This document shows positions 1 to 64,000 of a DNA stretch of 64,000 nt, one piece after another. Location: positions 620,001 to 684,000 of the forward strand of contig NZ_JAFMSZ010000001.1 of NCBI RefSeq assembly GCF_017916505.1. The letters are read 5' to 3'. The translations under genes were made by a program, and so were the position numbers. Numbering within the stretch: the first letter of the stretch is position 1; each line of letters begins with the position of its first letter. This DNA comes from Naasia sp. SYSU D00057 (lineage in GTDB: Bacteria > Actinomycetota > Actinomycetes > Actinomycetales > Microbacteriaceae). The notes under the pieces were generated by a model, which was not told where the DNA came from, made no database searches, and worked only from the letters and a program-made list of their open reading frames with translations.

Positions 1-2684
<2,684 letters not shown>

Positions 2685-2783
2685 CTCGTCCTCCTCCTCG
2701 CGGGCGGCGATCCCGCCCAGGGTCGATTGTCGTCCCGCCGACCTCCCGGTGCCACCCGCGCCAGCGGGAACCCTCCGAGGAGA

Positions 2784-2801
2784 TATCTCGACGTCGAGAT
2801 A
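2784..2801. promoter_or_regulatory. Perfect 18-bp palindrome upstream of acnA, candidate operator
   Basis: TATCTCGACGTCGAGATA is a perfect 9+9 palindrome about 100 bp upstream of the acnA ATG, in the 125-bp gap after the DUF3159 gene. Its position and symmetry suit a dimeric regulator. I recall similar TATCTTGACGTCAAGATA-like palindromes near TCA-cycle genes of other actinobacteria, but the cognate regulator cannot be named from this window. Confidence 0.55.
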
Positions 2802-2809
2802 AACCTACC

Positions 2810-3523
2810 TCAGGACGGCTGCTGCTCCCGCCCCGGCGCGTCGTGCTTGGCGGGGAACGCGGCGCGCACGATGAGCCAGGACACGACGAGCAGCGGGGCG
2901 AAGAGCGGGATGCCCATGATCAGCTTGAAGGTGCCGAGCAGCTCGACCTGGCCCGAGTAGTAGAGCGGGACCTGGACGATCAGCCGGAGGGCGAAGAGGC
3001 CGACCCAGAGCAGCGTGAGCGCCTGCATCGCGACGAACTTGCGCCGGTCCTTCCGCCACGCGGTCCCCTCCCCCTCGAGGTAGCCGACCGCGACGCCGAT
3101 GAGGGGCCAGCCCACCAGCACGGACACGAGGAGGACGCCGCCGTACGCGGCGTTCTGGATGAGGCCGAACACGAAGTTGTCCTCGGCGCGGCCGGTGAGG
3201 AGCGCGAGGGCGGCGGAGGCGAGGGTCGCCACCAGGCCGCCGACGGCGGGCGAGACGGGGCTGCGCTGTGCGACCCGGAGCACCACGAACACGACCGCGA
3301 TCGCGACCGACACGCCGAGCGCGATCGGCAGGGACGACGTCGTCGCGAACAGCACGACGAACGCGATGCCCGGGACGAGCGCCTCGAGGATGCCCCGGAT
3401 GCCGCCCATCGCGCCGAGGAGGGTGGCGCTCGTGATCGGCTGGTCGGCACGGTCGAATCCGGCGCGGCGCGCGGCCGCGGCCATCGCGTCCTGCACGCCG
3501 GGCGTGCGCTCCTCGTCCGCCAT
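2810..3523 (-). CDS. DUF3159 family multi-spanning membrane protein
   Basis: A 237-aa protein starting MADEERTPGVQDAMAAAARR. After a short soluble N-terminus it has several hydrophobic segments (for example the FVVLFATTSSLPIALGVSVA region), so it is an integral membrane protein. Sequence and neighbourhood match the actinobacterial DUF3159 family, whose function is unknown. The ATG at 3523 shares one base with the TGA of the DUF3710 gene upstream (TGATG). Together with the ATGA overlap of DUF3710 and dut, this makes a translationally coupled dut-DUF3710-DUF3159 operon. An in-frame extension upstream of 3523 has arginine-rich shadow composition and is not used. Confidence 0.88.
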   Translation of the reverse strand: MADEERTPGVQDAMAAAARRAGFDRADQPITSATLLGAMGGIRGILEALVPGIAFVVLFATTSSLPIALGVSVAIAVVFVVLRVAQRSPVSPAVGGLVATLASAALALLTGRAEDNFVFGLIQNAAYGGVLLVSVLVGWPLIGVAVGYLEGEGTAWRKDRRKFVAMQALTLLWVGLFALRLIVQVPLYYSGQVELLGTFKLIMGIPLFAPLLVVSWLIVRAAFPAKHDAPGREQQPS

Positions 3524-4149
3524 CAGACGCCGCTGAGCGGCGTGCCGACCGACGGGCCCGCGGCCTGCGCCGGCACGTGCAACGGGATGAGGTCCCGGGG
3601 CGGCATCGGGGTGGAGCCGCGGACGACGACGACGCTGCGGAAGAGGTCCTCGATCGCGCCCGCCGCCTCCGGGTTCACGGCGCCCTCGCCGGCGATCACG
3701 CCGCGGAGGAACCAGCGCGGGCCGTCGACGCCGATGAACCGGGCGAGCCGCGTGGTCGGCGCCTGGCCGGGCCCGGCGACGACCGGGATCTCCGCGAGCA
3801 GCTCGGGGCCGAACGGGCCGGCCGCCTCGCGGGTGGTGCCGCCCTGACGGCGGATCTGGTCCGCGATCTGCGCGCGGATCTCGTGCCACAGGCCGGCCGA
3901 GCGCGGCGCCGCGAACGGCTGCACCTGGAGCGTGGAGCCGGCGTAGTCGAGTCCGACGGCGACGACCCGCTTCGTGCCCTCCTCGACCTCGAGGCGCAGG
4001 TGGAGTCCCTCCCGCGGCACGATCTTCACCCCGCCGAGGTCGACGTACGGGCGCACCGCGTTCGCCTCGCTCACGTCGAACGGGCCGTTGATCGCCCGGT
4101 CGTCGGGTGCCGACTTCGGCTGGGAGAGGTCACCGGAGGTGTCGCTCAC
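3523..4149 (-). CDS. DUF3710 domain-containing protein
   Basis: A 208-aa soluble protein (MSDTSGDLSQPKSAPDDRA...) with the DUF3710 core: a YVDLGGVKIVP segment, then a central part rich in beta-strand-like sequence (LHLRLEVEEGTKRVVAVGLD) and RFIGVDGPRWFLRGVIAG. No catalytic motif is recognisable and the family has no established function. Its ATG at 4149 overlaps the TGA of dut by 4 bp (ATGA), and its own stop overlaps the next start, so it should be co-translated with dUTPase and the DUF3159 membrane protein. This gene order is conserved in actinobacteria as I know them. Confidence 0.9.
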   Translation of the reverse strand: MSDTSGDLSQPKSAPDDRAINGPFDVSEANAVRPYVDLGGVKIVPREGLHLRLEVEEGTKRVVAVGLDYAGSTLQVQPFAAPRSAGLWHEIRAQIADQIRRQGGTTREAAGPFGPELLAEIPVVAGPGQAPTTRLARFIGVDGPRWFLRGVIAGEGAVNPEAAGAIEDLFRSVVVVRGSTPMPPRDLIPLHVPAQAAGPSVGTPLSGV

Positions 4150-4616
4150 GAATGCAGTCCTTCCTTGCCGGCTGCCGCCGGCGTCCCGTAGCCCGTCGAG
4201 CCGAAGCCGCCCTCGCCGCGGGCGGTGCCGGGCAGAGAGTCGACCGGCACGAACCGGACCGGGGGCACCGGGAGCACGACGAGCTGGGCGATGCGGTCCC
4301 CCGCAGTCACCCGGTACTCCTCGGTCCGGTCGGTGTTGAGCAGGGTCACGCGGATCTCGCCGCGGTAGCCCGCGTCCACGGTTCCCGGGCTGTTGACGAT
4401 GGTGATGCCGTGCCGAGCGGCGAGCCCGCTGCGCGGCACGACGAAAGCGGCGTAGCCCTGCGGGAGGGCGATCGCGACGCCGGTGCCGACGGTGGCCCGC
4501 TCCCCCGGGCCGAGGACCACGTCCTCGGTGGAGACGAGGTCGGCGCCCGCGTCCCCGGGGTGCGCGTAGGCGGGGATCCTGTCCCCGGTGATCAGCACCG
4601 GCACGCTCTCGGGCAC
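4146..4616 (-). CDS. dut: Deoxyuridine 5'-triphosphate nucleotidohydrolase (dUTPase)
   Basis: Hydrolyses dUTP to dUMP and pyrophosphate, keeping uracil out of DNA and supplying dUMP for dTMP synthesis. The 156-aa protein has all five trimeric dUTPase motifs in order: DAGADL (1), PRSGLAARHG (2), GTVDAGYRGEI with the catalytic Asp (3), RIAQLVV (4) and the flexible C-terminal RGEGGFGSTG (5). Length is typical. It is the first gene of the dut-DUF3710-DUF3159 operon and is divergent from the DUF3093 gene, with only 38 bp between the two starts. Confidence 0.97.
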   Translation of the reverse strand: MPESVPVLITGDRIPAYAHPGDAGADLVSTEDVVLGPGERATVGTGVAIALPQGYAAFVVPRSGLAARHGITIVNSPGTVDAGYRGEIRVTLLNTDRTEEYRVTAGDRIAQLVVLPVPPVRFVPVDSLPGTARGEGGFGSTGYGTPAAAGKEGLHS

Positions 4617-4654
4617 GGGACGAGGCTAGTCGATCAGGTCTGGTGGAATGAGGT

Positions 4655-5089
4655 GTGACCTACCGAGAACGGCTCTGGCCCGCCCCGTGGATGTACCTCG
4701 CGACCGCACTGCTCATCCCGGGAGCACTGCTCGTGTTCGTGCCCGTCTCCCTGACGGCGGGGATCATCTGCGCCGTGATCCTGTTCGGCGGCGCGGTGCT
4801 CGGCCTGCTCCTGTGGAGCCCGGTGCTCGAGGTGCGGGACGGCGTGTTCCGCGTCGGATCCGCGCGGATCCCCCTCGAGCACGTCGGCCCGGCGGAGGGC
4901 TTCCGGGGCCCGGACGCGACCGCGGCCCGCGGAGTCGATCTCGACGCCCGGGCCTGGCTCTGCCTCCGCGGCTGGGTCGACCCCGTCGTCCGCGTGCCGA
5001 TCACGGACCCGCGCGACCCGGCGCCCTACTGGCTCGTGTCGACGCGGCGCCCCGAGGAGCTCGTCGCGGCCCTCGGCGCCGGCCGCTAG
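4655..5089 (+). CDS. DUF3093 family small membrane protein
   Basis: A 144-aa protein with a GTG start (MTYRERLWPAPWMYLATALL). Two closely spaced hydrophobic segments lie at roughly residues 12-32 and 35-55, followed by a soluble domain of about 90 residues (LLWSPVLEVRDGVFRVGSARIP would be its start region), ending VSTRRPEELVAALGAGR. This two-helix plus PH-like tail layout fits DUF3093, usually found next to dut in actinobacteria; its function is unknown. It is divergent from dut and convergent with the DUF4193 gene, with a hairpin between them. Confidence 0.85.
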   Translation: MTYRERLWPAPWMYLATALLIPGALLVFVPVSLTAGIICAVILFGGAVLGLLLWSPVLEVRDGVFRVGSARIPLEHVGPAEGFRGPDATAARGVDLDARAWLCLRGWVDPVVRVPITDPRDPAPYWLVSTRRPEELVAALGAGR

Positions 5090-5105
5090 TCCCCTACTCC
5101 CCCAC

Positions 5106-5145
5106 GAAAGCAGAAACCCCGCCTGGAAAGCAGAAACCCCGCCTG
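5106..5145 (+). repeat. Tandem duplication of a 20-bp unit
   Basis: The unit GAAAGCAGAAACCCCGCCTG occurs twice head to tail without mismatch. The second copy forms the left arm of the adjoining terminator stem, so the repeat looks like local slippage at the terminator. Confidence 0.9.
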
Positions 5146-5167
5146 CCACTCGCGTGGCGGCGGGGTT
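5135..5167. terminator. Hairpin between convergent DUF3093 and DUF4193 genes
   Basis: AACCCCGCC (5135-5143) pairs with GGCGGGGTT (5159-5167). An inner GCCAC/GTGGC stem extends it to about 14 bp with one bulged base and a 4-nt loop. It lies between two gene ends facing each other and could act in both directions. Confidence 0.75.
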
Positions 5168-5200
5168 CTCGTGTTCGCTTCGCGAACTCTCATCCGCGAT

Positions 5201-5500
5201 TCAGGCGTTGCACTCCAGGCACACGGGGCCGAGCTTGGTCTCGTGGTCGAGCTGCGAACGGTGCTTCACGAGGAAGCACGACATGCAGGTGAACTCGTCC
5301 GCCTGCGGGGGCAGCACGACGACGTCCAGATCGAGGTCCGAGAGGTCGGCGCCCGGGAGATCGAAGCTGCCGGGGTTGTCGGCGTCCTCGACGTCGATGA
5401 CCGCGGACAGCTTGTCCGGGACCCGCTCCTTCAGGGCTTCGATCGACTCGGAGTCGTCGTCGGTCTTGCGAGGGGCGTCGTAATCGGTCGCCATTCCCAT
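5201..5500 (-). CDS. DUF4193 family zinc-ribbon-like protein
   Basis: A 99-aa (or 97-aa) acidic protein. The family sequence MATDYDAPRKTDDDSESIE begins at the second ATG (5494), so the start may be 5494 rather than 5500. The C-terminus has two CxxC pairs, CMSCFLVKHR and CLECNA, spaced like a small zinc ribbon. DUF4193 is very widespread in actinobacteria, next to dut/sepH, and has no assigned function. It is convergent with the DUF3093 gene and divergent from sepH. Confidence 0.9.
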   Translation of the reverse strand: MGMATDYDAPRKTDDDSESIEALKERVPDKLSAVIDVEDADNPGSFDLPGADLSDLDLDVVVLPPQADEFTCMSCFLVKHRSQLDHETKLGPVCLECNA

Positions 5501-5680
5501 CCACTTCTTCGCTATCCGCCGTGATTGGCGGCGACAGTCTGATCGATCGCACTTCCGATTGCAAACCGTGGGGCGCGAGCGGAAGCCGACACCATTTCAA
5601 CTCGCGGCACGCCCCACCTATTCCAGGGCAAACGCCCCAGCGGGTGCGATCCTGAAGGCTCTGAACGGAGGCGAATCGGC

Positions 5681-6775
5681 ATGAAAACCCTGAAGGCCGT
5701 CGCCGTCGAGAACGGCGCCATCGTGGCGACCGGCGAGGACGGCAATGAGTTCCGTATCCACCTCGACGACGAGCTCCGCGCCAAGCTGCGCGGCACCCCC
5801 ACGAGCTCGATCCCGACGACCCGTCGCTCGAGCCCGCGGGAGATCCAGACCTACATCCGCGGAGGCATGTCGGCGGAGCAGGTGGCGAAGTTCACCGGCG
5901 CTCCGATCGACTACATCGAGCGCTACGAGGGCCCCATCCTGGCCGAGCGCCAGTACATGGTGGAGTCCGCCCTCGGCGTGCCGGTCCTGACCGGCCAGCC
6001 CGCCGACGACGTGGACGGCCAGCCGCCCACGTTCGGCACGGTGCTCGAGGAGCGACTCGCCCAGCTGAACGCGAGCGGGTCCCGCTGGGCGAGCTGGAAG
6101 GAGCCGGAGGGCGGCTGGATCGTGAAGCTCAACTTCACGGCAGACGGCATCGACCACGACGCCCGCTGGTCCTTCGACGCGAAGAAGCTGCACCTCGCAC
6201 CGCTGAACGGCGAGGCGGTCGCGCTGTCGCAGCAGAACGAGATCGGCACATCGCTGCTCCCCCGCCTCCGGGCGGTGGCGCCCGAGTCGCCGGACACGTC
6301 GCGCTTCGACTCGGGCGCGTTCGAGCTGCCCCCCGAGGACGTCGGCATGCCGGACCCGGTGGTGCACGTCGAGCAGACGCCCACCGGCCGCATCCGCGTG
6401 CAGGCGCCGCGCACCGGCACGATCGGCGTCATCCGGGAGGAGCCGCCCGCCGCGCCCACGCCGGCGGACACGAGCGACCTCCTCGAGGCGCTGCGCCGCC
6501 GCCGCGGCGAGCGTGAGGCGGCCACCTACGAGGAGGAGCCGCCGCGCACTCCGACGACCGGCACCGTGCGCGTGCTCGAGCGTGTGCGCACCGAGCAGCG
6601 GTCGGAGCAGCGGCCCGAGAACCGCGCCGAGCAGGTCGAGACCACCGAGGTGCGTCCGGTCAAGCCGCAGACCGGTCCGGTCCCGACGCGGGGCCGCCGC
6701 GGCCGCACGTCGATGCCGTCATGGGACGAGATCGTGTTCGGGGCCCGCCCCGAGGACGACTCCAACCCGGCCTAG
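5681..6775 (+). CDS. sepH: Septation protein SepH
   Basis: A 364-aa protein starting MKTLKAVAVENGAIVATGED. The N-terminal DUF3071 domain carries a helix-turn-helix-like segment (SPREIQTYIRGGMSAEQVAK, then FTGAPIDYIERYEGP) at about residues 47-85, followed by a long proline/acid-rich, probably disordered tail ending TSMPSWDEIVFGARPEDD. In Streptomyces and mycobacteria SepH binds FtsZ and stimulates its assembly at division sites; that role is inferred here from homology. The conserved WDEIVFG tail near the C-terminus is typical. Monocistronic, convergent with the phosphodiesterase-like gene. Confidence 0.93.
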   Translation: MKTLKAVAVENGAIVATGEDGNEFRIHLDDELRAKLRGTPTSSIPTTRRSSPREIQTYIRGGMSAEQVAKFTGAPIDYIERYEGPILAERQYMVESALGVPVLTGQPADDVDGQPPTFGTVLEERLAQLNASGSRWASWKEPEGGWIVKLNFTADGIDHDARWSFDAKKLHLAPLNGEAVALSQQNEIGTSLLPRLRAVAPESPDTSRFDSGAFELPPEDVGMPDPVVHVEQTPTGRIRVQAPRTGTIGVIREEPPAAPTPADTSDLLEALRRRRGEREAATYEEEPPRTPTTGTVRVLERVRTEQRSEQRPENRAEQVETTEVRPVKPQTGPVPTRGRRGRTSMPSWDEIVFGARPEDDSNPA

Positions 6776-6782
6776 CGACGAC

Positions 6783-7913
6783 CTAGGCCGGGAAGCGGAG
6801 CAGCGGCACCCGGGTCTCCTCGGGCGTCCACGAGCCGTGCTGGCCGATCATCGCGCGAGCGCCGACCGTCGCGGTGCGGCTGTCGTAGTAGGCCACGGAC
6901 CCGCGGGCGGCGACCAGGATGTCGCCGATCCGCGGGGCCACCTCAGCGTCGACGGCCGCCCCGAACCAGCCCTCGGCGATCGCCTCGTCGCGTCCGCGGA
7001 CCCAGGCGCGCTCGCCCTCAGCGGCGCGCCAGCGGTCGAGCAGCGCCGCCCGCTCCACGTCCGGCAGGTCCGGCTCGAAGTAGAGGTGCAGCATCCGGGG
7101 CTCCCCGCCCACGTGCCGGACGCCGTCGACGAGCTCGCGGCGTTCGTCGATGAGCACGTGGCGCGACCCGGGCACGTCGACGATGCCATGGTCCGCGGTG
7201 ACGAGCAGGGCGTTGCCCTTGCCGAGGCGAGGAAGGGCCGCGGTGAGCGCGCCGTCGATCTCCTCGAGCGCGGCCGTCCAGCGGTCCGACTGCCAGCCCT
7301 CCGCGTGCGCGGCCTGGTCCGCCTCGGGAATGTAGAGGTAGACGAGCGTTCCCGGCGCCTCGCGCGCAGCCTCGAGGGCGACGTCGAACCGCTCCCCGAT
7401 CTCGTCGGCGGGCCGGTAGTCGCCGCCGCGGAGGGTCGCCGCGGTGAAGCCGGACGACCGGTACTTCTTCGCGCCGACCGCCACGCCGCGGACCGTCCCA
7501 CTCTCGAAAATCGTCGGACGGCGCTGCCAGACGAGCGGATCGACGCTGCCGCCCCAGCCGTTCAGCTGGTTGACCACGCGGTCGCCGGCCTCGTCGAGCA
7601 CGGCGTAGCCGACGACGCCGTGCTGCCCGGGGTCCTCCCCCGTCATCAGGGTGGTCAGGGCCGCGGCCGTCGTGGTCGGCACCCCTGTCGTGATCACCGA
7701 GGACGAGGTGAGGGCTCCGGCGAGAGTGCGGGCGTGTCCCCGCCGCGACTTCAGCGCAGAAGCGCCGAGGCCGTCGACCACCACGACGATCACCGAGCGG
7801 GCGGCGGGAAGCCCGAGGGGGTTCTTCCTCCCCAGCAGGGCGGCGACACATCCGGGAAGAACCGCGCCGAGATGAGGGCCTGCGCCCGAGGTGGTCGGTA
7901 CCATGAGGGACAC
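6783..7913 (-). CDS. Alkaline phosphatase superfamily protein (nucleotide pyrophosphatase/phosphodiesterase type)
   Basis: A 376-aa soluble protein. Metal-site motifs of the type I phosphodiesterase/nucleotide pyrophosphatase family are visible: [11 protein letters not shown] near the N-terminus, the Thr nucleophile region [39 protein letters not shown] and a late [15 protein letters not shown]. The substrate is unknown. Start is GTG at 7913 or ATG at 7904 (MVPTTSGAG); both give the same domain. It is divergent from parC and its 3' end faces that of sepH (7 bp apart). This neighbourhood is common in Microbacteriaceae. Confidence 0.88.
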
Positions 7914-8035
7914 CCGGGTCAGTCTGGCACAGCAGCCCTGACCGTCCCCGAGCCGACCCGACGGCTCCCAGCGCCCCTCCCGAGGGCGGACCGAGCGAAC
8001 GGCAGAATCAGCATGCGACGAGATCGGCGGCAGCC

Positions 8036-10486
8036 GTGACCAGCACCGAGGTGCCCCCGAGCGGGGCCGAGCGGATCGAGGACGTCGACGTCTCCTCGGA
8101 GATGCAGGGGTCCTTCCTCGAGTACGCCTACTCGGTCATCTACTCCCGGGCGCTCCCGGACGCCCGCGACGGGTTGAAGCCCGTGCAGCGGCGCATCCTC
8201 TACATGATGAGCGAGATGGGCCTCCGCCCGGATCGTGGTCATGTGAAGAGCGCGCGCGTCGTCGGCGAGGTGATGGGCAAGCTGCACCCGCACGGCGACT
8301 CCGCCATCTACGACGCTCTCGTGCGCCTCGCGCAGCCCTTCACCATGCGCCTGCCCCTCATCGACGGGCACGGCAACTTCGGCTCACTCGACGACGGCCC
8401 CGCCGCCTCCCGCTACACGGAGGCGCGGCTCGCGCCCGCCGCGATGGCGATGGTCGAGGACCTGGACGAAGACGTCGTCGACTTCGTCCCCAACTACGAC
8501 AACCAGCTCACCCAGCCGGAGGTGCTGCCCTCCGCGTTCCCGAACCTCCTCGTCAACGGAGCGAGCGGGATCGCGGTCGGCATGGCCACCAACATGCCGC
8601 CCCACAACCTCATCGAGGTCGTCGCCGGCGCCCGGCACCTGATCGACAACCCGGATGCCTCGCTCGAGGACATCATGCGGTTCATCCCCGGGCCCGACCT
8701 GCCCGCGGGCGGCACCATCTCGGGTCTCGACGGCATCCGCGACGCGTACGCCACCGGGCGGGGCACCTTCCGCACCCGGGCGCGCGTCTCGATCGAGAAC
8801 CTCACCGCGCGCAAGGTCGGCCTGGTCGTCACCGAGCTGCCCTACCTCGTCGGGCCCGAGCGGGTCATCGAGAAGATCAAGGACGGCGTCAACGCCAAGA
8901 AGATCCAGGGCATCTCGGACGTCAACGATCTGACCGACCGCAAGAACGGCCTGCGGCTCGTCATCGGCATCAAGACCGGCTTCAGCCCCGAGGCGGTGCT
9001 CGAGCAGCTGTACCGGCTCACGCCCCTCGAGGAGTCGATGGGCATCAACAACGTTGCGCTCGTCGACGGCGGGCCCCGCACCCTCGGGCTCCTCGAGCTG
9101 CTCCGCGTCTACGTCGGCCACCGCGTCGAGGTGGTCACCCGGCGCACCCGCTATCGCCTCGACCGCCGGCGGGAGCGCCTGCACCTCGTCGAGGGCCTCC
9201 TCGTCGCGATCCTCGACATCGACGAGGTGATCCAGGTCATCCGGTCGAGCGACGACAGCGAACAGGCGCGCACCCGCCTCATCGACGTCTTCGACCTCGA
9301 CCAGATCCAGGCCGAGTACATCCTCGAGCTGCGCCTGCGCCGCCTGACCCGGTTCTCCCGGATCGAGCTCGAGGCGGAGCGCGACGCCCTCCGCGAGGAG
9401 ATCGCGTACCTCGAGGCGCTGCTCGGCAGCGAGCAGCGCATCCGCGAGGTCGTCAGCGAGGAGCTGGAGGCCACCGCGGAGAAGTACGGCACGCCGCGGC
9501 GCACCCTCCTCACCGAGGCGCCGCCGTCACTGGCCGGCAGCGCGCGCGGCAAGAAGGCCGCCGCCTCCCTCGAGATCGCCGACGTGCCGTGCGTCGTCGC
9601 CCTGTCGACCACGGGCCGTGCCGTCCGCATCGACGTGCCGGACGGCGCCGAGCTCGCGCGCCCCACCCGCCGCAGCAAGCACGACGCCCTGCTCTCGCAG
9701 GTCGCCGGCACCAGCCGCGGCGAGCTCGGGGCGCTGACGAGCGCGGGCCGCGTCATCCGGTTCACGCCCGTCGACCTGCCGTCGGTGCCCGCGAACTCGA
9801 TCCAGCTGGGCGCGGGCGCCCGCATCCGCGACTACCTCGCGCTCGGGAAGGGCGAGAAGGTCGTCGCGCTGGTGTCGCTGACATCGGACCAGCCGATCGC
9901 CCTCGGCACGAAGGACGGCGTGGTCAAGCGCGTCGCGACCGGCGCCTACCCGAACCGCCCCGACTTCGAGGTGATCGCCCTCAAGCCGGGCGACGAGGTG
10001 ATCGGCGCCACCCAGTGCTCCGACGACGCCGAGCTCGTGTTCGTGAGCTCGGAGGCGCAGCTGCTGCACTTCGCCGCGTCCCTCGTCCGCCCCCAGGGCG
10101 CGGCGGCCGGCGGCATGGCGGGCATCAACCTGGGCCAGGGCGCGCGCGTCGTCTTCTTCGGCGCCGTCGCGAAGCCGGAGCACGCGGTGGTCGCCACCAT
10201 CTCGACCGGAGCCGCCACCCTGGAAGGCACCGATCCCGGCCGCGCCAAGGTGTCGCTCTTCGTCGACTTCCCGGCGAAGGGCCGCGCGACCGGCGGAGTC
10301 CGCGCCCACTCGTTCCTCAAGGGCGAGGACAGCCTCGCCCTCGCCTGGGTCGGCACCGATCCGGCCCTCGCCGTCGGTCCCGACGGCTCGGCGCGCACGC
10401 TGCCCGAGCTCGGCGCGCGCCGGGACGCCTCCGGCACTCCGCTCGAGGGCCTCATCGGCTCGATCGGCTCCGCGCTCGGCGCCTGA
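8036..10486 (+). CDS. parC: DNA topoisomerase IV subunit A
   Basis: An 816-aa type IIA topoisomerase breakage-reunion subunit. GTG start; the conserved N-terminus [27 protein letters not shown] leads to the winged-helix core ([20 protein letters not shown]). The catalytic tyrosine is Tyr127 in [10 protein letters not shown]. The C-terminal third is a beta-pinwheel with repeats such as [10 protein letters not shown], but no clear GyrA-box, which favours ParC over GyrA. With ParE (15675-17756) it decatenates daughter chromosomes. A perfect hairpin follows the stop. Confidence 0.93.
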
Positions 10487-10500
10487 TCCGGCAACAGCCG

Positions 10501-10536
10501 CGACATCCGGCAACCGTTCCCGGTTGCCGGATGTCG
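10501..10536. terminator. Perfect 16-bp stem-loop after parC
   Basis: CGACATCCGGCAACCG (10501-10516) pairs perfectly with 10521-10536 around a TTCC loop, 14 bp after the parC stop. There is no T-run, as is usual in this GC range. Confidence 0.8.
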
Positions 10537-10555
10537 TATCGGCGTCTCCGCCTCT

Positions 10556-10624
10556 GGCAGGACTTTCTGCTGTCGGCAGGACATTGCGCCGCAGAAACTC
10601 CTGCTGACCGCAGAAAGTCCTGCC
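10556..10624. repeat. Palindromic intergenic element A (69 bp)
   Basis: Outer arms GGCAGGACTTTCTGC (10556-10570) and GCAGAAAGTCCTGCC (10610-10624) are perfect inverted copies. Inside lie degenerate second copies (GGCAGGACATTGCGCC and GCAGAAACTCCTGC), giving a nested fold. It lies between the converging parC and phosphoribosyltransferase-hydrolase genes and is related to the element at 33625-33717. Confidence 0.85.
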
Positions 10625-10651
10625 GACGGCGGAGGCTGAGAGCCGGCGGGG

Positions 10652-11986
10652 TCAGGACATGGCGGGCTGCGGCCGACGGGAGCTCGCCCCCAGCCGCTCG
10701 GTGAACCAGTCGCGGGCCAGGGCTGCGACCTGGTCGAGCGCGCCCGGCTCCTCGAACAGGTGCGTCGCGTTGGGGACGACCTCGAGAGCCGCCTCCCCCG
10801 CCAGCGCATCCCGGGCGCTCCGGTTGAGCCCCAGCACCTCCGGGTCGCGGCCGCCGACGATGAGCAGCACGGGGCAGCGGACGTAGCCGAGTCGCTCGCC
10901 CGCGAGGTCCGGGCGCCCGCCGCGCGAGACGACGGCCGCGATCGTCGGGTCCGCCGCGGCGGCGCACAGGGCGGCGCCCGCACCTGTGCTGGCCCCGAAG
11001 TAGCCGATCGCCGCGCCCGCTGCGTCCGGGCGGCGGCGCACCCAGGCCGTCGCCGCCTGCAGCCGCTGCGAGAGCATCGGGACGTCGAACACGGCGTGCC
11101 GGTCGCCCTCCTCGGCGGGCGTCAGCAGGTCGAGAAGGAGGGTGCCGATGCCGGCGCGCTCGAGCACCGACGCGACCATCCGGTTCCGCGGGCTGGTGCG
11201 GCCGGAGCCGCTGCCGCGCGCGAACACCACGACAGCACGGGCGCCGGCGGGCAGCCGGAAGCGCCCCCGCAGCACGACGTGCCCGGCCGGGATGAGGACG
11301 TCCTCGCCGCCTTCCGGGTCCTCACCGGCGCTCACGGGCGCCGCCCGCTCGAGCAGTTCGCGGACCTCGTCCTCGCCGACGTCCGGATAGTCCCGGTAGG
11401 CGTCCCGCACCTCGGCGAGCTCCTTCGGCACCTCCAGGCTGACGGTCTCGTCCGCGCTGTGCACGAGCCGCAGCCCTTCTGGTGTCGCGATCGGAACGGC
11501 GAGCACGACGCGCGCCGCGCCCATCCCCCGCGCCATCGCGCAGGCGGCCTCGGCGCTGACACCGCTCGTCAGGCCGTCGTCGACGACGATCACCGTGCGG
11601 CCTGCTATGTCGAGGTGCGGCCGGCCGCCGCGCAGGCGCACGGTGTGGTCGGCGAGAACGGCTCGCTCGCGGCGGGTCGCGAGGGCCAGGTCGAGCGGGG
11701 TGACGAGCTCGCGGAGGAACACGGGCGAGTTGAGCACGCGGGTGCCGTCCTCCGCGATCGCGCCCATGGCGACTTCCGGGTGACGCGGCACCCGGAGGCG
11801 CCGGGTGACGGCCACGTCGAGCGGCGCGCCGAGAGCCCGCGCGATCTCGGCGGCGACGGGCACTCCTCCCATCGAGAGTCCCAGAACCAGGGGGTTCTCG
11901 CCGGCGAGCTTCTCGAGCTCTCGGGCGAGCCGGCGGCCGGCGTCGTTGCGGTCAGCGAAGCGCGCGGCGCGCGACAGGTCCTGCAT
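10652..11986 (-). CDS. Phosphoribosyltransferase - dienelactone-hydrolase-like fusion protein
   Basis: A 444-aa two-domain cytoplasmic protein. Residues 1-215 are a type I phosphoribosyltransferase with the PRPP loop TVIVVDDGLTSGVSA at about 131-145. Residues 230-435 are an alpha/beta hydrolase with nucleophile elbow GASTG (Ser333), acid Asp381 in IVGGRDPE and His409 in NATHLF. A base substrate for the transferase and an ester substrate for the hydrolase cannot be deduced. Such fusions occur in stress-related gene sets of actinobacteria and proteobacteria (from memory). It sits in the four-gene segment that separates parC from parE. Confidence 0.88.
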   Translation of the reverse strand: MQDLSRAARFADRNDAGRRLARELEKLAGENPLVLGLSMGGVPVAAEIARALGAPLDVAVTRRLRVPRHPEVAMGAIAEDGTRVLNSPVFLRELVTPLDLALATRRERAVLADHTVRLRGGRPHLDIAGRTVIVVDDGLTSGVSAEAACAMARGMGAARVVLAVPIATPEGLRLVHSADETVSLEVPKELAEVRDAYRDYPDVGEDEVRELLERAAPVSAGEDPEGGEDVLIPAGHVVLRGRFRLPAGARAVVVFARGSGSGRTSPRNRMVASVLERAGIGTLLLDLLTPAEEGDRHAVFDVPMLSQRLQAATAWVRRRPDAAGAAIGYFGASTGAGAALCAAAADPTIAAVVSRGGRPDLAGERLGYVRCPVLLIVGGRDPEVLGLNRSARDALAGEAALEVVPNATHLFEEPGALDQVAALARDWFTERLGASSRRPQPAMS

Positions 11987-12081
11987 GCATCCTCCTGGGG
12001 GTCCGTTCCAGGCTCACCGAGGATTCGTCGGTTCTCCGGGACGAAGGTCCCGCGTTGCGGCATGCGTCGCCGGCCGGTCGC

Positions 12082-12699
12082 CTACTCCACGGGTGCGGGC
12101 AGCGGCGCGATCCGAAGCGTCCGGGCGACGTGCGCCGCGAACTTGGCGACCGACTTGGTGGTCGAGTCGACCTTCTCGGGCGTCTCCTCGAGGTCCTTGT
12201 AGTCGACGCTGCCCATCGCCTCGCCGTTCCAGTAGGTGACGCCCTGGGCGGGGATGGTGAAGCCGATGTCGTTGAGCGCCTGGAACAGCTCGGCCGTGAT
12301 CTGGTGCGCCCCGTCCTCATTGCCGACGATGGCGGCGACGGCGACCTTGTCGAACATCGAGGGCCGGCCCAGGTCGTCCTTCTCGGACAGCTCGGCGTCG
12401 AGCCGCTCGAGCACCCGCTGGGCGACGCTCGTCATGTGGCCCATCCACGTCGGCGTCGCGATCACGAGGATGTCGGCCGCCTGCACCTTCTCGCGGATGG
12501 CGGGCCACTCGTCGCCGTCCCCCATGTCCGCCTCGACTCCGGGCTTGACGTCGTGATCGACGACGCGAACGGTGGTGCCGGCCACCCCCTCCGCGGCGAG
12601 GGCGGCCATGAGCTGGCCGCCGAGCAGGTCACTGCTCGACTCGGCGGGCGAGGGCTTGAGCGTGCACACGAGGCAGACGGCGGTGAGGTTCGGCTCCAT
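12082..12699 (-). CDS. Flavodoxin/NADPH-dependent FMN reductase family protein
   Basis: A 205-aa protein starting MEPNLTAVCLVCTLKPSPAES, with an AGGAAGG ribosome binding site just upstream of ATG 12699; the longer frame to 12807 lacks this signal. The flavodoxin-like fold is shown by the FMN phosphate-binding start (CTLKPSPAESSS), VQAADILVIATPTWMGHMTS and IVGNEDGAHQITAELFQAL. It probably binds FMN and reduces small molecules or quinones; the substrate is unknown. It is divergent from the racemase gene, with 163 bp between the starts. Confidence 0.87.
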   Translation of the reverse strand: MEPNLTAVCLVCTLKPSPAESSSDLLGGQLMAALAAEGVAGTTVRVVDHDVKPGVEADMGDGDEWPAIREKVQAADILVIATPTWMGHMTSVAQRVLERLDAELSEKDDLGRPSMFDKVAVAAIVGNEDGAHQITAELFQALNDIGFTIPAQGVTYWNGEAMGSVDYKDLEETPEKVDSTTKSVAKFAAHVARTLRIAPLPAPVE

Positions 12700-12862
12700 G
12701 GGTTTCCTTCCTGTTCTCTGCCACTTTTCCGGACTCGGCTCCGGAAGCGGCTGGGAGCCGGCAGGGGGTTGACGCGCGCACCATTGCAGGGCGGTTGAAT
12801 CAGCCACCGCCGTCCACCCGGACTACGGCCCGGCTGGAAGACTCGCCGACGGAGGTCACCGG

Positions 12863-13564
12863 ATGAAGACGATAGGGCTGATCGGCGGCATGAGCTGGGA
12901 GAGCAGCAGCGAGTACTACCGGCTCGTCAACGAACTGGTGCGCGAGCGGGTGGGAGGCCTCTCCTCAGCGAGGTGCGTGCTCTACTCGGTCGACTTCGCG
13001 GAGGTCGAGGCGATGCAGTCCGAGGGCCGGTGGGATGAGGCGGGCCGGCTCCTGGCGGACGTCGCGCGCAGCCTCGAGTCGGCCGGCGCCGACTTCCTCG
13101 TGCTCTGCACCAACACGATGCACAAGGTGGCCTCCGCGATCGAGGATGCGGTCGCCGTTCCTCTGCTGCATCTCGGCGACACCACTGCCCGCGCCGTGCT
13201 CGCGGAGGGGGTGACGAAGGTCGGCCTGCTGGGCACGGCCTTCACGATGGAGCAGTCGTTCTACCGCGACCGCCTGTCATCGCACGGTCTCGAAGTCATC
13301 GTCCCCGAGGCCGAGGACCGTGAGCTCATCCACCGCGTGATCTACGAGGAGCTTTGCCTCGGCATCGTCCGCGAGGAGTCACGCGCCGCGTATCAGGGCG
13401 TCGTCGACCGGCTCGTGGAACGGGGCGCCGAGGGCGTCATCCTCGGCTGCACGGAGATCGAGCTGCTCCTACGGCAGGAGGACGTCGCCGTCCCGGCCTT
13501 CCCGACCACGCGCCTGCACTCCGAGGCCGCAGTGGCGGCCGCGCTGGCGTCAACCGCCGGCTGA
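12863..13564 (+). CDS. Aspartate/glutamate racemase family protein (YgeA-like)
   Basis: A 233-aa amino-acid racemase of the PLP-independent two-cysteine type. The N-terminus MKTIGLIGGMSWESSSEYY is the family signature; the two catalytic cysteines are in LVLCTNTMHK (about residue 82) and ILGCTEIELL (about residue 195). It probably interconverts D and L forms of Asp, Glu or another amino acid; the broad-specificity YgeA group starts the same way. Single gene, convergent with ftsH with 51 bp between stops. The D-amino-acid product might feed the cell wall, but nothing here shows that. Confidence 0.9.
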   Translation: MKTIGLIGGMSWESSSEYYRLVNELVRERVGGLSSARCVLYSVDFAEVEAMQSEGRWDEAGRLLADVARSLESAGADFLVLCTNTMHKVASAIEDAVAVPLLHLGDTTARAVLAEGVTKVGLLGTAFTMEQSFYRDRLSSHGLEVIVPEAEDRELIHRVIYEELCLGIVREESRAAYQGVVDRLVERGAEGVILGCTEIELLLRQEDVAVPAFPTTRLHSEAAVAAALASTAG

Positions 13565-13615
13565 CGCGGCGGCCTCTCGTCCCCACCGCCGGGACGCGGC
13601 TGCGCTCGGCGCCTC

Positions 13616-15577
13616 TCAGCCGTGGACGGTCTGATGCTCCGGCCCGCTTCGCCGCGGCACTCCGGCAGCGGCGTACACGTCGATCTCGTCGAGGGTTTCG
13701 CGCTCGAGCAGCGCGGCCGCGATCGCGTCCAGCTGGCTGCGATGCTCGCGGATGAGCCGACGGGCGTCCACGTAGCACTCCTCGATCAGCCGGCGAACCT
13801 CTTCGTCGACCTTCGCCAGCATCAGGTCCGAGACTCCCGCCGCGCGCGGGTCGCCCTCGCGTGGCAGCACGGAGACCGGCCCGACGGTCTCGGACATCCC
13901 CCAGCGTCCCACCATGCCGCGCGCGACCCCGGTCGCCGTCTCCAGGTCGTTCTCGGCGCCGGTCGTGACCGCTTTCAGGACCTCCGCTTCGGCCGCCATG
14001 CCTCCGAGCGCCCCGATGATCCGGCCCCGCAGGTAGGAGGCCTCGTACCCATACCGGTCCGTGTCCGGCGTGGAGAGCGTCACACCGAGTGCTCGCCCGC
14101 GCGGAATGATCGAGACCTTGCGCACGGGGTCCGCTCCCGGCTGCAGGATGCCGAGCAGCGCGTGGCCGGCCTCGTGATAGGCCGTCCGCCGACGCTCCTC
14201 TTCGGGCATGACGATGGTCCGGGCGGTCCCCAGCTGGATCTTCTCCAGCGCGTCGAGCAGGTCACGCTGGAGGATCTGGGGCTGCCCGCGCCGGGCGGCG
14301 GCGAAAGCCGCCTCGTTCACCAGGTTGGCGAGCTCAGCCCCGGTCATGCCCGGCGTTGCGCTGGCGAGGCGGCCGAGATCGACGTCGCGCCCGAGCGGCT
14401 TGCCCCGGGTGTGCACGGCCAGGATCTGCTCTCGGCCCCTCTGATCGGGCGCGTGCACCGTGATCGTGCGATCGAAGCGTCCAGGACGAAGCAGGGCGGG
14501 GTCGAGCACGTCCGGACGGTTGGTGGCGGCGAGAACGACTACCCCTTCCGAACCCGAGAAGCCGTCCATCTCGGTCAGGATCTGGTTCAGGGTCTGCTCT
14601 CGCTCGTCGTGACCGCCGACGGCACGGGCACCGCCACGCGCCCGTCCGATGGTGTCGATCTCGTCGATGAAGATGATCGCCGGCGCCACCTTGCGGGCCT
14701 CGCCGAACAGCTCGCGCACGCGGCTCGCTCCCACGCCGACGATCATCTCGATGAACTCGGATGCGCTGGCCGAGAAGAAGGGGACGCCCGCCTCGCCCGC
14801 AGTCGCCCGGGCGAGCAGTGTCTTGCCGGTTCCCGGAGGGCCGGCGAGGAGGATCCCCTTCGGCGCGCGCGCACCGAGGCGCCGGTACTTGTCCGGGTCC
14901 TTGAGGAAGTCGACCACTTCGGCGATCTCCGCCTCGACCTCGTCGATCCCGGCCACATCGCCGAAGGTGACGCGGACACTCTCCGGATCCACCGGCTTCC
15001 TCCGGCCGCCTCCGCCGAACAGGGCGCCCATCCCCTGCTGGCGGCGGAGCATCCACCAGTAGAAGCCGATGAGCAGCAGGATCGGCCCGAGCGACAGCAG
15101 GAGGTTCCAGAACAGGCCTCGCTCCTGAAGGACGGGCGTCGCGCGGACTGTGGATCCATTGGCCGCCAACTCGGCGAGGAGGTCGTCCTGGGCGAAGGTC
15201 GGGCGCTCGGTCGTGAAGCTGGAGTATGTTCCCCCGCTGTCGCCGGGCAGGGGCGCCTCGTTGCGCAGCACTCCCTGGATCGAATCTCCACGGGAGAACA
15301 CCTCCTCCACGTTGTTGCGCTCCACCTGCCGCGTGAACTCGGTGTACGGGACAGCGGGAGCGCCGGCCATCGTGTCCTGCGCGGTGAACAGCCCGAAGGT
15401 CAGGAAGTACGCCAAGCCCACCCAGAGCGCGGTCAGCCACCAGTTCGGCCGCTTCGGCGGCGTCTCCTTCGTCGGCTGGAGACCCTCGGTCCGCCACGGC
15501 CGCCCCTGTGGGTCCGGCTGCTCACCTTCGCGGCCCTCCGGCGGCCGCCGCTCGCCGGAGCTCGTATCGCTGCTCAC
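13616..15577 (-). CDS. ftsH: ATP-dependent zinc metalloprotease FtsH
   Basis: A 653-aa membrane-anchored AAA+ protease that unfolds and degrades membrane and regulatory proteins. Order: cytosolic Pro-rich tail, TM1 ([19 protein letters not shown]), an extracytoplasmic domain of about 90 residues, TM2 ([19 protein letters not shown]), AAA domain with Walker A GPPGTGKT (about 246-253) and Walker B IIFIDEID, then the zinc site HEAGH at 468-472. GTG 15577 is chosen because AGGAGG lies just upstream; the TTG at 15598 would precede that site. The genome is expected to hold a housekeeping ftsH near hpt/tilS/folE, so this may be a second copy. Confidence 0.93.
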
Positions 15578-15674
15578 CTCTGTCCGCCTCCTACGCAACG
15601 GAAGTGCCGATGGCAGGATTCTAGGAAGGCGTCAGCACGGGATGCGAAGCCTCTGGTCCCCTCGGGACCGCCGG

Positions 15675-17756
15675 TCAGGCGTCGATCTTGTCGCGGTCGA
15701 GGTCCCGTGAGCCGTCGATGATGAACTCCTTGCGGGGCGCGACGTCGTTGCCCATGAGCAGCTCGAAGACCCGCTCGGCCGCAGCGGCGTCGGAGACCCG
15801 CACCCGGCGGAGCATCCGGTGGCGCTTGTCCATCGTGGTGAGCGCGAGCTGGTCCGCGTCCATCTCGCCCAGCCCCTTGTAGCGCTGGATCGGGTCGACG
15901 TAGCTGCGCTTCTCGCGCTTCAGCTGTGCGAGCAGCCCCTGGAGCTCCTGCTCCGAGTAGGTGTAGATCGTCTCGTTCGGCTTGCTGCCCGGGTTCTTCA
16001 CCACGACGCGGTGCAGCGGCGGAACGGCGGCGAACACGCGGCCCTCCTCGATGAGCGGGCGCATGTAGCGGAAGAACAGGGTCAGCAGCAGGGTGCGGAT
16101 GTGCGCGCCGTCCACGTCGGCGTCGCTCATCAGGATCACCTTCCCGTAGCGGGCGAGGTCGAGGTCGAAGGTGCGGCCGGACCCCGCGCCGATCACCTGG
16201 ATGATCGAGGCGCACTCGCTGTTGCTCAGCATGTCGCTGATCGACGCCTTCTGGACGTTGAGGATCTTGCCTCGAATGGGCAGCAGCGCCTGGTACTCGC
16301 TGTCGCGGGCGAGCTTGGCCGTGCCGAGCGCGGAGTCGCCCTCGACGATGAACAACTCGCTGTTGCCGACGTCGTTGCTGCGACAGTCGACGAGCTTCGC
16401 CGGCAGCGAGGAGGACTCGAGCGCGTTCTTGCGGCGCTGCGTCTCCTTGTGGGTGCGAGCGGAGATGCGCGCCTTCATCTCGGAGACGACCTTGTCGAGG
16501 AGCATCGACGCCTGGGTCTTGTCCTCGCGCTTCGTGGAGGAGAACTTCTCGCCGAGCGTCTTCGCCACCACCGACGAGACGATGCCGCGCACGGCGGGGG
16601 TGCCGAGGACCTCCTTGGTCTGGCCCTCGAACTGCGGCTCGGGCAGCCGGACGGTGAGCACCGCGGTCAGACCGGCGAGGACGTCGTCCTTCTCGATCTT
16701 CTCGTTCGCACCGACCTTCAGCTTGCGCGCGTTCTGCTCGATCTGGGTGCGCAGCACCTTCAGCAGGCCCTGCTCGAAGCCGGCCTGGTGCGAGCCGCCC
16801 TTCGGCGTCGCGATGATGTTGACGTAGCTCCGGAACGTGGTGTCGTAGCCGATGCCCCAGCGGAGCGCGAGGTCGACCTGGCACTCGCGGTCGACCTCCG
16901 TCGGCACCATGTGGCCGTTCTCCTGCAGCACCGGCACCGTCTCGGTGAACGTGCCGGTGCCGGTGAGGCGCCACGTGTCGGTGACCGCTCCGTCGGGGGC
17001 GAGGAAGTCGACGAACTCGCCGATGCCGCCCTCGTAGCGGAAGCTCTCGGTGGCCGGCTCCCCGCCGCGCTCGTCCTGGATGGCGATGCCGAGGCCCGGC
17101 ACGAGGAAGGCCGTCTGCCGAGCGCGTGCGACCAGGTCCTCGAGTGAGAAGGTGGCGTCGCGGGAGAAGATCTGCCGGTCGGCCCAGTAACGGACTCGGG
17201 TGCCGGTGACGCCCTTCGCGACCTTGCCCACGACCCGTAGCTCGCTGCCGGAGACGAACGGGGTGAAGGCGGCGTCGGGCGACGGTGCGCCCTTGTCGGC
17301 GAAGGTGCCCGGTTCGCCGCGGTGGAAGGACATGGCGTAGGTCTTGCCGTTGCGGTCGACCTCGACGTCGAGACGCTCGGAGAGGGCGTTGACGACGGAG
17401 GCGCCGACGCCGTGCAGTCCGCCGGACGCCGCGTAGGAGCCGCTGCCGAACTTGCCGCCCGCATGCAGCTTGGTGAAGACGACCTCGACGCCCGTCAGGC
17501 CGGTCTTCGGCTCGGTGTCGACCGGGATGCCGCGGGCGCGGTCGCGCACCTCGACGCTGCCGTCGGAGTGCAGCACGACGTCGATCGAGTCGCCGTGACC
17601 CGCGAGAGCCTCGTCGACCGAGTTGTCGATGATCTCCCACAGGCAGTGCATGAGACCGCGGGAGTCGGTCGACCCGATGTACATGCCGGGACGCTTGCGG
17701 ACGGCCTCCAGCCCTTCGAGGACGGAGAGATGCCGAGCCGAGTAATCCTGTGCCAC
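15675..17756 (-). CDS. parE: DNA topoisomerase IV subunit B
   Basis: A 693-aa GyrB/ParE-type ATPase subunit. GTG start at 17756 (VAQDYSARHLSVLEGLEAVR), chosen because residues upstream have no family similarity. GHKL ATPase motifs: KRPGMYIGSTDSRGL, EIIDNSVDEALAG, and the GGKFGSGSYAASGGLHGVG lid. The TOPRIM domain has EGDSALGTAKLARD, SDADVDGAHIRTLLL and a final YKGLGEMDADQL. Lack of a large TOPRIM insert and pairing with parC nearby favour ParE over GyrB. It drives ATP-dependent decatenation with ParC. Divergent from the DUF7455 gene across 297 bp. Confidence 0.93.
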   Translation of the reverse strand: MAQDYSARHLSVLEGLEAVRKRPGMYIGSTDSRGLMHCLWEIIDNSVDEALAGHGDSIDVVLHSDGSVEVRDRARGIPVDTEPKTGLTGVEVVFTKLHAGGKFGSGSYAASGGLHGVGASVVNALSERLDVEVDRNGKTYAMSFHRGEPGTFADKGAPSPDAAFTPFVSGSELRVVGKVAKGVTGTRVRYWADRQIFSRDATFSLEDLVARARQTAFLVPGLGIAIQDERGGEPATESFRYEGGIGEFVDFLAPDGAVTDTWRLTGTGTFTETVPVLQENGHMVPTEVDRECQVDLALRWGIGYDTTFRSYVNIIATPKGGSHQAGFEQGLLKVLRTQIEQNARKLKVGANEKIEKDDVLAGLTAVLTVRLPEPQFEGQTKEVLGTPAVRGIVSSVVAKTLGEKFSSTKREDKTQASMLLDKVVSEMKARISARTHKETQRRKNALESSSLPAKLVDCRSNDVGNSELFIVEGDSALGTAKLARDSEYQALLPIRGKILNVQKASISDMLSNSECASIIQVIGAGSGRTFDLDLARYGKVILMSDADVDGAHIRTLLLTLFFRYMRPLIEEGRVFAAVPPLHRVVVKNPGSKPNETIYTYSEQELQGLLAQLKREKRSYVDPIQRYKGLGEMDADQLALTTMDKRHRMLRRVRVSDAAAAERVFELLMGNDVAPRKEFIIDGSRDLDRDKIDA

Positions 17757-18053
17757 CTGGCCAGGGTAAGCGGCGGTTCCGACACTCCCGGTCAGGTGGG
17801 AGGCGCGGCGGCGGTATCGGGCGACCGCGGCCGGGCGCAGGGAGCGGGACCGCAGCCCCGGTCGCGCCCCGTTCGCGGGCTGGACGCCGGGGCGAACAGC
17901 GAGGAGGATCCTCTCCGCACCGCGAAAAGTCGATCCTGTAACGATCTCGTACGCGCACAGCGAAACGGTGCGAGGCTGTGACCGAGAGCGGAACAACACC
18001 GTGCTTTCATTGTTGAACCCAGTGACGCACCGGACACTCAAGGAGCAGCACAC

Positions 18054-18278
18054 ATGTCGAACATCACGTCAGACGCCCTGGAAGCTCCTTCGTACGAACT
18101 GACCGCGCTCGACCGCTGCGACAGCTGCGGGGCGCAGGCCTACATCCGGGTGGAGCTGGGCAGCGGCGAGCTGCTGTTCTGCGCCCACCACGGCAAGAAG
18201 TACCAGGAGAAGCTTTCGAGCGTCGCCCGCAGCTGGCACGACGAGTCGAGCCGACTCACTCAGGACAACAAGTCCTGA
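18054..18278 (+). CDS. DUF7455 family small zinc-ribbon protein
   Basis: A 74-aa protein (MSNITSDALEAPSYELTALD) with a compact metal-binding pattern: CDSCGAQAYIRVEL, then LLFCAHHGKKY. The Cys-x2-Cys plus Cys-x2-His arrangement implies one zinc ion. It is conserved beside parE and sigA in actinobacteria and has no known function. An AAGGAG ribosome binding site precedes the ATG. The 297-bp region upstream, shared with divergent parE, contains the only visibly AT-richer patch (about 17925-18020) and must hold both promoters, but no hexamer pair is convincing. Confidence 0.9.
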   Translation: MSNITSDALEAPSYELTALDRCDSCGAQAYIRVELGSGELLFCAHHGKKYQEKLSSVARSWHDESSRLTQDNKS

Positions 18279-18389
18279 TCCCCCTTCAGCTTCGCATCGA
18301 GCCGTCCGCACCGCGGGCGGCTCGATGCGGTTAAGGGCCTGCTTCCATCCACCACCCGGTCATCGAGGAGCGGGTCGAAGGCCGGCGTC

Positions 18390-19622
18390 TCAAGCGCCGG
18401 GTGCTGCGACCTCTGCCCGGCGGCGGGTCAGCAGGCGGCGCTCCACCTCGTTGTCGGTGAGGGCCAGCGCCGCCTCGTACGCAGCGACCGCCTCGCCATT
18501 GCGCCCCAGGCGGCGCAGCAGGTCGGCCCGCACCGAGTGGTAGGGCGCATACCCCGGTGCCGGCGCCGCATCCATGAGCGCGAGTCCCGCCGCCGCGCCG
18601 TCGACCTCCGCGACGGCGACCGCGCGGTTGAGCTCGACGACGGCACTCGGGGCGAGTACGCGCAGGAGGTCGTAGAGCTGGACGATCTGCCGCCAGTCGG
18701 TCGCCTCCGCGGAGGGCGCGGTGCTGTGCACGGCCGCGATCGCCGCCTGCACCTGGTACGGGCCCGGCCGGCCGCGGCGCAGGCACTCGCGCACGATCGA
18801 CTGCCCCTCGACGATCCCCGCCCTGGTCCAGAGCGAGCGGTCCTGGTCTGCGAGCGGCACGAGATCGCCGTGCGGCCCCGACCGCGCCGGCCGGCGGGCG
18901 TCGGTGAGGAGGAGCAGGGCGAGCAGGCCCTGCGCCTCCGGCTCATCGGGCATCAGGCGCACCACGAGCCGCGCCAGGCGGATGGCCTCGCGGCACAGCT
19001 CCTCCCGGACGAGCCGCTCCCCCGAGGTCGCCAGGTAGCCCTCGTTGAAGATCAGGTAGATCACCGCGAGCACGCCGCCCAGTCGGTCGGGCAGGTCCGC
19101 GTCCTCGGGCACCCGGTACGGGATGTTGGCGGCGCGGATCTTCGACTTGGCGCGCACGATCCGCTGAGCCATCGTCGGCTCGGGAACGAGGAACGCCCGG
19201 GCGATCTCCGGGGTGGTGAGGCCGCCCAGCAGCCGGAGGGTGAGCGCCACCTGGGCGGGGCGCGCGAGCGCCGGATGGCAGCAGGTGAACAGCAGCCGGA
19301 GTCGCTCATCGGCCACGGCGCCCTCCTCGGGGATCTCGTCGTCCGCCTGGATGGACCGGAGCAGCTCGGCCTCGGCCTCCTTGCCCGTCCCGGCCGCCTC
19401 ACGACGGAGGCGGTCGATGCCGCGGTTGCGCGCGGTCGTGAGGATCCAGCCCGCAGGGCTGGGCGGCAGCCCGTCCACCGGCCAGCGGCGGAGGGCGACC
19501 GTGAACGCGTCCTGCACGGCGTCCTCGGCGAGGTCGAGGTCGCGAAAGATCCGGGTCAGCACGGCGACAGCGCGGCCGTACTCCTCCCGGAAGACGCGCT
19601 CGACCTCGCCGGAAGCGCTCAC
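18390..19622 (-). CDS. ECF sigma factor, ECF42 type (with C-terminal helical/TPR-like domain)
   Basis: A 410-aa sigma factor. GTG start at 19622 ([21 protein letters not shown]). Sigma region 2 covers about residues 8-75 ([37 protein letters not shown]), region 4 about 115-165 ([20 protein letters not shown]), followed by a long helical DUF6596/TPR-like C-terminal domain ([41 protein letters not shown]) typical of ECF42. No anti-sigma gene adjoins, as usual for this group. The GTG overlaps the YCII gene stop by 4 bp (GTGA), so the two are translationally coupled. Confidence 0.92.
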
Positions 19623-19975
19623 GGCAGGGAGCTGAAGGCGAGCGGCCGCACCTCGACGGGAAGGCCGGTGACCTCGGTGACCCGGCGGCCCCACCGCAGG
19701 GCCCCGTCGAGGTCGTCCGCGCGGATCACCCAGAGACCGCCGATGAACTCCTTCGCCTCCACGTAGGGGCCGTCCGTGATGAGGGCATCATGCCCCTCGC
19801 GCGGCCGGACCACGGTGGACGTCTCGGGCTGGTGCAGCCCGCCCGTGAAGAGGAACGCCCCTGAGGCGTCCATCTCGCTGTTCAGCTCGCCGAGCTTGCG
19901 CATCACCGGCTCCAGGAACTCGGGCGGCGGGACCTCGCCGACCGGCTGGATCAGGTTGAGCAGGTACTGGGTCAT
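19619..19975 (-). CDS. YCII/DGPF-domain protein, partner of the ECF42 sigma factor
   Basis: A 118-aa YCII-related protein ([20 protein letters not shown]...). The DGPF-family signature appears as [19 protein letters not shown] around residues 68-87. Members are small ferredoxin-fold proteins almost always encoded next to ECF42 sigma factors; their chemical role is unknown. ATG 19975 has a GAGGA-rich upstream sequence. The gene ends inside the start codon of the sigma gene, and an ECF42-like promoter lies 46 bp upstream, so the pair is probably autoregulated. Confidence 0.9.
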
Positions 19976-20020
19976 GGTGTTCTCCTCGTCCTCGGCCGGA
20001 CCTTCCCGGCTCTCACCGTC

Positions 20021-20049
20021 TATACGAACGACGACCACTGAAATCGACA
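20021..20049 (-). promoter_or_regulatory. Candidate ECF42-dependent promoter for the YCII-sigma operon
   Basis: Read on the minus strand: TGTCGA (20049-20044), a 17-nt spacer, then CGTATA (20026-20021), ending 45 bp before the YCII start. TGTCGA is the -35 element I associate with ECF42 sigma factors; the -10 match is looser. Confidence 0.5.
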
Positions 20050-20128
20050 CGACCGCGGAGAGATCTTTTTCGGGTGCCGATAGTCTGCCCGGGAATCCCC
20101 CTCCCCTTCCGACGGCGGCGAAGGCTCC

Positions 20129-20809
20129 GTGAACAGCACATCCATCAGCTCTGCGCTCGCCTCGAGCTCCGTCGGCGAGGGGCTCGACGGCGTGCTGGAA
20201 GCGGCGGGCGCTGTGGCGTTCTACCTCGTGGTCTGGGGGCTCGTGTTCGCCGGCACAGCCCTGTTCGTCGGCGCGTTCGTGCCGTTCGTGACGGGCGACT
20301 CGCTGCTCTTCGCGGCCGGGATCCTGACCGCCGGGTCGGAGGTGCTCGACATCCGGATCCTCGCGATCGGCGTCGCGATCGCCGCCTTCGCCGGCGACCA
20401 GGTCGGCTTCTGGCTGGGCCGCAGGCTGGGCCGCCCCTACCTCGACAGCCGGGGCGGCCCGCGGGTGCAGCGGGCGGTCGCCCGGACCGAGCGGTTCTAC
20501 ACCCTCTTCGGCTGGTGGTCGGTCGTCATCGCCCGGTACGTGCCTTGGGCGCGCGTCTTCATCCCGGTCATCGCGGGCGTCGGACGCATGCCGGCCCTCC
20601 GCTTCGCGAGCGCGAACCTCGTCGGCGCGCTCAGCTGGGGCGTCGCCATCACCGTCCTCGGCTACTTCGCGGCGACGTCGCCCCAGGTCCGCCCGATCGC
20701 GTACGGCATCGCTGCGGCCGCCATCCTCGCCTCCGTGATCGCCGGCGTCCGCGCCTGGCGGCGGGATCGAGCGGCTCGGGTCGCCGCGGCGGGGGCGGCG
20801 GCCTCCTGA
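20129..20809 (+). CDS. VTT (DedA/SNARE-associated) domain membrane protein
   Basis: A 226-aa integral membrane protein starting at GTG 20129. It has the DedA layout: an N-terminal helix (VAFYLVVWGLVFAGTALFVG), a re-entrant-like region (FVPFVTGDSLLFAAGIL), the family motif FAGDQVGFWLGRRLGRPY, then ARYVPWARVFIPVIAGVGRM and two C-terminal helices. DedA proteins are thought to move lipids across the membrane and to support envelope homeostasis; the substrate here is unknown. The basic tail RAWRRDRAARVAAAG is probably cytoplasmic. Single gene, no linked partner. Confidence 0.9.
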   Translation: MNSTSISSALASSSVGEGLDGVLEAAGAVAFYLVVWGLVFAGTALFVGAFVPFVTGDSLLFAAGILTAGSEVLDIRILAIGVAIAAFAGDQVGFWLGRRLGRPYLDSRGGPRVQRAVARTERFYTLFGWWSVVIARYVPWARVFIPVIAGVGRMPALRFASANLVGALSWGVAITVLGYFAATSPQVRPIAYGIAAAAILASVIAGVRAWRRDRAARVAAAGAAAS

Positions 20810-20955
20810 CGGCTCGCGCCCCCGTAGCGCCCCATCCGGGGGCTTGGCAAGCAGGCGACAGGGCTCCCGCTTCGCCATAGTCTGAGCAATCCACCCGCCG
20901 GAAGTGGTCGGGATCTTCTGCGCCCTGCAGGGGGCGACCACGAAGGGAGATCGCT

Positions 20956-22290
20956 TTGACACCAGCGGACAGCCGACCGATCGAGATCATCGGCGCCTTC
21001 GAGAGCACCTACATGCCCTCGCACGACCGGGACATCTTCGAGACGACCGAGCACGACGTCCGCTGGCGCGAGGATCTGGCACTGCTCGCCCAGAGCGGGG
21101 TGAAGAGACTCCGCTACCCGATCCGGTGGCACCGCATCGAGGCCACACCCGGGCACTTCGACTGGAGCGAGACAGACGAGATCCTCGCCCACCTCCGCGC
21201 GATCGGAATGCGCCCGATCGTCGACCTGGTGCATCACACCAGCTACCCGGCATGGATCACCGACGGTTTCGCCGACGACCGCTTCCCCTCCGCCTACCTG
21301 CGCTACGCCGAGGCGTTCGCGCGGCGCTACCCCGACGTCGAGGAGTACACACTCTTCAACGAGCCGTTCTCGACCCTGTTCCTCAGCGGTCACGAGGCGA
21401 TCTGGCCGCCCTATCGGTCGGGGCTCGACGGCTTCGTCGACCTGCTCGCGAACGTCCTGCCCGCGATGGCCCAGGCGAGCCGCCTCTACCGCGAGCTGCT
21501 GCCGAATGCGCGGCACGTCTGGGTGGACACCTGCGAGCACCACACCGGCACCGATGAGAGCGGGCGCGGCTACGCCGAGTACGCGAACGAGCGGCGCTTC
21601 CTCGTGATCGACGCCTTCCTCGGGCGCGGCTACGACCGCGAGAGCATCCTCGGCCGGGAGCTCACCGCGGTCGGCGGCGAGCGGCTGCAGGGCATCGAGC
21701 CCGGCGTGGTCGACGTGCTCGGTCTCGACTACTACGCGCACTGCCAGTGGAGCTTCGGGGAGGGCGGCGGCTCAGCCCCGAGCCCGAACCCGCTCCCCCT
21801 GGCCGATCAGATCGAGCAGTACTGGCAGCGCTACGGCGTCCCCTGCATGATCACCGAGACGAACGTCCGCGGTCACACCACCGACCGCGCCACCTGGCTC
21901 AAGTACGTGCTCGAACAGTGCGAGACGGCGCGCGACCGCGGCGTCCCGCTGGAGGGACTCTGCTGGTTCCCGTTCATCGACTCCACCGACTGGGATTCGC
22001 TCCTCTATCGCTGTGAGGGCAACGTCGATCCGGTCGGCGTGTACTGGCTCGACGAGACGCTGACCCGGCACGGGTCCGTCATGTCGGACTCGTACGCGTC
22101 CGCCGCGCGCGGCGTGCCCTCCTCACGACTGCCCGCCTTCGAGTTCGCCGAGCCGGTCGCAACCCGGCTGCGCGGCTACCTGCCGCAGATGGCGCACTGG
22201 AACTGGCAGCCGGGCCCTCCGGGCAACCGCGGCCACAACCTTCCCCTGACAACACGAACCATGGAATTGAGGGTCGTCGATGCGAACTGA
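20956..22290 (+). CDS. Family-1-like glycoside hydrolase
   Basis: A 444-aa clan GH-A (beta/alpha)8 protein similar to family 1 glycoside hydrolases. Likely acid/base Glu136 in TLFNEPFS and nucleophile Glu301 in CMITETNVRG. The start is TTG 20956, preceded by AGGGAG at good spacing. There is no signal peptide, so it acts in the cytoplasm. Its last 11 bp overlap the start of a glycosyltransferase gene. That coupling suggests both act on one glycan or nucleotide-sugar product rather than on external sugars; the actual substrate is unknown. Confidence 0.85.
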   Translation: MTPADSRPIEIIGAFESTYMPSHDRDIFETTEHDVRWREDLALLAQSGVKRLRYPIRWHRIEATPGHFDWSETDEILAHLRAIGMRPIVDLVHHTSYPAWITDGFADDRFPSAYLRYAEAFARRYPDVEEYTLFNEPFSTLFLSGHEAIWPPYRSGLDGFVDLLANVLPAMAQASRLYRELLPNARHVWVDTCEHHTGTDESGRGYAEYANERRFLVIDAFLGRGYDRESILGRELTAVGGERLQGIEPGVVDVLGLDYYAHCQWSFGEGGGSAPSPNPLPLADQIEQYWQRYGVPCMITETNVRGHTTDRATWLKYVLEQCETARDRGVPLEGLCWFPFIDSTDWDSLLYRCEGNVDPVGVYWLDETLTRHGSVMSDSYASAARGVPSSRLPAFEFAEPVATRLRGYLPQMAHWNWQPGPPGNRGHNLPLTTRTMELRVVDAN

Positions 22291-23425
22291 ACTGATCGTC
22301 CTCTCGCACCTGCGCTGGGACTGGGTGTGGCAGCGCCCCCAGCAGATCGTCTCGCGCCTCAGTACCAATCCCTTCCGGCGAACCTGGTTCGTCGAGGAGC
22401 CGATGACGCCGGCAGGGGTCGAAGTCCCGGAGAACCGTCTCGCCTCCGAGGAGGTGGACGGGATCACCCGTGTGTGGCTGGAGATCCCGGAGCAGGGCCG
22501 CCACGTCGGCTTCTTCGACGAGGTCCTCCCCGACTACATCGCCCAGCTCCCGGAGCTCGTGGGACCGCCCCAGGGCGAGCGGGTGGTGTGGATCTACACG
22601 CCGCTCGCGCTCGAGGCGGCGCTCGCTCTGCAGCCGACCACGCTGGTCTACGACGTGATGGACGACCTCGCCGCCTTCAAGGACGCCGCTCCCGAGCTGG
22701 TCGTCCGGCAGCGTCAGGCCCTCCGCCGCGCGGACGTCGTGTTCGCCGGCGGCCGCTCGCTGCACCGCTCGGTCGTGAAGCAGGGCCGGACGGACGCCCA
22801 CCTCATCCCGAGCGGCGTCTCCACCAGCGATTACGAGGACGCGGCGCTGCACCGGAAGCCGAACACGGGCCGGCCCGCCGCCGGGTACGTGGGGGTGCTG
22901 GACGAGCGGCTCGATCTCGAGCTCATCGCCGAGCTGGCCGCGGCCGCACCCGAGTGGGACATCCGCATGATCGGCCCGGTCATCAAGATCGACCCGGCGA
23001 CCCTGCCGCAGGCGCCGAACATCCACTACTACGGCATGCAGCCCTACTCGGCGCTGCCCGGCCACATGGCCGAGCTGGACGTCGCGCTCATGCCGTTCGC
23101 CCTCAACGAGGCGACCCGGTCGATCAGCCCCACGAAGACGCTCGAGTACCTGGCCGCGGGCCTGCCGATCGTGTCGACCAGGGTCCCCGACGTGGTGTCG
23201 GACTTCGGGCACGTCGTCGACCTGCAGGACGACGCGCTCGGCTTCGCGGCCGCCTGCGAGCGGCTCCGCGGCCGCGCCGGCGCCGCCGTCACCCGCAAGG
23301 TGCGCCAGCTCCTCGACCGCCACGACTGGAACGGCATCGCTGCGGGCATGGAGGAGCAGCTGTTCACCCGCTCCGGGATCCCCACTGTGCCCGCGGCGGA
23401 GGAGGCCGCCGAGGCCACGGCGTAG
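22280..23425 (+). CDS. Glycosyltransferase family 1-like protein (GT-B)
   Basis: A 381-aa glycosyltransferase beginning MRTELIVLSHLRWDWVWQRP, a start shared with TuaH-like enzymes (the HxRWDxVxQRPQ motif). The C-terminal Rossmann half has the GT-B donor site region: AAGYVGVLDERLDLELIAEL and MPFALNEATRSISPTKTLEY followed by LAAGLPIVSTRVPDV. It transfers a sugar from an activated donor to an unknown acceptor in the cytoplasm. It overlaps the upstream glycoside hydrolase by 11 bp (22280-22290) and is followed by a perfect palindromic terminator. Confidence 0.9.
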   Translation: MRTELIVLSHLRWDWVWQRPQQIVSRLSTNPFRRTWFVEEPMTPAGVEVPENRLASEEVDGITRVWLEIPEQGRHVGFFDEVLPDYIAQLPELVGPPQGERVVWIYTPLALEAALALQPTTLVYDVMDDLAAFKDAAPELVVRQRQALRRADVVFAGGRSLHRSVVKQGRTDAHLIPSGVSTSDYEDAALHRKPNTGRPAAGYVGVLDERLDLELIAELAAAAPEWDIRMIGPVIKIDPATLPQAPNIHYYGMQPYSALPGHMAELDVALMPFALNEATRSISPTKTLEYLAAGLPIVSTRVPDVVSDFGHVVDLQDDALGFAAACERLRGRAGAAVTRKVRQLLDRHDWNGIAAGMEEQLFTRSGIPTVPAAEEAAEATA

Positions 23426-23447
23426 GCGTCGATCTCTCGCGACCACG

Positions 23448-23479
23448 AAGAGGCGGGCACCGGATCCGGTGCCCGCCTC
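23448..23479. terminator. Perfect 32-bp palindromic terminator, copy 1
   Basis: AGAGGCGGGCACCGGA (23448-23463) is followed by its exact reverse complement (23464-23479). It lies between the converging glycosyltransferase and nuclease-like genes. A nearly identical copy at 25019-25053 lies on the other side of the nuclease-like gene. Confidence 0.9.
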
Positions 23480-23521
23480 TCCTGCTCATTGATGGCCCTA
23501 CGGACAGTGAGCTGAATCTTC

Positions 23522-24904
23522 TCAGGCGCTGTGGACGCTCAGCTCGTCGTCCTGCGACGAGAGAGCCGCGGAGGGAAGGTCCTCCTGCACGCCCGGCTCT
23601 ACCTCGATTTCCTCAACCGACCGCATACGAGGCGGAGCAGCAGCCCACGACTTGAGTCGTTGCCCGATGTCGGCGTAGCTCGTGTCGACCGCCTGAAGTA
23701 GCGAATCGATGAAACCACCGCGGCCGACTCCTCGCTTGCCGCCCATCGAGTGGATCTGCGCAATTCGGAAGGAGCGAAGCTCCTTGGTGGGGTCGGAAAC
23801 TAGTTTCGCGGGATTCTCGCGGACGTCACGCAGGAGCTCCGCCGCTCCCCCACGCACACGCGCGGCATACGCCTCGACGCGAAGACTCTCAGGGGCATCC
23901 TTCAGCTGCCTCAGGAGCCAGTTGACCCTGGTCGTCGCGCGTCCTTCCTTCGGCGCTTCCACATCGAAGGAGCAGGTGAGCCGAGACGCCCGAAGGTCCG
24001 CCTCGATCGACAGCGGTGACACAGCGTTCGGGATTCGAATGGCGGCTCTCATGCATCCCTCGTTGACGAGCGAAGCAACGAGAGAGGCATTTCGGACGGC
24101 AGGATCAGCGGCTTCCTGACGAGTCAGGGCGGGCGTGACCTCGGTTCCGAGTCGACGACCGAGTTGAAGACACGCGAATCGAATCAGAGCGTCGAATCGC
24201 GCGACAACTTCGCTGGCAGCCTTGTCGTTTCCCCGCAGGGTTCCTGCAGTCACGGCATCTCGGACTGCAACCCAGTTCGGCCCCATGTCATCGAAGGACA
24301 GCGCACCCGACCTGGGGTGCTCGAGGTAGCGAATCAGCTCCCCGAGAATCCAAGCCTGATCGGGGTCCGCCACTCCTCGGTACTCCTTCTGCATGACCGC
24401 CTGGGTCACCACCTCGGTCCAGGACCAGTGGTGTAGGGCCACCTTCCGAAGCTTCCGCTTGTCGACAACGGTCGGGTGGAGCCCTGTGGCCGCCGGGATC
24501 TCGTTCGAGATGGTGATGAGCGCGTCGAAGCCGTGCTCGCGAGCAACATCGAGGTAGTTCTCGAGTTGCTCCGCGGCCAGCTGATTGGTGCCGGTCTTGA
24601 CCTCCACCAGGGCCGTCCAAGTCTTGGCACCACGGCGTGCGCGGATAAGGCCGTCCGGGAACACCTTCTTGTCGCCGAGAGCGAAGGGCACCTCGATGAA
24701 GGTTTCAAGATGACCCGCCGGCGCGCCGAGAGGCCCGGTCAGGGTACGCCCGAACTCTCGCACAGAAGACATAACCGCGAGCAGAGCTGACGTGGCACGA
24801 CGCTCCTGCTCCTCCGCCCCGTTGATTCCCGACGTCGGGATAAGGCGCGCTGCATTCCACGCGCTTTCTTCTGACAACTTCGTCCCCCCAAAATGATTGC
24901 GCAA
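23522..24904 (-). CDS. PD-(D/E)XK nuclease-like protein, lone accessory gene
   Basis: A protein of about 451-460 aa. A PD-(D/E)XK core is visible at residues 67-117: FPDGLIRARRG (Asp84), LVEVKTG (Glu101, Lys103) and QLENY (Gln113...Tyr117), the last as in RecB-like nucleases. The rest resembles no domain I know; an arginine-rich middle is followed by a glycine-rich GGKRGVGRGG patch near residue 400. The first ATG is 24904, but GGGGGG lies just before TTG 24877, and LSEESAWNAARLIP looks like the true N-terminus. Base composition is visibly less GC-rich than neighbours. It stands alone between two copies of a terminator, suggesting insertion. A defence or DNA-processing role is inference. Confidence 0.7.
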   Translation of the reverse strand: MRNHFGGTKLSEESAWNAARLIPTSGINGAEEQERRATSALLAVMSSVREFGRTLTGPLGAPAGHLETFIEVPFALGDKKVFPDGLIRARRGAKTWTALVEVKTGTNQLAAEQLENYLDVAREHGFDALITISNEIPAATGLHPTVVDKRKLRKVALHHWSWTEVVTQAVMQKEYRGVADPDQAWILGELIRYLEHPRSGALSFDDMGPNWVAVRDAVTAGTLRGNDKAASEVVARFDALIRFACLQLGRRLGTEVTPALTRQEAADPAVRNASLVASLVNEGCMRAAIRIPNAVSPLSIEADLRASRLTCSFDVEAPKEGRATTRVNWLLRQLKDAPESLRVEAYAARVRGGAAELLRDVRENPAKLVSDPTKELRSFRIAQIHSMGGKRGVGRGGFIDSLLQAVDTSYADIGQRLKSWAAAPPRMRSVEEIEVEPGVQEDLPSAALSSQDDELSVHSA

Positions 24905-25018
24905 GGCTAATCACGCTATATCAGCGGCTGCGGTGCGGTTGGTATTCGACATACGAAGAACCGAGCGGTCCGGCCCCCAGTTCAGGTGCCGAGGGGACGA
25001 CAGATCTCCGCGATGCAC

Positions 25019-25053
25019 CAAGAGGCGGGCACCGATCCGGTGCCCGCCTCTTG
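25019..25053. terminator. Palindromic terminator, copy 2
   Basis: CAAGAGGCGGGCACC (25019-25033) pairs with 25039-25053 around a short GATCC centre. It matches copy 1 at 23448-23479 except for one missing G in the middle. It follows the stop of the APC permease gene (minus strand). Confidence 0.9.
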
Positions 25054-25076
25054 TGCGGTCCTGGTGTCGCGCCGCG

Positions 25077-26507
25077 TCAGTGGGTGCCGGCCTCCCGGCG
25101 CTCGTCGATCGTCGGGATGGGACCGGTCATGTGGTAGCCGGTGTTGCGGCGGTGGAAGAACGTGACCGCCCACAGGATGATCCCGAGCGCGAGAAGCGCA
25201 CCCGCGATCCCGTACTGCTCGATCGGCCGGCCAGACGTCCAGGGCAGCACGAGGTAGAGGCACACGATGACGCCGATGACCGGCAGGAACGTCGGGGTGG
25301 TGAAGTGGTCGTGTCCCACCGGCTGCCGGCGGAGGACGAGCACCGACGCGTTGACGACCCCGAACACGGCGAGGAGCAGCAGCGACGTGGTGCCGCCGAG
25401 CAGGAGCGCGACCGGGCCCTGCGGGTCGAGCGAGAGGTAGGTGATGAGCGCGAGCGCGATGGCCGTGGTGAAGACGATCGCCGCCCACGGCGTCCTGCGT
25501 CCGGGCAGGACCTTCGACAGGAACGGCGGGAGCACCACCTGGCGGCTCATCCCGTAGAGCAGGCGGCTCGCCATCATCATGTTGAGCAGGGCCGTGTTCG
25601 CCACCGCGAAGAGCGAGATGAACGGCAGCAGCGTGTTGATCGGGAAGCCCGGCGCCGCGGTCTGCACCACCGTCACGAGCGGGGTGTCGTTGCCGGCCAG
25701 CTCACCGACGGGCACCAGCGCCACGGCGACGATCGAGACGAGCACGTACACGAGACCCGTGATGCCGAGGCCGGTCAGCATGATGCGCGGGAAGATGCGG
25801 CTCGGATCCTTCGTCTCCTCCGCCATGTTGACGGAGTCCTCGAAGCCCACCATCGCGAAGAACGCGAGCGAGGTGGCGGTGCTGACCGCGAGGATCACGT
25901 TCTTCTCCTCGGGCGTCTCGAAGGCGACCACCCGCGACCAGTCCGCCTGGCCGCCGAAGATCGCGAACATGCCGATCAGGATCACGAGCAGCAGGCCCGA
26001 CAGCTCGATGCAGGTGAGCAGCACGTTGAGGCCGACGCTCTCGGCGACGCCACGGAGGTTCACCGCCGCGATCAGCAGGATGAAGACGATCGCGATGAGC
26101 AGCCGCGTCCCCTGCGCCTCGCCCAGCCCGAACCCGATCATGAAGTTGCTGGCGAATGCGCCGGACGCTGCAGAGGCGGAGGTGATGCCGGAGGACATCA
26201 CGGTGAAGGCGACGAGGAACGTGACGAAATGGATGCCGAACGCCTTGTGCGCGTACAGCGCGGCGCCGGCCGCCTGCGGGTACTTGGTCACAAGCTCCAG
26301 GTAGGAGCAGGCGGTGATGAGCGCGACGGTGAAGGCGATGATGAACGGCAGCCACGCCGCCCCGCCGACCTCGGCGGCGACCTGACCGGTGAGGGCGTAG
26401 ATCCCGGTGCCGAGGATGTCGCCGATGATGAAGAGGAGCAGGAGCTTCGGACCGAGCACCCTCTTCAACTCGTGGGTGCCCTGCACCGGCTTGTCGCTGA
26501 CGGCCAT
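25077..26507 (-). CDS. APC family amino acid permease
   Basis: A 476-aa integral membrane transporter of the amino acid-polyamine-organocation superfamily with about 12 helices. The helix 1 signature LLLFIIGDILGTGIYALTG contains the unwound G-x-G substrate site. Others: YPQAAGAALYAHKAFGIHF, and FFAMVGFEDSVNMAEETKDP, the conserved segment after helix 6. It probably imports amino acids with protons; the substrate cannot be named. ATG 26507 is followed by a short cytoplasmic tail (MAVSDKPVQGTHELKRVLGP). Single gene with its terminator at 25019-25053. Confidence 0.92.
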   Translation of the reverse strand: MAVSDKPVQGTHELKRVLGPKLLLLFIIGDILGTGIYALTGQVAAEVGGAAWLPFIIAFTVALITACSYLELVTKYPQAAGAALYAHKAFGIHFVTFLVAFTVMSSGITSASAASGAFASNFMIGFGLGEAQGTRLLIAIVFILLIAAVNLRGVAESVGLNVLLTCIELSGLLLVILIGMFAIFGGQADWSRVVAFETPEEKNVILAVSTATSLAFFAMVGFEDSVNMAEETKDPSRIFPRIMLTGLGITGLVYVLVSIVAVALVPVGELAGNDTPLVTVVQTAAPGFPINTLLPFISLFAVANTALLNMMMASRLLYGMSRQVVLPPFLSKVLPGRRTPWAAIVFTTAIALALITYLSLDPQGPVALLLGGTTSLLLLAVFGVVNASVLVLRRQPVGHDHFTTPTFLPVIGVIVCLYLVLPWTSGRPIEQYGIAGALLALGIILWAVTFFHRRNTGYHMTGPIPTIDERREAGTH

Positions 26508-26659
26508 CTCGATCCCCTTACGGCTTGAGTGCTCCCGCCTTGTCGGCGCGTGCGTGCCCTGATCCGGACGCGCCCACAGTCTGCTCTCAGCCCTTCGCGG
26601 TACGCGAGCCCCCGTCGTCGGCTTGACTCCGCACCCGCGGATGCCTTAACAGCAAGCTC

Positions 26660-27049
26660 TCAGTTCTGCAGCACGACGCCGTCGACGTAGAGCCACCGGT
26701 CGCCGTCGCGGCGGAACCGGCTGCGCTCGTGCAGCAGACCGGCCCCCTCCTCCGTCCGGTAGGAAGCGCGGAACTCGACGACGCCCTCCGTGTCGTCCTG
26801 TCCGCCGCGGGCAGTGTCGACGATCTGGAGCCGGCGCCAGGTGATGCCGTCGTCGAGGTCGAGCGGTTCCGGCCGCGTCCCCGGATCCCAGGTCCGGCTC
26901 ACGTGCTCGACCAGGCCGAGCGCGTAGGCGCTGAAGCGCGACCGCATCAGCTGCACCGCCGTCGGGGCCGACGCGCCGTCGTGGAAAGGGCGGCAGCAGT
27001 CGTCGTACGGCAGGCGGCTGCCGCAGGGGCACGAGGCGCGTTCGGACAC
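26660..27049 (-). CDS. YchJ family protein with SEC-C-type metal-binding N-terminus
   Basis: A 129-aa protein. The N-terminus CPCGSRLPYDDCCRPFH is a SEC-C zinc-binding motif (C-x-C ... C-C/H), followed by a YchJ/NTF2-like domain (LMRSRFSAYALGLVEHVSRT, TWDPGTRPEPL, LHERSRFRRDGDRWLYVDG). Such proteins are common and of unknown function. Start is GTG 27049. Only 4 bp separate it from the OsmC gene upstream, so the two form one transcript. Confidence 0.9.
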   Translation of the reverse strand: MSERASCPCGSRLPYDDCCRPFHDGASAPTAVQLMRSRFSAYALGLVEHVSRTWDPGTRPEPLDLDDGITWRRLQIVDTARGGQDDTEGVVEFRASYRTEEGAGLLHERSRFRRDGDRWLYVDGVVLQN

Positions 27050-27053
27050 CCGC

Positions 27054-27476
27054 TCATCCTGCCGGTGTCCGGACCTCCACCGAGTCGAGGATCACCGGCG
27101 TCCCCACCCGCAGCGTGTTCTGGATCTCGGCGAGACCGTCGGTGCGGCGCAGCAGCTCACGAACGACGTCGGTCTCGGCCGGGGAGGTCACGACCACCCG
27201 GTACGTGATGCCGTGCGCCGGATCCCCGGGCCCGCCGAACTCGCCCTCGACGGTGACCTCGACCGCGTCGATGGGGATGCCGGCGGCGGCGGCTTCGCGG
27301 TACACGTCGTTCCCGTAGCAGGTGGCGAGGGCGAGGAAGAGCAGCTCTCCCCCGTTCACCGCCGAGCCCCGTCCCTCTGATCTCGGCGGGATCGGCACCT
27401 CCCGGTCCCGCCCCTGCGTGCTGACGGTCGCGGTGTGCCCCTCGAGACTGTTGCGGATGCCGGCGGTGATGCGCAT
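27054..27476 (-). CDS. OsmC family protein
   Basis: A 140-aa OsmC/Ohr-fold protein (MRITAGIRNSLEGHTATVST). It has the GGELLFLALATCYGNDVYRE segment, where the single Cys of the family sits on the central helix (about residue 53). A second catalytic Cys, needed for Ohr-type peroxidase chemistry, is absent from the C-terminal half (VEVTVEGEFGGPGDPAHGI). It therefore resembles YhfA/SAV-type OsmC-like proteins more than an active hydroperoxide reductase. First gene of an OsmC-YchJ pair. Confidence 0.87.
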   Translation of the reverse strand: MRITAGIRNSLEGHTATVSTQGRDREVPIPPRSEGRGSAVNGGELLFLALATCYGNDVYREAAAAGIPIDAVEVTVEGEFGGPGDPAHGITYRVVVTSPAETDVVRELLRRTDGLAEIQNTLRVGTPVILDSVEVRTPAG

Positions 27477-27728
27477 CGTGCTCCCCTCCTCGGATCCCCG
27501 TCATGATGGCCATCTGCCCGCGCCCCAGCCAGGGCTGCTCGTCACACCGCTGCCTCGCGCCGTCGAGGCGGGACGGATGCGTCGCCGCCCACCCCGCAGT
27601 GGCCCCAACTGAAGAGCGCGGGGATGACAGGGGGACGCTCCCCTAGAGGCGGCGCCACGGGCGGGCGTAGCTTGTGCGGCCATCGGGCGGCTCCCGATGC
27701 CGCCGGAACCCGATGAAAGGGACGATCC

Positions 27729-28070
27729 ATGCGGAGAAGAGGACTGGCCGCCGTGGCGGCGGGGCTCATGCTGACCGGGCTCTCGCTCACCGCCGCACAG
27801 TCGGCGATCGCGGCGCCTGTCGCCGGCTGCGGCGCCGGACACGACCTGCGAACGGTGGAGCAGGCGATCGCCGTGATCGACTGGCGCATCTACACGACGG
27901 CCGAGCGCGAGCAGATCGAGGACGAGCTGTCCACGGTGGTGGACGCCAACGGCGACGGCTACCTCTGCGTCAAGCAGTTCCGGCCGAGCCAGGGCTCCGA
28001 CAAGCACTGGGGCGCCGAGGGCTACGTCGTGACGGGACTCTCGGACAACAGGGCGAAGGGGCGCGCCTAG
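27729..28070 (+). CDS. Small secreted protein of unknown function
   Basis: A 113-aa protein with a classical signal peptide: MRRRGLAAVAAGLMLTGLSL then TAAQSAIAA, cleavage likely after AIAA (about residue 29), leaving an exported protein of about 84 residues. The mature part holds two cysteines (GCGAGHD and DGYLCVKQF), probably joined in a disulfide, and a DANGDGYLC segment similar to the calcium-binding loop of excalibur/EF-hand proteins. Monocistronic. I do not recognise the family; a calcium-stabilised extracellular role is only a guess. Confidence 0.75.
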   Translation: MRRRGLAAVAAGLMLTGLSLTAAQSAIAAPVAGCGAGHDLRTVEQAIAVIDWRIYTTAEREQIEDELSTVVDANGDGYLCVKQFRPSQGSDKHWGAEGYVVTGLSDNRAKGRA

Positions 28071-28248
28071 CGCGTGCAGCGCGCGGCCTCCTACCCCCGG
28101 GGGATCACGTCGGGAGGAGGTCCGCCCTGCACCGGAGGAGCCGGCGATGCGCTGCCGGCGGGGGCGAGCAGGCGGAGCACCATACGCCCCTCCCAGGGCC
28201 TTCCGACACCGCGTCGACAGGCCGTAGCGGCACCGGTACCGTCGCCGC

Positions 28249-28770
28249 ATGGTGTCCGCCTCCTCCCCTGCCCGTGCGTCAGCAGCGAAGCCTCCGTCGA
28301 AGGCGTCCGGTCTGCTCTACGGACTCGGCTTCGGCGGCTTCATCGACGGGATCGTCCTGCACCAGATCCTGCAGTGGCACCACATGGTGAGCGACGTGCA
28401 CGAGTTCCCTCCTGACACGCTCGCCGGACTCGAGGTGAACACGCTCGCCGACGGCTTCTTCCACATCGTCACGTGGCTGTTCGTGCTCGCCGGCTCGATC
28501 ACGACCCTGGTCGCGTGGCGGCAGGGCCGGCTCGCCCCGAACTGGAGCTTCCACTTCGGGCTCGTGCTCGCCGGCTGGGGCATCTTCAACCTCGTCGAGG
28601 GCCTGATCAACCACCAGATCCTCGGTGTCCACCACGTGCGGGACGACCTCGGCGGCCCGCTCTCGTGGGACATCGGCTTCCTCGTGTTCGGCGTCCTGCT
28701 GATCGCCGGCGGCTGGCTGCTGCATCGGCGGGGACTGCGCGTGCTCGAGCGGCGCGCGGCCCGCGCCTAG
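28249..28770 (+). CDS. DUF2243 membrane protein
   Basis: A 173-aa membrane protein with four hydrophobic segments. The DUF2243 signature is clear: LLYGLGFGGFIDGIVLHQIL, the QWHHMVSDVHEFPPDT loop, and a second His-rich site GLINHQILGVHHVRDDLGG. The repeated histidines within or near helices suggest metal or haem binding, but no function is established. Of the 178 bp upstream, nothing is recognisable except GC-rich sequence. Downstream genes run in the same direction but with a gap of 154 bp. Confidence 0.88.
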   Translation: MVSASSPARASAAKPPSKASGLLYGLGFGGFIDGIVLHQILQWHHMVSDVHEFPPDTLAGLEVNTLADGFFHIVTWLFVLAGSITTLVAWRQGRLAPNWSFHFGLVLAGWGIFNLVEGLINHQILGVHHVRDDLGGPLSWDIGFLVFGVLLIAGGWLLHRRGLRVLERRAARA

Positions 28771-28924
28771 CGTCTCCTGCGGGGCGTGCGGACACGCGCC
28801 ACCCCGCACACCGTCGCGAGTCGTCCTCAGCACCCGCGCTCTCTGCAGGCCCGGCGCCGACCCGGCGACTCTTGCGCGTTCACGACGATGCGCCAGAATG
28901 AGCCGCCTCAGCGAGGAGACCCGG

Positions 28925-29671
28925 ATGACGAAGAAGAAGCAGAAGAGCACGAAGAGCTCGAAGAGCTCGAAGGGGAAGGGCCCGGGCAAGGGCCTCGTCG
29001 CGAAGGCCGAGCGGAAGGCGCAGGAGCTCACCGACCGGCTCGAGAAGGTGCGCCGCAAGGCGGAGGCCCGCATCGAGGACGCCCGCCAGGCGATTCGCAA
29101 GGCCCAGAAGCGGGCGGAGAAGGCGAGCGCGGCAGCCGAGGAGGCCCGCAGCCGCTACAGCGGGGCAGCCGAGACGGCCCCGCTCACCGACGTCGCGCCG
29201 CCTGCCGTGACCACCCTGGCGGATGTACCCGCCGACGCCGAGCCGGCGGCCGGCCCCGACTATGTCGGGCGGGCCGCCTCCGACGGCAACGGCAACGGCG
29301 ACGAGGCGGCTGCGGCCACCGAAGCCCCCGTCGACCACGGGAACGAGGCCGCCTCGACCGCGGAGGCCGTCGACGACGAAACGACGGACACGACCGGGAG
29401 CGATCAGCCGTCGGCCGCTTCCGACGCCCGGAACGGCCGGGCATCCGCTGCCTCCAGCGCGGGGAACGGACAGGCCGAGACGCCCAGCGACGGCCAGGCC
29501 GCCGCGACCCCGTCCGAGGCCCTGACGCCTCCTCTGCCCGCGCCGGACTCGGACGGCAGACCGAGCGCCGCGTGGACGACGGCACAGCTGCGGGCGCTCG
29601 CGAAGCAGCGCGGCATCTCCGGCTACTCCTCCAAGACGAAGCAGCAGCTCATCGAGGCGCTGACGCGCTGA
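28925..29671 (+). CDS. Lys-rich protein with C-terminal SAP/Rho_N-like motif
   Basis: A 248-aa low-complexity protein. ATG 28925 is preferred (GAGGAGA about 8 bp upstream) over 28898. Residues 1-20 are a Lys/Ser-rich patch (MTKKKQKSTKSSKSSKGKG), followed by a charged coiled-coil-like helix (KAEARIEDARQAIRKAQKRA) to about residue 75 and a long Ala/Asp/Glu-rich disordered linker. The last 40 residues, WTTAQLRALAKQRGISGYSS then KTKQQLIEALTR, match a SAP or Rho N-terminal helix-extension-helix fold that binds nucleic acid. A nucleoid- or RNA-associated role is inference. Confidence 0.75.
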   Translation: MTKKKQKSTKSSKSSKGKGPGKGLVAKAERKAQELTDRLEKVRRKAEARIEDARQAIRKAQKRAEKASAAAEEARSRYSGAAETAPLTDVAPPAVTTLADVPADAEPAAGPDYVGRAASDGNGNGDEAAAATEAPVDHGNEAASTAEAVDDETTDTTGSDQPSAASDARNGRASAASSAGNGQAETPSDGQAAATPSEALTPPLPAPDSDGRPSAAWTTAQLRALAKQRGISGYSSKTKQQLIEALTR

Positions 29672-29736
29672 GGCGCCGAGGGCGGCGCCCCCGTCCCGGC
29701 GCGAACGGCGCTCCCCTGCGGTCTAGGGTTTTCACG

Positions 29737-31542
29737 ATGGCTCAGGAACCGCGCGAGGCATGGACGCCCGCCCACGGCACGACCACACCCGACATGTCGC
29801 TCTGCCGCATGCTGTTCGACCGGTCGACGCGCGACCCGGACGGCGTCTACGCGGAGCGCCGGACCGAGGACGGCACCTTCGAGCCGGTGACGGTCGGGCA
29901 GTTCCTCCGCGACGTCGTCGCCGCTGCCCGCGGACTGATCGCGCTCGGCGTCCAGCCGGGCGACCGGGTGGGCATCATGGCCGGCACCCGCTACGAGTGG
30001 TCGGTCGCCGACTTCGCCATCCTGTACGCGGGCGGAGTCTCGGTGCCCATCTACCAGACCTCCTCCGCCGAGCAGGTGCGGTGGATCGTCGCCGACTCCG
30101 GGGTCCGGATCGTTCTCGCCGAGACGCCCGCGATGGGCGCGACGGTCGGCGCCCTCATCGGTGAGGGCGAGCTGCAGCGGGTCCTCGTGATCGACGACGG
30201 CGGGCTGGACGAGCTGCGGGCCGCCGGCCAGCACGTGTCCACCGCCGAGGTCAAGGAGCGGGCATCCGCCGCCCACCTCGAGACGCTCGCGACGATCGTC
30301 TACACGTCCGGGACGACGGGACGGCCGAAGGGCGTCGAGCTGACGCACGGCAACTTCCTCGTGCACATCGTGAACGGTGCCGACGACCCCAATCTCGGTC
30401 CCGTCGTGTCGGGACCGGAGACGCGGACGCTGCTGTTCCTGCCCCTCTCCCACGTCTTCGGCCGGTTCATCGCACTGCTGTGCGTCTACTCGGGCACCGT
30501 GCTCGGCTATGCGCCGAGCACGAAGACCCTGGTCGGCGACCTGCAGGCGTTCCGCCCGACCTGGCTGCTCGCCGTGCCGCGCGTGTTCGAGACGCTCTAC
30601 AACTCGGCCGAGCTGCTCACCGGCGGCGGCGCGAAGCTGACGCTGTTCCGCTGGGCGGCGAAGGTGTCGCAGGCGTACTCCCGCTCCCTCGACACCGGTG
30701 GCCCGTCCGCGGTGCTCAAGGCCAGGCACGCGCTCGCCGACCGCCTCGTGCTCCAGCGCATCCGCGCCGTCATGGGCGGCCAGGCGACGTACGCGATCTC
30801 GGGCGGCGCGCCCCTCGCGGTCTGGCTCGGCCACTTCTACCGCGGTCTCGGCATGACCGTCATGGAGGGCTACGGCCTCACCGAGCTGGCCGCGCCGACC
30901 GCGGTCAACCGCCCCGGCCTCATCAAGATCGGAAGTGTCGGCGCCCCGTACCCCGGCACCGGGGTCCGCATCGCGGAGGACGGCGAGATCCTCGTGCAGG
31001 GGCCGAACGTGTTCCGCGCCTACCGGAACGATCCCGATGGCACCGCGGCCGCGTTCCGCGACGGGTGGTTCCTCACCGGCGACTACGGCCGCCTCGACGA
31101 GGACGGCTACCTGCACATCACCGGCCGCAAGAAGGAGATCATCGTCACCGCCGGCGGCAAGAACGTGCAGCCGGCCGCGCTGGAGAACGCGCTGCGGGCG
31201 CATCCGATCATCTCCGAGGTCGTCGTGATCGGCGACGACAAGCCGTTCATCGCCGCGCTCATCGCCCTCGACCCCGCGATGCTGCCGGGCTGGCTGAAGA
31301 GCAGAGGGCTGCCGGAGCTGACGGTCGCCGAGGCGGCGGAGCATCCGATCGTGCGCGGCGAGCTCGACAAGGCGGTGTCGGCGGCGAACGAGTCGGTGTC
31401 GCGGGCGGAGTCGATCCGCAGCTACGCGGTCCTACCCCGGGAGCTGACCGAGGAGCAGGGCGAGCTGTCGGCGTCGCTCAAGGTGCGGCGGAAGATCGTG
31501 CTCGAGCACTTCGCGAAGCAGGTCGACGGCATCTATGGCTGA
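29737..31542 (+). CDS. AMP-dependent synthetase/long-chain fatty acid-CoA ligase
   Basis: A 601-aa adenylate-forming enzyme that activates a carboxylic acid, probably a long-chain fatty acid, to its acyl-CoA. Motifs: P-loop TIVYTSGTTGRPKGVELTHG, A5 GYGLTELAAPT, A7 TGDYGRLDEDGYLHITGRKK with the conserved Asp, and a C-terminal subdomain ending SLKVRRKIVLEHF with the catalytic Lys region. The LPLSHVFGRF segment is typical of FACS enzymes. ATG 29737 is chosen as the first start after the long low-quality upstream frame. The GNAT gene downstream overlaps by 8 bp. Confidence 0.92.
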   Translation: MAQEPREAWTPAHGTTTPDMSLCRMLFDRSTRDPDGVYAERRTEDGTFEPVTVGQFLRDVVAAARGLIALGVQPGDRVGIMAGTRYEWSVADFAILYAGGVSVPIYQTSSAEQVRWIVADSGVRIVLAETPAMGATVGALIGEGELQRVLVIDDGGLDELRAAGQHVSTAEVKERASAAHLETLATIVYTSGTTGRPKGVELTHGNFLVHIVNGADDPNLGPVVSGPETRTLLFLPLSHVFGRFIALLCVYSGTVLGYAPSTKTLVGDLQAFRPTWLLAVPRVFETLYNSAELLTGGGAKLTLFRWAAKVSQAYSRSLDTGGPSAVLKARHALADRLVLQRIRAVMGGQATYAISGGAPLAVWLGHFYRGLGMTVMEGYGLTELAAPTAVNRPGLIKIGSVGAPYPGTGVRIAEDGEILVQGPNVFRAYRNDPDGTAAAFRDGWFLTGDYGRLDEDGYLHITGRKKEIIVTAGGKNVQPAALENALRAHPIISEVVVIGDDKPFIAALIALDPAMLPGWLKSRGLPELTVAEAAEHPIVRGELDKAVSAANESVSRAESIRSYAVLPRELTEEQGELSASLKVRRKIVLEHFAKQVDGIYG

Positions 31543-32023
31543 GTTCCAGATGGAGCGGGTTCCCTGGGACGACGAGCGGGCGGTCGCGCTGCGGCGGCTG
31601 ATGGGCCGGGACATGGCGGACCGCTACGGCCTGCACGACGAGCCCGCCGAGCTGAGCGAGAAGCGGTCGCAGGCACTCGCCGTGGACCCCGACCGGGTGC
31701 GTGCGACCCTCCTCGCTGTGCTGCCCGACGGGACCGCCGCCGGCCACATCGCCCTTCGCCGCCTCCACGACGACTGGGAGGTGAAGCGCCTCATCGTGAC
31801 CGAGGGCGCCCGGCGCCTCGGCATCGGCCGCACCCTCCTCGAGGAGGCGGAGCGGATCGCACGCGACGGCGGCGCCCACCGCGTCATCCTGCAGACGGGT
31901 GAGAAGCAGCCGGAGGCGGTCGCCATGTACCGGCGGCTCGGCTACTCCCCCATCCCGGTGTACGAGCCGTACGTCGAGACGATGCCGCACTCGCTCTGCT
32001 TCGAGAAGGTCTTTCCCTCCTGA
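31535..32023 (+). CDS. GNAT family N-acetyltransferase
   Basis: A 162-aa acetyltransferase (MAEFQMERVPWDDERAVALR). The acetyl-CoA site is VKRLIVTEGARRLGIGRTLL, with the R-R-x-G-I-G pyrophosphate loop, then AHRVILQTGEKQPEAVAMYR and RRLGYSPIP. It overlaps the end of the acyl-CoA ligase gene by 8 bp, so the two are co-translated, although a functional link is not obvious. Substrate unknown. Confidence 0.9.
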   Translation: MAEFQMERVPWDDERAVALRRLMGRDMADRYGLHDEPAELSEKRSQALAVDPDRVRATLLAVLPDGTAAGHIALRRLHDDWEVKRLIVTEGARRLGIGRTLLEEAERIARDGGAHRVILQTGEKQPEAVAMYRRLGYSPIPVYEPYVETMPHSLCFEKVFPS

Positions 32024-32041
32024 AGCGGCGGCGCGCCGGAT

Positions 32042-32533
32042 TCAGGCGCTCTCGGCGGGGGTCCTGCTGATGTACACCACCTCGATGGCCCACTCCGCGT
32101 CCTGGTCGGCCGTGATGTAGAGCTGCGGCAGGTCGGGCAGGGCGAACTCGTTCCAGACCTCGGAGCCGACCCCGGCCTCGGTGCAGCTGGAGCGCGGGTT
32201 CTCGACCGGGTCGGTGCCCCAGGCGAACTCACCCGGGCTGAGGCAGGTGAAGCGGACGGCGAGGGCCGTCGCCTCCTCGGGCGGTGCCTGGATCGCGACG
32301 GTGCCGGAGCCTATACCGCGCTCCTCGATCACCGACGACACGATCGTCGCCGGATCCTCGGGGGCCTGCCGCGCCTGACCGCCGAGCAGCGCGAGCGCTG
32401 ACGAGAAGCCGGCGCCCAGCACGAGCGCGAGCACCGCGACCCATGCGATGGGCCGGACCCACCGACGCTGCCGTGGCCGGAACTCCTCGTCCACGTCGTC
32501 GCGGCGGGCCAGCTCGTCCGGTTCGCCGTCCAT
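32042..32533 (-). CDS. Membrane-anchored hypothetical protein
   Basis: A 163-aa protein with an acidic/Arg-rich cytoplasmic tail of about 28 residues, one transmembrane helix (PIAWVAVLALVLGAGFSSAL) and an extracytoplasmic domain of about 115 residues. The domain has a single Cys pair (RFTCLSPGEF and RSSCTEAGVG) that could form a disulfide outside the cell. It is not similar to any family I can name. It is convergent with the GNAT gene (18 bp) and divergent from the NYN gene (102 bp). Confidence 0.75.
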   Translation of the reverse strand: MDGEPDELARRDDVDEEFRPRQRRWVRPIAWVAVLALVLGAGFSSALALLGGQARQAPEDPATIVSSVIEERGIGSGTVAIQAPPEEATALAVRFTCLSPGEFAWGTDPVENPRSSCTEAGVGSEVWNEFALPDLPQLYITADQDAEWAIEVVYISRTPAESA

Positions 32534-32635
32534 GTCTCTCCTCCGTCAGGCGGGTCAGCGCCCAGTGTCGCATCGATTACGCGACTACCGTGGGAAACGG
32601 CCGATTCTCCGGCCACGAGAGTGAGCAGGACCGCA

Positions 32636-33595
32636 ATGGCAGACCAGGAGGGCCGCGTCGCGGTCTACATCGACTTCGACAACATCGTCATCTCCCGCTA
32701 CGACCAGCTGAACGGCAACGGCGCCTGGCGCAACGACAACGCCCGCCGGGTCGAGCCCGACAAGCGCGGGGAGACGGTCGCCCGGAAGCTCGCCGAGGCG
32801 GAGATCGACATCGGCGCGATCCTCGACTATGCGTCGTCCTTCGGCACCGTCGCGCTCAGCCGCGCGTACGCGGACTGGTCGATCCCGGTCAACGCCGCCT
32901 ACCGGAAGCAGCTCGTCAACCGGGCGGTCGACCTCACCCAGCTGTTCCCCGTCACCAAGGCGTTCAAGAACGGCGCCGACATCCGGCTCTCCGTGGACGT
33001 GCTCGAGGACCTGTTCCGCCTGCCCGACCTGACCCACGTCGTGATCGTGGCCGGCGACTCCGACTACATCGCCCTCGCGCAGCGCTGCAAGCGCCTCGCC
33101 CGCTTCGTGGTCGGCATCGGCGTCTCCGGCCGGACCAGTCCGGCGCTCATCGCGGCGTGCGACGAGTTCCAAATGTACGACGCCATCCCCGGCGCGGGCG
33201 GCGAGCCCGAGCGGGAGGACCCCGAGGACGAGGCCCCGGTGGCCGCGGTCGTCGAGCGCCCCGCCCCTGTCTTCTCGGGTCCCGGTGTGCCGGCCTTCCT
33301 GCCGCCCGCCGAGATCCCCGCGGAGAACGTCGAGGCGGAGGAGACGGCGCCCGCCCCCGCCATGTCGGAGCGCGCGGCGACGCGCCTCCTCGTTCGCGCT
33401 CTCGAGCTGCTCGCGGCGAAGGACGACGAGGAGTGGCGCAACGCCGCCTCCGTCAAGTCGCAGATCCGGCGCCTCGACCCGTCGTTCAACGAGCGCACCC
33501 TCGGCTACAAGACGTTCACCGACTTCGTGAAGTCGCGCAACAGCCTCGTCCAGGTGAAGACCGCGGGCAACGAGCGCCTCGTCAAGCTCCGCTGA
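32636..33595 (+). CDS. NYN-domain ribonuclease-like protein with C-terminal LOTUS/OST-HTH domain
   Basis: A 319-aa protein. ATG 32636 follows a GAGCAGGA ribosome binding site. Residues 1-180 are an NYN (PIN-like, LabA/DUF88) domain with the acidic metal residues in VYIDFDNIVI, NGADIRLSVDVLEDL and VVIVAGDSDYIALAQ. A Pro/Glu-rich linker (about 185-245) leads to a winged-helix OST-HTH/LOTUS domain (RLLVRALELLAAKDDEEWR, then LGYKTFTDFVKSRNSLVQV). The nuclease-plus-RNA-binding layout suggests RNA processing or decay. Related proteins are widespread in actinobacteria. Convergent with the EVE gene, with a repeat element between them. Confidence 0.88.
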   Translation: MADQEGRVAVYIDFDNIVISRYDQLNGNGAWRNDNARRVEPDKRGETVARKLAEAEIDIGAILDYASSFGTVALSRAYADWSIPVNAAYRKQLVNRAVDLTQLFPVTKAFKNGADIRLSVDVLEDLFRLPDLTHVVIVAGDSDYIALAQRCKRLARFVVGIGVSGRTSPALIAACDEFQMYDAIPGAGGEPEREDPEDEAPVAAVVERPAPVFSGPGVPAFLPPAEIPAENVEAEETAPAPAMSERAATRLLVRALELLAAKDDEEWRNAASVKSQIRRLDPSFNERTLGYKTFTDFVKSRNSLVQVKTAGNERLVKLR

Positions 33596-33624
33596 GGCGG
33601 CCGCCGCCGGACGCCCTCCTGCCG

Positions 33625-33717
33625 TCAGCAGGACTTTCTGCCCTCAGCAGGACTTTCTGCCCTCAGCAGGACATCCGGCGCCGAAAAGGCCTGCTGAGTG
33701 CAGATAGTCCTGCTGAG
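33625..33717. repeat. Palindromic intergenic element B, with 19-bp tandem units
   Basis: TCAGCAGGACTTTCTGCCC occurs twice head to tail (33625-33643 and 33644-33662), followed by a third partial copy (33663-33672). The right end GCAGATAGTCCTGCTGAG (33700-33717) is the inverted copy with one mismatch. It lies between the converging NYN and EVE genes. It aligns along its length with element A (10556-10624). Confidence 0.88.
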
Positions 33718-33725
33718 GAATGTGG

Positions 33726-34136
33726 TCAGGACGCCCGCAGAGCGGCCGAGAGCACGGCGACGTCTTCGTCGTCGAGCGGCAGCAGGCCGCGGCGCAGCTG
33801 GTAGCCCCAGTTCGGCGACGCCGTCAGGCGGAGGCGGTCCTTCACATCCGCCAGAGGCACCGGTGTGACGTCGGCGTAGTCCATGCGGCGGCGGTAGGGG
33901 CGGAAGTCGCCCTCGTCCGCCTGCCAGATCTCCTCGTCCGCGACCGTGCCGAGCGCGGTGAACCGGCGCAGCGGCACCTTGTCGCCGAGGCTCTCCACCG
34001 GCGAGTAGTAGATGAGGGTGTCGCCCCGGCGCAGGTGCGCGAGCCCCGCGCGCCGGCCGTGTCCGATCTGAGCGATGCCGAGACCGACGCCCCGGCGCAC
34101 GTGCTCGGCGGACACCACTCCGAGCCAGCCGGTCAT
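33726..34136 (-). CDS. EVE domain-containing protein
   Basis: A 136-aa single-domain protein of the EVE/PUA-like superfamily (MTGWLGVVSAEHVRRGVGLG). EVE domains bind modified bases in DNA or RNA through an aromatic pocket; candidates here are in DTLIYYSPVESL, FRPYRRRMDYADV and NWGYQLRRG. In prokaryotes such proteins often accompany methylation-dependent restriction, but this one is a short stand-alone form, common in actinobacteria. Its role is unknown. The 315-bp region upstream holds a transporter-gene remnant. Confidence 0.87.
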   Translation of the reverse strand: MTGWLGVVSAEHVRRGVGLGIAQIGHGRRAGLAHLRRGDTLIYYSPVESLGDKVPLRRFTALGTVADEEIWQADEGDFRPYRRRMDYADVTPVPLADVKDRLRLTASPNWGYQLRRGLLPLDDEDVAVLSAALRAS

Positions 34137-34281
34137 GTCCGCTTCCTCGCCGTCACGCGGCCAGGATCGACCCGCGCCGGGGGGATTCCCGCGCGCCGCG
34201 CCGGGATGCCGGCGGAGTGCGGGGCCCGAATCGGGCAGCTGGGGAGGTTGCGGGCCCTACCCGCGGAGTGCAGGACACCGG

Positions 34282-34431
34282 GCAGTACTCGCCGGCGCCG
34301 CCGTCGGGCCGGTCGTCGGCGCGCTCATCGGCCTCGTCGGCTATCCGCTCGCGTTCGCCGTCGTGGCGCTCGCGCCCGTCGCGGCGACGCCGCTCATCCC
34401 CCGCCCCGAGGACGAGCTCGATCGGCTGTGA
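34282..34431 (+). pseudogene. Remnant of a multi-spanning transporter gene (C-terminus only)
   Basis: In one frame, 49 codons before a TGA read AVLAGAAVGPVVGALIGLVG then YPLAFAVVALAPVAATPLIP and RPEDELDRL. This is two hydrophobic helices with a short acidic tail, as at the end of an MFS permease. The sequence upstream in the same frame is not membrane-like and there is no start with a ribosome binding site. It is best explained as a decayed 3' fragment. It accounts for half of the 315-bp gap between the EVE and GH13 genes. Confidence 0.45.
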
Positions 34432-34451
34432 GACGACCTCCGGCGCCGGCC

Positions 34452-36068
34452 CTACTCCGGCAGCAGCCCCGAGGTGACCAGACGGGCGTGCACGTCGCCG
34501 CCGACCAGCCAGGCGGCTGCATCCGGCGGCAGCATCCGGCCGTCGAGCGGTGCGGAGGCGAGCACGACCTTCCCGTCCGGCAGCGGAACGGGGCGCTCCC
34601 CCATCGCCACCGCGACGACCGCTCCCCCGTCCCGCTCGCAGAGCAGAAGGCCGTCCTCGCGGAGATCCCACGTCGCCGCCTCATCGGCCACGAACGCTCC
34701 CGCCGCGAGCAGAGCACGGCGGATGCGTGTCGCTCGGCGGAACAGGGCGAGCGTCGAGTCGGATGCGCTGTCCTGGGCCTCGACGGCGTGCTCCCCCCAG
34801 CCCTCGGGCTGCGGCAGCCACGGCGGCGCTGCGACCTCAGCCGGGGAGAAGCCGTGAGCCCCCTCCGCGCGCGACGTCCACGGCAGGGGCACCCGGACAC
34901 CGTCGCGGGACACTCCACCGCGGAACCACATCGGATCGAGGCGCTCCGAGACCGGCACATCCACCTCGGGGAGCGCAAGCTCCTGCCCCTGGAACACGTA
35001 GGCGCCTCCGGGGAAGCCGAGCAGCGCGACGAGGCCTGCTCGGGCACGTGCGACACCCCGCTCGCCCCCGCCGAAACGAGAAGCGGAGCGGACCAGGTCG
35101 TGGTTCTCGAGTGCCCAGGTCGGGGACGAGCCGTAGGTGCGGCGCACGCTCTCGAGCTCCCGGCCGACCCGGACCCACTCCTCCGGCTGCCAGCCGAGGC
35201 GGACGAAGGCGAACGCGAACGTCTGGTGCATCTCATCGGGCCGGGTGTACCGGCCTGCCCTCTCGGGCTCGAGGTTCACCTCGCCGACGAGCAGCCGCGG
35301 CGGGTCGTACTCCTCGGCGATCCGCCGCCACCGCCGGTACACGTCGTGGACGGGCTCCTGGTCCATGACGAGGGGATTGCTGCGCAGCCCGTCGATGACC
35401 GTCGGCACAACGGGCGAGTCCGGGAGGCCTTCCGCCTTGTAGAGGCCGTGGGCCACATCGATGCGGACACCGTCCGCGCCGCGCTCGAACCAGAACCGGA
35501 GGACGCCCTCGAAATAGTCGCCGACCGCCGGGTTCCGCCAGTTCCAGTCCGGCTGCGCCGGCGAGAACAGGTGGAGGTACCACAGCTCCCGAGACCCCGG
35601 CACTCGGCTCCAGGCCGGTCCGCCGAACACACTGATCCAGTTGTTGGGCGGGCCTCCGTCGGCTCCGCCCTCCGCGAAGTGGAACAGATCCCATGCATCG
35701 GAGCCGGGGCCCTCCGCCACCGCCTTGCGGAACAGCGGGTGCTCGATCGACGTGTGGTTCGGCACGAGGTCGATGAGCACCTTCACTCCGGACGCGTGCG
35801 CCGCAGCCAGCAGCTCGTCGAAGTCCGCGAGGGTGCCGAACATGGGGTCGACGTCGCAGTAGTCGGCGATGTCGTAGCCCTGGTCGACCTGGGGCGAGAC
35901 CTGGAAGGGCGTCAGCCAGATGCCGTCCACGCCCAGCGACGCGATGTACGGCATCCGCTCGACGATGCCGCGCAGGTCACCGACGCCGTTGCCGCTCGAG
36001 TCCGCGAACGACCGCGGATACACCTCGTAGATGACGGAGCTGGTCCACCAGGCGCCGTCCGAGCTCAC
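34452..36068 (-). CDS. GH13 alpha-glucosidase/oligo-1,6-glucosidase-like enzyme
   Basis: A 538-aa cytoplasmic alpha-amylase-family enzyme that should cleave the sugar brought in by the ABC system of the same operon. Catalytic residues: nucleophile Asp204 (GVRIDVAHG), acid/base Glu263 (LLVGEVNLE), and transition-state Asp324 (LENHDLVRS). Early motif DLVPNHTSIEHP is the family region I. GTG 36068 overlaps the stop of the permease gene by 4 bp (GTGA), so it ends the lacI-lipoprotein-permease-permease-hydrolase operon. Substrate is probably an alpha-glucoside such as maltose, isomaltose, sucrose or trehalose. Confidence 0.92.
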   Translation of the reverse strand: MSSDGAWWTSSVIYEVYPRSFADSSGNGVGDLRGIVERMPYIASLGVDGIWLTPFQVSPQVDQGYDIADYCDVDPMFGTLADFDELLAAAHASGVKVLIDLVPNHTSIEHPLFRKAVAEGPGSDAWDLFHFAEGGADGGPPNNWISVFGGPAWSRVPGSRELWYLHLFSPAQPDWNWRNPAVGDYFEGVLRFWFERGADGVRIDVAHGLYKAEGLPDSPVVPTVIDGLRSNPLVMDQEPVHDVYRRWRRIAEEYDPPRLLVGEVNLEPERAGRYTRPDEMHQTFAFAFVRLGWQPEEWVRVGRELESVRRTYGSSPTWALENHDLVRSASRFGGGERGVARARAGLVALLGFPGGAYVFQGQELALPEVDVPVSERLDPMWFRGGVSRDGVRVPLPWTSRAEGAHGFSPAEVAAPPWLPQPEGWGEHAVEAQDSASDSTLALFRRATRIRRALLAAGAFVADEAATWDLREDGLLLCERDGGAVVAVAMGERPVPLPDGKVVLASAPLDGRMLPPDAAAWLVGGDVHARLVTSGLLPE

Positions 36069-36955
36069 TTGGTCGCCCCGGAGGTGAGCCCCTCCACGAT
36101 CCGGCGCTGGAAGAACAGGATCACGATGACGAGAGGGATCGTGACGATCACGCCGGCCGCCATCTGCTGCCCGTAAGGAGCTTCGAACTCGCTCGCGCCG
36201 GTGAACTTCGAGATCGCCACCGTCGCCGTCTGGACGGCCGGGTCGTTGACCATCGACAGCGCGATGATGAACTCGTTCCAGCTGTGGATGAAGGTCAGGA
36301 TCGCGGTCGTGAACACCCCCGGGGCGGCGAGCGGCAGCAGGATCTTCCGGAACGCCTGCCACTTGGTGGCGCCGTCGATCATCGCCGCCTCCTCCAGGTC
36401 GTACGGCAGCTGCTTCATGAACGTCGTGAGGTTCCACACCGCGAGCGGGATGGCGAAGGACAGGCTCGGCACGATCATCGCCTGGTAGGTGTTGATCCAG
36501 CCGATGTCCGAGAACAGCCGGAGCAGCGGCACGACCACCGAGATCCCGGGGAACATCGAGGTGGCGATGACGATGGCGAGGATCGCGGACTTGAACCGGA
36601 AGTTGAGCCGGGAGATCGCGTAGGCGGCGAAGATGCCGAGCGCGAGAGCCAGCGTGGTCGTGGTCGTCGCCACGATGAGGCTGTTGAGCAGGGCCCGGCC
36701 GAAGTTCGACGAGCCGGAGAAGACCTGGGCGTAGGACTCGAGCGACCAGGTCGTCGGCAGCAGCGAGTTGTCGAAGATGTCGCTCGTGCGGCGGAGACTG
36801 GAGACGATCATCCAGTAGAAGGGCGCGAGGCAGTAGAGCGCGATCACGATGATCGCGAGTACACGGCCGATCGGCCCGAGCCGGCTGCGGCGTCGTGGAC
36901 GCGCGGTCCGGGGCGCCGCGACCGCCGGGCGAGCGGCTACTGACGTGGCCGTCAT
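36065..36955 (-). CDS. Carbohydrate ABC transporter permease (MalG-like)
   Basis: A 296-aa inner-membrane permease of the CUT1 class with six predicted helices. The EAA loop that contacts the ATPase is visible as EEAAMIDGATKWQAFRKILL then PLAAPG. The long Arg-rich N-terminus (RPRRRSRLGP) is cytoplasmic. Its ATG 36955 overlaps the preceding permease stop by 4 bp (ATGA), and its stop overlaps the GH13 start by 4 bp. No ATP-binding subunit is encoded in the operon; a shared MsiK-type ATPase elsewhere is expected. Confidence 0.93.
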   Translation of the reverse strand: MTATSVAARPAVAAPRTARPRRRSRLGPIGRVLAIIVIALYCLAPFYWMIVSSLRRTSDIFDNSLLPTTWSLESYAQVFSGSSNFGRALLNSLIVATTTTTLALALGIFAAYAISRLNFRFKSAILAIVIATSMFPGISVVVPLLRLFSDIGWINTYQAMIVPSLSFAIPLAVWNLTTFMKQLPYDLEEAAMIDGATKWQAFRKILLPLAAPGVFTTAILTFIHSWNEFIIALSMVNDPAVQTATVAISKFTGASEFEAPYGQQMAAGVIVTIPLVIVILFFQRRIVEGLTSGATK

Positions 36956-37941
36956 CGGGAGACTCCCTTCGCGGCGGCCGGTCGGGCCTTCCGCTGCTTG
37001 CGCTCCGCGCCGCTGCCGACCACGTCGGCGCCGAGGAGCTTGATGAACACGAACGCGATCGCCGCCACGTAGAGCAGCAGGATGATCGAGAACGCGGAGG
37101 CGGTTCCGTACTCGAGCTGATTGGACGATTCCCAGGCGAGGATCGACAGCGTCTCCACCGACTCCTTGCGGGGACCGATGAGCACGAACGGGAGGTCGAA
37201 CATCCGCAGGGAGTCGAGCATTCGGAAGAGCACAGCGACGAGCAGCGCGGGACGCACCATCGGCAGCGTGATCGACCAGAACTGCTTCCAGGCATTCGCG
37301 CCGTCGAGCTTCGCGGCCTCGTAGACCTCCTCGGGGATGATCTGCATGCCGGCGAGCACGAGCAGGCCGATGAACGGGGCGGTCTTCCAGACCTCGGCGG
37401 TGATGACCGCCACCTGGGATGCGAAGCCCTCCGCCGTCCACAGCACCTGGGTGCCGGTGAGCGTGTTGACGATCCCGTTCGACTGGAAGACCCAGCGCCA
37501 GAGCAGGCCGGACACGGCGGTCGGGATCGCCCAGGGGACGAGCACGGCGGCGCGCAGGAAACCGCGGCCGCGGAACGCGCGGTTCATGGCGACGGCGAAG
37601 GCGACGCCGATGACCGTCTCGAGCGCCACCGAGACGAAGGTGAAGAAGCTCGTGTTCCACAGGGCGTTGTAGAACCGGCCGGATTCAGAGCCGGCGAAGA
37701 TGTCGAGGTAGTTGCGGAGCCCGACGAAGACGTCGCCTTCGACGACGAAACCCTGCTCGTCGAGGCCCGACTCCGCGCTGAAGAGCGACTGATAGACGGC
37801 CGAGAGCAGCGGATAGAGGATGACGAGCGCCAGCACCAGGAAGGTGGGCGAGAGCAGGAGGGACGCGGTCCGGCCCTCGTTGGGCGTCGTCGAGCGCCCG
37901 CGTGGCGTCTTGAGCGTCGGCACGATCGGGGCTGCCGTCAT
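36952..37941 (-). CDS. Carbohydrate ABC transporter permease (MalF-like)
   Basis: A 329-aa permease of the CUT1 family. Six or seven hydrophobic segments, beginning with LLLSPTFLVLALVILYPLLS; EAA motif EEVYEAAKLDGANAWKQFWS then ITLPMVRP. It heterodimerises with the MalG-like protein to form the translocation path. It follows the lipoprotein gene after 97 bp that contain a stable hairpin, which may lower its expression relative to the binding protein. Confidence 0.93.
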   Translation of the reverse strand: MTAAPIVPTLKTPRGRSTTPNEGRTASLLLSPTFLVLALVILYPLLSAVYQSLFSAESGLDEQGFVVEGDVFVGLRNYLDIFAGSESGRFYNALWNTSFFTFVSVALETVIGVAFAVAMNRAFRGRGFLRAAVLVPWAIPTAVSGLLWRWVFQSNGIVNTLTGTQVLWTAEGFASQVAVITAEVWKTAPFIGLLVLAGMQIIPEEVYEAAKLDGANAWKQFWSITLPMVRPALLVAVLFRMLDSLRMFDLPFVLIGPRKESVETLSILAWESSNQLEYGTASAFSIILLLYVAAIAFVFIKLLGADVVGSGAERKQRKARPAAAKGVSR

Positions 37942-37997
37942 GGTTGGTCCTTGCTGGGGTGATTCCGGTCGCGGAAGGAGAGCTGGGAAGTAGGGGC

Positions 37998-38027
37998 GGT
38001 GGCCGCCGCCCGAAGACGGCGGCCACC
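37998..38027 (-). promoter_or_regulatory. Intercistronic hairpin between binding-protein and permease genes
   Basis: GGTGGCCGCCG (37998-38008) and CGGCGGCCACC (38017-38027) form an 11-bp stem with an 8-nt loop, 12 bp after the lipoprotein stop. Such hairpins commonly stabilise the upstream mRNA or partly terminate, so that the binding protein exceeds the permeases. Confidence 0.7.
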
Positions 38028-38038
38028 CGGGTGTTCAG

Positions 38039-39358
38039 CTAGCCGACGATCTCTTCGAGAGAGGCCTGCAGGTCCGCGAGCGCGTCCTCGGGGCTCTTGT
38101 CGCCGGAGATGGCGGAGTACACCTCGTCCTGGATGGCCGCGGTGGTCTCGCCGTACTGCACGACCTTGGGCCGAGGAGCGGCGTTCTCGAGCGAGCTGAG
38201 GAGCGTCGGCAGGTAGGGGTACTTCGCCACCACTGCCTCGTCCTCGAAGAACGAGCCGTAGACCGGGGCGCGGGAGCTCAGCTCGAGGCGGGACTCCTCC
38301 TGCTCCTGGCCGGTAAAGAACTGGATGAACTCCAGCGCGGTCGCCTTGTTCTCGGCGAAGCTCGAGATCGCGATGTTGCGACCGCCGAGGGTCGAGACGC
38401 CCGGGCCGTCCTCGCCGGGGATCGGCGAGACGCCGAACTTGCCGGCGACGGCGCTGGATCCGTCCGTCTTGCTCAGCGCGTTGAAGATGTACGGCCAGTT
38501 CCGGAGGAAGACGAGCTTGCCCTCCTGGAACGCCTGACGGCCCTGCTCCTCCTGGAAGGTGATGGCGTCCTGCGGGATCATGCCGCTGTCGAAGCCGTCC
38601 ACGAGGAACTCGAGGGCGGTGAGCGCCTCCGGGGTGTCGACGTCGGGCTGCCCGTCCTCGGTGAAGAGGGAGCCGCCGGCGGAGGCGACGGCCTCGCTGA
38701 AGTTGACGGTCAGACCCTCGTTCTTGTCGAACTGCCCGGCGTAGCAGGACATCCCGGCCGCCTCGGGCAGCGCGAGCACCTTGTCGCAGGCGGCCTGCAG
38801 GTCGGCCCAGGTCTCGGGCGCCTCCGTGACGCCGGCCGCGGTGAGCAGGTCGGTCCTCGAGTAGAGCAGAGCGCCGTCGGTGTAGTAGGGAGCGGCGAAG
38901 AGCTGGTCCGCGTAGGTCGCCGCGTCGACCGTCGCCGGGATCAGCTCGTCGGTCGGGAGAGCGTCCTCGGGCAGAGGCACGATCCACCGGTTGGCGGCGA
39001 ACTCGCTGGTCCAGACCACGTCCAGATTGAGCACGGTGTAGGCGTCGCCCTTGATCTGGGCGTTCTGCACCATCTGCTGGCGCTGCTGGTCCGCGTCGAG
39101 CGGCAGCTCGACCCACGTCACCTGCTCGTCCGGGTGCTCGGCGTTCCAGGCGTCCACCGACGTCTGAGCGGCCCCCGATGCGTCAGGGCTGCTGACGTAG
39201 GTGATCGGTCCGCGACCGCTCAGCTCCTCGGTCGCCGCCGGGGTGCTGCCGCCGCCGGTGCTGCCGCTGCCGCTCGCGCAGGCGGTGAGCGACATGGTGG
39301 CGGTGGCGAGAAGGGCCGCACCGACGATCAGTCGGCGCTTCTGGCGTCCTTGCCTCAT
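38039..39358 (-). CDS. Sugar ABC transporter substrate-binding lipoprotein
   Basis: A 439-aa family 1 extracellular solute-binding protein. The lipoprotein signal MRQGRQKRRLIVGAALLATA ends in lipobox LTAC with acylated Cys27, followed by a Gly/Ser linker (ASGSGSTGGGST). The mature part has the typical region NLDVVWTSEFAANRWIVPLP for maltose/trehalose-type binders and a C-terminal Asp/Glu-rich helix. ATG 39358 is chosen because GAGGAA precedes it and the signal peptide starts there; the frame extends to 39385. It captures a sugar outside the cell and hands it to the MalF/MalG-like pair. Confidence 0.93.
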   Translation of the reverse strand: MRQGRQKRRLIVGAALLATATMSLTACASGSGSTGGGSTPAATEELSGRGPITYVSSPDASGAAQTSVDAWNAEHPDEQVTWVELPLDADQQRQQMVQNAQIKGDAYTVLNLDVVWTSEFAANRWIVPLPEDALPTDELIPATVDAATYADQLFAAPYYTDGALLYSRTDLLTAAGVTEAPETWADLQAACDKVLALPEAAGMSCYAGQFDKNEGLTVNFSEAVASAGGSLFTEDGQPDVDTPEALTALEFLVDGFDSGMIPQDAITFQEEQGRQAFQEGKLVFLRNWPYIFNALSKTDGSSAVAGKFGVSPIPGEDGPGVSTLGGRNIAISSFAENKATALEFIQFFTGQEQEESRLELSSRAPVYGSFFEDEAVVAKYPYLPTLLSSLENAAPRPKVVQYGETTAAIQDEVYSAISGDKSPEDALADLQASLEEIVG

Positions 39359-39418
39359 GGTTCCTCTTTTCTTGGTGGTGGGCATGGTGGGGTCGGGGAA
39401 GTCGGAGGACGCCGCGAG

Positions 39419-40393
39419 TCAGTCGCGACGAGGGCGGGAGGTACTGCCGCGCTCGATGAGGCGGTGGGGCAGGATCTTCGACCGGCCGGTGCCGTCCAGG
39501 AGGCTCTGCACCGCGAGCTCCCCCATCCGCTCGAGGGGCTGCGCCACCGTGCTGAGCGCCGGATGCACGTGCCGCGACGTCCGCGTGTTGTCGAAGCCGA
39601 GCACCGAGACGTCCTCCGGAACCCGTCGTCCGCGCCGCTGCAGCTCGTTGACGACGGCAGCGCCCATCTCGTCGCTCAGCGCGAAGACAGCGGTGAGGTC
39701 GGGGTCGCGCTCCAGCAGCCGGCCGAGCGCCGGCGGGGCGCTGTCGTAGAGCGAGTTGCCGCGTTCGAGGATCGGGGATGCTCCCGCCTCGCGCATGGCC
39801 CTCAGGTAGCCGCGCTCGCGAGGGGCGTTGACGAGCACCGAGCCGACGTCGCCCGCGAGCAGGCCGATGCGGCGGTGCCCGAGACGGAGGAGGTGCACGG
39901 TGGCGTCGTAGGCGGCCTTCTCGTCGTCGATCGCGAGGCTCGGGAAGGTCGCGCCGTCGCGGATCGCGACGGAGATGAGCGGCACGCGCCCGGCGACACG
40001 ACGCATCTCGGGTGTGATCGCCGCGGAGATGAGCACGACGCCGGCAGCACGGAAGGTCTTGAGCGAGCGCAGGTAGCCGAGCGCGTACTCGGACCCGGCG
40101 CCGGTGCGGCCGAGGACGACGGAGTAGCCCTGCTGCCGCGCGGCGCTCTCGACGCCGCTCATGACCTCGGAGGCCAGCGCGTCGGAGACGGCCGGGGCCA
40201 GGACGCCCATCACGGAGCTCTGCATCGTCTTCAGCCCACGGGCGAGGGTGTCCGGCTCGTAGCCCAGCTGCTCCACCGCCTCGCGGACGCGCTCCTCCGT
40301 CGCCGACGAGAACCCCGGAAGTCCGTTGACCACGCGGGAGACTGTGGCGGGCGACACCCCGGCACGGCGGGCGACGTCACGGATGGTGGCCAC
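39419..40393 (-). CDS. LacI family transcriptional regulator of the sugar operon
   Basis: A 324-aa regulator. Helix-turn-helix and hinge: MATIRDVARRAGVSPATVSR then VVNGLPGFSSATEERVREAV. The periplasmic-binding-like sensor domain follows (LAPAVSDALASEVMSGVESA; VSVLGFDNTRTSRHVHPALS; TVAQPLERMG). It probably binds a sugar of the linked pathway and represses its own operon through the two operators at 40437-40448 and 40493-40504. It is the first gene of the operon, 60 bp upstream of the lipoprotein gene. Confidence 0.94.
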   Translation of the reverse strand: MATIRDVARRAGVSPATVSRVVNGLPGFSSATEERVREAVEQLGYEPDTLARGLKTMQSSVMGVLAPAVSDALASEVMSGVESAARQQGYSVVLGRTGAGSEYALGYLRSLKTFRAAGVVLISAAITPEMRRVAGRVPLISVAIRDGATFPSLAIDDEKAAYDATVHLLRLGHRRIGLLAGDVGSVLVNAPRERGYLRAMREAGASPILERGNSLYDSAPPALGRLLERDPDLTAVFALSDEMGAAVVNELQRRGRRVPEDVSVLGFDNTRTSRHVHPALSTVAQPLERMGELAVQSLLDGTGRSKILPHRLIERGSTSRPRRD

Positions 40394-40436
40394 GGCGTCC
40401 CCCCTTTGGGCTGTCGGCCCGGGGCCACCGGACCTT

Positions 40437-40448
40437 GCAAACGTTTGC
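40437..40448. promoter_or_regulatory. LacI-type operator 1
   Basis: GCAAACGTTTGC is a perfect 12-bp palindrome with the central CG typical of LacI-family operators, 44 bp upstream of the lacI-family start. Confidence 0.85.
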
Positions 40449-40492
40449 GTAACTGAAGCGGAATGACTGTAAGCCAGCGCCTCCCGCCGTGC

Positions 40493-40504
40493 GCAAACGT
40501 TTAC
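40493..40504. promoter_or_regulatory. LacI-type operator 2
   Basis: GCAAACGTTTAC matches operator 1 at 11 of 12 positions, centred 56 bp away from it. The two sites enclose the AT-richer 40449-40480 stretch, where the operon promoter should lie. The spacing would permit looping or cooperative binding. Confidence 0.8.
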
Positions 40505-40579
40505 TAAACGGGGGTGTCGCTCTCGGAAGCGGGCGTCCTCGTGCTCGTCCCGGCAGCACCCGTCGTCAGGGCGAGCTGC

Positions 40580-41104
40580 TCACTGCTCCGCCTGCGGCGG
40601 GGTGAGGGGCTTCCGCATCTCCAGCTCCCGCGTCCGCGGGTCGAGGGGGTAGGGCCGGCTCCGGCCCGTCTCGACGAACCCGCGCTTCCGGTAGGCGGCG
40701 ATCGCGCGCGGGTTCTCCTCGTTGACCTCGAGCAGGAGTCCGCTCCCCCGCGGCCGCGCCCACTCCTCGATCCGGGCGAGCAGGGCGTCCGTCACCCCGG
40801 CATCGGCGCCTCGGGCGTGTGGCGCGACGTAGACGGCGACCAGCCAGGGGTCGCCGCCGTCGCCGAGCACGAGCGCGGTCATCGACCCCACCCATCGGCC
40901 CTGCTCGGTGATGGCGACGACGGTGATCGACGTGTCCGTCAGCCCCTTCCTGGCCCGGTCGCGCCAGAACTCGTCGGGATGCGCCTCCGCCTGCTCGAGG
41001 GTCTCGAGGTAGGCGAGCGGAGTGTCGGCGAGCATCTCCAGGCGCAGCGCCCGGGCCTCGCGCCAGTCGTCCTCGACGATCGGCCGGACGGTGACGCGAA
41101 GCAT
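40580..41104 (-). CDS. GNAT family N-acetyltransferase
   Basis: A 174-aa acetyltransferase (MLRVTVRPIVEDDWREARAL). The acetyl-CoA-binding part is WLVAVYVAPHARGADAGVTD, where the usual R/Q-G-x-G-x-A loop is weakened to HARGADAG. The end is typical: LLLEVNEENPRAIAAYRKRG then FVETGRSRPYPLDPRT. Substrate unknown. It is followed 54 bp away by a second GNAT gene in the same direction; the two are not close paralogues. Confidence 0.88.
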   Translation of the reverse strand: MLRVTVRPIVEDDWREARALRLEMLADTPLAYLETLEQAEAHPDEFWRDRARKGLTDTSITVVAITEQGRWVGSMTALVLGDGGDPWLVAVYVAPHARGADAGVTDALLARIEEWARPRGSGLLLEVNEENPRAIAAYRKRGFVETGRSRPYPLDPRTRELEMRKPLTPPQAEQ

Positions 41105-41158
41105 GCCCCGACGCTAGCGAAACGGCGGACGTGGTGCGGGCCGGCAGGGCGAGGCGGG

Positions 41159-41689
41159 TCAGTCGAGGTAGCCGAGCGCGAGCGACTCCCGGTAGCCCGC
41201 GAGGTCGAACGTCCACACGTTCGTTCGGATGCGATGGCCCGGCGGATACTCGGAGTCCTCCTCGCCGCGGAAGGAGAAGCCGACCCTCTGGCAGATCGCG
41301 TTGGACGCGGCGTTGTCCACGCGCGGATTGGCGACGAGCAGCGGGCGGTCGCCGTGCTCGGCGGCGTCACGCACCAGCAGGCGGAGCGCGTCGGTCGCGT
41401 AGCCCTGCCCCTGATGCCGGGTGAGGATCGACCAGCCCGCCTCCTGCACCGGCTGGTCGTGCCACTCCGAGAGCCACCAGCCGATGATCCCGACCGCGGG
41501 ATCGGCCGGGGAGGCGATGCGGAACATGCGGGCTTTCCCCTCGCGCATGAGGCGCTGGTACTTCTCGTGTCGCCGCTGCAGCGCCTCGTCCGACTCCGGG
41601 CCGCCGAGGTAGGTCATCATCTCGGGCGCGTTCTGCTCGACGAGGAGCGGGAAGTCGTCCCCGGTGTAGGGGAACAGCGTCACTGCCAT
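41159..41689 (-). CDS. GNAT family N-acetyltransferase (RimJ/RimL-like)
   Basis: A 176-aa acetyltransferase. Conserved acetyl-CoA loop: WSILTRHQGQGYATDALRLL (Q-G-Q-G-Y-A), then VANPRVDNAASNAICQRVGF, which is the RimJ/RimL-type NxxSxxxxxxxGF motif. It may acetylate a protein N-terminus or a small amine; the substrate is unknown. ATG 41689 gives the family N-terminus. Same direction as the neighbouring GNAT gene. Confidence 0.9.
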   Translation of the reverse strand: MAVTLFPYTGDDFPLLVEQNAPEMMTYLGGPESDEALQRRHEKYQRLMREGKARMFRIASPADPAVGIIGWWLSEWHDQPVQEAGWSILTRHQGQGYATDALRLLVRDAAEHGDRPLLVANPRVDNAASNAICQRVGFSFRGEEDSEYPPGHRIRTNVWTFDLAGYRESLALGYLD

Positions 41690-41764
41690 GGTGCGAACCT
41701 ACGGGCTGAGGTGCGGCAGGGGAACGCCGTCCCGCCCGCCCACGTCTATTGCCTGGGCGTAGCA

Positions 41765-41838
41765 AATCAAGGAGAAATTCATCCTGAACGGCCCCGATCC
41801 CCATGGGCGCCCACGATCGGCTCCGATTCTCCTTGATT
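41765..41838. repeat. Inverted-repeat element C
   Basis: AATCAAGGAGAA (41765-41776) and TTCTCCTTGATT (41827-41838) are perfect inverted copies enclosing 50 bp that contain TCCTGAACGG and a CCCATGGG palindrome. It lies just after the stop of the NmrA-like gene, so it may also serve as its terminator. Confidence 0.75.
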
Positions 41839-41853
41839 CGTCACCGACCCGGA

Positions 41854-42618
41854 TCAGGAGCGGGAGGACGCCGCCGAGGCTCGGTAGGCGCGGGTGAGGT
41901 AGTCCTCGAAGGTGCGGGTGCCGTACGGCTCCCCCGGCACCAGGTTGGCGCTCGCATCGAGCGCGGCGAACAGCCGGCCGGGCAGTCGCAGCGGGACGAT
42001 CCGCCGCTTCGTCCCGGTCGCCACACGCCACCGCTCGGCCAGCTCAGGTGCGAAGCGCACCTCGGGGCCGCCGACGTCCGCCGCCCGGCCCACGGGCGCT
42101 GCGGTCGCGAGGTCGGCGAGCCGCACGGCGAGGTCCTCCTCCGCGATGGGCTGCAGGCGGACCGACGGGACGATCAGGACCGGCAGCCGCCGCTGAGCCG
42201 ACAGGAGGCGATCGACGAACGAGTGGAACTGCGTCGCACGCTGGACGGTGTGCGGCAGGCCGGATTCCTCCACGATCCGCTCGATCGCCAGCCGCTGGCG
42301 GTAGAAGCCGAACGGGATGCGGTCGATCCCGACGATCGAGATGAGCACGAAGTGCCCCACCCCCGCCTCGCGGGCGGCCTCGGTCAGCCTGCGGGCGATG
42401 GCCAGATCCCGTCCACTGTCCGTCGTGGCCGTGTGGACCACCACGTCGACGCCCCGCAGCGCCTCCGCCAGCCCGGCCCCCGTCGTCAGGTCGGCCGCGA
42501 CGCGGTCCGGCCCCGTTGTGCGGCTGAGCCCGCGCACGTCGAGTCCCCGCCGCTGGAGCTCCTCGAAGGTCGGCCGGCCCAGGTGTCCGGTGGATCCTGC
42601 GACGAGGTATGTGGTCAT
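41854..42618 (-). CDS. NmrA-like NAD(P)-binding oxidoreductase/epimerase
   Basis: A 254-aa atypical SDR. ATG 42618 follows AAAGGAT. N-terminal dinucleotide motif LVAGSTGHLGRPTFEELQRR (GxxGxxG), then VDVVVHTATT and VLISIVGIDRIPFGFYRQRL, in which Tyr-x3-Arg/Lys-like residues lie at the catalytic position. The protein faces the ECF41 sigma gene with 84 bp between. NAD-dependent epimerase/oxidoreductase genes are among the standard partners of ECF41 factors, so it is the likely regulated target. Substrate unknown. Confidence 0.87.
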   Translation of the reverse strand: MTTYLVAGSTGHLGRPTFEELQRRGLDVRGLSRTTGPDRVAADLTTGAGLAEALRGVDVVVHTATTDSGRDLAIARRLTEAAREAGVGHFVLISIVGIDRIPFGFYRQRLAIERIVEESGLPHTVQRATQFHSFVDRLLSAQRRLPVLIVPSVRLQPIAEEDLAVRLADLATAAPVGRAADVGGPEVRFAPELAERWRVATGTKRRIVPLRLPGRLFAALDASANLVPGEPYGTRTFEDYLTRAYRASAASSRS

Positions 42619-42661
42619 GGCTATCCTTTCCCGCGGCACGGTGTCCGCTCCTGTCTATCCG

Positions 42662-42688
42662 GACAGGGCAGCGACCCGGAACGTGACA
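42662..42688 (-). promoter_or_regulatory. Candidate ECF41 promoter for the NmrA-like gene
   Basis: On the minus strand TGTCACG (42688-42682) is followed after 16 nt by TGTC (42665-42662), 43 bp before the start codon. The ECF41 consensus, as I recall it, is TGTCACA with a CGTC -10 element. The same heptamer appears upstream of the membrane protein gene at 43595. Confidence 0.5.
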
Positions 42689-42702
42689 GGAGGCGAGTCG
42701 CG

Positions 42703-43587
42703 GTGAGCACGAGCGCGATCGACGAGGCCGGACAGCGCACCTTCGAGCAGGTGCGCCCGCGCCTGTTCGGCATCGCGTACCGCATGCTCGGCACCGCCGC
42801 CGAGGCGGAGGACGTCGTGCAGAGCGCGTGGCTGCGGTGGCAGGGCGCCGACCGCGACGCCGTCCGCGAGCCGGCCGCCTTCCTCGCGACAACGGTGACC
42901 CGGCTCGCGCTCAACGAGCTCGACTCGGCGCGTGCCCGCCGCGAGGTGTACGTGGGACCGTGGCTGCCGGAGCCGGTGTCGACCGCCGAGGACCCCGCGC
43001 TCGGCGCGGAGCGCGGGGAGGCTCTCGAACTCGCCGTCGTCCTGCTGCTCGAGCGCCTCTCCCCCGCGGAGCGCGCCGCCTACGTGCTGCACGAGGCGTT
43101 CGGCTATCCGTTCCGGCAGGTCGCCGAGGTGCTCGAGGTGAGCGAGGCGAACGCGCGCCAGCTTGCGAGCCGCGCCCGGACCCGCCTCGAGCAGGACCGA
43201 GGTCGCCGCGCCGACCCCGCCCAGCGCGCGCGGCTGTTCGAGGCGTTTCTCATGGCGGCACGCGCCGGCGACCTCGAGCGGCTGGAGGCGGTGCTCACGG
43301 CGGACGTCGTGTCGATGTCCGACGGCGGCGGCGTCGTGCAGGCCGCTCGCAAGCCGGTGCAGGGTCGCGACCACGTGGCGCGGTTCGTGCTCGGCGTGCT
43401 CGAGAAATTCAGTCAGGGCGACGACTTCGAGCTGGCCGAGCTCAACGGTCAGCCAGCAGTGCTTGCGATCCGCGACGGCAGGGTGCGCGGCGTCGTCACC
43501 ATGGACGCGTCGCCCGAGGGCATCGACCGGCTCATGTTCGTGATCAACCCGGACAAGCTCGCACGGCTCACGCCGGTGGCCGCCTGA
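42703..43587 (+). CDS. ECF sigma factor, ECF41 (SigJ-like) type
   Basis: A 294-aa sigma factor with a C-terminal SnoaL/NTF2-like domain. GTG 42703 follows AGGAGG. Region 2: LFGIAYRMLGTAAEAEDVVQ; region 4: LSPAERAAYVLHEAFGYPFR. All three ECF41 hallmarks are visible: WLPEP in the linker (GPWLPEPVST), DGGG in the C-terminal domain (MSDGGGVVQAARKP) and NPDKL at the end (VINPDKLARLT). In this class the C-terminal domain replaces an anti-sigma factor. Likely targets are the divergent NmrA-like gene and the membrane protein downstream. Confidence 0.94.
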   Translation: MSTSAIDEAGQRTFEQVRPRLFGIAYRMLGTAAEAEDVVQSAWLRWQGADRDAVREPAAFLATTVTRLALNELDSARARREVYVGPWLPEPVSTAEDPALGAERGEALELAVVLLLERLSPAERAAYVLHEAFGYPFRQVAEVLEVSEANARQLASRARTRLEQDRGRRADPAQRARLFEAFLMAARAGDLERLEAVLTADVVSMSDGGGVVQAARKPVQGRDHVARFVLGVLEKFSQGDDFELAELNGQPAVLAIRDGRVRGVVTMDASPEGIDRLMFVINPDKLARLTPVAA

Positions 43588-43594
43588 GAAGGGC

Positions 43595-43621
43595 TGTCAC
43601 ATCAGGCGGCGCAGCCCGGTC
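43595..43621 (+). promoter_or_regulatory. Candidate ECF41 promoter for the membrane protein gene
   Basis: TGTCACA (43595-43601) is an exact match to the ECF41 -35 heptamer as I recall it; CGGTC follows after 15 nt (43617-43621), 27 bp before the ATG of the next gene. It lies just after the sigma gene stop. Confidence 0.5.
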
Positions 43622-43648
43622 CCAGTCAGCGAACCGGAAGGACCCGTC

Positions 43649-44125
43649 ATGACTCTGCTGCTCCGCCTCTGCCTCGCCGTGCTGTTCCTCACCGAGCTGG
43701 TCGTCGGCGCCTGGAACCAGTTCGCTCCCGCGAGCTTCTACCGCGACTTCCCCACCGTCGACCTCACCCCGCCGTTCAGCGAGCACTACGCCCGGGACTT
43801 CGGCGGCGCCACCCTCGGCATCGCGCTGCTGCTCGGCATCGCGATGGTCGCTCCCCGCATCGAGTTCGCCCTGCCCGCGCTGCTCGCGTACGAGGTGTTC
43901 TCGATCCCGCACTTCGTCTTCCATCTGGCGCACCTCGAGCACGCGACGCCATCGGAGGCGGTCGGGCTGACGCTCTCGAACGGCGCCGTCGCGCTCGTCG
44001 GGCTGATCGGTATCGCGCTCGTCGTCGCTCGGCATGCCCGATCCCGGCGCACGACGGCCGGGTCGACGGCGGAGGCGACCAGGCTGCCGGACGCGACCAC
44101 GCTGCCGTCGGCTTCGGCCCGCTGA
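43649..44125 (+). CDS. Small four-helix membrane protein
   Basis: A 158-aa membrane protein with four hydrophobic segments, starting MTLLLRLCLAVLFLTELVVG. Between helices 1 and 2 is a conserved-looking exposed loop (APASFYRDFPTVDLTPPFSE), and helix 3 has paired histidines (SIPHFVFHLAHLEHA). It resembles DoxX-like or DUF4345-like proteins, but I cannot assign it firmly. An AAGGACC sequence precedes the ATG. The ECF41-like promoter upstream suggests it belongs to that small regulon. Confidence 0.78.
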   Translation: MTLLLRLCLAVLFLTELVVGAWNQFAPASFYRDFPTVDLTPPFSEHYARDFGGATLGIALLLGIAMVAPRIEFALPALLAYEVFSIPHFVFHLAHLEHATPSEAVGLTLSNGAVALVGLIGIALVVARHARSRRTTAGSTAEATRLPDATTLPSASAR

Positions 44126-44264
44126 CCAATCGACGGACGCGCCGGCGCCCGAGGCATCGATGTGTGTCGACGTCGGGCTTCCGCCCAGCCGACGCCGACG
44201 GCCCCGGCCGCGCGAGCGACCGGGGCCGTGGGATGGCGTCAGCGGGACGCCGCCGCGGTGGGGA

Positions 44265-45320
44265 TCAGTTTCCGGCGTCGACGAAGGTGGCGTCCCGCAC
44301 ATCGTCCACGGTCGGCTCTGTGGTGATGACGCCCTGCTCGAACAGGAGGTCGATCGTCCCCTGCCAGACCTCGTCGGTCATCGTGCCGAGGCCGTTCTCC
44401 TCGGTGTCCTCGCTCGTGAAGGTGTCGTCGATGTCGGCTTGGAGCTGCTCGGTGTAGAGCGCGACGTTGTCCGACAGCTCCGGGTTGGAGTCGGCGAGGA
44501 TCTGCGCCGCCTCCTCCGGGTTGTCGATCGTGTACTCGAGCGCCTTGAGATAGGCGTTCGTGAAGCGCTGCACGAGGTCGGGGTTGCTCTCGATCATCTC
44601 GTCGGTGGTGAAGATGCCAGTGCCGTAGACGTCGTAGCCGAAGTCGGAGCCGTGCAGGATGGAGAGCTCGCCGGCGGCCTTCTGCAGGATCGGGACCTCG
44701 GCGTCCGTGTAGCAGGGAACCGTGTCCACCTGATCGGTGACGAGGTAGCTCTCGTACGGCGGGGTGACGGTGAGCTCGGTGAGGTCGTCCTGGGAGAGGC
44801 CGTTCGCCGCGAGCAGCGCCTTGTAGAAGATGTAGGTGGAGCCGGAGGCCTGCACCCCGACCTTCAGGCCCTTCAGGTCGTCGGGCGTCTCGAGCGTGAA
44901 CCGCTCCGCCTTGGTGCACATCGCGAGGGGCGAGTGCTGGTTCGTCGCGAGCAGCGCCTTCACCGGGATGTCCTGCGAACGCGCGACGACGAGAGTCGGC
45001 AGGTCGGAGACGCCGAAGTCGCCCTGCCCCTGCCCGACGAGGCGCAGGGTGTCACCCGAGCTCGTGCCCGTGAGGATGTCGTCGACGACGATCCCCTCGT
45101 CCGCGAAGAAGCCCTTCGCGTCGGCCACGAAGAGGGGCGAGTGCAGCCCTCGGGGCTGGTAGTCGAGCTGAATCGTGATGTGGTCGGCGTCGGCCGGGGC
45201 CTCGGAGCCGCCGGCCCCCGTTCCGGAACCTGAGCCGGAGCCCGACCCGCCGGCACAGCCGGCCAGCATCGTGACCGCGGCGGCTGCCGCGAGGACGGCG
45301 GTCTTCTTGAGATGGTGCAT
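44265..45320 (-). CDS. ABC transporter substrate-binding lipoprotein, NMT1/THI5-like
   Basis: A 351-aa lipoprotein. Signal MHHLKKTAVLAAAAAVTMLA with lipobox LAGC (Cys22), then a Gly/Ser linker. The domain is of the NMT1/THI5 type: LDYQPRGLHSPLFVADAKGF, VGQGQGDFGVSDLPTLVVAR, then LKGLKVGVQASGSTYIFYKA. Homologues bind pyrimidine or thiamin precursors, riboflavin, sulfonates or nitrate, so the ligand is open; no riboswitch was found that would decide it. It is last in the ATPase-permease-binding protein operon, 56 bp after the permease. Confidence 0.9.
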   Translation of the reverse strand: MHHLKKTAVLAAAAAVTMLAGCAGGSGSGSGSGTGAGGSEAPADADHITIQLDYQPRGLHSPLFVADAKGFFADEGIVVDDILTGTSSGDTLRLVGQGQGDFGVSDLPTLVVARSQDIPVKALLATNQHSPLAMCTKAERFTLETPDDLKGLKVGVQASGSTYIFYKALLAANGLSQDDLTELTVTPPYESYLVTDQVDTVPCYTDAEVPILQKAAGELSILHGSDFGYDVYGTGIFTTDEMIESNPDLVQRFTNAYLKALEYTIDNPEEAAQILADSNPELSDNVALYTEQLQADIDDTFTSEDTEENGLGTMTDEVWQGTIDLLFEQGVITTEPTVDDVRDATFVDAGN

Positions 45321-45376
45321 TGCTGTGTCTCCTTGACGAGGTGAGGTGGCGCTGCTGGGAGGGGGGTGGAGCCGGG

Positions 45377-46207
45377 TCAGGCGTCGGTGGCGGCGAGGTG
45401 CGGGAAGCGTCGGCGCATGACGAACTCGAGCAGGCCGACCAGGTAGTAGAGAACGAGGCCGAGCACCGAGACGACGATCAGCGCCGCGAACATCGACGCG
45501 GTGTCGAGCTGGGTCGACGCGAACTGGATCCGGTGTCCGAGTCCGGCCTGCGACCCCGAGAACTCGGCCACGACCGCTCCGATGACCGCGAGGGTGATTC
45601 CGATGCGGAGGCCGGCGAAGAGGTACGGCAGGGCGGTGGGGATCTGGATGCGCGCGAGGATCTGGTTGCGTGTCGAACCGACCGACTTCATGAGAAGCAG
45701 GAGGTCCTCGTCGACGCGTTTGAGGCCGAGCACCATGTTGATGGTGATCGGGAAGAACGCCATGACGACGATGAGCACGAGCTTCGGGGTCATGCTGTAG
45801 CCGAACCAGAGGATGAAGATCGGTGCCAGCGCGACCTTCGGCACCACCTGGAACAGGACGACGAGCGGATACACGGCCCGCTCCACCCAGGCGAACCGCA
45901 CCACCAGCAGCGCGAGGACGATCCCCACCACGATGCTGATGAGGAACCCGAGCACGACCTCCGCGGTCGTGACCCAGGTGTCCTCGAGGAGCAGCTGCCA
46001 CTTGGCGACGATCGTCGTGAGGATCTCGGTGGGCTTCGCGATGACGTAGCTCGACACTCCGAGCACGTTGACCGCGAGCTCCCAGAGCACGACGAGCGCG
46101 GCCGCGAAGAGCAGCGGCGGCCAGGCGCGGCCCCAAGTGCGGGCGAGAGACGGCCGCGCGGGCGCCTTCGTGCTCCCGAGCGCGCGGGCTTCGTTCAGTG
46201 CGGTCAT
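45377..46207 (-). CDS. ABC transporter permease (SsuC/ThiX-like)
   Basis: A 276-aa six-helix permease. EAA-type loop: LKRVDEDLLLLMKSVGSTRN then QILARIQIPTALPYLFAGLR. N-terminal tail is cytoplasmic, followed by WPPLLFAAALVVLWELAVNV. It is 3 bp after the ATPase stop and clearly in the same transcript. It pairs with itself in the membrane to carry the ligand of the NMT1-type binding protein. Confidence 0.93.
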   Translation of the reverse strand: MTALNEARALGSTKAPARPSLARTWGRAWPPLLFAAALVVLWELAVNVLGVSSYVIAKPTEILTTIVAKWQLLLEDTWVTTAEVVLGFLISIVVGIVLALLVVRFAWVERAVYPLVVLFQVVPKVALAPIFILWFGYSMTPKLVLIVVMAFFPITINMVLGLKRVDEDLLLLMKSVGSTRNQILARIQIPTALPYLFAGLRIGITLAVIGAVVAEFSGSQAGLGHRIQFASTQLDTASMFAALIVVSVLGLVLYYLVGLLEFVMRRRFPHLAATDA

Positions 46208-46210
46208 GGG

Positions 46211-46987
46211 TCACACCCTCGCTTCCGGGCCGACCAGCTGCTCGCGCAGGTGGGTCGAGTAGGTCAGGAACTCGGAGGTGTCGAGCACTTCCGCCCGGCG
46301 CGGCCGGTCGAGCGCGATGGTCACCTCCTCGACGATGCGACCGGGGTCGCTCGCCATGACGTGGATGGTGTCCGAGAGGAACACCGCCTCCGAGATCGAG
46401 TGCGTGACGAACACGATCGTCTTGCCTGTGGCGGCCCAGATGCCGGCGAGCGTCTCGTTCATCGCGTCGCGGGTGATCGCGTCGAGGGCGCCGAACGGCT
46501 CGTCCATCAGCAGGATCTCGGGGTCCATGGCGAGCGCTCGGGCGATCGAGACGCGCTGCGCCATCCCGCCGGAGAGCTCGTGGGGCAGCCGGTCCGCCGC
46601 GTGCGTGAGGCCGACGAGCTCGAGCGCCCGGTCCGCCGCTCCGTCGCCGCGGGTCCCCTTCTTCGCGAGATCGCGCAGCATCGCCACGTTCTCGCGCGCG
46701 GTCTTCCACGGCAGCAGGGCCGGCCGTTGCAGGACGAGGCCGATGTCCTTCCGGGCGACGGCGTCGGCGGCCGTCGACTCGCCGATGTGCACCGATCCTT
46801 CCGTCGGCTGGAGGATCCCGCCGAGGATCTTGAGTAGAGTGCTCTTCCCGCAGCCGGAGGGCCCCAGCAGCGTGACGAAGCTGCCCGCCGCGATGTCGAG
46901 GTCGAGGCTCTCGAGGACCGTGGTCGATGCCCCGCGTCGGCTGAAGGTCATCCCGATGCCCCGCGCAGTGATTCCCGAAGACGCCAT
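46211..46987 (-). CDS. ABC transporter ATP-binding protein (SsuB/TauB-like)
   Basis: A 258-aa ATPase. Walker A LLGPSGCGKSTLLKILGG, Q-loop GLVLQRPALLPWKT, signature LSGGMAQRVSIARALAMDPE, Walker B ILLMDEPFGALD and H-switch FVTHSISEAVFLS are all intact. ATG 46987 is preferred because AAGGGAAGG precedes it at good spacing; ATGs at 47011, 47020 and 47080 are in frame. First gene of the importer operon; the 254 bp upstream to the decarboxylase-like gene hold both promoters. Confidence 0.93.
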   Translation of the reverse strand: MASSGITARGIGMTFSRRGASTTVLESLDLDIAAGSFVTLLGPSGCGKSTLLKILGGILQPTEGSVHIGESTAADAVARKDIGLVLQRPALLPWKTARENVAMLRDLAKKGTRGDGAADRALELVGLTHAADRLPHELSGGMAQRVSIARALAMDPEILLMDEPFGALDAITRDAMNETLAGIWAATGKTIVFVTHSISEAVFLSDTIHVMASDPGRIVEEVTIALDRPRRAEVLDTSEFLTYSTHLREQLVGPEARV

Positions 46988-47241
46988 CTGGTGCGGCCTT
47001 CCCTTCGCCATTGCTCTCATATCCTGAGAACTGTTTCTCGCATGTGCATAGAGACTGCTCCCTATCGGCCCCGGTCTCAAGACCTCCGCGAGGGTTTCTC
47101 GGATCTGTAACGCGACCGAAACGGCATCGGCGGCACGGGAAACACGACGTTCACGTGGCGCGCCGCGGGAGCAGTCGGAGGCGCTAGCGTCCTTCGCAGC
47201 GCGATGGCCCGACCGATCCTCGGCGAAGGGAACCGCACCGG

Positions 47242-47682
47242 ATGAGCACCGACGAGGCGCAGCAGTACATCGACGACATGGCCAGGGCGCGCGGCTACGT
47301 GCTCGACTACCACCGCGTCATGGCCAAGCAGGACTTCCCTGTCCTCAAGGCCGCGAACGCCCTGGTCAACGCCGCCTACCTCGAGCAGCGCTCTCTCGAT
47401 CGCCGCACGAAGGAGCTCATCTTCATCGTCTCGCTCACGGTGATGCGCGCCTCCCTTCCGCACATCGAGAGCCACATCAGGGTGGCGCTCGACCTCGGCG
47501 TGTCGCCCACCGAGATCCTCGAGGCGATCGAGATCGCCCTGCCGGAGGCGGGCGTCGTCGCGTTCCAGGTCGGCTTCGAGGCGTGGAAGAACGTCGTCGG
47601 CGCCGAGGGCCTGGAGCCCACCGTCGCCGCGCACGGCTCCACCGCACGCAGCACGGACGAGCCGACTGCCACCCCTGCCTAG
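47242..47682 (+). CDS. Carboxymuconolactone decarboxylase family protein (no cysteine)
   Basis: A 146-aa AhpD/CMD-fold helical protein (MSTDEAQQYIDDMARARGYV). The family core is RRTKELIFIVSLTVMRASLP then HIESHIRVALDLGVSPTEIL and EALEIALPEAG-like sequence. The CxxC or CxxH redox pair of AhpD-type members is replaced by RASLPH, and the protein has no cysteine at all. It cannot be a thiol peroxidase, so a lyase-type or binding role is more likely. CMD proteins are also ECF41 partners, but no TGTCACA element is seen upstream here. Confidence 0.85.
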   Translation: MSTDEAQQYIDDMARARGYVLDYHRVMAKQDFPVLKAANALVNAAYLEQRSLDRRTKELIFIVSLTVMRASLPHIESHIRVALDLGVSPTEILEAIEIALPEAGVVAFQVGFEAWKNVVGAEGLEPTVAAHGSTARSTDEPTATPA

Positions 47683-47692
47683 ACTGCGGTCC

Positions 47693-48055
47693 GTGGCCGA
47701 CGACGCCGATCCCCGAGAGCCGCCGCCGGGTCCGCTGCGGACTCCGGATGGCCGGTACCTGATCGTGCGGGGCCGTCTGTGGCGCACCACGGACCCGACC
47801 CTCGACCCCGCCGAGCGCGACGCGCTCGTCGCCGAGCTGATGGCCGCGCGCCGAGAGAAGAAGGCCGGCCTCGTGAGCGGGGACACCGCCGACATCCGCA
47901 CCGCTCGCGAGCGCGTCGACGCGGCGAAGCGCCGGCTGGGCGAGCGAGGGCCGGTCTGGTGGACCGACGGCGCACCCGACCTCAACCGAAGACTCGTGCA
48001 GAACACGCCCTACGCCGCCTGGTATGCGCAGCAGGAGGGCGCGGACGACAGCTGA
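47693..48055 (+). CDS. Small conserved hypothetical protein
   Basis: A 120-aa soluble protein starting at GTG 47693 (MADDADPREPPPGPLRTPDG). A beta-like start GRYLIVRGRLWRTTDPTLDP leads to a charged helix (ALVAELMAARREKKAGLV...TARERVDAAKRRLGERGPVW) and ends with NTPYAAWYAQQEGADDS. Proteins of this shape are frequent in bacteria and no function is known to me. Only 10 bp separate it from the decarboxylase-like gene, so they are co-transcribed. Confidence 0.8.
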   Translation: MADDADPREPPPGPLRTPDGRYLIVRGRLWRTTDPTLDPAERDALVAELMAARREKKAGLVSGDTADIRTARERVDAAKRRLGERGPVWWTDGAPDLNRRLVQNTPYAAWYAQQEGADDS

Positions 48056-48155
48056 GCCCGCCGCCGTGCCCGGCCGGCGCCGATCCTCCTTGTGCGCGGA
48101 TCCCCTCGCGCGCCACCCCTTTGTCCCGCGAACCGGGAATCGGAAGGATCGGAGG

Positions 48156-50261
48156 GTGACCACTCCTCCGGATCGCCTCCTCGAGCTCGCTCGCACCTTC
48201 GACATCTCGACGTCGTACGACGACTGGCAGGGCCGCCACGTCGACGTGCCGGAGGCGACGATCGCCGGCATCCTCGCCGCGATGGGTGTCGACGCCGCAG
48301 CGCCGGACGCCCTCGAGTCCCGGCAGAGGGCGGTGTGGGGGCGCACGCTGCCCGCCTGCCTGGTCGTTCCCGAGGGGGAGGCGGCGGTCCTCGTCGCGCA
48401 CATCGACGAGGGCACGGACCTCGACGTAGCCCTCGAGCTCGAGGACGGCGGCCGCCGTCCCCTTCCCCGGCGTGAGGGCGTGTCGGACACCCGCACCGTC
48501 GACGGACGCACGGTGAGCGGAGTGACCTACGACGTGCCGGCGGATCTGCCGACCGGCTACCACACCGTGCGGGCAGGCGACGAGGAGGGCGCCCTCATCG
48601 TCACCCCGCGCTGGCTCGGACTGCCGGAGAGCCTCGGCGACTCCCGCACCTGGGGCTTCGCCGCGCAGCTCTACAGCGCGCGCTCCCGCAGGTCGTGGGG
48701 CGTCGGCGACCTCGGTGACCTCACCGCTCTCGCCACCTGGTCGGCCGGCGAGCTCGGCGCCGGCTACGTCCTCGTGAACCCGCTGCACGCGGCCGAGCCC
48801 GTCCCGCCGATGGAGCCGTCGCCCTACCTGCCGTCCTCCCGCCGGTTCTTCAACCCGCTCTACATCCGCGTCGAGGACGTCCCCGAGTACGGGCAGCTCG
48901 ACGACGAGGAGCGCGCCGGCGTCGACGCCCTCGGCCAAGAAGTGCACGAGGAGCTCGACGGGAAGGACGTCATCGACCGCGACGCGTCCTGGACGGCGAA
49001 GCGGGCCGCCCTCGAGCTGCTTAACCGGGCCCAGCGGACGCCGGAGCGCGAGGAGGCGTACCGCGCCTACCGCGAGCTGCACGGCGAGGCCCTGCGGCAG
49101 TTCGCCGCCTGGAACGTGATCGCCGTCGAGCACGGCAACGACTACCGGCAGTGGCCGGAGGACCTGCAGGAAGCAGGCGGCGACGCCGTCGCCGACCACA
49201 TCGCCCAGCACGAGCAAGACCTCGACTTCGAGATGTGGCTGCAGTGGATCCTCGACGAGCAGCTGCAGCGGGCCCAGGCGCGGGCGGTCGAGGCCGGGAT
49301 GCCGCTCGGCATCATGCACGACCTCGCCGTCGGCGTTCATCCGGGCGGCGCGGACGCGTGGCGGCTGCGTGACGCGTACGCCGTCGGGGTGCGGGTCGGC
49401 GCTCCGCCGGACCCGTTCAACCAGATGGGCCAGGACTGGCAGCAGCCGCCGTGGCGCCCGGACAAGCTCGAGGAGCTCGCGTACGCGCCGTTCCGCGACC
49501 TCATCCGCAACGTGCTCCGGCACGCGGGCGGGGTGCGGATCGACCACATCATCGGGCTGTTCCGGCTGTGGTGGGTTCCCGAGGGCGCCTCCCCCGCCGA
49601 CGGCACCTACGTCCGCTACGACCACCGGGCGCTGATCGGCATCCTCGCCCTCGAGGCGCAGCGCGCGGGCGCCGTGGTCGTCGGCGAGGACCTCGGGGTC
49701 GTGGAGCCGTCCGCCCGCGAGTACCTCGCGAAGCGCGGCGTGCTCGGCACCTCGATCCTCTGGTTCGAGCGCGACGGCGAGGGGAACCCCCTGCCCGCCG
49801 AGAGGTGGCGCGAGCTGTGCCTCGCCTCCGTCACCACGCACGACCTGCCTCCGAGCGCCGGATACCTCGAGGGCGTGCATGTCGAGCTGCGCGACCGCCT
49901 CGGCCTGCTGACGCGGCCGGTCGCGGAGGAGAAGGCGGCCGACGAGAAGGATCGCGAGAGCTGGCTGGACGAGCTGCGCGGTCGGGGCCTCCTCGGCGAG
50001 GATGCCACGCTCGACGAGGAGGTGACCGCGCTCCACCGCTACCTCGCGCTCGCGCCGTCCCGCCTGCTCGGGGTCGCGCTCACGGATGCGGTCGGCGATC
50101 GGCGCACGCAGAATCAGCCGGGCACGCTCGACGAGTACCCGAACTGGCGGATCCCCCTGTCCGGCCCGGACGAGAAGCCGATCCTGCTCGAGGACGTGTT
50201 CCGGTCCGAGCGCGCCGCCGCGCTCGCAAAGGCGCTGACCGCGGACATCGACAGGGGCTGA
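48156..50261 (+). CDS. malQ: 4-alpha-glucanotransferase (amylomaltase)
   Basis: A 701-aa GH77 enzyme that transfers alpha-1,4-glucan segments between maltodextrins. GTG 48156 sits right after GGAGG, which decides the start. An N-terminal beta-domain of about 160 residues, typical of actinobacterial MalQ, precedes the barrel. GH77 signatures: SSRRFFNPLYIRVEDVPEYG, GIMHDLAVGVHPGGADAW, VRIDHIIGLFRLWWVPEGAS with nucleophile Asp, and VVVGEDLGVVEPSARE with the acid/base Glu, then TTHDLPPSAGYLEG. Single gene; maltodextrins could come from the GH13/ABC system, but no regulator is shared. Confidence 0.94.
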   Translation: MTTPPDRLLELARTFDISTSYDDWQGRHVDVPEATIAGILAAMGVDAAAPDALESRQRAVWGRTLPACLVVPEGEAAVLVAHIDEGTDLDVALELEDGGRRPLPRREGVSDTRTVDGRTVSGVTYDVPADLPTGYHTVRAGDEEGALIVTPRWLGLPESLGDSRTWGFAAQLYSARSRRSWGVGDLGDLTALATWSAGELGAGYVLVNPLHAAEPVPPMEPSPYLPSSRRFFNPLYIRVEDVPEYGQLDDEERAGVDALGQEVHEELDGKDVIDRDASWTAKRAALELLNRAQRTPEREEAYRAYRELHGEALRQFAAWNVIAVEHGNDYRQWPEDLQEAGGDAVADHIAQHEQDLDFEMWLQWILDEQLQRAQARAVEAGMPLGIMHDLAVGVHPGGADAWRLRDAYAVGVRVGAPPDPFNQMGQDWQQPPWRPDKLEELAYAPFRDLIRNVLRHAGGVRIDHIIGLFRLWWVPEGASPADGTYVRYDHRALIGILALEAQRAGAVVVGEDLGVVEPSAREYLAKRGVLGTSILWFERDGEGNPLPAERWRELCLASVTTHDLPPSAGYLEGVHVELRDRLGLLTRPVAEEKAADEKDRESWLDELRGRGLLGEDATLDEEVTALHRYLALAPSRLLGVALTDAVGDRRTQNQPGTLDEYPNWRIPLSGPDEKPILLEDVFRSERAAALAKALTADIDRG

Positions 50262-50274
50262 GCGCGGACCGTCG

Positions 50275-51459
50275 TCAGGCGCCAGCCGGGACCCGGTCCT
50301 GCGGCGGCCGAGCCCGCCGACGGACACCCCAGAGCGCCCAGCCGGCGGCGAGCGGCGGGGCGAGGAACGGGGCCGCCGCCATCAGCACCACGCCGAACGT
50401 GACCGCGAAGGCGGCACCCGCAGCGACGGCGAGCAGCGCACGGACTCCCCTGCCGCCCGGGAGGGCCGCTCCGACGGTCAGGGCGCCCGCCACGGCGGTC
50501 ACTCCCACCGACAGCATCAGGAGCTGCCACTGCCAGAACGAGTCCCCGAGCAGGCCGGCGACCGGCGCGGCGGCCGCGACGACGAGGGCGACGGCGACCA
50601 GCGCGGCGACCAGATGGATGAGCGCTCTGCGGCCGGGGTTCCGGGATGCGAGCACCAGGTCGAGGCTCAGCACGAGCGGGAGGGCGCAGAGGTTGCCTAC
50701 CGCCATGCCGAGCTGCATCGTCTGCGTCGCGTCGAGGATCACGACGCCCCAGGTGCTTCCGGTGAGCGCCAGGGCGATCGCGAGGGCGCCGGCCGCCGCG
50801 GCGGACCAGGCGAGGGCGCGGGCGGGCACGACAGGGACCGGGCGCGGACGAGAGGCGACGGGAACCCCGCGCGCCGGCCGCTCGACCGGGAGCGCGCGCG
50901 GCCGAATCGCCAGGACCAGCAGAGCGAAGCTCGCGATGACGGTCGTCGCGGGAGCGAGCAGCGCGGCGCCGACGATGGGCGATCCGACGGCGCCGATCAG
51001 GAGCGCCAGCAGCCAGCGGGCGGATGGGACCCGGGGGCCGGGCAGCACCGCCGCGGTCAGCGCGGCGATCGCGGCCGCGCCGAGCACCCACGCCGCGACG
51101 GCCGTCAGCAGGGTGACGCGGGTGTGGGGAGCGGCATCGAAGCCTGCGTCGGCCGCGTCGAATCCGGCGGACCAGGACAGCGCCGCTCCGAGCGCGGAGG
51201 CGCACGCGAGGGCTGCCAGGGCCGCCACCCCTGCGGCCCGGCGCGGGGAGAGCACGGCGCGGCGGGCGAGCAGGGTGACGAGCGCGGCGACCGCGAGTGC
51301 GGGAGCGAGTCCGACGGTGGCGGCCGTGCCGACCCAGGCGAGCCCGGCGACCGACAGCTCGAGGGCGAAGAAGAGGGTCAGGGCGGCGCCGGCGATCGCG
51401 ACGAGAGCCGCCGCGCCCGCGACGAGGGCCTCCGGGCGGGCTGGCGCGCGTGTGCTCAT
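50275..51459 (-). CDS. Polytopic membrane protein of unknown function
   Basis: A 394-aa protein of about 11-12 hydrophobic segments rich in Ala, Val and Leu, starting MSTRAPARPEALVAGAAALV. An Arg/Pro-rich loop (RPRALPVERPARGVPVASRP) near residue 200 separates two halves of five or six helices each. No transporter or enzyme motif stands out. The repetitive composition makes family assignment unreliable. It is convergent with malQ (13 bp) and lies alone. Confidence 0.72.
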   Translation of the reverse strand: MSTRAPARPEALVAGAAALVAIAGAALTLFFALELSVAGLAWVGTAATVGLAPALAVAALVTLLARRAVLSPRRAAGVAALAALACASALGAALSWSAGFDAADAGFDAAPHTRVTLLTAVAAWVLGAAAIAALTAAVLPGPRVPSARWLLALLIGAVGSPIVGAALLAPATTVIASFALLVLAIRPRALPVERPARGVPVASRPRPVPVVPARALAWSAAAAGALAIALALTGSTWGVVILDATQTMQLGMAVGNLCALPLVLSLDLVLASRNPGRRALIHLVAALVAVALVVAAAAPVAGLLGDSFWQWQLLMLSVGVTAVAGALTVGAALPGGRGVRALLAVAAGAAFAVTFGVVLMAAAPFLAPPLAAGWALWGVRRRARPPQDRVPAGA

Positions 51460-51545
51460 GGCCGAAGTGTGGCAGTCCCCGGTCCTGCCGGACCAGATGC
51501 GCGCCACGACGATATGAACGTGCCTCTTCGGTTGCCGCGCCCGCG

Positions 51546-51956
51546 TCAGGCGCGCTTCGAGCGCATGGCCCGGGTGTGGGTGAGCGCGGCGTCCGCCTTC
51601 AGCCGCTCGTACTCCTCGGAGCCGAGCGGATAGGCGGCGACTCGGCCGTCGGCGTCGTGGTGGGTTCCCCAGCCGTAGCGCTTGCCGAGGGGCGAGGAGC
51701 GCAGGCACGGCTGCCCCTTCGAGAAGAAGCGCTCGCGGGCGGCGTCGCGCTCCTCCGGTGAAATGCCGGCGCGCTCCGCGTAGACCTCGAAGATCACCTC
51801 GTCCGAGGTGAACTGGTAAGGGTGTCCGGCGATCAGGTCGTGGTGCATCCCGGCGACCGTCTTGGCGCCGGCTTTCGCCGGCGGCACCTCGCCCTCCGTC
51901 ACCGGGCAGTCCTCGGCGACCTCGATGAAGGTGTCGAAGTAGTTGGTCGTGTGCAT
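51546..51956 (-). CDS. DUF6157 family protein
   Basis: A 136-aa soluble protein (MHTTNYFDTFIEVAEDCPVT). The conserved parts are PVTEGEVPPAKAGAKTVAGM, HHDLIAGHPYQFTSDEVIFE and CLRSSPLGKRYGWGTHHDADG. This matches DUF6157 as I know it; function is unknown. ATG 51956 gives the family start. Divergent from the AraC regulator gene with 115 bp between starts, so it could be a target of that regulator. Confidence 0.8.
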   Translation of the reverse strand: MHTTNYFDTFIEVAEDCPVTEGEVPPAKAGAKTVAGMHHDLIAGHPYQFTSDEVIFEVYAERAGISPEERDAARERFFSKGQPCLRSSPLGKRYGWGTHHDADGRVAAYPLGSEEYERLKADAALTHTRAMRSKRA

Positions 51957-52071
51957 GCCGGGCTCCGATCCGCTCGCCGTGGTGGCTCCTCCGCCATCCT
52001 GATCGGCCGCGGAACGGCGGTATAGGAGAAAGCCGACGAGCGTCACCCCGCGCGACGGGCACACTGGGAGG

Positions 52072-52935
52072 GTGACCACCTCGGACGGCGCCGCCGAGCG
52101 ACGGCTCCGCCGCGACGAGCGGACCGGAGTCCTCCACCCCGACAACCTCGAGCGCTACGGGGCCCGCTGGTTCGAGCCCTCCCCCGCCGTCGCCGAGGTC
52201 GTCGACCGGTACTGGCACGTGCACTGGCAGCTGCCGCCAGGCGAGGTCATCGCACAGCGGATCATCGACTCCCCGTCGGTCACCCTGTCGATCGAGACGG
52301 GCGAGGTGCCGGCCCCGCTCGTCGTCACCGGGGTGCAGGAGAAGGCGTGGATGCGCGAGATCCGTGGCAGCGGCTCCGCGTTCGGGATCCGGCTGACGCC
52401 GGCCGGCCTGCCGGCGCTCAGCGCCCTGCGGCCCGAGCAGCTGGCCGGGCGGACCGTTCCGCTGACGCCCGACCTGGACCGGGACCTGCACGCCCTGCTC
52501 TCCGGGGTCGCGGCGGCGGGCACGCCCGAGGCGCAGGCCGTGGCCGCCGACGAGGCGCTCGCGTCCCGGATCGCCGAGCGGCCCCTGGCGGCGGAGCCGC
52601 TCCTCGCCAACGCAGTCGTCGCCGAGCTGACCCGCCGCGTCCGCACCCGCACCGGGCCCGACCTCGCAGAGCGGTTCGGAGTCAGCGAGCGCACTGTGCA
52701 GCGCGCTCTTCGCTCGACCCTCGGCAAGGGTCCGAAGTGGGTGAGCCGGCGCATCCGCCTCCAGGAGGTGGCGCGGTTGCTCGCGAGCGAGCCCGAGGTC
52801 GACCTCGCGGTGCTGTCCGCCGAGCTCGGCTACACGGACCAGGCCCACCTCATCCGCGACTTCCGCGAGGTGGCCGGAACCACTCCCGGCACCTACCGCC
52901 GATCGCTGCAGGCCCTCGCGCGCCCGGTCGACTGA
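52072..52935 (+). CDS. AraC family transcriptional regulator
   Basis: A 287-aa regulator with GTG start. The N-terminal 190 residues form a DUF6597-type sensor domain (RYGARWFEPSPAVAEVVDRY, YWHVHWQLPPGEVIAQRI). The C-terminal domain has two helix-turn-helices: GPDLAERFGVSERTVQRALR and LAVLSAELGYTDQAHLIRDF, ending REVAGTTPGTYRR. The stop overlaps the next start (TGATG), so the Mut7-C protein is translated with it. The effector is unknown. Confidence 0.9.
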   Translation: MTTSDGAAERRLRRDERTGVLHPDNLERYGARWFEPSPAVAEVVDRYWHVHWQLPPGEVIAQRIIDSPSVTLSIETGEVPAPLVVTGVQEKAWMREIRGSGSAFGIRLTPAGLPALSALRPEQLAGRTVPLTPDLDRDLHALLSGVAAAGTPEAQAVAADEALASRIAERPLAAEPLLANAVVAELTRRVRTRTGPDLAERFGVSERTVQRALRSTLGKGPKWVSRRIRLQEVARLLASEPEVDLAVLSAELGYTDQAHLIRDFREVAGTTPGTYRRSLQALARPVD

Positions 52936-53690
52936 TGCCCCGGCTCGCCGTCGACATCGACCCTGAGCTGACGTTCCTGCTGCCGCGCGGCCGGCGGCGG
53001 AGTCCCCTCGAGGTCGACGCCGGAGCCACCGACACCGCCGGCCACATCGTGCAGAGCCTCGGCATCCCGCTGACCGAGGTCGGGGAGCTCCGGCTGGACG
53101 ACCGGCTCATCCCGCGTGCGGAGCAGCGCCGCGCGCCGATCGGAAGCGCAGCGCTGCTCGCCGTGCATCGGCGGCCGCGCCCCCAGCCGCACGCGGGTCG
53201 GTTCCTGCTCGACGTCCACCTCGCCGCGCTCGCCCGGCGGATGCGGCTGCTGGGGATCGACACCGCGTACGAGCCGGATGCGGACGACGGACGGCTCGCG
53301 GACTGGGCTGCCCGCGAGCAGCGGGTGCTCCTCACCCGGGACGTGGCGCTGCTCTCCCGCGCCGTGGTCCCGGACGGCGCGCTCCTGGTGCACGACGATG
53401 TCGCCGATCAGCTCGACGATGTGCTCGACCGATTCGCCCCCGCCCTCGCGCCGTGGACCCGCTGCCTCGTCTGCGGGGAGGCGCTCGGTGCGGTCGCCGC
53501 GGAGGACGTCGCGAGCGAGGTCGAGCCCGGGACGCTCCGCACGTATCGCGACTTCGCCCGCTGCACCGGCTGCGGGCGCGTCTACTGGCGCGGCGCGCAC
53601 TCCCGTCGCCTCGAGGGGATCGTCGAGCACGCTCGAGACCGCGTGAGACGAAGCTCGACGGCCGAGGGCGGCGGCGAGGCGCTCGGCTGA
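52935..53690 (+). CDS. Mut7-C RNase domain protein with N-terminal ubiquitin-like domain
   Basis: A 251-aa protein of two domains. Residues 1-80 are a Mut7-C ubiquitin-like (ThiS-type) domain ([20 protein letters not shown]). Residues 85-235 are a PIN-like Mut7-C RNase domain ([32 protein letters not shown]) with a zinc ribbon made of CLVCGEAL and CTGCGRVYW. The acidic residues in [14 protein letters not shown] and LTRDVALL are candidate catalytic ligands. It starts on the last base of the AraC gene stop. Its substrate is unknown. Confidence 0.88.
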
Positions 53691-53826
53691 TTCGCCCCTT
53701 CCGTTCACGCGTCGGAAACCGACGGCGAGAAGAATCTCGGGCGGTCCACGTTCCGCAGCTCGACTCGTCACGACGAGGCGGGCTCGGAACGGAACCGGCA
53801 GGCGAGAACGAGGAACCGGAGGAAAC

Positions 53827-54651
53827 ATGGGCACCATCACGACGACCGACGGCACCGAGATCTTCTACAAGGACTGGGGCTCCGGCCAGCCCATCGTCTT
53901 CAGCCACGGCTGGCCGCTGTCCGCGGACGACTGGGACGCCCAGCTGCTGTTCTTCGTCCAGCACGGCTTCCGGGTCATCGCCCACGATCGGCGCGGGCAC
54001 GGGCGGTCGACGCAGACGAGCGACGGGCACGACATGGACCACTACGCCGCTGACCTGGCGGCGCTCACCGAGCACCTCGACCTGCAGGACGCGATCCACG
54101 TCGGCCACTCGACGGGCGGCGGCGAGGTGGTGCACTACATCGCCCAGCACGGCGAGGCGCGGGTGGCGCGGGCTGTGCTGATCAGCGCGGTTCCGCCGAT
54201 CATGGTGCAGACCGAGAGCAACCCCGGCGGGCTGCCGAAGTCGGTGTTCGACGACCTGCAGGCGCAGCTCGCGGCGAGCCGGACCGACTTTTACCGCGCG
54301 CTCCCGTCCGGCCCGTTCTACGGCTACAACCGCCCCGGGGTGGAGCCGTCCGAGGCGGTCATCGAGAACTGGTGGCGGCAGGGGATGATGGGCGGCGCCA
54401 AGGCGCACTACGACGGGATCGTCGCCTTCTCGCAGACCGACTTCACGGAGGACCTGAAGAAGATCACCGTGCCGGTCCTCGTGATGCACGGCGACGACGA
54501 CCAGATCGTGCCCTACGAGGACTCCGCGCCGCTGTCCGCGAAGCTGCTGCAGAACGGCACGCTGAAGACGTACCCCGGCTTCCCGCACGGCATGCCCACC
54601 ACGCAGGCGGAGACGATCAACGCCGACCTGCTGGAGTGGATCCGGTCCTGA
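53827..54651 (+). CDS. Alpha/beta hydrolase (non-haem chloroperoxidase-like)
   Basis: A 274-aa alpha/beta hydrolase close to bacterial cofactor-free haloperoxidases and esterases: [20 protein letters not shown], oxyanion [15 protein letters not shown], nucleophile elbow [14 protein letters not shown] (Ser about 97), acid in [11 protein letters not shown] and His in [11 protein letters not shown]. No signal peptide. The natural substrate is probably an ester; the peroxidase label is historical. AGGAGG-like GGAGGAA precedes ATG 53827. Single gene. Confidence 0.9.
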
Positions 54652-54702
54652 CACCGTCGCCGGCGGAGGCGGCGACGCGTCGTCCTCGCCTCCGCGCGGC
54701 GG

Positions 54703-55410
54703 TCAGGAGAGGTCGAGCCGGCGGGCGGTCGCCGCGTTGACGGCGTCCGCGACAGCATCCGCGCGGCCCGGCGCATAGGCGTCGATCGTGTCGCCCGCGA
54801 TGGCGGCCACGAGCGCCATCGCGAACCGCGGATTGCGGGCGACCACCGGACCGTGCAGGTGCGTGCCGAAGAGGCTGCCCAGGCGGATGCCGTCGCTGCC
54901 GGTGCCGTTGCCCGCGCCCCGCACGACGCCGCCGAGCGGCGTCACCCCCTCGTCGAGCGTCAGGCCGCGCCCGTGGTTCTCGTACCCGAACAGGCGCCCC
55001 CAGGCCGAGTCGACCACGAGGTCGCCGGCCACGCGTCCCGGCAGGGCGGTCGCCTCGCCGGGCACCAGGCCGAGCCCGTCGATCGCGCCGTCGGGAAGCT
55101 CGACGCGGCGGCTCAGAAGCTCGACGCCGGTGCCGACGACGAGCAGCGGGACGTCCGCGGCGAGCCATCCGGTGAGCTGCCCGCGAAGCGTCGCGAGAGC
55201 GTCCCGGGTGCGCTCGAGGGCGGAGTCGACGCCGGAGCCGAGCACGACGGCCGCGGGCGAGAAGCCGGGCGCCGGGTCGCCCTCGGCGAGCGGCACGACC
55301 TCCGCGTCCGCTCCCGCCCACTCGAGGCGGCGGGCGAGGGCGAGCGCGTTCTCGCCGTCGCCGTTGACGTTGGTGAGCTCCGGGAAGAGCTGCAGGATGC
55401 GGTGCGTCAT
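54703..55410 (-). CDS. GatD-like glutamine amidotransferase subunit lacking the catalytic Cys
   Basis: A 235-aa class I GATase-like protein of the CobB/CobQ-like GatD group (MTHRILQLFPELTNVNGDGE). In active GatD the nucleophile sits in a VCGGYQLLG motif near residue 94; here the segment reads LLVVGTGVELL, so the Cys position is Gly93. The family GYENHGR motif (about 142-148) and C-terminal GTHLHGP (His184, His186) remain. Translationally coupled by ATGA to the MurT-like gene upstream. Without the nucleophile it should not release ammonia from glutamine; it may be structural or have a changed function. Confidence 0.85.
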   Translation of the reverse strand: MTHRILQLFPELTNVNGDGENALALARRLEWAGADAEVVPLAEGDPAPGFSPAAVVLGSGVDSALERTRDALATLRGQLTGWLAADVPLLVVGTGVELLSRRVELPDGAIDGLGLVPGEATALPGRVAGDLVVDSAWGRLFGYENHGRGLTLDEGVTPLGGVVRGAGNGTGSDGIRLGSLFGTHLHGPVVARNPRFAMALVAAIAGDTIDAYAPGRADAVADAVNAATARRLDLS

Positions 55411-56804
55411 TGGGCGAGTCCCAGGTGGCTGCGGGTGCGGCGCATGGGGTCCGCGGTGAAAACGATGGTCTTCACGCCGCGCTCCGGTTCGGGCAGGGCG
55501 AGGAAGCGGTCGAGGGCCGCCGCCAGGTCGGGCTCGATCTCGTCGACCTGCACCCCCTGGTAGATCAGCTGGAGCGCCATCTCCTGCGCCTTCGACCCGG
55601 TGACGATCCGTGCCCGACCGATGCGGGACGCGTCGACCGGCCAGAAGTAGGACGGGTCGGCGACGTCCGACCCCATCGCCACCAACACCTGGTCGAGGCC
55701 CTCGTCGAGCTCGTCGACGTTCAGCTGGAAGCTGGCCGGATTCTGCACGAGCACGAACTCGACCTGCTTGCCCTGCACCGTGACGACCTCGCCGCGCCCG
55801 AAGACCGCGGGCATCGCCGAGATCGCGGCGACCGCCACGGCCGCGTCGAACCCGTCGCCGAGGAGCGATCGCGCAGCGGCGAGGGCCGCCGCGGCGTCGA
55901 CGGCGTAGTGGATGCCCCTCGCCGGCAGTCCCACCTCGTGGATGGCGCCGTCGAACGCGATGGATGCCGAGCGGCCGGAGACACCCGTGACCATGGTGCC
56001 GCCGTCGAAGCGGGCGACCGTGGTCTCCGCGTAGCCGAGGCCCCGCGGGAGGGCGGCGAGGACCTGCTCGGAGACGCCGAAGAGCTCCACCGTGGGCGTG
56101 CCGGCGCCGCGCGGCGCTTGCGCGGGTCCGGGTCCGGCCTCGTCGAAGAGCGACTGGAGGGTGGAGGCGTCCGAGGCGTCCGAGGCGTCCGCATGGTGGT
56201 TCCGAGACGGCGCCTGCGGCGATTCCTCAACCTCGGGGGGCGCATCCGCCAGCCGCATGAGCATGGCGTCGTCGGCGTTGAGGATCAGCTTGTCCGTCGC
56301 GCGCGACGCGATCTGGCGCAGGTAGGCGAGCACCTTCTCGCTGTCGTGGAAGCGGTCGATCTGGTCGGTCATGACGTTCGTGAGCACGACCGTGCGCGCC
56401 TCGAACTGCGGCGAAAGGAGCGCACCGTGCCCCTCGTCCATCTCGAGGACCGCCATGTCCGCGTCGATGCGCCCGGTCAGCGACACCCGCTCCAGCAGCG
56501 CCGAGGTGAGGCCCTGGCTGATGTTCGCGGTCGACGGGTTGGTGAAGATCCGCTTGCCGTGCGCCTCGAGGACGGTGACCAGCATCTTCGTGGTGGTCGA
56601 CTTGCCCGACGAGCCGGAGACGACGACGAGCCCCTCCGGGAAGTGCGACAGCACGGAGCCGAGGAAGCCGGGCGAGAGCTTGTTGACCACGAGGCCGGGG
56701 ACGGCGGAACCTCCCCCGCGCTTGCGCAGGCGGGCGGCGGTCCGCGCGGCGCGGCCGACCAGGACGGCGGGTGCCCAATGGATTCCAGGCGGTCGAGTCG
56801 TCAT
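55407..56804 (-). CDS. MurT-like Mur ligase without zinc ribbon
   Basis: A 465-aa Mur ligase family protein. MurT uses ATP and GatD-derived ammonia to amidate the D-Glu of lipid II. Here the P-loop is GSSGKSTTTKM (about 64-74), with EMDEGHG (121-127) and TNVMTDQIDRF (142-152) of the central domain. The Cys4 zinc ribbon of MurT, expected at about residues 200-230, is replaced by a low-complexity stretch with three ASD-type repeats; the protein has no cysteine. The usual DGRDVSWIWD motif of the C-terminal domain reads DVADPSYFWPVD. The C-terminal GSKAQEMALQLIYQGV is conserved. ATG 56804; 4-bp overlap with the GatD-like gene. Confidence 0.87.
   Translation of the reverse strand: MTTRPPGIHWAPAVLVGRAARTAARLRKRGGGSAVPGLVVNKLSPGFLGSVLSHFPEGLVVVSGSSGKSTTTKMLVTVLEAHGKRIFTNPSTANISQGLTSALLERVSLTGRIDADMAVLEMDEGHGALLSPQFEARTVVLTNVMTDQIDRFHDSEKVLAYLRQIASRATDKLILNADDAMLMRLADAPPEVEESPQAPSRNHHADASDASDASTLQSLFDEAGPGPAQAPRGAGTPTVELFGVSEQVLAALPRGLGYAETTVARFDGGTMVTGVSGRSASIAFDGAIHEVGLPARGIHYAVDAAAALAAARSLLGDGFDAAVAVAAISAMPAVFGRGEVVTVQGKQVEFVLVQNPASFQLNVDELDEGLDQVLVAMGSDVADPSYFWPVDASRIGRARIVTGSKAQEMALQLIYQGVQVDEIEPDLAAALDRFLALPEPERGVKTIVFTADPMRRTRSHLGLAQ
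56164..56190. repeat. 9-bp unit repeated three times inside the MurT-like gene
   Basis: GAGGCGTCC occurs three times in tandem at the place where the MurT zinc ribbon would be, encoding an Asp-Ala-Ser repeat. It indicates slippage in a relaxed linker. Confidence 0.9.
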
Positions 56805-56890
56805 CCGGTCCAGTCTCCCAGACGGGGTCCGGCCGACGCGTTCAGCGCGGGTCCCGGGCGGGTCGCCTGCCGGCCCGCCCGAGACTCCGC

Positions 56891-57760
56891 TCAGGCCGCC
56901 TCGTCGTCGTCCGCGGCGCCCTGAAGGTTGTGCAGGATCGACGGGCGGCTCGGCGCCCAGCCGAAGGTCTCCTTGGCGCGGCGGCCGCTCGCCTGCTGAT
57001 CGAGCAGCAGCGCGTCCGCGAACGCGGCGCCCAGGCGGGCGCGCGTCTCCTCCGCGGTCTCCGGCGCCACGGCGCCGCCCGCGCCGGCGGCCGCCTCCGC
57101 CAGCTCCCGAACGGTCGGGCTGATACCGCTCGCGCCGATGTAGGTGCCACCGCCCGGCGCATGCTCGAGGACGCGGACGTAGAGGTCGGCGAGGTCGTCG
57201 ACGTGCACGGTGGCCCAGTGCTGCGTCCCGTCGCCGACGAGGCGCAGCGCCCCGTGCTCGTCGCGCGGCGCGTCGGCGATCACGCTGACCGGGATGCCGA
57301 TGCCGTAGCCGTAGACGATGCCCGGCGCGACCAGGGACGCCTTCACGTCGGAGTCGAGGATCCGCCGCTCCTGCTCCTGGCGCCACGCCGTCAGCGCGGG
57401 CGGGTTCTGCGGGTCGGCCTCGTCGATGTCGGTTCCGCTCCCCCACGACCACACTCCGCCGGTGTGCACGAACGGCTTGCCGGTGCCGCCGAACGCGTCG
57501 ATGACGGCGTCGAGCACCGCCGCGTCCATCGCGGCTCCGCCCGCGGCCGAGTGGATCGAGCCGTCCGCCTCGCGCAGCAGCGCTCCGAACCAGGCGGGGT
57601 CGGTGATGTCGCCGATCACCGCCCGTGCACCCTTCGCCGCGACCCGACGTGCCGCCTCCTCGCTGCGGACGGCGACGGTCACGTCATGGCCCTTCGCGGT
57701 GAGCGCGTCGAGGACGGCGCCGCCGATGTAGCCGGTGCCGCCGGTGAGGAGGATGTGCAT
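56891..57760 (-). CDS. NAD-dependent epimerase/dehydratase family protein
   Basis: A 289-aa extended SDR (MHILLTGGTGYIGGAVLDAL). The N-terminal GxxGxxG dinucleotide motif is intact, DITDPAWFGALL follows, and GIVYGYGIG carries the Tyr-rich active-site region; a canonical YxxxK is not evident, as in many atypical SDRs. It may reduce or epimerise a sugar nucleotide or small carbonyl. It lies 86 bp upstream of the MurT-like gene in the same direction, so co-transcription is possible but not coupled. Confidence 0.86.
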   Translation of the reverse strand: MHILLTGGTGYIGGAVLDALTAKGHDVTVAVRSEEAARRVAAKGARAVIGDITDPAWFGALLREADGSIHSAAGGAAMDAAVLDAVIDAFGGTGKPFVHTGGVWSWGSGTDIDEADPQNPPALTAWRQEQERRILDSDVKASLVAPGIVYGYGIGIPVSVIADAPRDEHGALRLVGDGTQHWATVHVDDLADLYVRVLEHAPGGGTYIGASGISPTVRELAEAAAGAGGAVAPETAEETRARLGAAFADALLLDQQASGRRAKETFGWAPSRPSILHNLQGAADDDEAA

Positions 57761-57873
57761 GTCGTCTCCGATCGAGTCGTGGGAAGCCTTGCTTGAGGCA
57801 ACCGACCGGGAGCGCGCCTATTCCGCTCCGATCCGGCTGCGCGAGCTCCGCCTGGAAGGAGTGCTCGCGCGCC

Positions 57874-57963
57874 GATCAGGAGATCCCCCCTCCAGACGGC
57901 GTGTCGTCCTGAACCGCGCGCGAAACGGAGCGGATCGCCTGATCCGCGGAAAATCTCCTGATC
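57874..57963. repeat. Inverted-repeat element D (90 bp)
   Basis: GATCAGGAGAT (57874-57884) and ATCTCCTGATC (57953-57963) are perfect inverted copies, extended outside by GCGCG/CGCGC. Inside are TCCTGAACCG and a further copy CCTGATCCGCGG. It fills the space between the epimerase start and the sigA terminator. Confidence 0.78.
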
Positions 57964-57994
57964 CGCGCAGGAGGCCGGGCCACCCCCGGAACGG

Positions 57995-58028
57995 GAAAGG
58001 GCCGGCGCCCAGAGGCACCGGCCCTTTC
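57995..58028 (-). terminator. sigA terminator
   Basis: GAAAGGGCCGG (57995-58005) pairs with CCGGCCCTTTC (58018-58028), an 11-bp perfect stem with a 12-nt loop, 19 bp after the sigA stop. Confidence 0.85.
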
Positions 58029-58047
58029 GCCGTGAGGAGGTATCAGA

Positions 58048-59463
<1,416 letters not shown>

Positions 59464-59640
59464 CGGGTGTACACCTTTCCTACCGGTGGTCGGTGATGAG
59501 GGCGGACGGCTCGGAGGACGCTTGTTCAGCGTGGTGCGGGCAACACTTGGACCCATGTCAAGTCCTTCGGCCGGCGGCGCCGAAGCGCTACCGTCCTTTC
59601 CCAGGAGTTGAACGGGTCCTATCCAATTATTGCACGCGCG

Positions 59641-60993
59641 CTATGACCCGGCGGACGACGCCTGCCCTCCAGCGGTGCGTCGCGCCCGTCGGCGTCCCCA
59701 CGCCCTCGCCAATGCAACCCACAGAGGGCCCACCTGTATTCCCTCCTCCTCGGCCATCAGCCGCCGGGTGCGACGGCGTGCCCGCAGGAGCATGAGGACG
59801 CCGAAGCCGACCACCGGCACCTGGACGAGCTCGGCGAGCCGGAACGAGTCGATGTCGTACAGGGCTCCCGGGTCTCCCCCGCTCAGGGCGTCGAGGACGA
59901 GCCCGATGAGCAGCATCATCGTGAAGCTCGCGGTGAAGCCTCCCACGTTGACGATGCCGTTCGCCGAGCCGAGCCGCCGGGCGGGATTGAAGGTACGGGC
60001 GAAGTCGAAGCCGATCTGGGAGGCCGGTCCCCCGATCCCCAGCGCGACGACGAGGACCACCACGAGCCAGGCGGGCGGACGGCCGGGCCAGAGCAGGACG
60101 GTGCCCCACGCGATCGTCATGAGCGCGACCGTCAGCAGCGCGAGACTCGAACGCCGGAGCGGATGGCGCACGGTCAGCAGCCCGAGGAACGGCCCGACCA
60201 CGAGGCCGGTGAGCACCATGAGGGCGAGCATCGCGGAGCCGAAGGCGGGCGGGAGCCCCACCCCGAACACCATGAAGGGGTAGCCCCACATGAGCGCGAA
60301 GACGACGCCCGGCGACTGGGTCACGAAGTGCGCCCAGAACCCGAGCTGCGTGCCGGGGCGCTTGAGGCTCGCGCGCAGCTGCGCCAGCGCCTCCCTGAGG
60401 CTCGCGACCTTCTGCGCGTGCGGGGACAGCTCCGTCCCGTTCGAGACGACGGCGAGGCAGACCACGAAGGAGAGCACGGAGAGGCCGGCCGCGCTGAGGA
60501 ACGCGGGCGTCCAGCCCGCCGAGTGCAGCAGCGCGGCGAACGGGATCGCGGAGAGCACCTGGCCGAACTGGCCGAGGTTGCCCATCCACTGGTTGAGCTG
60601 CGGCACCTTCCGGCCGCTGAACCACGTGTTGGTGAGGCGCAGCACGGAGGTGAAGGTGGCCGCGTCGCCCGCGCCCACCAGGACGCGGCCGATCACGGCG
60701 ACCTCGAGGGTCGGCGAGATGGCGACGACCGCCTGTCCGATCGCCATGAGCGCCGCGCCGGAGACGAGCAGCGGCTTGGGCCCGAGCCGGTCGATGAGCA
60801 CGCCGACCGGCACCTGCAGCGCCGCGTAGACCACCAGCTGCAGCACGCCGAGCGTGGAGAGCGCGGCGGCCGTCGAGGAGAAGCGGTCGCTCGCATCGAC
60901 CGCGGCGACGCCGAGGCTCGAGCGCTGGGTGATCGACACCAGATAGGCCACGACGCCCGCGCTGAAGATGATCCAGGAGCGTCGCGAATTCAC
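59641..60993 (-). CDS. MFS transporter
   Basis: A 450-aa major facilitator with 12 predicted helices. GTG 60993 (MNSRRSWIIFSAGVVAYLVS). Motif A between helices 2 and 3 appears as GVLIDRLGPKPLL; the matching loop RHPLRRSSLALLTVA lies in the second half. It resembles NarK/OPA-type transporters in having LQVPVGVLIDRLG, but the substrate is unknown. The C-terminal tail (GRRRARRTAGGQASSAGS) is basic and cytoplasmic. Divergent from the SDR gene with 71 bp between starts. Confidence 0.9.
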   Translation of the reverse strand: MNSRRSWIIFSAGVVAYLVSITQRSSLGVAAVDASDRFSSTAAALSTLGVLQLVVYAALQVPVGVLIDRLGPKPLLVSGAALMAIGQAVVAISPTLEVAVIGRVLVGAGDAATFTSVLRLTNTWFSGRKVPQLNQWMGNLGQFGQVLSAIPFAALLHSAGWTPAFLSAAGLSVLSFVVCLAVVSNGTELSPHAQKVASLREALAQLRASLKRPGTQLGFWAHFVTQSPGVVFALMWGYPFMVFGVGLPPAFGSAMLALMVLTGLVVGPFLGLLTVRHPLRRSSLALLTVALMTIAWGTVLLWPGRPPAWLVVVLVVALGIGGPASQIGFDFARTFNPARRLGSANGIVNVGGFTASFTMMLLIGLVLDALSGGDPGALYDIDSFRLAELVQVPVVGFGVLMLLRARRRTRRLMAEEEGIQVGPLWVALARAWGRRRARRTAGGQASSAGS

Positions 60994-61064
60994 TCCCTCC
61001 AGGATACGCGCGGGCCGCGGCCTCCCCTCCGAGCCGCGCCCTCGGCCCGGGCTACGATCGAGCG

Positions 61065-61934
61065 GTGAGCGGGATGCGGGACGACGATGCTGCCCCCGTC
61101 GTCCTCACCGGCGGCACCTCCGGGATCGGCCGTGCGGCGGCGCTCCAGTTCGCAGCCCGCGGGCTGCCGCTCGTGCTCGGCGTTCGCGACCCGGAGCGCG
61201 GAGAGGACGTCAAGAGCGAGATCCTCGCCCTTAACCCGGAGGCGCGCGTGGACCTGATCCCGCTCGACCTGTCCGACCTCGCGTCCGTCCTCGAGTTCGC
61301 GGCCGCCTACGCCGCCCGCTTCCCGCGCTGGCGCGCGCTCGTGAACAACGCGGGCGTCACGCTCGCGCCCTCCCGGCGCCTCACCGCGGACGGATTCGAG
61401 CTGCACCTCGGCATCAACCACCTCGGGCACTTCGCGCTCACCGGACTGCTCCTGCCGTCCGCGGCGGAGGACGCACGGGTCGTCACGGTCACCTCGCTCG
61501 CGGCGCGATTCGGCCGGATCCTCTTCCACGACCTCCGCTTCGACCACGGCTACCGCTCGTTCCGCGCCTACGCGGCGAGCATGCGGGCCAACCTCCTGTT
61601 CGCGCGCGAGCTGCAGCGGAAGGCCGACGAGGAGGGGCTGCGCATCCGCTCGATCGCAGCCCACCCCGGCTACTCGGTGCCCGCCGAGCGCCTCCGCGGT
61701 CCCGTCGGCCTGCCGCGTCGCGCGGTCGGACAGGACTTCGCGGCCGGCGCGGCGCCCCTCGTGACGGCGGCGACGGATCCGGCGCTCCGCGGCGGCGAGC
61801 TGATCGGCCCCGCCGGCCTCGGGCACACCGCCGGTCGCCCGGTCGTCATCAAGCCCCCGCGCATCAAGAACGAGGAGCAGGTCGCGAAGCGGCTGTGGCG
61901 CCTGTCGGGTCAGCTGACCCGTGTGCGGTGGTGA
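61065..61934 (+). CDS. SDR family protein with altered catalytic Lys
   Basis: A 289-aa short-chain dehydrogenase of the retinol-dehydrogenase/WWOX-like group. Cofactor motif TGGTSGIG (15-22), NNAG (94-97), Ser144 in VTVTSLAA. At the active site the family motif YxxSKLAN reads YAASMRAN: Tyr169 is kept but Lys is Met173. GTG 61065 or ATG 61074 can start it. The substitution should impair proton relay, so activity is doubtful. It is convergent with the PAC2 gene (4 bp between stops). Confidence 0.88.
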   Translation: MSGMRDDDAAPVVLTGGTSGIGRAAALQFAARGLPLVLGVRDPERGEDVKSEILALNPEARVDLIPLDLSDLASVLEFAAAYAARFPRWRALVNNAGVTLAPSRRLTADGFELHLGINHLGHFALTGLLLPSAAEDARVVTVTSLAARFGRILFHDLRFDHGYRSFRAYAASMRANLLFARELQRKADEEGLRIRSIAAHPGYSVPAERLRGPVGLPRRAVGQDFAAGAAPLVTAATDPALRGGELIGPAGLGHTAGRPVVIKPPRIKNEEQVAKRLWRLSGQLTRVRW

Positions 61935-61938
61935 CCGC

Positions 61939-62868
61939 TCAGCCCTGATCCTCGTCGCTGCGCCGACGCGCGGCGAGGAACTTCTCGAGCTCGGCCGCGA
62001 TCTCGTCGGCGCTCGGCACGCTGCCGTCCTCGTCGACGAGCGGCGACGGCAGCGGGTTGCCCTGCATGTACGTGTCGTGCCGCTCCTCGAGCGTGCCCAC
62101 GAGCCGCGCGAGCTCCTCGCTCGCGGTCACCTGCTCGTCGATCTTCGAGACGAACTCGCGACCCTCCTCCCGGAGGCGGTCGGTCGGGAAGATGAGTCCG
62201 GTCGCGGCGCTGACGCTCTCGAGCGCCGTGACGGCGGCGAGCGGGAACTCGGTGTCGGAGAGGTAGTGCGGAACGAGCAGCACGAACCCGGTGACCGACT
62301 CCCCCTTGTCGGCGAGCCGGTACTCGACGAGGTGCAGCAGGTTGGCGGGCGCCTGCGTGCGCGGTCGCCAGGCGGACATCGACTCGACGAGGTCCGTCCG
62401 GGTGCCGGACACGGTCACCTTGATCGGGCGGGTGTGCGGCACCGGCATCGGGATGGCGTGCACCCACGTGGTGGAGATCACCTGGAACCGCTCCATGAGG
62501 CCGAGCAGGGCGTCGGCGAAGCGGTCCCACTGGAAGTCGGGCTCGTAGCCGGTGAGGAGCAGGAACGGGATGCCGAGCTCGTCGTGCGCGAGCGAGAGCA
62601 CGAGGCGCGGCGGCGAGTACTCGGTGAGGTGGTCCTCGTCGAACATGATCGTCGGGCGCCGGGCGCGGTAGTCGAGCAGGGCGTCGTTGTCGAACACCGC
62701 GATCTCGGTGGTGCGCACCGTCTCGAGCAGGTACCGGTTCAGCTGGGTCACGGCGGAGCCCGCGTCGGCGAAGCCGGTGAGGCCCGCGACGAGTGCGAGA
62801 CCCGTGGGCACCTCCTCCGCCGCCGGCGTCAGCTCGAAGAGCTCCTCCGGATTGCGCATGACACCCAT
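61939..62868 (-). CDS. PAC2 family protein (proteasome assembly chaperone-like)
   Basis: A 309-aa PAC2-domain protein starting MGVMRNPEELFELTPAAEEV (ATG 62868; ATG 62859 also possible). Conserved parts: LALVAGLTGFADAGSAVTQL, FDNDALLDYRARRPTIMFDE and VHAIPMPVPHTRPIKVT. In actinobacteria the family is usual beside pepA/sigA; homology to eukaryotic proteasome chaperones does not establish function. The frame continues far upstream with shadow-like composition and is not used. Divergent from the aminopeptidase gene (117 bp). Confidence 0.9.
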   Translation of the reverse strand: MGVMRNPEELFELTPAAEEVPTGLALVAGLTGFADAGSAVTQLNRYLLETVRTTEIAVFDNDALLDYRARRPTIMFDEDHLTEYSPPRLVLSLAHDELGIPFLLLTGYEPDFQWDRFADALLGLMERFQVISTTWVHAIPMPVPHTRPIKVTVSGTRTDLVESMSAWRPRTQAPANLLHLVEYRLADKGESVTGFVLLVPHYLSDTEFPLAAVTALESVSAATGLIFPTDRLREEGREFVSKIDEQVTASEELARLVGTLEERHDTYMQGNPLPSPLVDEDGSVPSADEIAAELEKFLAARRRSDEDQG

Positions 62869-62985
62869 CGTATTCGCCGCCCCGCCGGGCACCGGGCGGG
62901 GCGGGACGCTGACGGCGAACGGAGGCACCCCTGCGCCCGAGCTCCCCGCGAAACCAGGCGGAAGGGGCGTCATTAGGCTGGGGCA

Positions 62986-64000
62986 ATGCCTCTTCCCACC
63001 CTCCGCCTGTCCTCCGAGCTGCCCGCCGACATCGAGGCGGACGTCCTCGTCCTCGGCGCCACGAAGAACGGCGACGGCGTGCGGACGCCGGAGCTTCCCG
63101 GTCTCGAGTCCCTCGCCGGCCTCCTCGAGGGCATCGGGGTCACCGGGGCACGCGACCAGGTGGTGCGCATCCCGGGCACCGGGATCGGCGCCACCAGCAT
63201 CGCGATCGTCGGCCTCGGCGGCGAGGCGACGCCGGAGGCCCTCCGCTACGCCGCCGGCGCAGTCACCCGGCAGGTGCGCGGTGTGCGCAGCATCGCCTTC
63301 GCGCTCCCCGTCGAGGACGACGAGGCCGCCCTGGCGGTGCTCGAGGGCGCGGCCATCGGCGCGTACAGCTTCGACGAGTACCGCGTCGACTCCCGCGCGG
63401 GCGCCAAGTCGCCCGCCGCCGAGATCACCGTGCTCGCGCCGAGCACCGACGAGGCGCTCGTCCGACGCGCGGAGATCGCGGCCGAGGCCGTCGCCACGGT
63501 GCGCGACCTCGTCAACATGCCGCCGTCCGACCTCTACCCGGAGACCCTCGCCGAGCGCGCGCAGCAGCTCGCTGAGGGCGTCGGCGTCGAGGTGACCGTC
63601 TGGGACGAGCACGACCTCGAGCGGGACGGATTCGGCGGCATCCTCGGCGTGGGCAAGGGCTCCGTCCGCCCGCCGCGGCTCGTCAAGGTCGTGTGGGCCC
63701 CCGAGGGCGCCGAGGCGCACCTCGCGCTCGTCGGCAAGGGCATCACCTTCGACAGCGGCGGCCTCTCCCTCAAGCCGGCCGCCTCCATGGTCGGCATGAA
63801 GTACGACATGACCGGCGCCGCGACCGTGCTCGCGGTCGCCCTCGCCGCCGCGAAGCTCGCGGCGCCCGTCAAGGTCACCGCCTGGCTCTGCATCGCCGAG
63901 AACATGCCCTCCGGCAGCGCGACGCGCCCCAACGACGTGCTGCGCATCCGGGGCGGCAAGACGGTTGAGGTGCTCAACACCGACGCCGAGGGCCGCCTCG
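62986..64000 (+). CDS. pepA: Leucyl aminopeptidase (M17), 5' part
   Basis: The first 338 residues of a cytosolic aminopeptidase that releases N-terminal amino acids. N-terminal regulatory domain (MPLPTLRLSSELPADIEADV) to about residue 170, then the catalytic domain with metal ligands in VGKGITFDSGGLSLKP and MKYDMTGAATVL, and NTDAEGRL at the window edge, where the Asp/Glu metal ligands sit. The reading frame runs off the window with no stop. Length so far fits the usual 490-500 residues. GGCA precedes ATG 62986; the ribosome binding site is weak. Confidence 0.95.
   Translation, partial: MPLPTLRLSSELPADIEADVLVLGATKNGDGVRTPELPGLESLAGLLEGIGVTGARDQVVRIPGTGIGATSIAIVGLGGEATPEALRYAAGAVTRQVRGVRSIAFALPVEDDEAALAVLEGAAIGAYSFDEYRVDSRAGAKSPAAEITVLAPSTDEALVRRAEIAAEAVATVRDLVNMPPSDLYPETLAERAQQLAEGVGVEVTVWDEHDLERDGFGGILGVGKGSVRPPRLVKVVWAPEGAEAHLALVGKGITFDSGGLSLKPAASMVGMKYDMTGAATVLAVALAAAKLAAPVKVTAWLCIAENMPSGSATRPNDVLRIRGGKTVEVLNTDAEGRL

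Follow-up and report, generated by a model that had tools for sequence, protein, structure and literature searches.

The closest described systems are the MurT-GatD isoglutaminyl synthases of S. aureus, S. pneumoniae and S. pyogenes. According to PMC3266927, MurT of S. aureus is never active without GatD and is able to replace MurE in vitro, while the GatD C94G mutation abolishes the use of glutamine and leaves an NH3-dependent ligation at pH 8.5, NH3 not being used at pH 7.5. R128 of S. aureus GatD holds glutamine (PMC5871853), D349 of MurT, the second Asp of the DGRD motif, is the Asp of the intermolecular triad, and the zinc finger is apparently limited to a subset of the bacteria with murT/gatD genes (PMC6113224). 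The MurC to MurF ligases and the pseudomurein ligases are also ATP-dependent amide ligases. In B-type walls the alpha-carboxyl of D-Glu is occupied by the cross-bridge. Interpeptide bridges are built on the precursor by Fem transferases and ATP-grasp D-Asp ligases, which attach to the side chain of residue 3 in A-type walls; we found no paper in the open-licence PMC literature that names an enzyme starting the B-type bridge.

The window, a stretch of 64,000 nucleotides from Naasia sp. SYSU D00057 (Microbacteriaceae), contains a murT-like gene directly 5' of a gatD-like gene (Table 1). The original prediction described a pair with the usual gene order and an ATGA overlap, in which the GatD-like protein has Gly in place of the glutaminase Cys next to an intact His-Gly-Pro and the MurT-like protein has no cysteine at all, and all of this proved correct. 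Gly93 aligns with Cys94 of S. aureus GatD, H186, R126 and the HGP loop are kept, and the count of cysteines in the MurT-like protein is zero. The claim that the DGRD motif had been lost stood only for the preceding DNAAD-GR stretch, which is shortened; the second Asp is retained, and loss of the triad Asp is ruled out by the alignment, which places it at D383. The ATP site is kept as well (P-loop GxxGK[ST] at G64-S69 including K68, E121/D123/E124, N143, N176 and R337).

Table 1 Features of the pair and its surroundings, with positions in the window
Feature	Position	Strand	Description or basis
alpha/beta hydrolase-like gene downstream of gatD	53827..54651	+	reading of translation
gatD-like gene	54703..55410	-	235 aa, class I GATase fold
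Gly93 codon GGC, nucleophile position	55132..55134	-	
ATGA overlap, murT stop and gatD start	55407..55410	-	
murT-like gene	55407..56804	-	465 aa Mur ligase
D383 codon, aligned with S. aureus MurT triad Asp D349	55656..55658	-	
NAD-dependent epimerase-like ORF between rpoD and murT	56891..57760	-	reading of translation
rpoD, primary sigma factor, upstream slot border	58048..59556	-	reading of translation
MFS transporter-like gene upstream of rpoD, conserved flank	59641..60993	-	reading of translation
PAC2-like gene, conserved flank	61939..62859	-	label from reading

Profile searches matched the MurT-like protein to Mur_ligase_M and MurT_C and the GatD-like protein to PF07685 (GATase_3, 42 bits), with scores below the NCBIfam equivalog cut-offs (87.3 versus 800 bits for the MurT-like protein; 58.8 versus 400 and 66.3 versus 450 bits for the GatD-like protein). 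The AF2 models (mean pLDDT 88.8 and 96.3) had as top PDB matches S. aureus MurT (7q8e_A) and S. aureus GatD (6gs2_A, Foldseek E 4.5e-19), respectively. The MurT-like model fits MurF about as well as MurT, and MurE structures were also matched; the protein is distinguished from the MurC to MurF and pseudomurein ligases by its MurT-type truncated N terminus and its GATase-fold partner. The pair resembles the isoglutaminyl synthases in gene order, both folds, ATP site, triad Asp and, in the window, the His, and differs from them by the missing nucleophile and ribbon, the shortened DNAAD-GR stretch, the low scores and the position after rpoD. No second MurT copy was found in the genome of the window, which has a single MurT_C match, and FemAB (PF02388), the domain of Fem-type bridge transferases, had no match there.

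Mapping the Cys state on relatives showed that the loss is widespread in the family; the nucleophile was absent in 104 of the 121 loci read in Microbacteriaceae and present in all 58 loci of nine other families. Among the 120 genomes of the family with a pair, the Cys state was read in 111 (nine were left out), of which 94 contain only a glutaminase-dead pair, 14 only a Cys pair and 3 both, the last three being fragmented assemblies without exception. Dead pairs form two independent lineages, one ribbonless and one ribbon-bearing. Loss of the ribbon had been offered as a sign of repurposing, and this argument has to be dropped, as ribbonless Cys pairs are frequent (CxxC is missing in 46 of the 58 Cys-bearing pairs outside Microbacteriaceae).

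We propose, with a probability of about 0.7, that the dead MurT-GatD pair ligates the first amino acid of the bridge to D-Glu, GatD being a noncatalytic partner, a reading based on sequence comparison. MurT would spend ATP on activating the alpha-carboxyl of D-Glu2 in the wall precursor, and GatD, which would make no ammonia, would be indispensable as a partner in binding and positioning the amino acid. This amino acid, in the relatives probably a diamino acid, would then be joined to the alpha-carboxyl of D-Glu2, where it would begin the B-type cross-bridge. We infer the reaction, the part assigned to GatD and, from the parallel with S. aureus, lipid II as the acceptor. The likeness to Fem transferases and ATP-grasp D-Asp ligases would lie in the building of a bridge.

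The dead pairs are under constraint. Among 94 of them, the ATP-site residues of MurT are 99 to 100% conserved, the triad Asp is kept in every ribbonless dead pair (94/94), the Arg equivalent to S. aureus GatD R128 is kept in 90, and five new MurT residues (H299, D303, S358, N362 and K405) are fixed at 93 to 100%. Median dN/dS values were 0.15 and 0.17 (12 of the 19 named Curtobacterium loci), and the two genes overlap by 4 bases in 183 of 194 dead pairs. The retention of an intact operon had been taken to speak against plain decay, and these figures agree. Decay of an unneeded amidation operon hitchhiking beside rpoD would fit the loss of the Cys and, in some clades, of the His and other pocket residues; it is nonetheless highly improbable given a dN/dS of about 0.15, the conserved overlap, MurT-GatD gene trees that differ from that of rpoB and the occupation of the slot by a second dead lineage, and we rejected it on constraint, overlap and slot.

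A pseudoenzyme or scaffold that only organizes or regulates wall synthesis, without catalysis, would also suit a pair whose glutaminase chemistry is gone and in which the equivalent of GatD His189 has been lost too in 29 of the 94 dead relatives. We consider it improbable, as a scaffold would have no need of the conserved ATP-binding residues and as unrelated ligase families fill the same slot elsewhere. Somewhat more credible, and still unlikely, is an ammonia-dependent amidase, in which D-Glu would still be amidated with free NH3 replacing glutamine. The S. aureus complex of MurT with GatD C94G is in the same Cys-to-Gly state as the window pair, still requires GatD, can use an external amine and reportedly retains amidation of lipid II; the kept ATP site and triad Asp would serve such an enzyme equally well. 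The mutant differs in that the use described for it is of NH3 only, at the raised pH noted above, and the lack of NH3 use at pH 7.5 speaks against this alternative. An ammonia amidase would moreover find the carboxyl already occupied in B-type walls, and it leaves unexplained the new fixed residues, the clades matched to the bridge, the nearby racemases and the exclusion of strong CofE matches.

The ligase reading draws further on genomic position, as the dead pairs sit in a fixed slot. Of 190 assessable loci with a dead pair, 187 have rpoD upstream (169 of 172 once duplicates are removed), in every case no more than 0.6 kb from murT. The gene is also upstream of the pair at 9 of the 10 loci belonging to the second, independent lineage, but of none of the 16 assessable Cys pairs in Microbacteriaceae. 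In the window the epimerase-like ORF stands between rpoD and murT, which at other dead loci are separated by at most 0.6 kb. The usual downstream border is parE, which did not adjoin the pair in the genome of the window or in two sampled genus-mates. The slot contains the dead pair, or a CofE-like protein usually accompanied by an ATP-grasp protein and often by split racemase genes, or nothing. Strong CofE-like matches and the pair exclude each other (0 genomes with both, 120 with the pair only, 21 with CofE only, 9 with neither; Fisher p 6e-19), with a score threshold chosen after a gap in the scores had been seen; counting three weak matches gives 3 genomes with both, and one of the genomes tallied as having neither (G005) has a partial match at 5.5e-40. 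Seven genera contain one genome of each cassette type. In all 14 genomes with a Cys pair only, parE follows rpoD without a cassette gene; this supports the slot, and it also counts against the ligase reading, as another enzyme would be needed there if their walls are of B type, and the same holds for the 6 of 9 genomes with neither system whose slot is empty.

Of 80 named loci, 32 have racemase-family genes no more than 1.6 kb from gatD and the other 48 have none beside the pair; such genes also accompany CofE cassettes in 15 of 24 loci. The split racemase consists of two genes, of which one encodes the part containing the PLP lysine and the other the complete C-terminal domain. The genome of the window and the two genus-mates have one Ala_racemase_C gene each, which leaves a D-diamino acid unexplained in them. 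The racemases beside CofE cassettes would also fit a ligase that adds a residue further along the bridge or works on another acceptor, such as an amino acid that D-Glu already carries or some other wall polymer. In Microbacterium-type walls the diamino acid is separated from D-Glu by a Gly, and an enzyme that ligates it could leave D-Glu itself untouched. Against this alternative, which seems doubtful to us, MurT homologs are described as acting on D-Glu of lipid II.

Returning to a ligase for the first residue, the gene clades follow the bridge amino acid. Subtercola, Glaciihabitans (a MAG locus) and Clavibacter, with a DAB bridge, share one MurT-GatD clade, and Agreia and Frondihabitans (D-Orn), Frigoribacterium (D-Lys) and Salinibacterium (Lys, Orn) share another; the chemistry comes from 7 genera, mostly at the genus level, and the split between DAB and Orn/Lys was drawn after the tree had been seen. 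Agreia, with D-Orn, parts in the MurT-GatD tree from Subtercola, its DAB-containing sister by rpoB, and the MurT-GatD data reject the forcing of both together (AU p 6.7e-45, full constraint). This is the sole clean contrast against the species tree with chemistry read; everywhere else, residue 3 and the bridge residue are confounded. Partial Agreia constraints, since superseded by the full ones, were not rejected by the SH test, and one on Labedella plus Okibacterium (p 0.52) was satisfied trivially. A MAG labelled Rhodoglobus, a genus whose wall may contain ornithine, falls within the DAB clade. Genus g85 lacks the pair in 121 of 149 genomes, and one of its genomes (G413) carries a DAB-type pair.

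The original prediction had suggested repurposing, for instance with D-Glu receiving an amino acid in place of ammonia. We prefer this to decay or to a role in structure only, on the grounds of constrained glutaminase-dead pairs, a fixed slot, the exclusion of other peptide-bond ligase families, racemase genes that are often nearby and clades matching the bridge diamino acid. As part of the ligase reading, the slot after rpoD, usually before parE, would be a bridge cassette that lineages exchange and that determines the amino acid attached. In a wider picture it could be comparable to a serotype locus. Its fillings would be the ribbonless dead pair, the independently lost ribbon-bearing dead pair, or the CofE-like protein with or without the ATP-grasp protein, each perhaps with a split racemase. 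The filling would set the amino acid on the alpha-carboxyl of D-Glu, hence the B-type chemistry, and GatD would be the subunit that binds the (D-)diamino acid to be added; for this wider picture we put the chances at about even.

If the ligase reading is true, a glutaminase has been converted into the partner subunit of an amino-acid ligase. B-type peptidoglycan serves in classification, and for much of Microbacteriaceae the wall chemistry could then be predicted from sequence, by way of the two-gene pair, its fixed slot and a short motif.

The two proteins of the window are homologous to MurT and GatD by three agreeing lines of evidence (see the table), and both score far below the NCBIfam equivalog cut-offs. 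The genes are arranged as had been described, murT-like before gatD-like with a shared ATGA. Alignment with the S. aureus proteins bears out the claimed loss of the nucleophile, as Cys94 of GatD corresponds to Gly93, and the claimed retention of the histidine (His189, here His186); the MurT-like protein does contain zero cysteines. The proposed loss of the DGRD motif stands only in part: the preceding DNAAD-GR stretch is shortened, but the second Asp of the motif, S. aureus MurT D349, has its counterpart in D383, and the triad Asp of MurT is therefore kept. A contact of DNAAD with the stem lysine is suggested in the available text of PMC6113224. Since both the catalytic Cys and the curated score fail, we do not file the window's pair, a dead pair (GatD without its Cys), as an isoglutaminyl synthase.

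Coordinates of the genes discussed in this part
Feature	Position	Strand	Remarks
murT-like	55407-56804	minus	465 aa; Pfam, PDB sequence search, predicted fold
gatD-like	54703-55410	minus	235 aa; Pfam, PDB sequence search, predicted fold
tandem small + large racemase genes	L234:8027-9846, L218:8001-9775, similar loci		complementary losses

The genome of the window codes for one MurT_C gene and seven Mur-ligase middle domains, and a search of it for FemAB gave no match. It has two MurE-like ligases. One of them (L094, contig C11), near murF, murD and murC, reaches 216 of 257 bits, under the murE subfamily cut-off, and by eye seems to lack a DNPR-like motif; the other (L092, contig C14) lies away from mur genes and scores 357 bits.

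According to the available portion of PMC3266927, glutamine use is abolished in S. aureus GatD C94G, MurT is inactive without GatD, and MurT can replace MurE in vitro. There the C94G complex is also reported to retain NH3 use at pH 8.5, and NH3 is a possible, though less probable, donor for the dead pair. The accessible part of PMC5871853 describes glutamine as held by R128 of GatD and the C94A, H189A and R128A variants as inactive.

The loss of the Cys is widespread in the family. The family is Microbacteriaceae; a GatD protein search matched 115 of 150 of its genomes, and we read 179 loci. Of these, 121 belong to the family; the other 58 are spread over nine more families of the order and were taken from among the 106 genomes that matched out of 297. 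Cys and His are kept in all 58 outside loci, while in the family Cys is kept in 17 and absent from 104, 94 of them also without the MurT zinc ribbon, like the window pair, and 10 with it. At the Cys position the ribbonless pairs carry G (70), A (16), S (4), T (2) or N (2), and the ribbon-bearing ones H or G. As these form two separate clades in the tree (support 0.986 and 0.989, some deep nodes being unsupported), the mapping proposed in the original prediction gives at least two losses, both within this family; the nine other families are presumed to have A-type walls. Cys was also absent in all of the best 80 named loci (19 genera), from a scan keyed on dead MurT sequences and therefore unable to count Cys pairs. 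Two of these genera were looked up as Microbacteriaceae; the others belong to that family too, some of them according to PMC5945732 and PMC7033078. The ribbon-bearing lineage (L089, L091, L164-L167, L183, L184, L186, L187) has an HGP loop without the His. Three fragmented assemblies, G054 (L043 and L082), G066 (L049 and L056) and G124 (L041 and L083), contain a Cys pair together with a dead pair, which could be real or assembly mixing.

Decay of the pair, which the original prediction had argued against from the intact operon, is contradicted by several features. ATP-site residues are 99-100% conserved in the 94 ribbonless pairs, and residues unlike those of Cys pairs are fixed or almost fixed (H299, D303, S358 and N362 at 99-100%, K405 at 93%, window numbering). 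The 4-base overlap is retained in 183 of 194 dead loci (176 of the 194 being distinct), and dN/dS has a median of 0.148 in murT and 0.172 in gatD (12 of 19 named Curtobacterium loci, 66/66 comparisons). In GatD, R128 is retained in 90/94 pairs, as is the MurT-touching loop (G190 94/94, N196 94/94, P197 93/94); Y17, D63, Q66, Q98 and Y187 are changed.

Dead pairs occupy a fixed slot. A same-strand rpoD lies upstream of 187/190 dead pairs whose flank could be assessed (169/172 distinct loci; 4 more were too short) and, counted separately, of 9/10 ribbon-bearing dead pairs. No Cys pair has it, neither the 16 assessable ones in the family (1 more was too short) nor the 28 outside it (30 too short). 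The distance, checked afterwards, is within 0.4 kb in 182 of the 187 and within 0.6 kb in the other five. Wider loci of the window's clade read PAC2, MFS, rpoD, pair, parE, parC, with some labels missing; parE is present in 18/21, being missing from the genome of the window and from those of its two genus-mates. An epimerase-like gene sits between rpoD and murT in the window. In the 14 family genomes with only a Cys pair, parE always follows rpoD with a gap between matches of at most ~0.7 kb, so the slot is empty. Outside the family, 20 genomes showed no cassette gene within 1.5 kb of rpoD, and in 9 of them parE lies within that distance.

In four pair-less genomes, the proteins encoded in the slot match PF01996 (CofE-like, E about 1e-12) and PF14397 (ATP-grasp, E 1e-27 to 1e-32). 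Across the same 150 genomes, matches to the CofE-like profile were strong in 21 cases (E no higher than 1e-90) and weak in three (1e-33 to 1e-38). With the pair scored at E below 1e-80 (119 genomes) and one split contig added, 120 genomes have only the pair, 21 only the strong CofE-like gene, none both and 9 neither (Fisher p 6e-19, which is too small because the genomes are related); the threshold was chosen after the scores were seen, and 3 genomes have both when weak matches count. Two of the weak matches (G053, G123) adjoin ribbon-bearing dead pairs, the one in G123 lying between rpoD and murT. Seven genera each have one genome with the pair and one with the CofE-like gene. Of the 24 CofE-region loci, 21 place the CofE-like gene no more than 0.3 kb from rpoD; ATP-grasp is present in 21, racemase genes in 15 and parE in 22; in L321-L347 this F420 ligase family member, usually with ATP-grasp, appears as an alternative cassette. 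Of the nine genomes with neither, six likewise have an empty slot, two carry transporter-like genes there and one yielded only a distant sigma factor.

The tree of the 194 dead loci groups Clavibacter, Subtercola, Glaciihabitans, Herbiconiux, Leifsonia, Pseudoclavibacter and Diaminobutyricibacter (support 0.93), Frigoribacterium, Frondihabitans, Curtobacterium, Agreia, Salinibacterium, Labedella, Humibacter and a further genus, g85 (1.0), and Okibacterium with Mycetocola (1.0), the window pair falling in a further, separate clade. As far as the available text of the sources goes, the wall is B2-gamma with DAB in Subtercola, including S. vilae, and has L-DAB joined to D-Orn in Agreia and D-Orn in Frondihabitans (PMC5945732), DAB in Glaciihabitans, D-Lys in Frigoribacterium, Lys and Orn in Salinibacterium and Orn in Frondihabitans (PMC7033078), and DAB in Clavibacter (PMC9190974). 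None of these seven genera contradicts a split of the clades into DAB and Orn/Lys, which was drawn after the tree was seen. A possible exception is Rhodoglobus, the label of one MAG in the DAB clade, as its wall probably contains ornithine. Agreia versus Subtercola is the informative contrast, since the two share residue 3 (DAB) and differ in the bridge. The rpoB tree, from 29 genomes and 1169 codons, makes them sisters (UFBoot 77 DNA, 96 protein), a grouping rejected by the MurT-GatD data (AU p 6.7e-45), and rpoB rejects the reverse Agreia grouping (p 0.0024). The MurT-GatD data also reject monophyly of three g85 genomes (1e-30), which rpoB supports at 100 and 100, and a grouping of Labedella with Okibacterium (1e-6), for which rpoB gives 86 (DNA) and 52 (protein). 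The pair is present in 28/149 g85 genomes; that of G413 (L149) lies in the DAB-type clade near Pseudoclavibacter and, unlike other g85 pairs read, lacks the upstream rpoD. Microbacterium species contain D-Orn, L-Lys or DAB, as given in the accessible text of PMC10757982.

A large alanine-racemase-family gene (~350 aa) lies within 1.6 kb of gatD in 32/80 named loci, 31 of which also have a small one. Two small proteins scanned have a whole C-terminal domain and only 73-80 of 220 N-terminal positions; in two large ones the N-terminal domain is whole and the C-terminal domain lacks its first 28-35 positions. The PLP-lysine motif has Arg in 26/31 small proteins, with no Lys seen, and Lys in 28/28 large ones where it was found. 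These sequences suggest complementary parts of one heteromeric racemase. The genes adjoin the pair in Leifsonia (8/8), Pseudoclavibacter (4/4), Agreia (4/4), Labedella (2/2), Diaminobutyricibacter, Schumannella, Salinibacterium, Humibacter and others, and in no named locus of Herbiconiux, Subtercola, Clavibacter, Curtobacterium, Frondihabitans, Frigoribacterium, Mycetocola or Okibacterium. In genera without the linkage, most tested representatives carry two adjoining racemase genes elsewhere. A single racemase gene is present in the window's genome and in each of the two genus-mates sampled; no source of a D-diamino acid from this family was thus found in them.

We found no earlier report of such a pair in the open-licence literature. 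With a probability of roughly 0.7, and with bridge chemistry from seven genera, we read the dead pair as an amino-acid ligase, which should resemble a Mur ligase in its working mode, with a GatD-fold partner in addition. From the retained residues and the chemistry of the family, MurT would activate the D-Glu alpha-carboxyl with ATP, and GatD, its nucleophile gone and its Arg126 and MurT-facing loop kept, may help to hold the incoming amino acid. The slot, the exclusion and the match between clade and chemistry suggest that the product would be the first bond of the peptidoglycan bridge.
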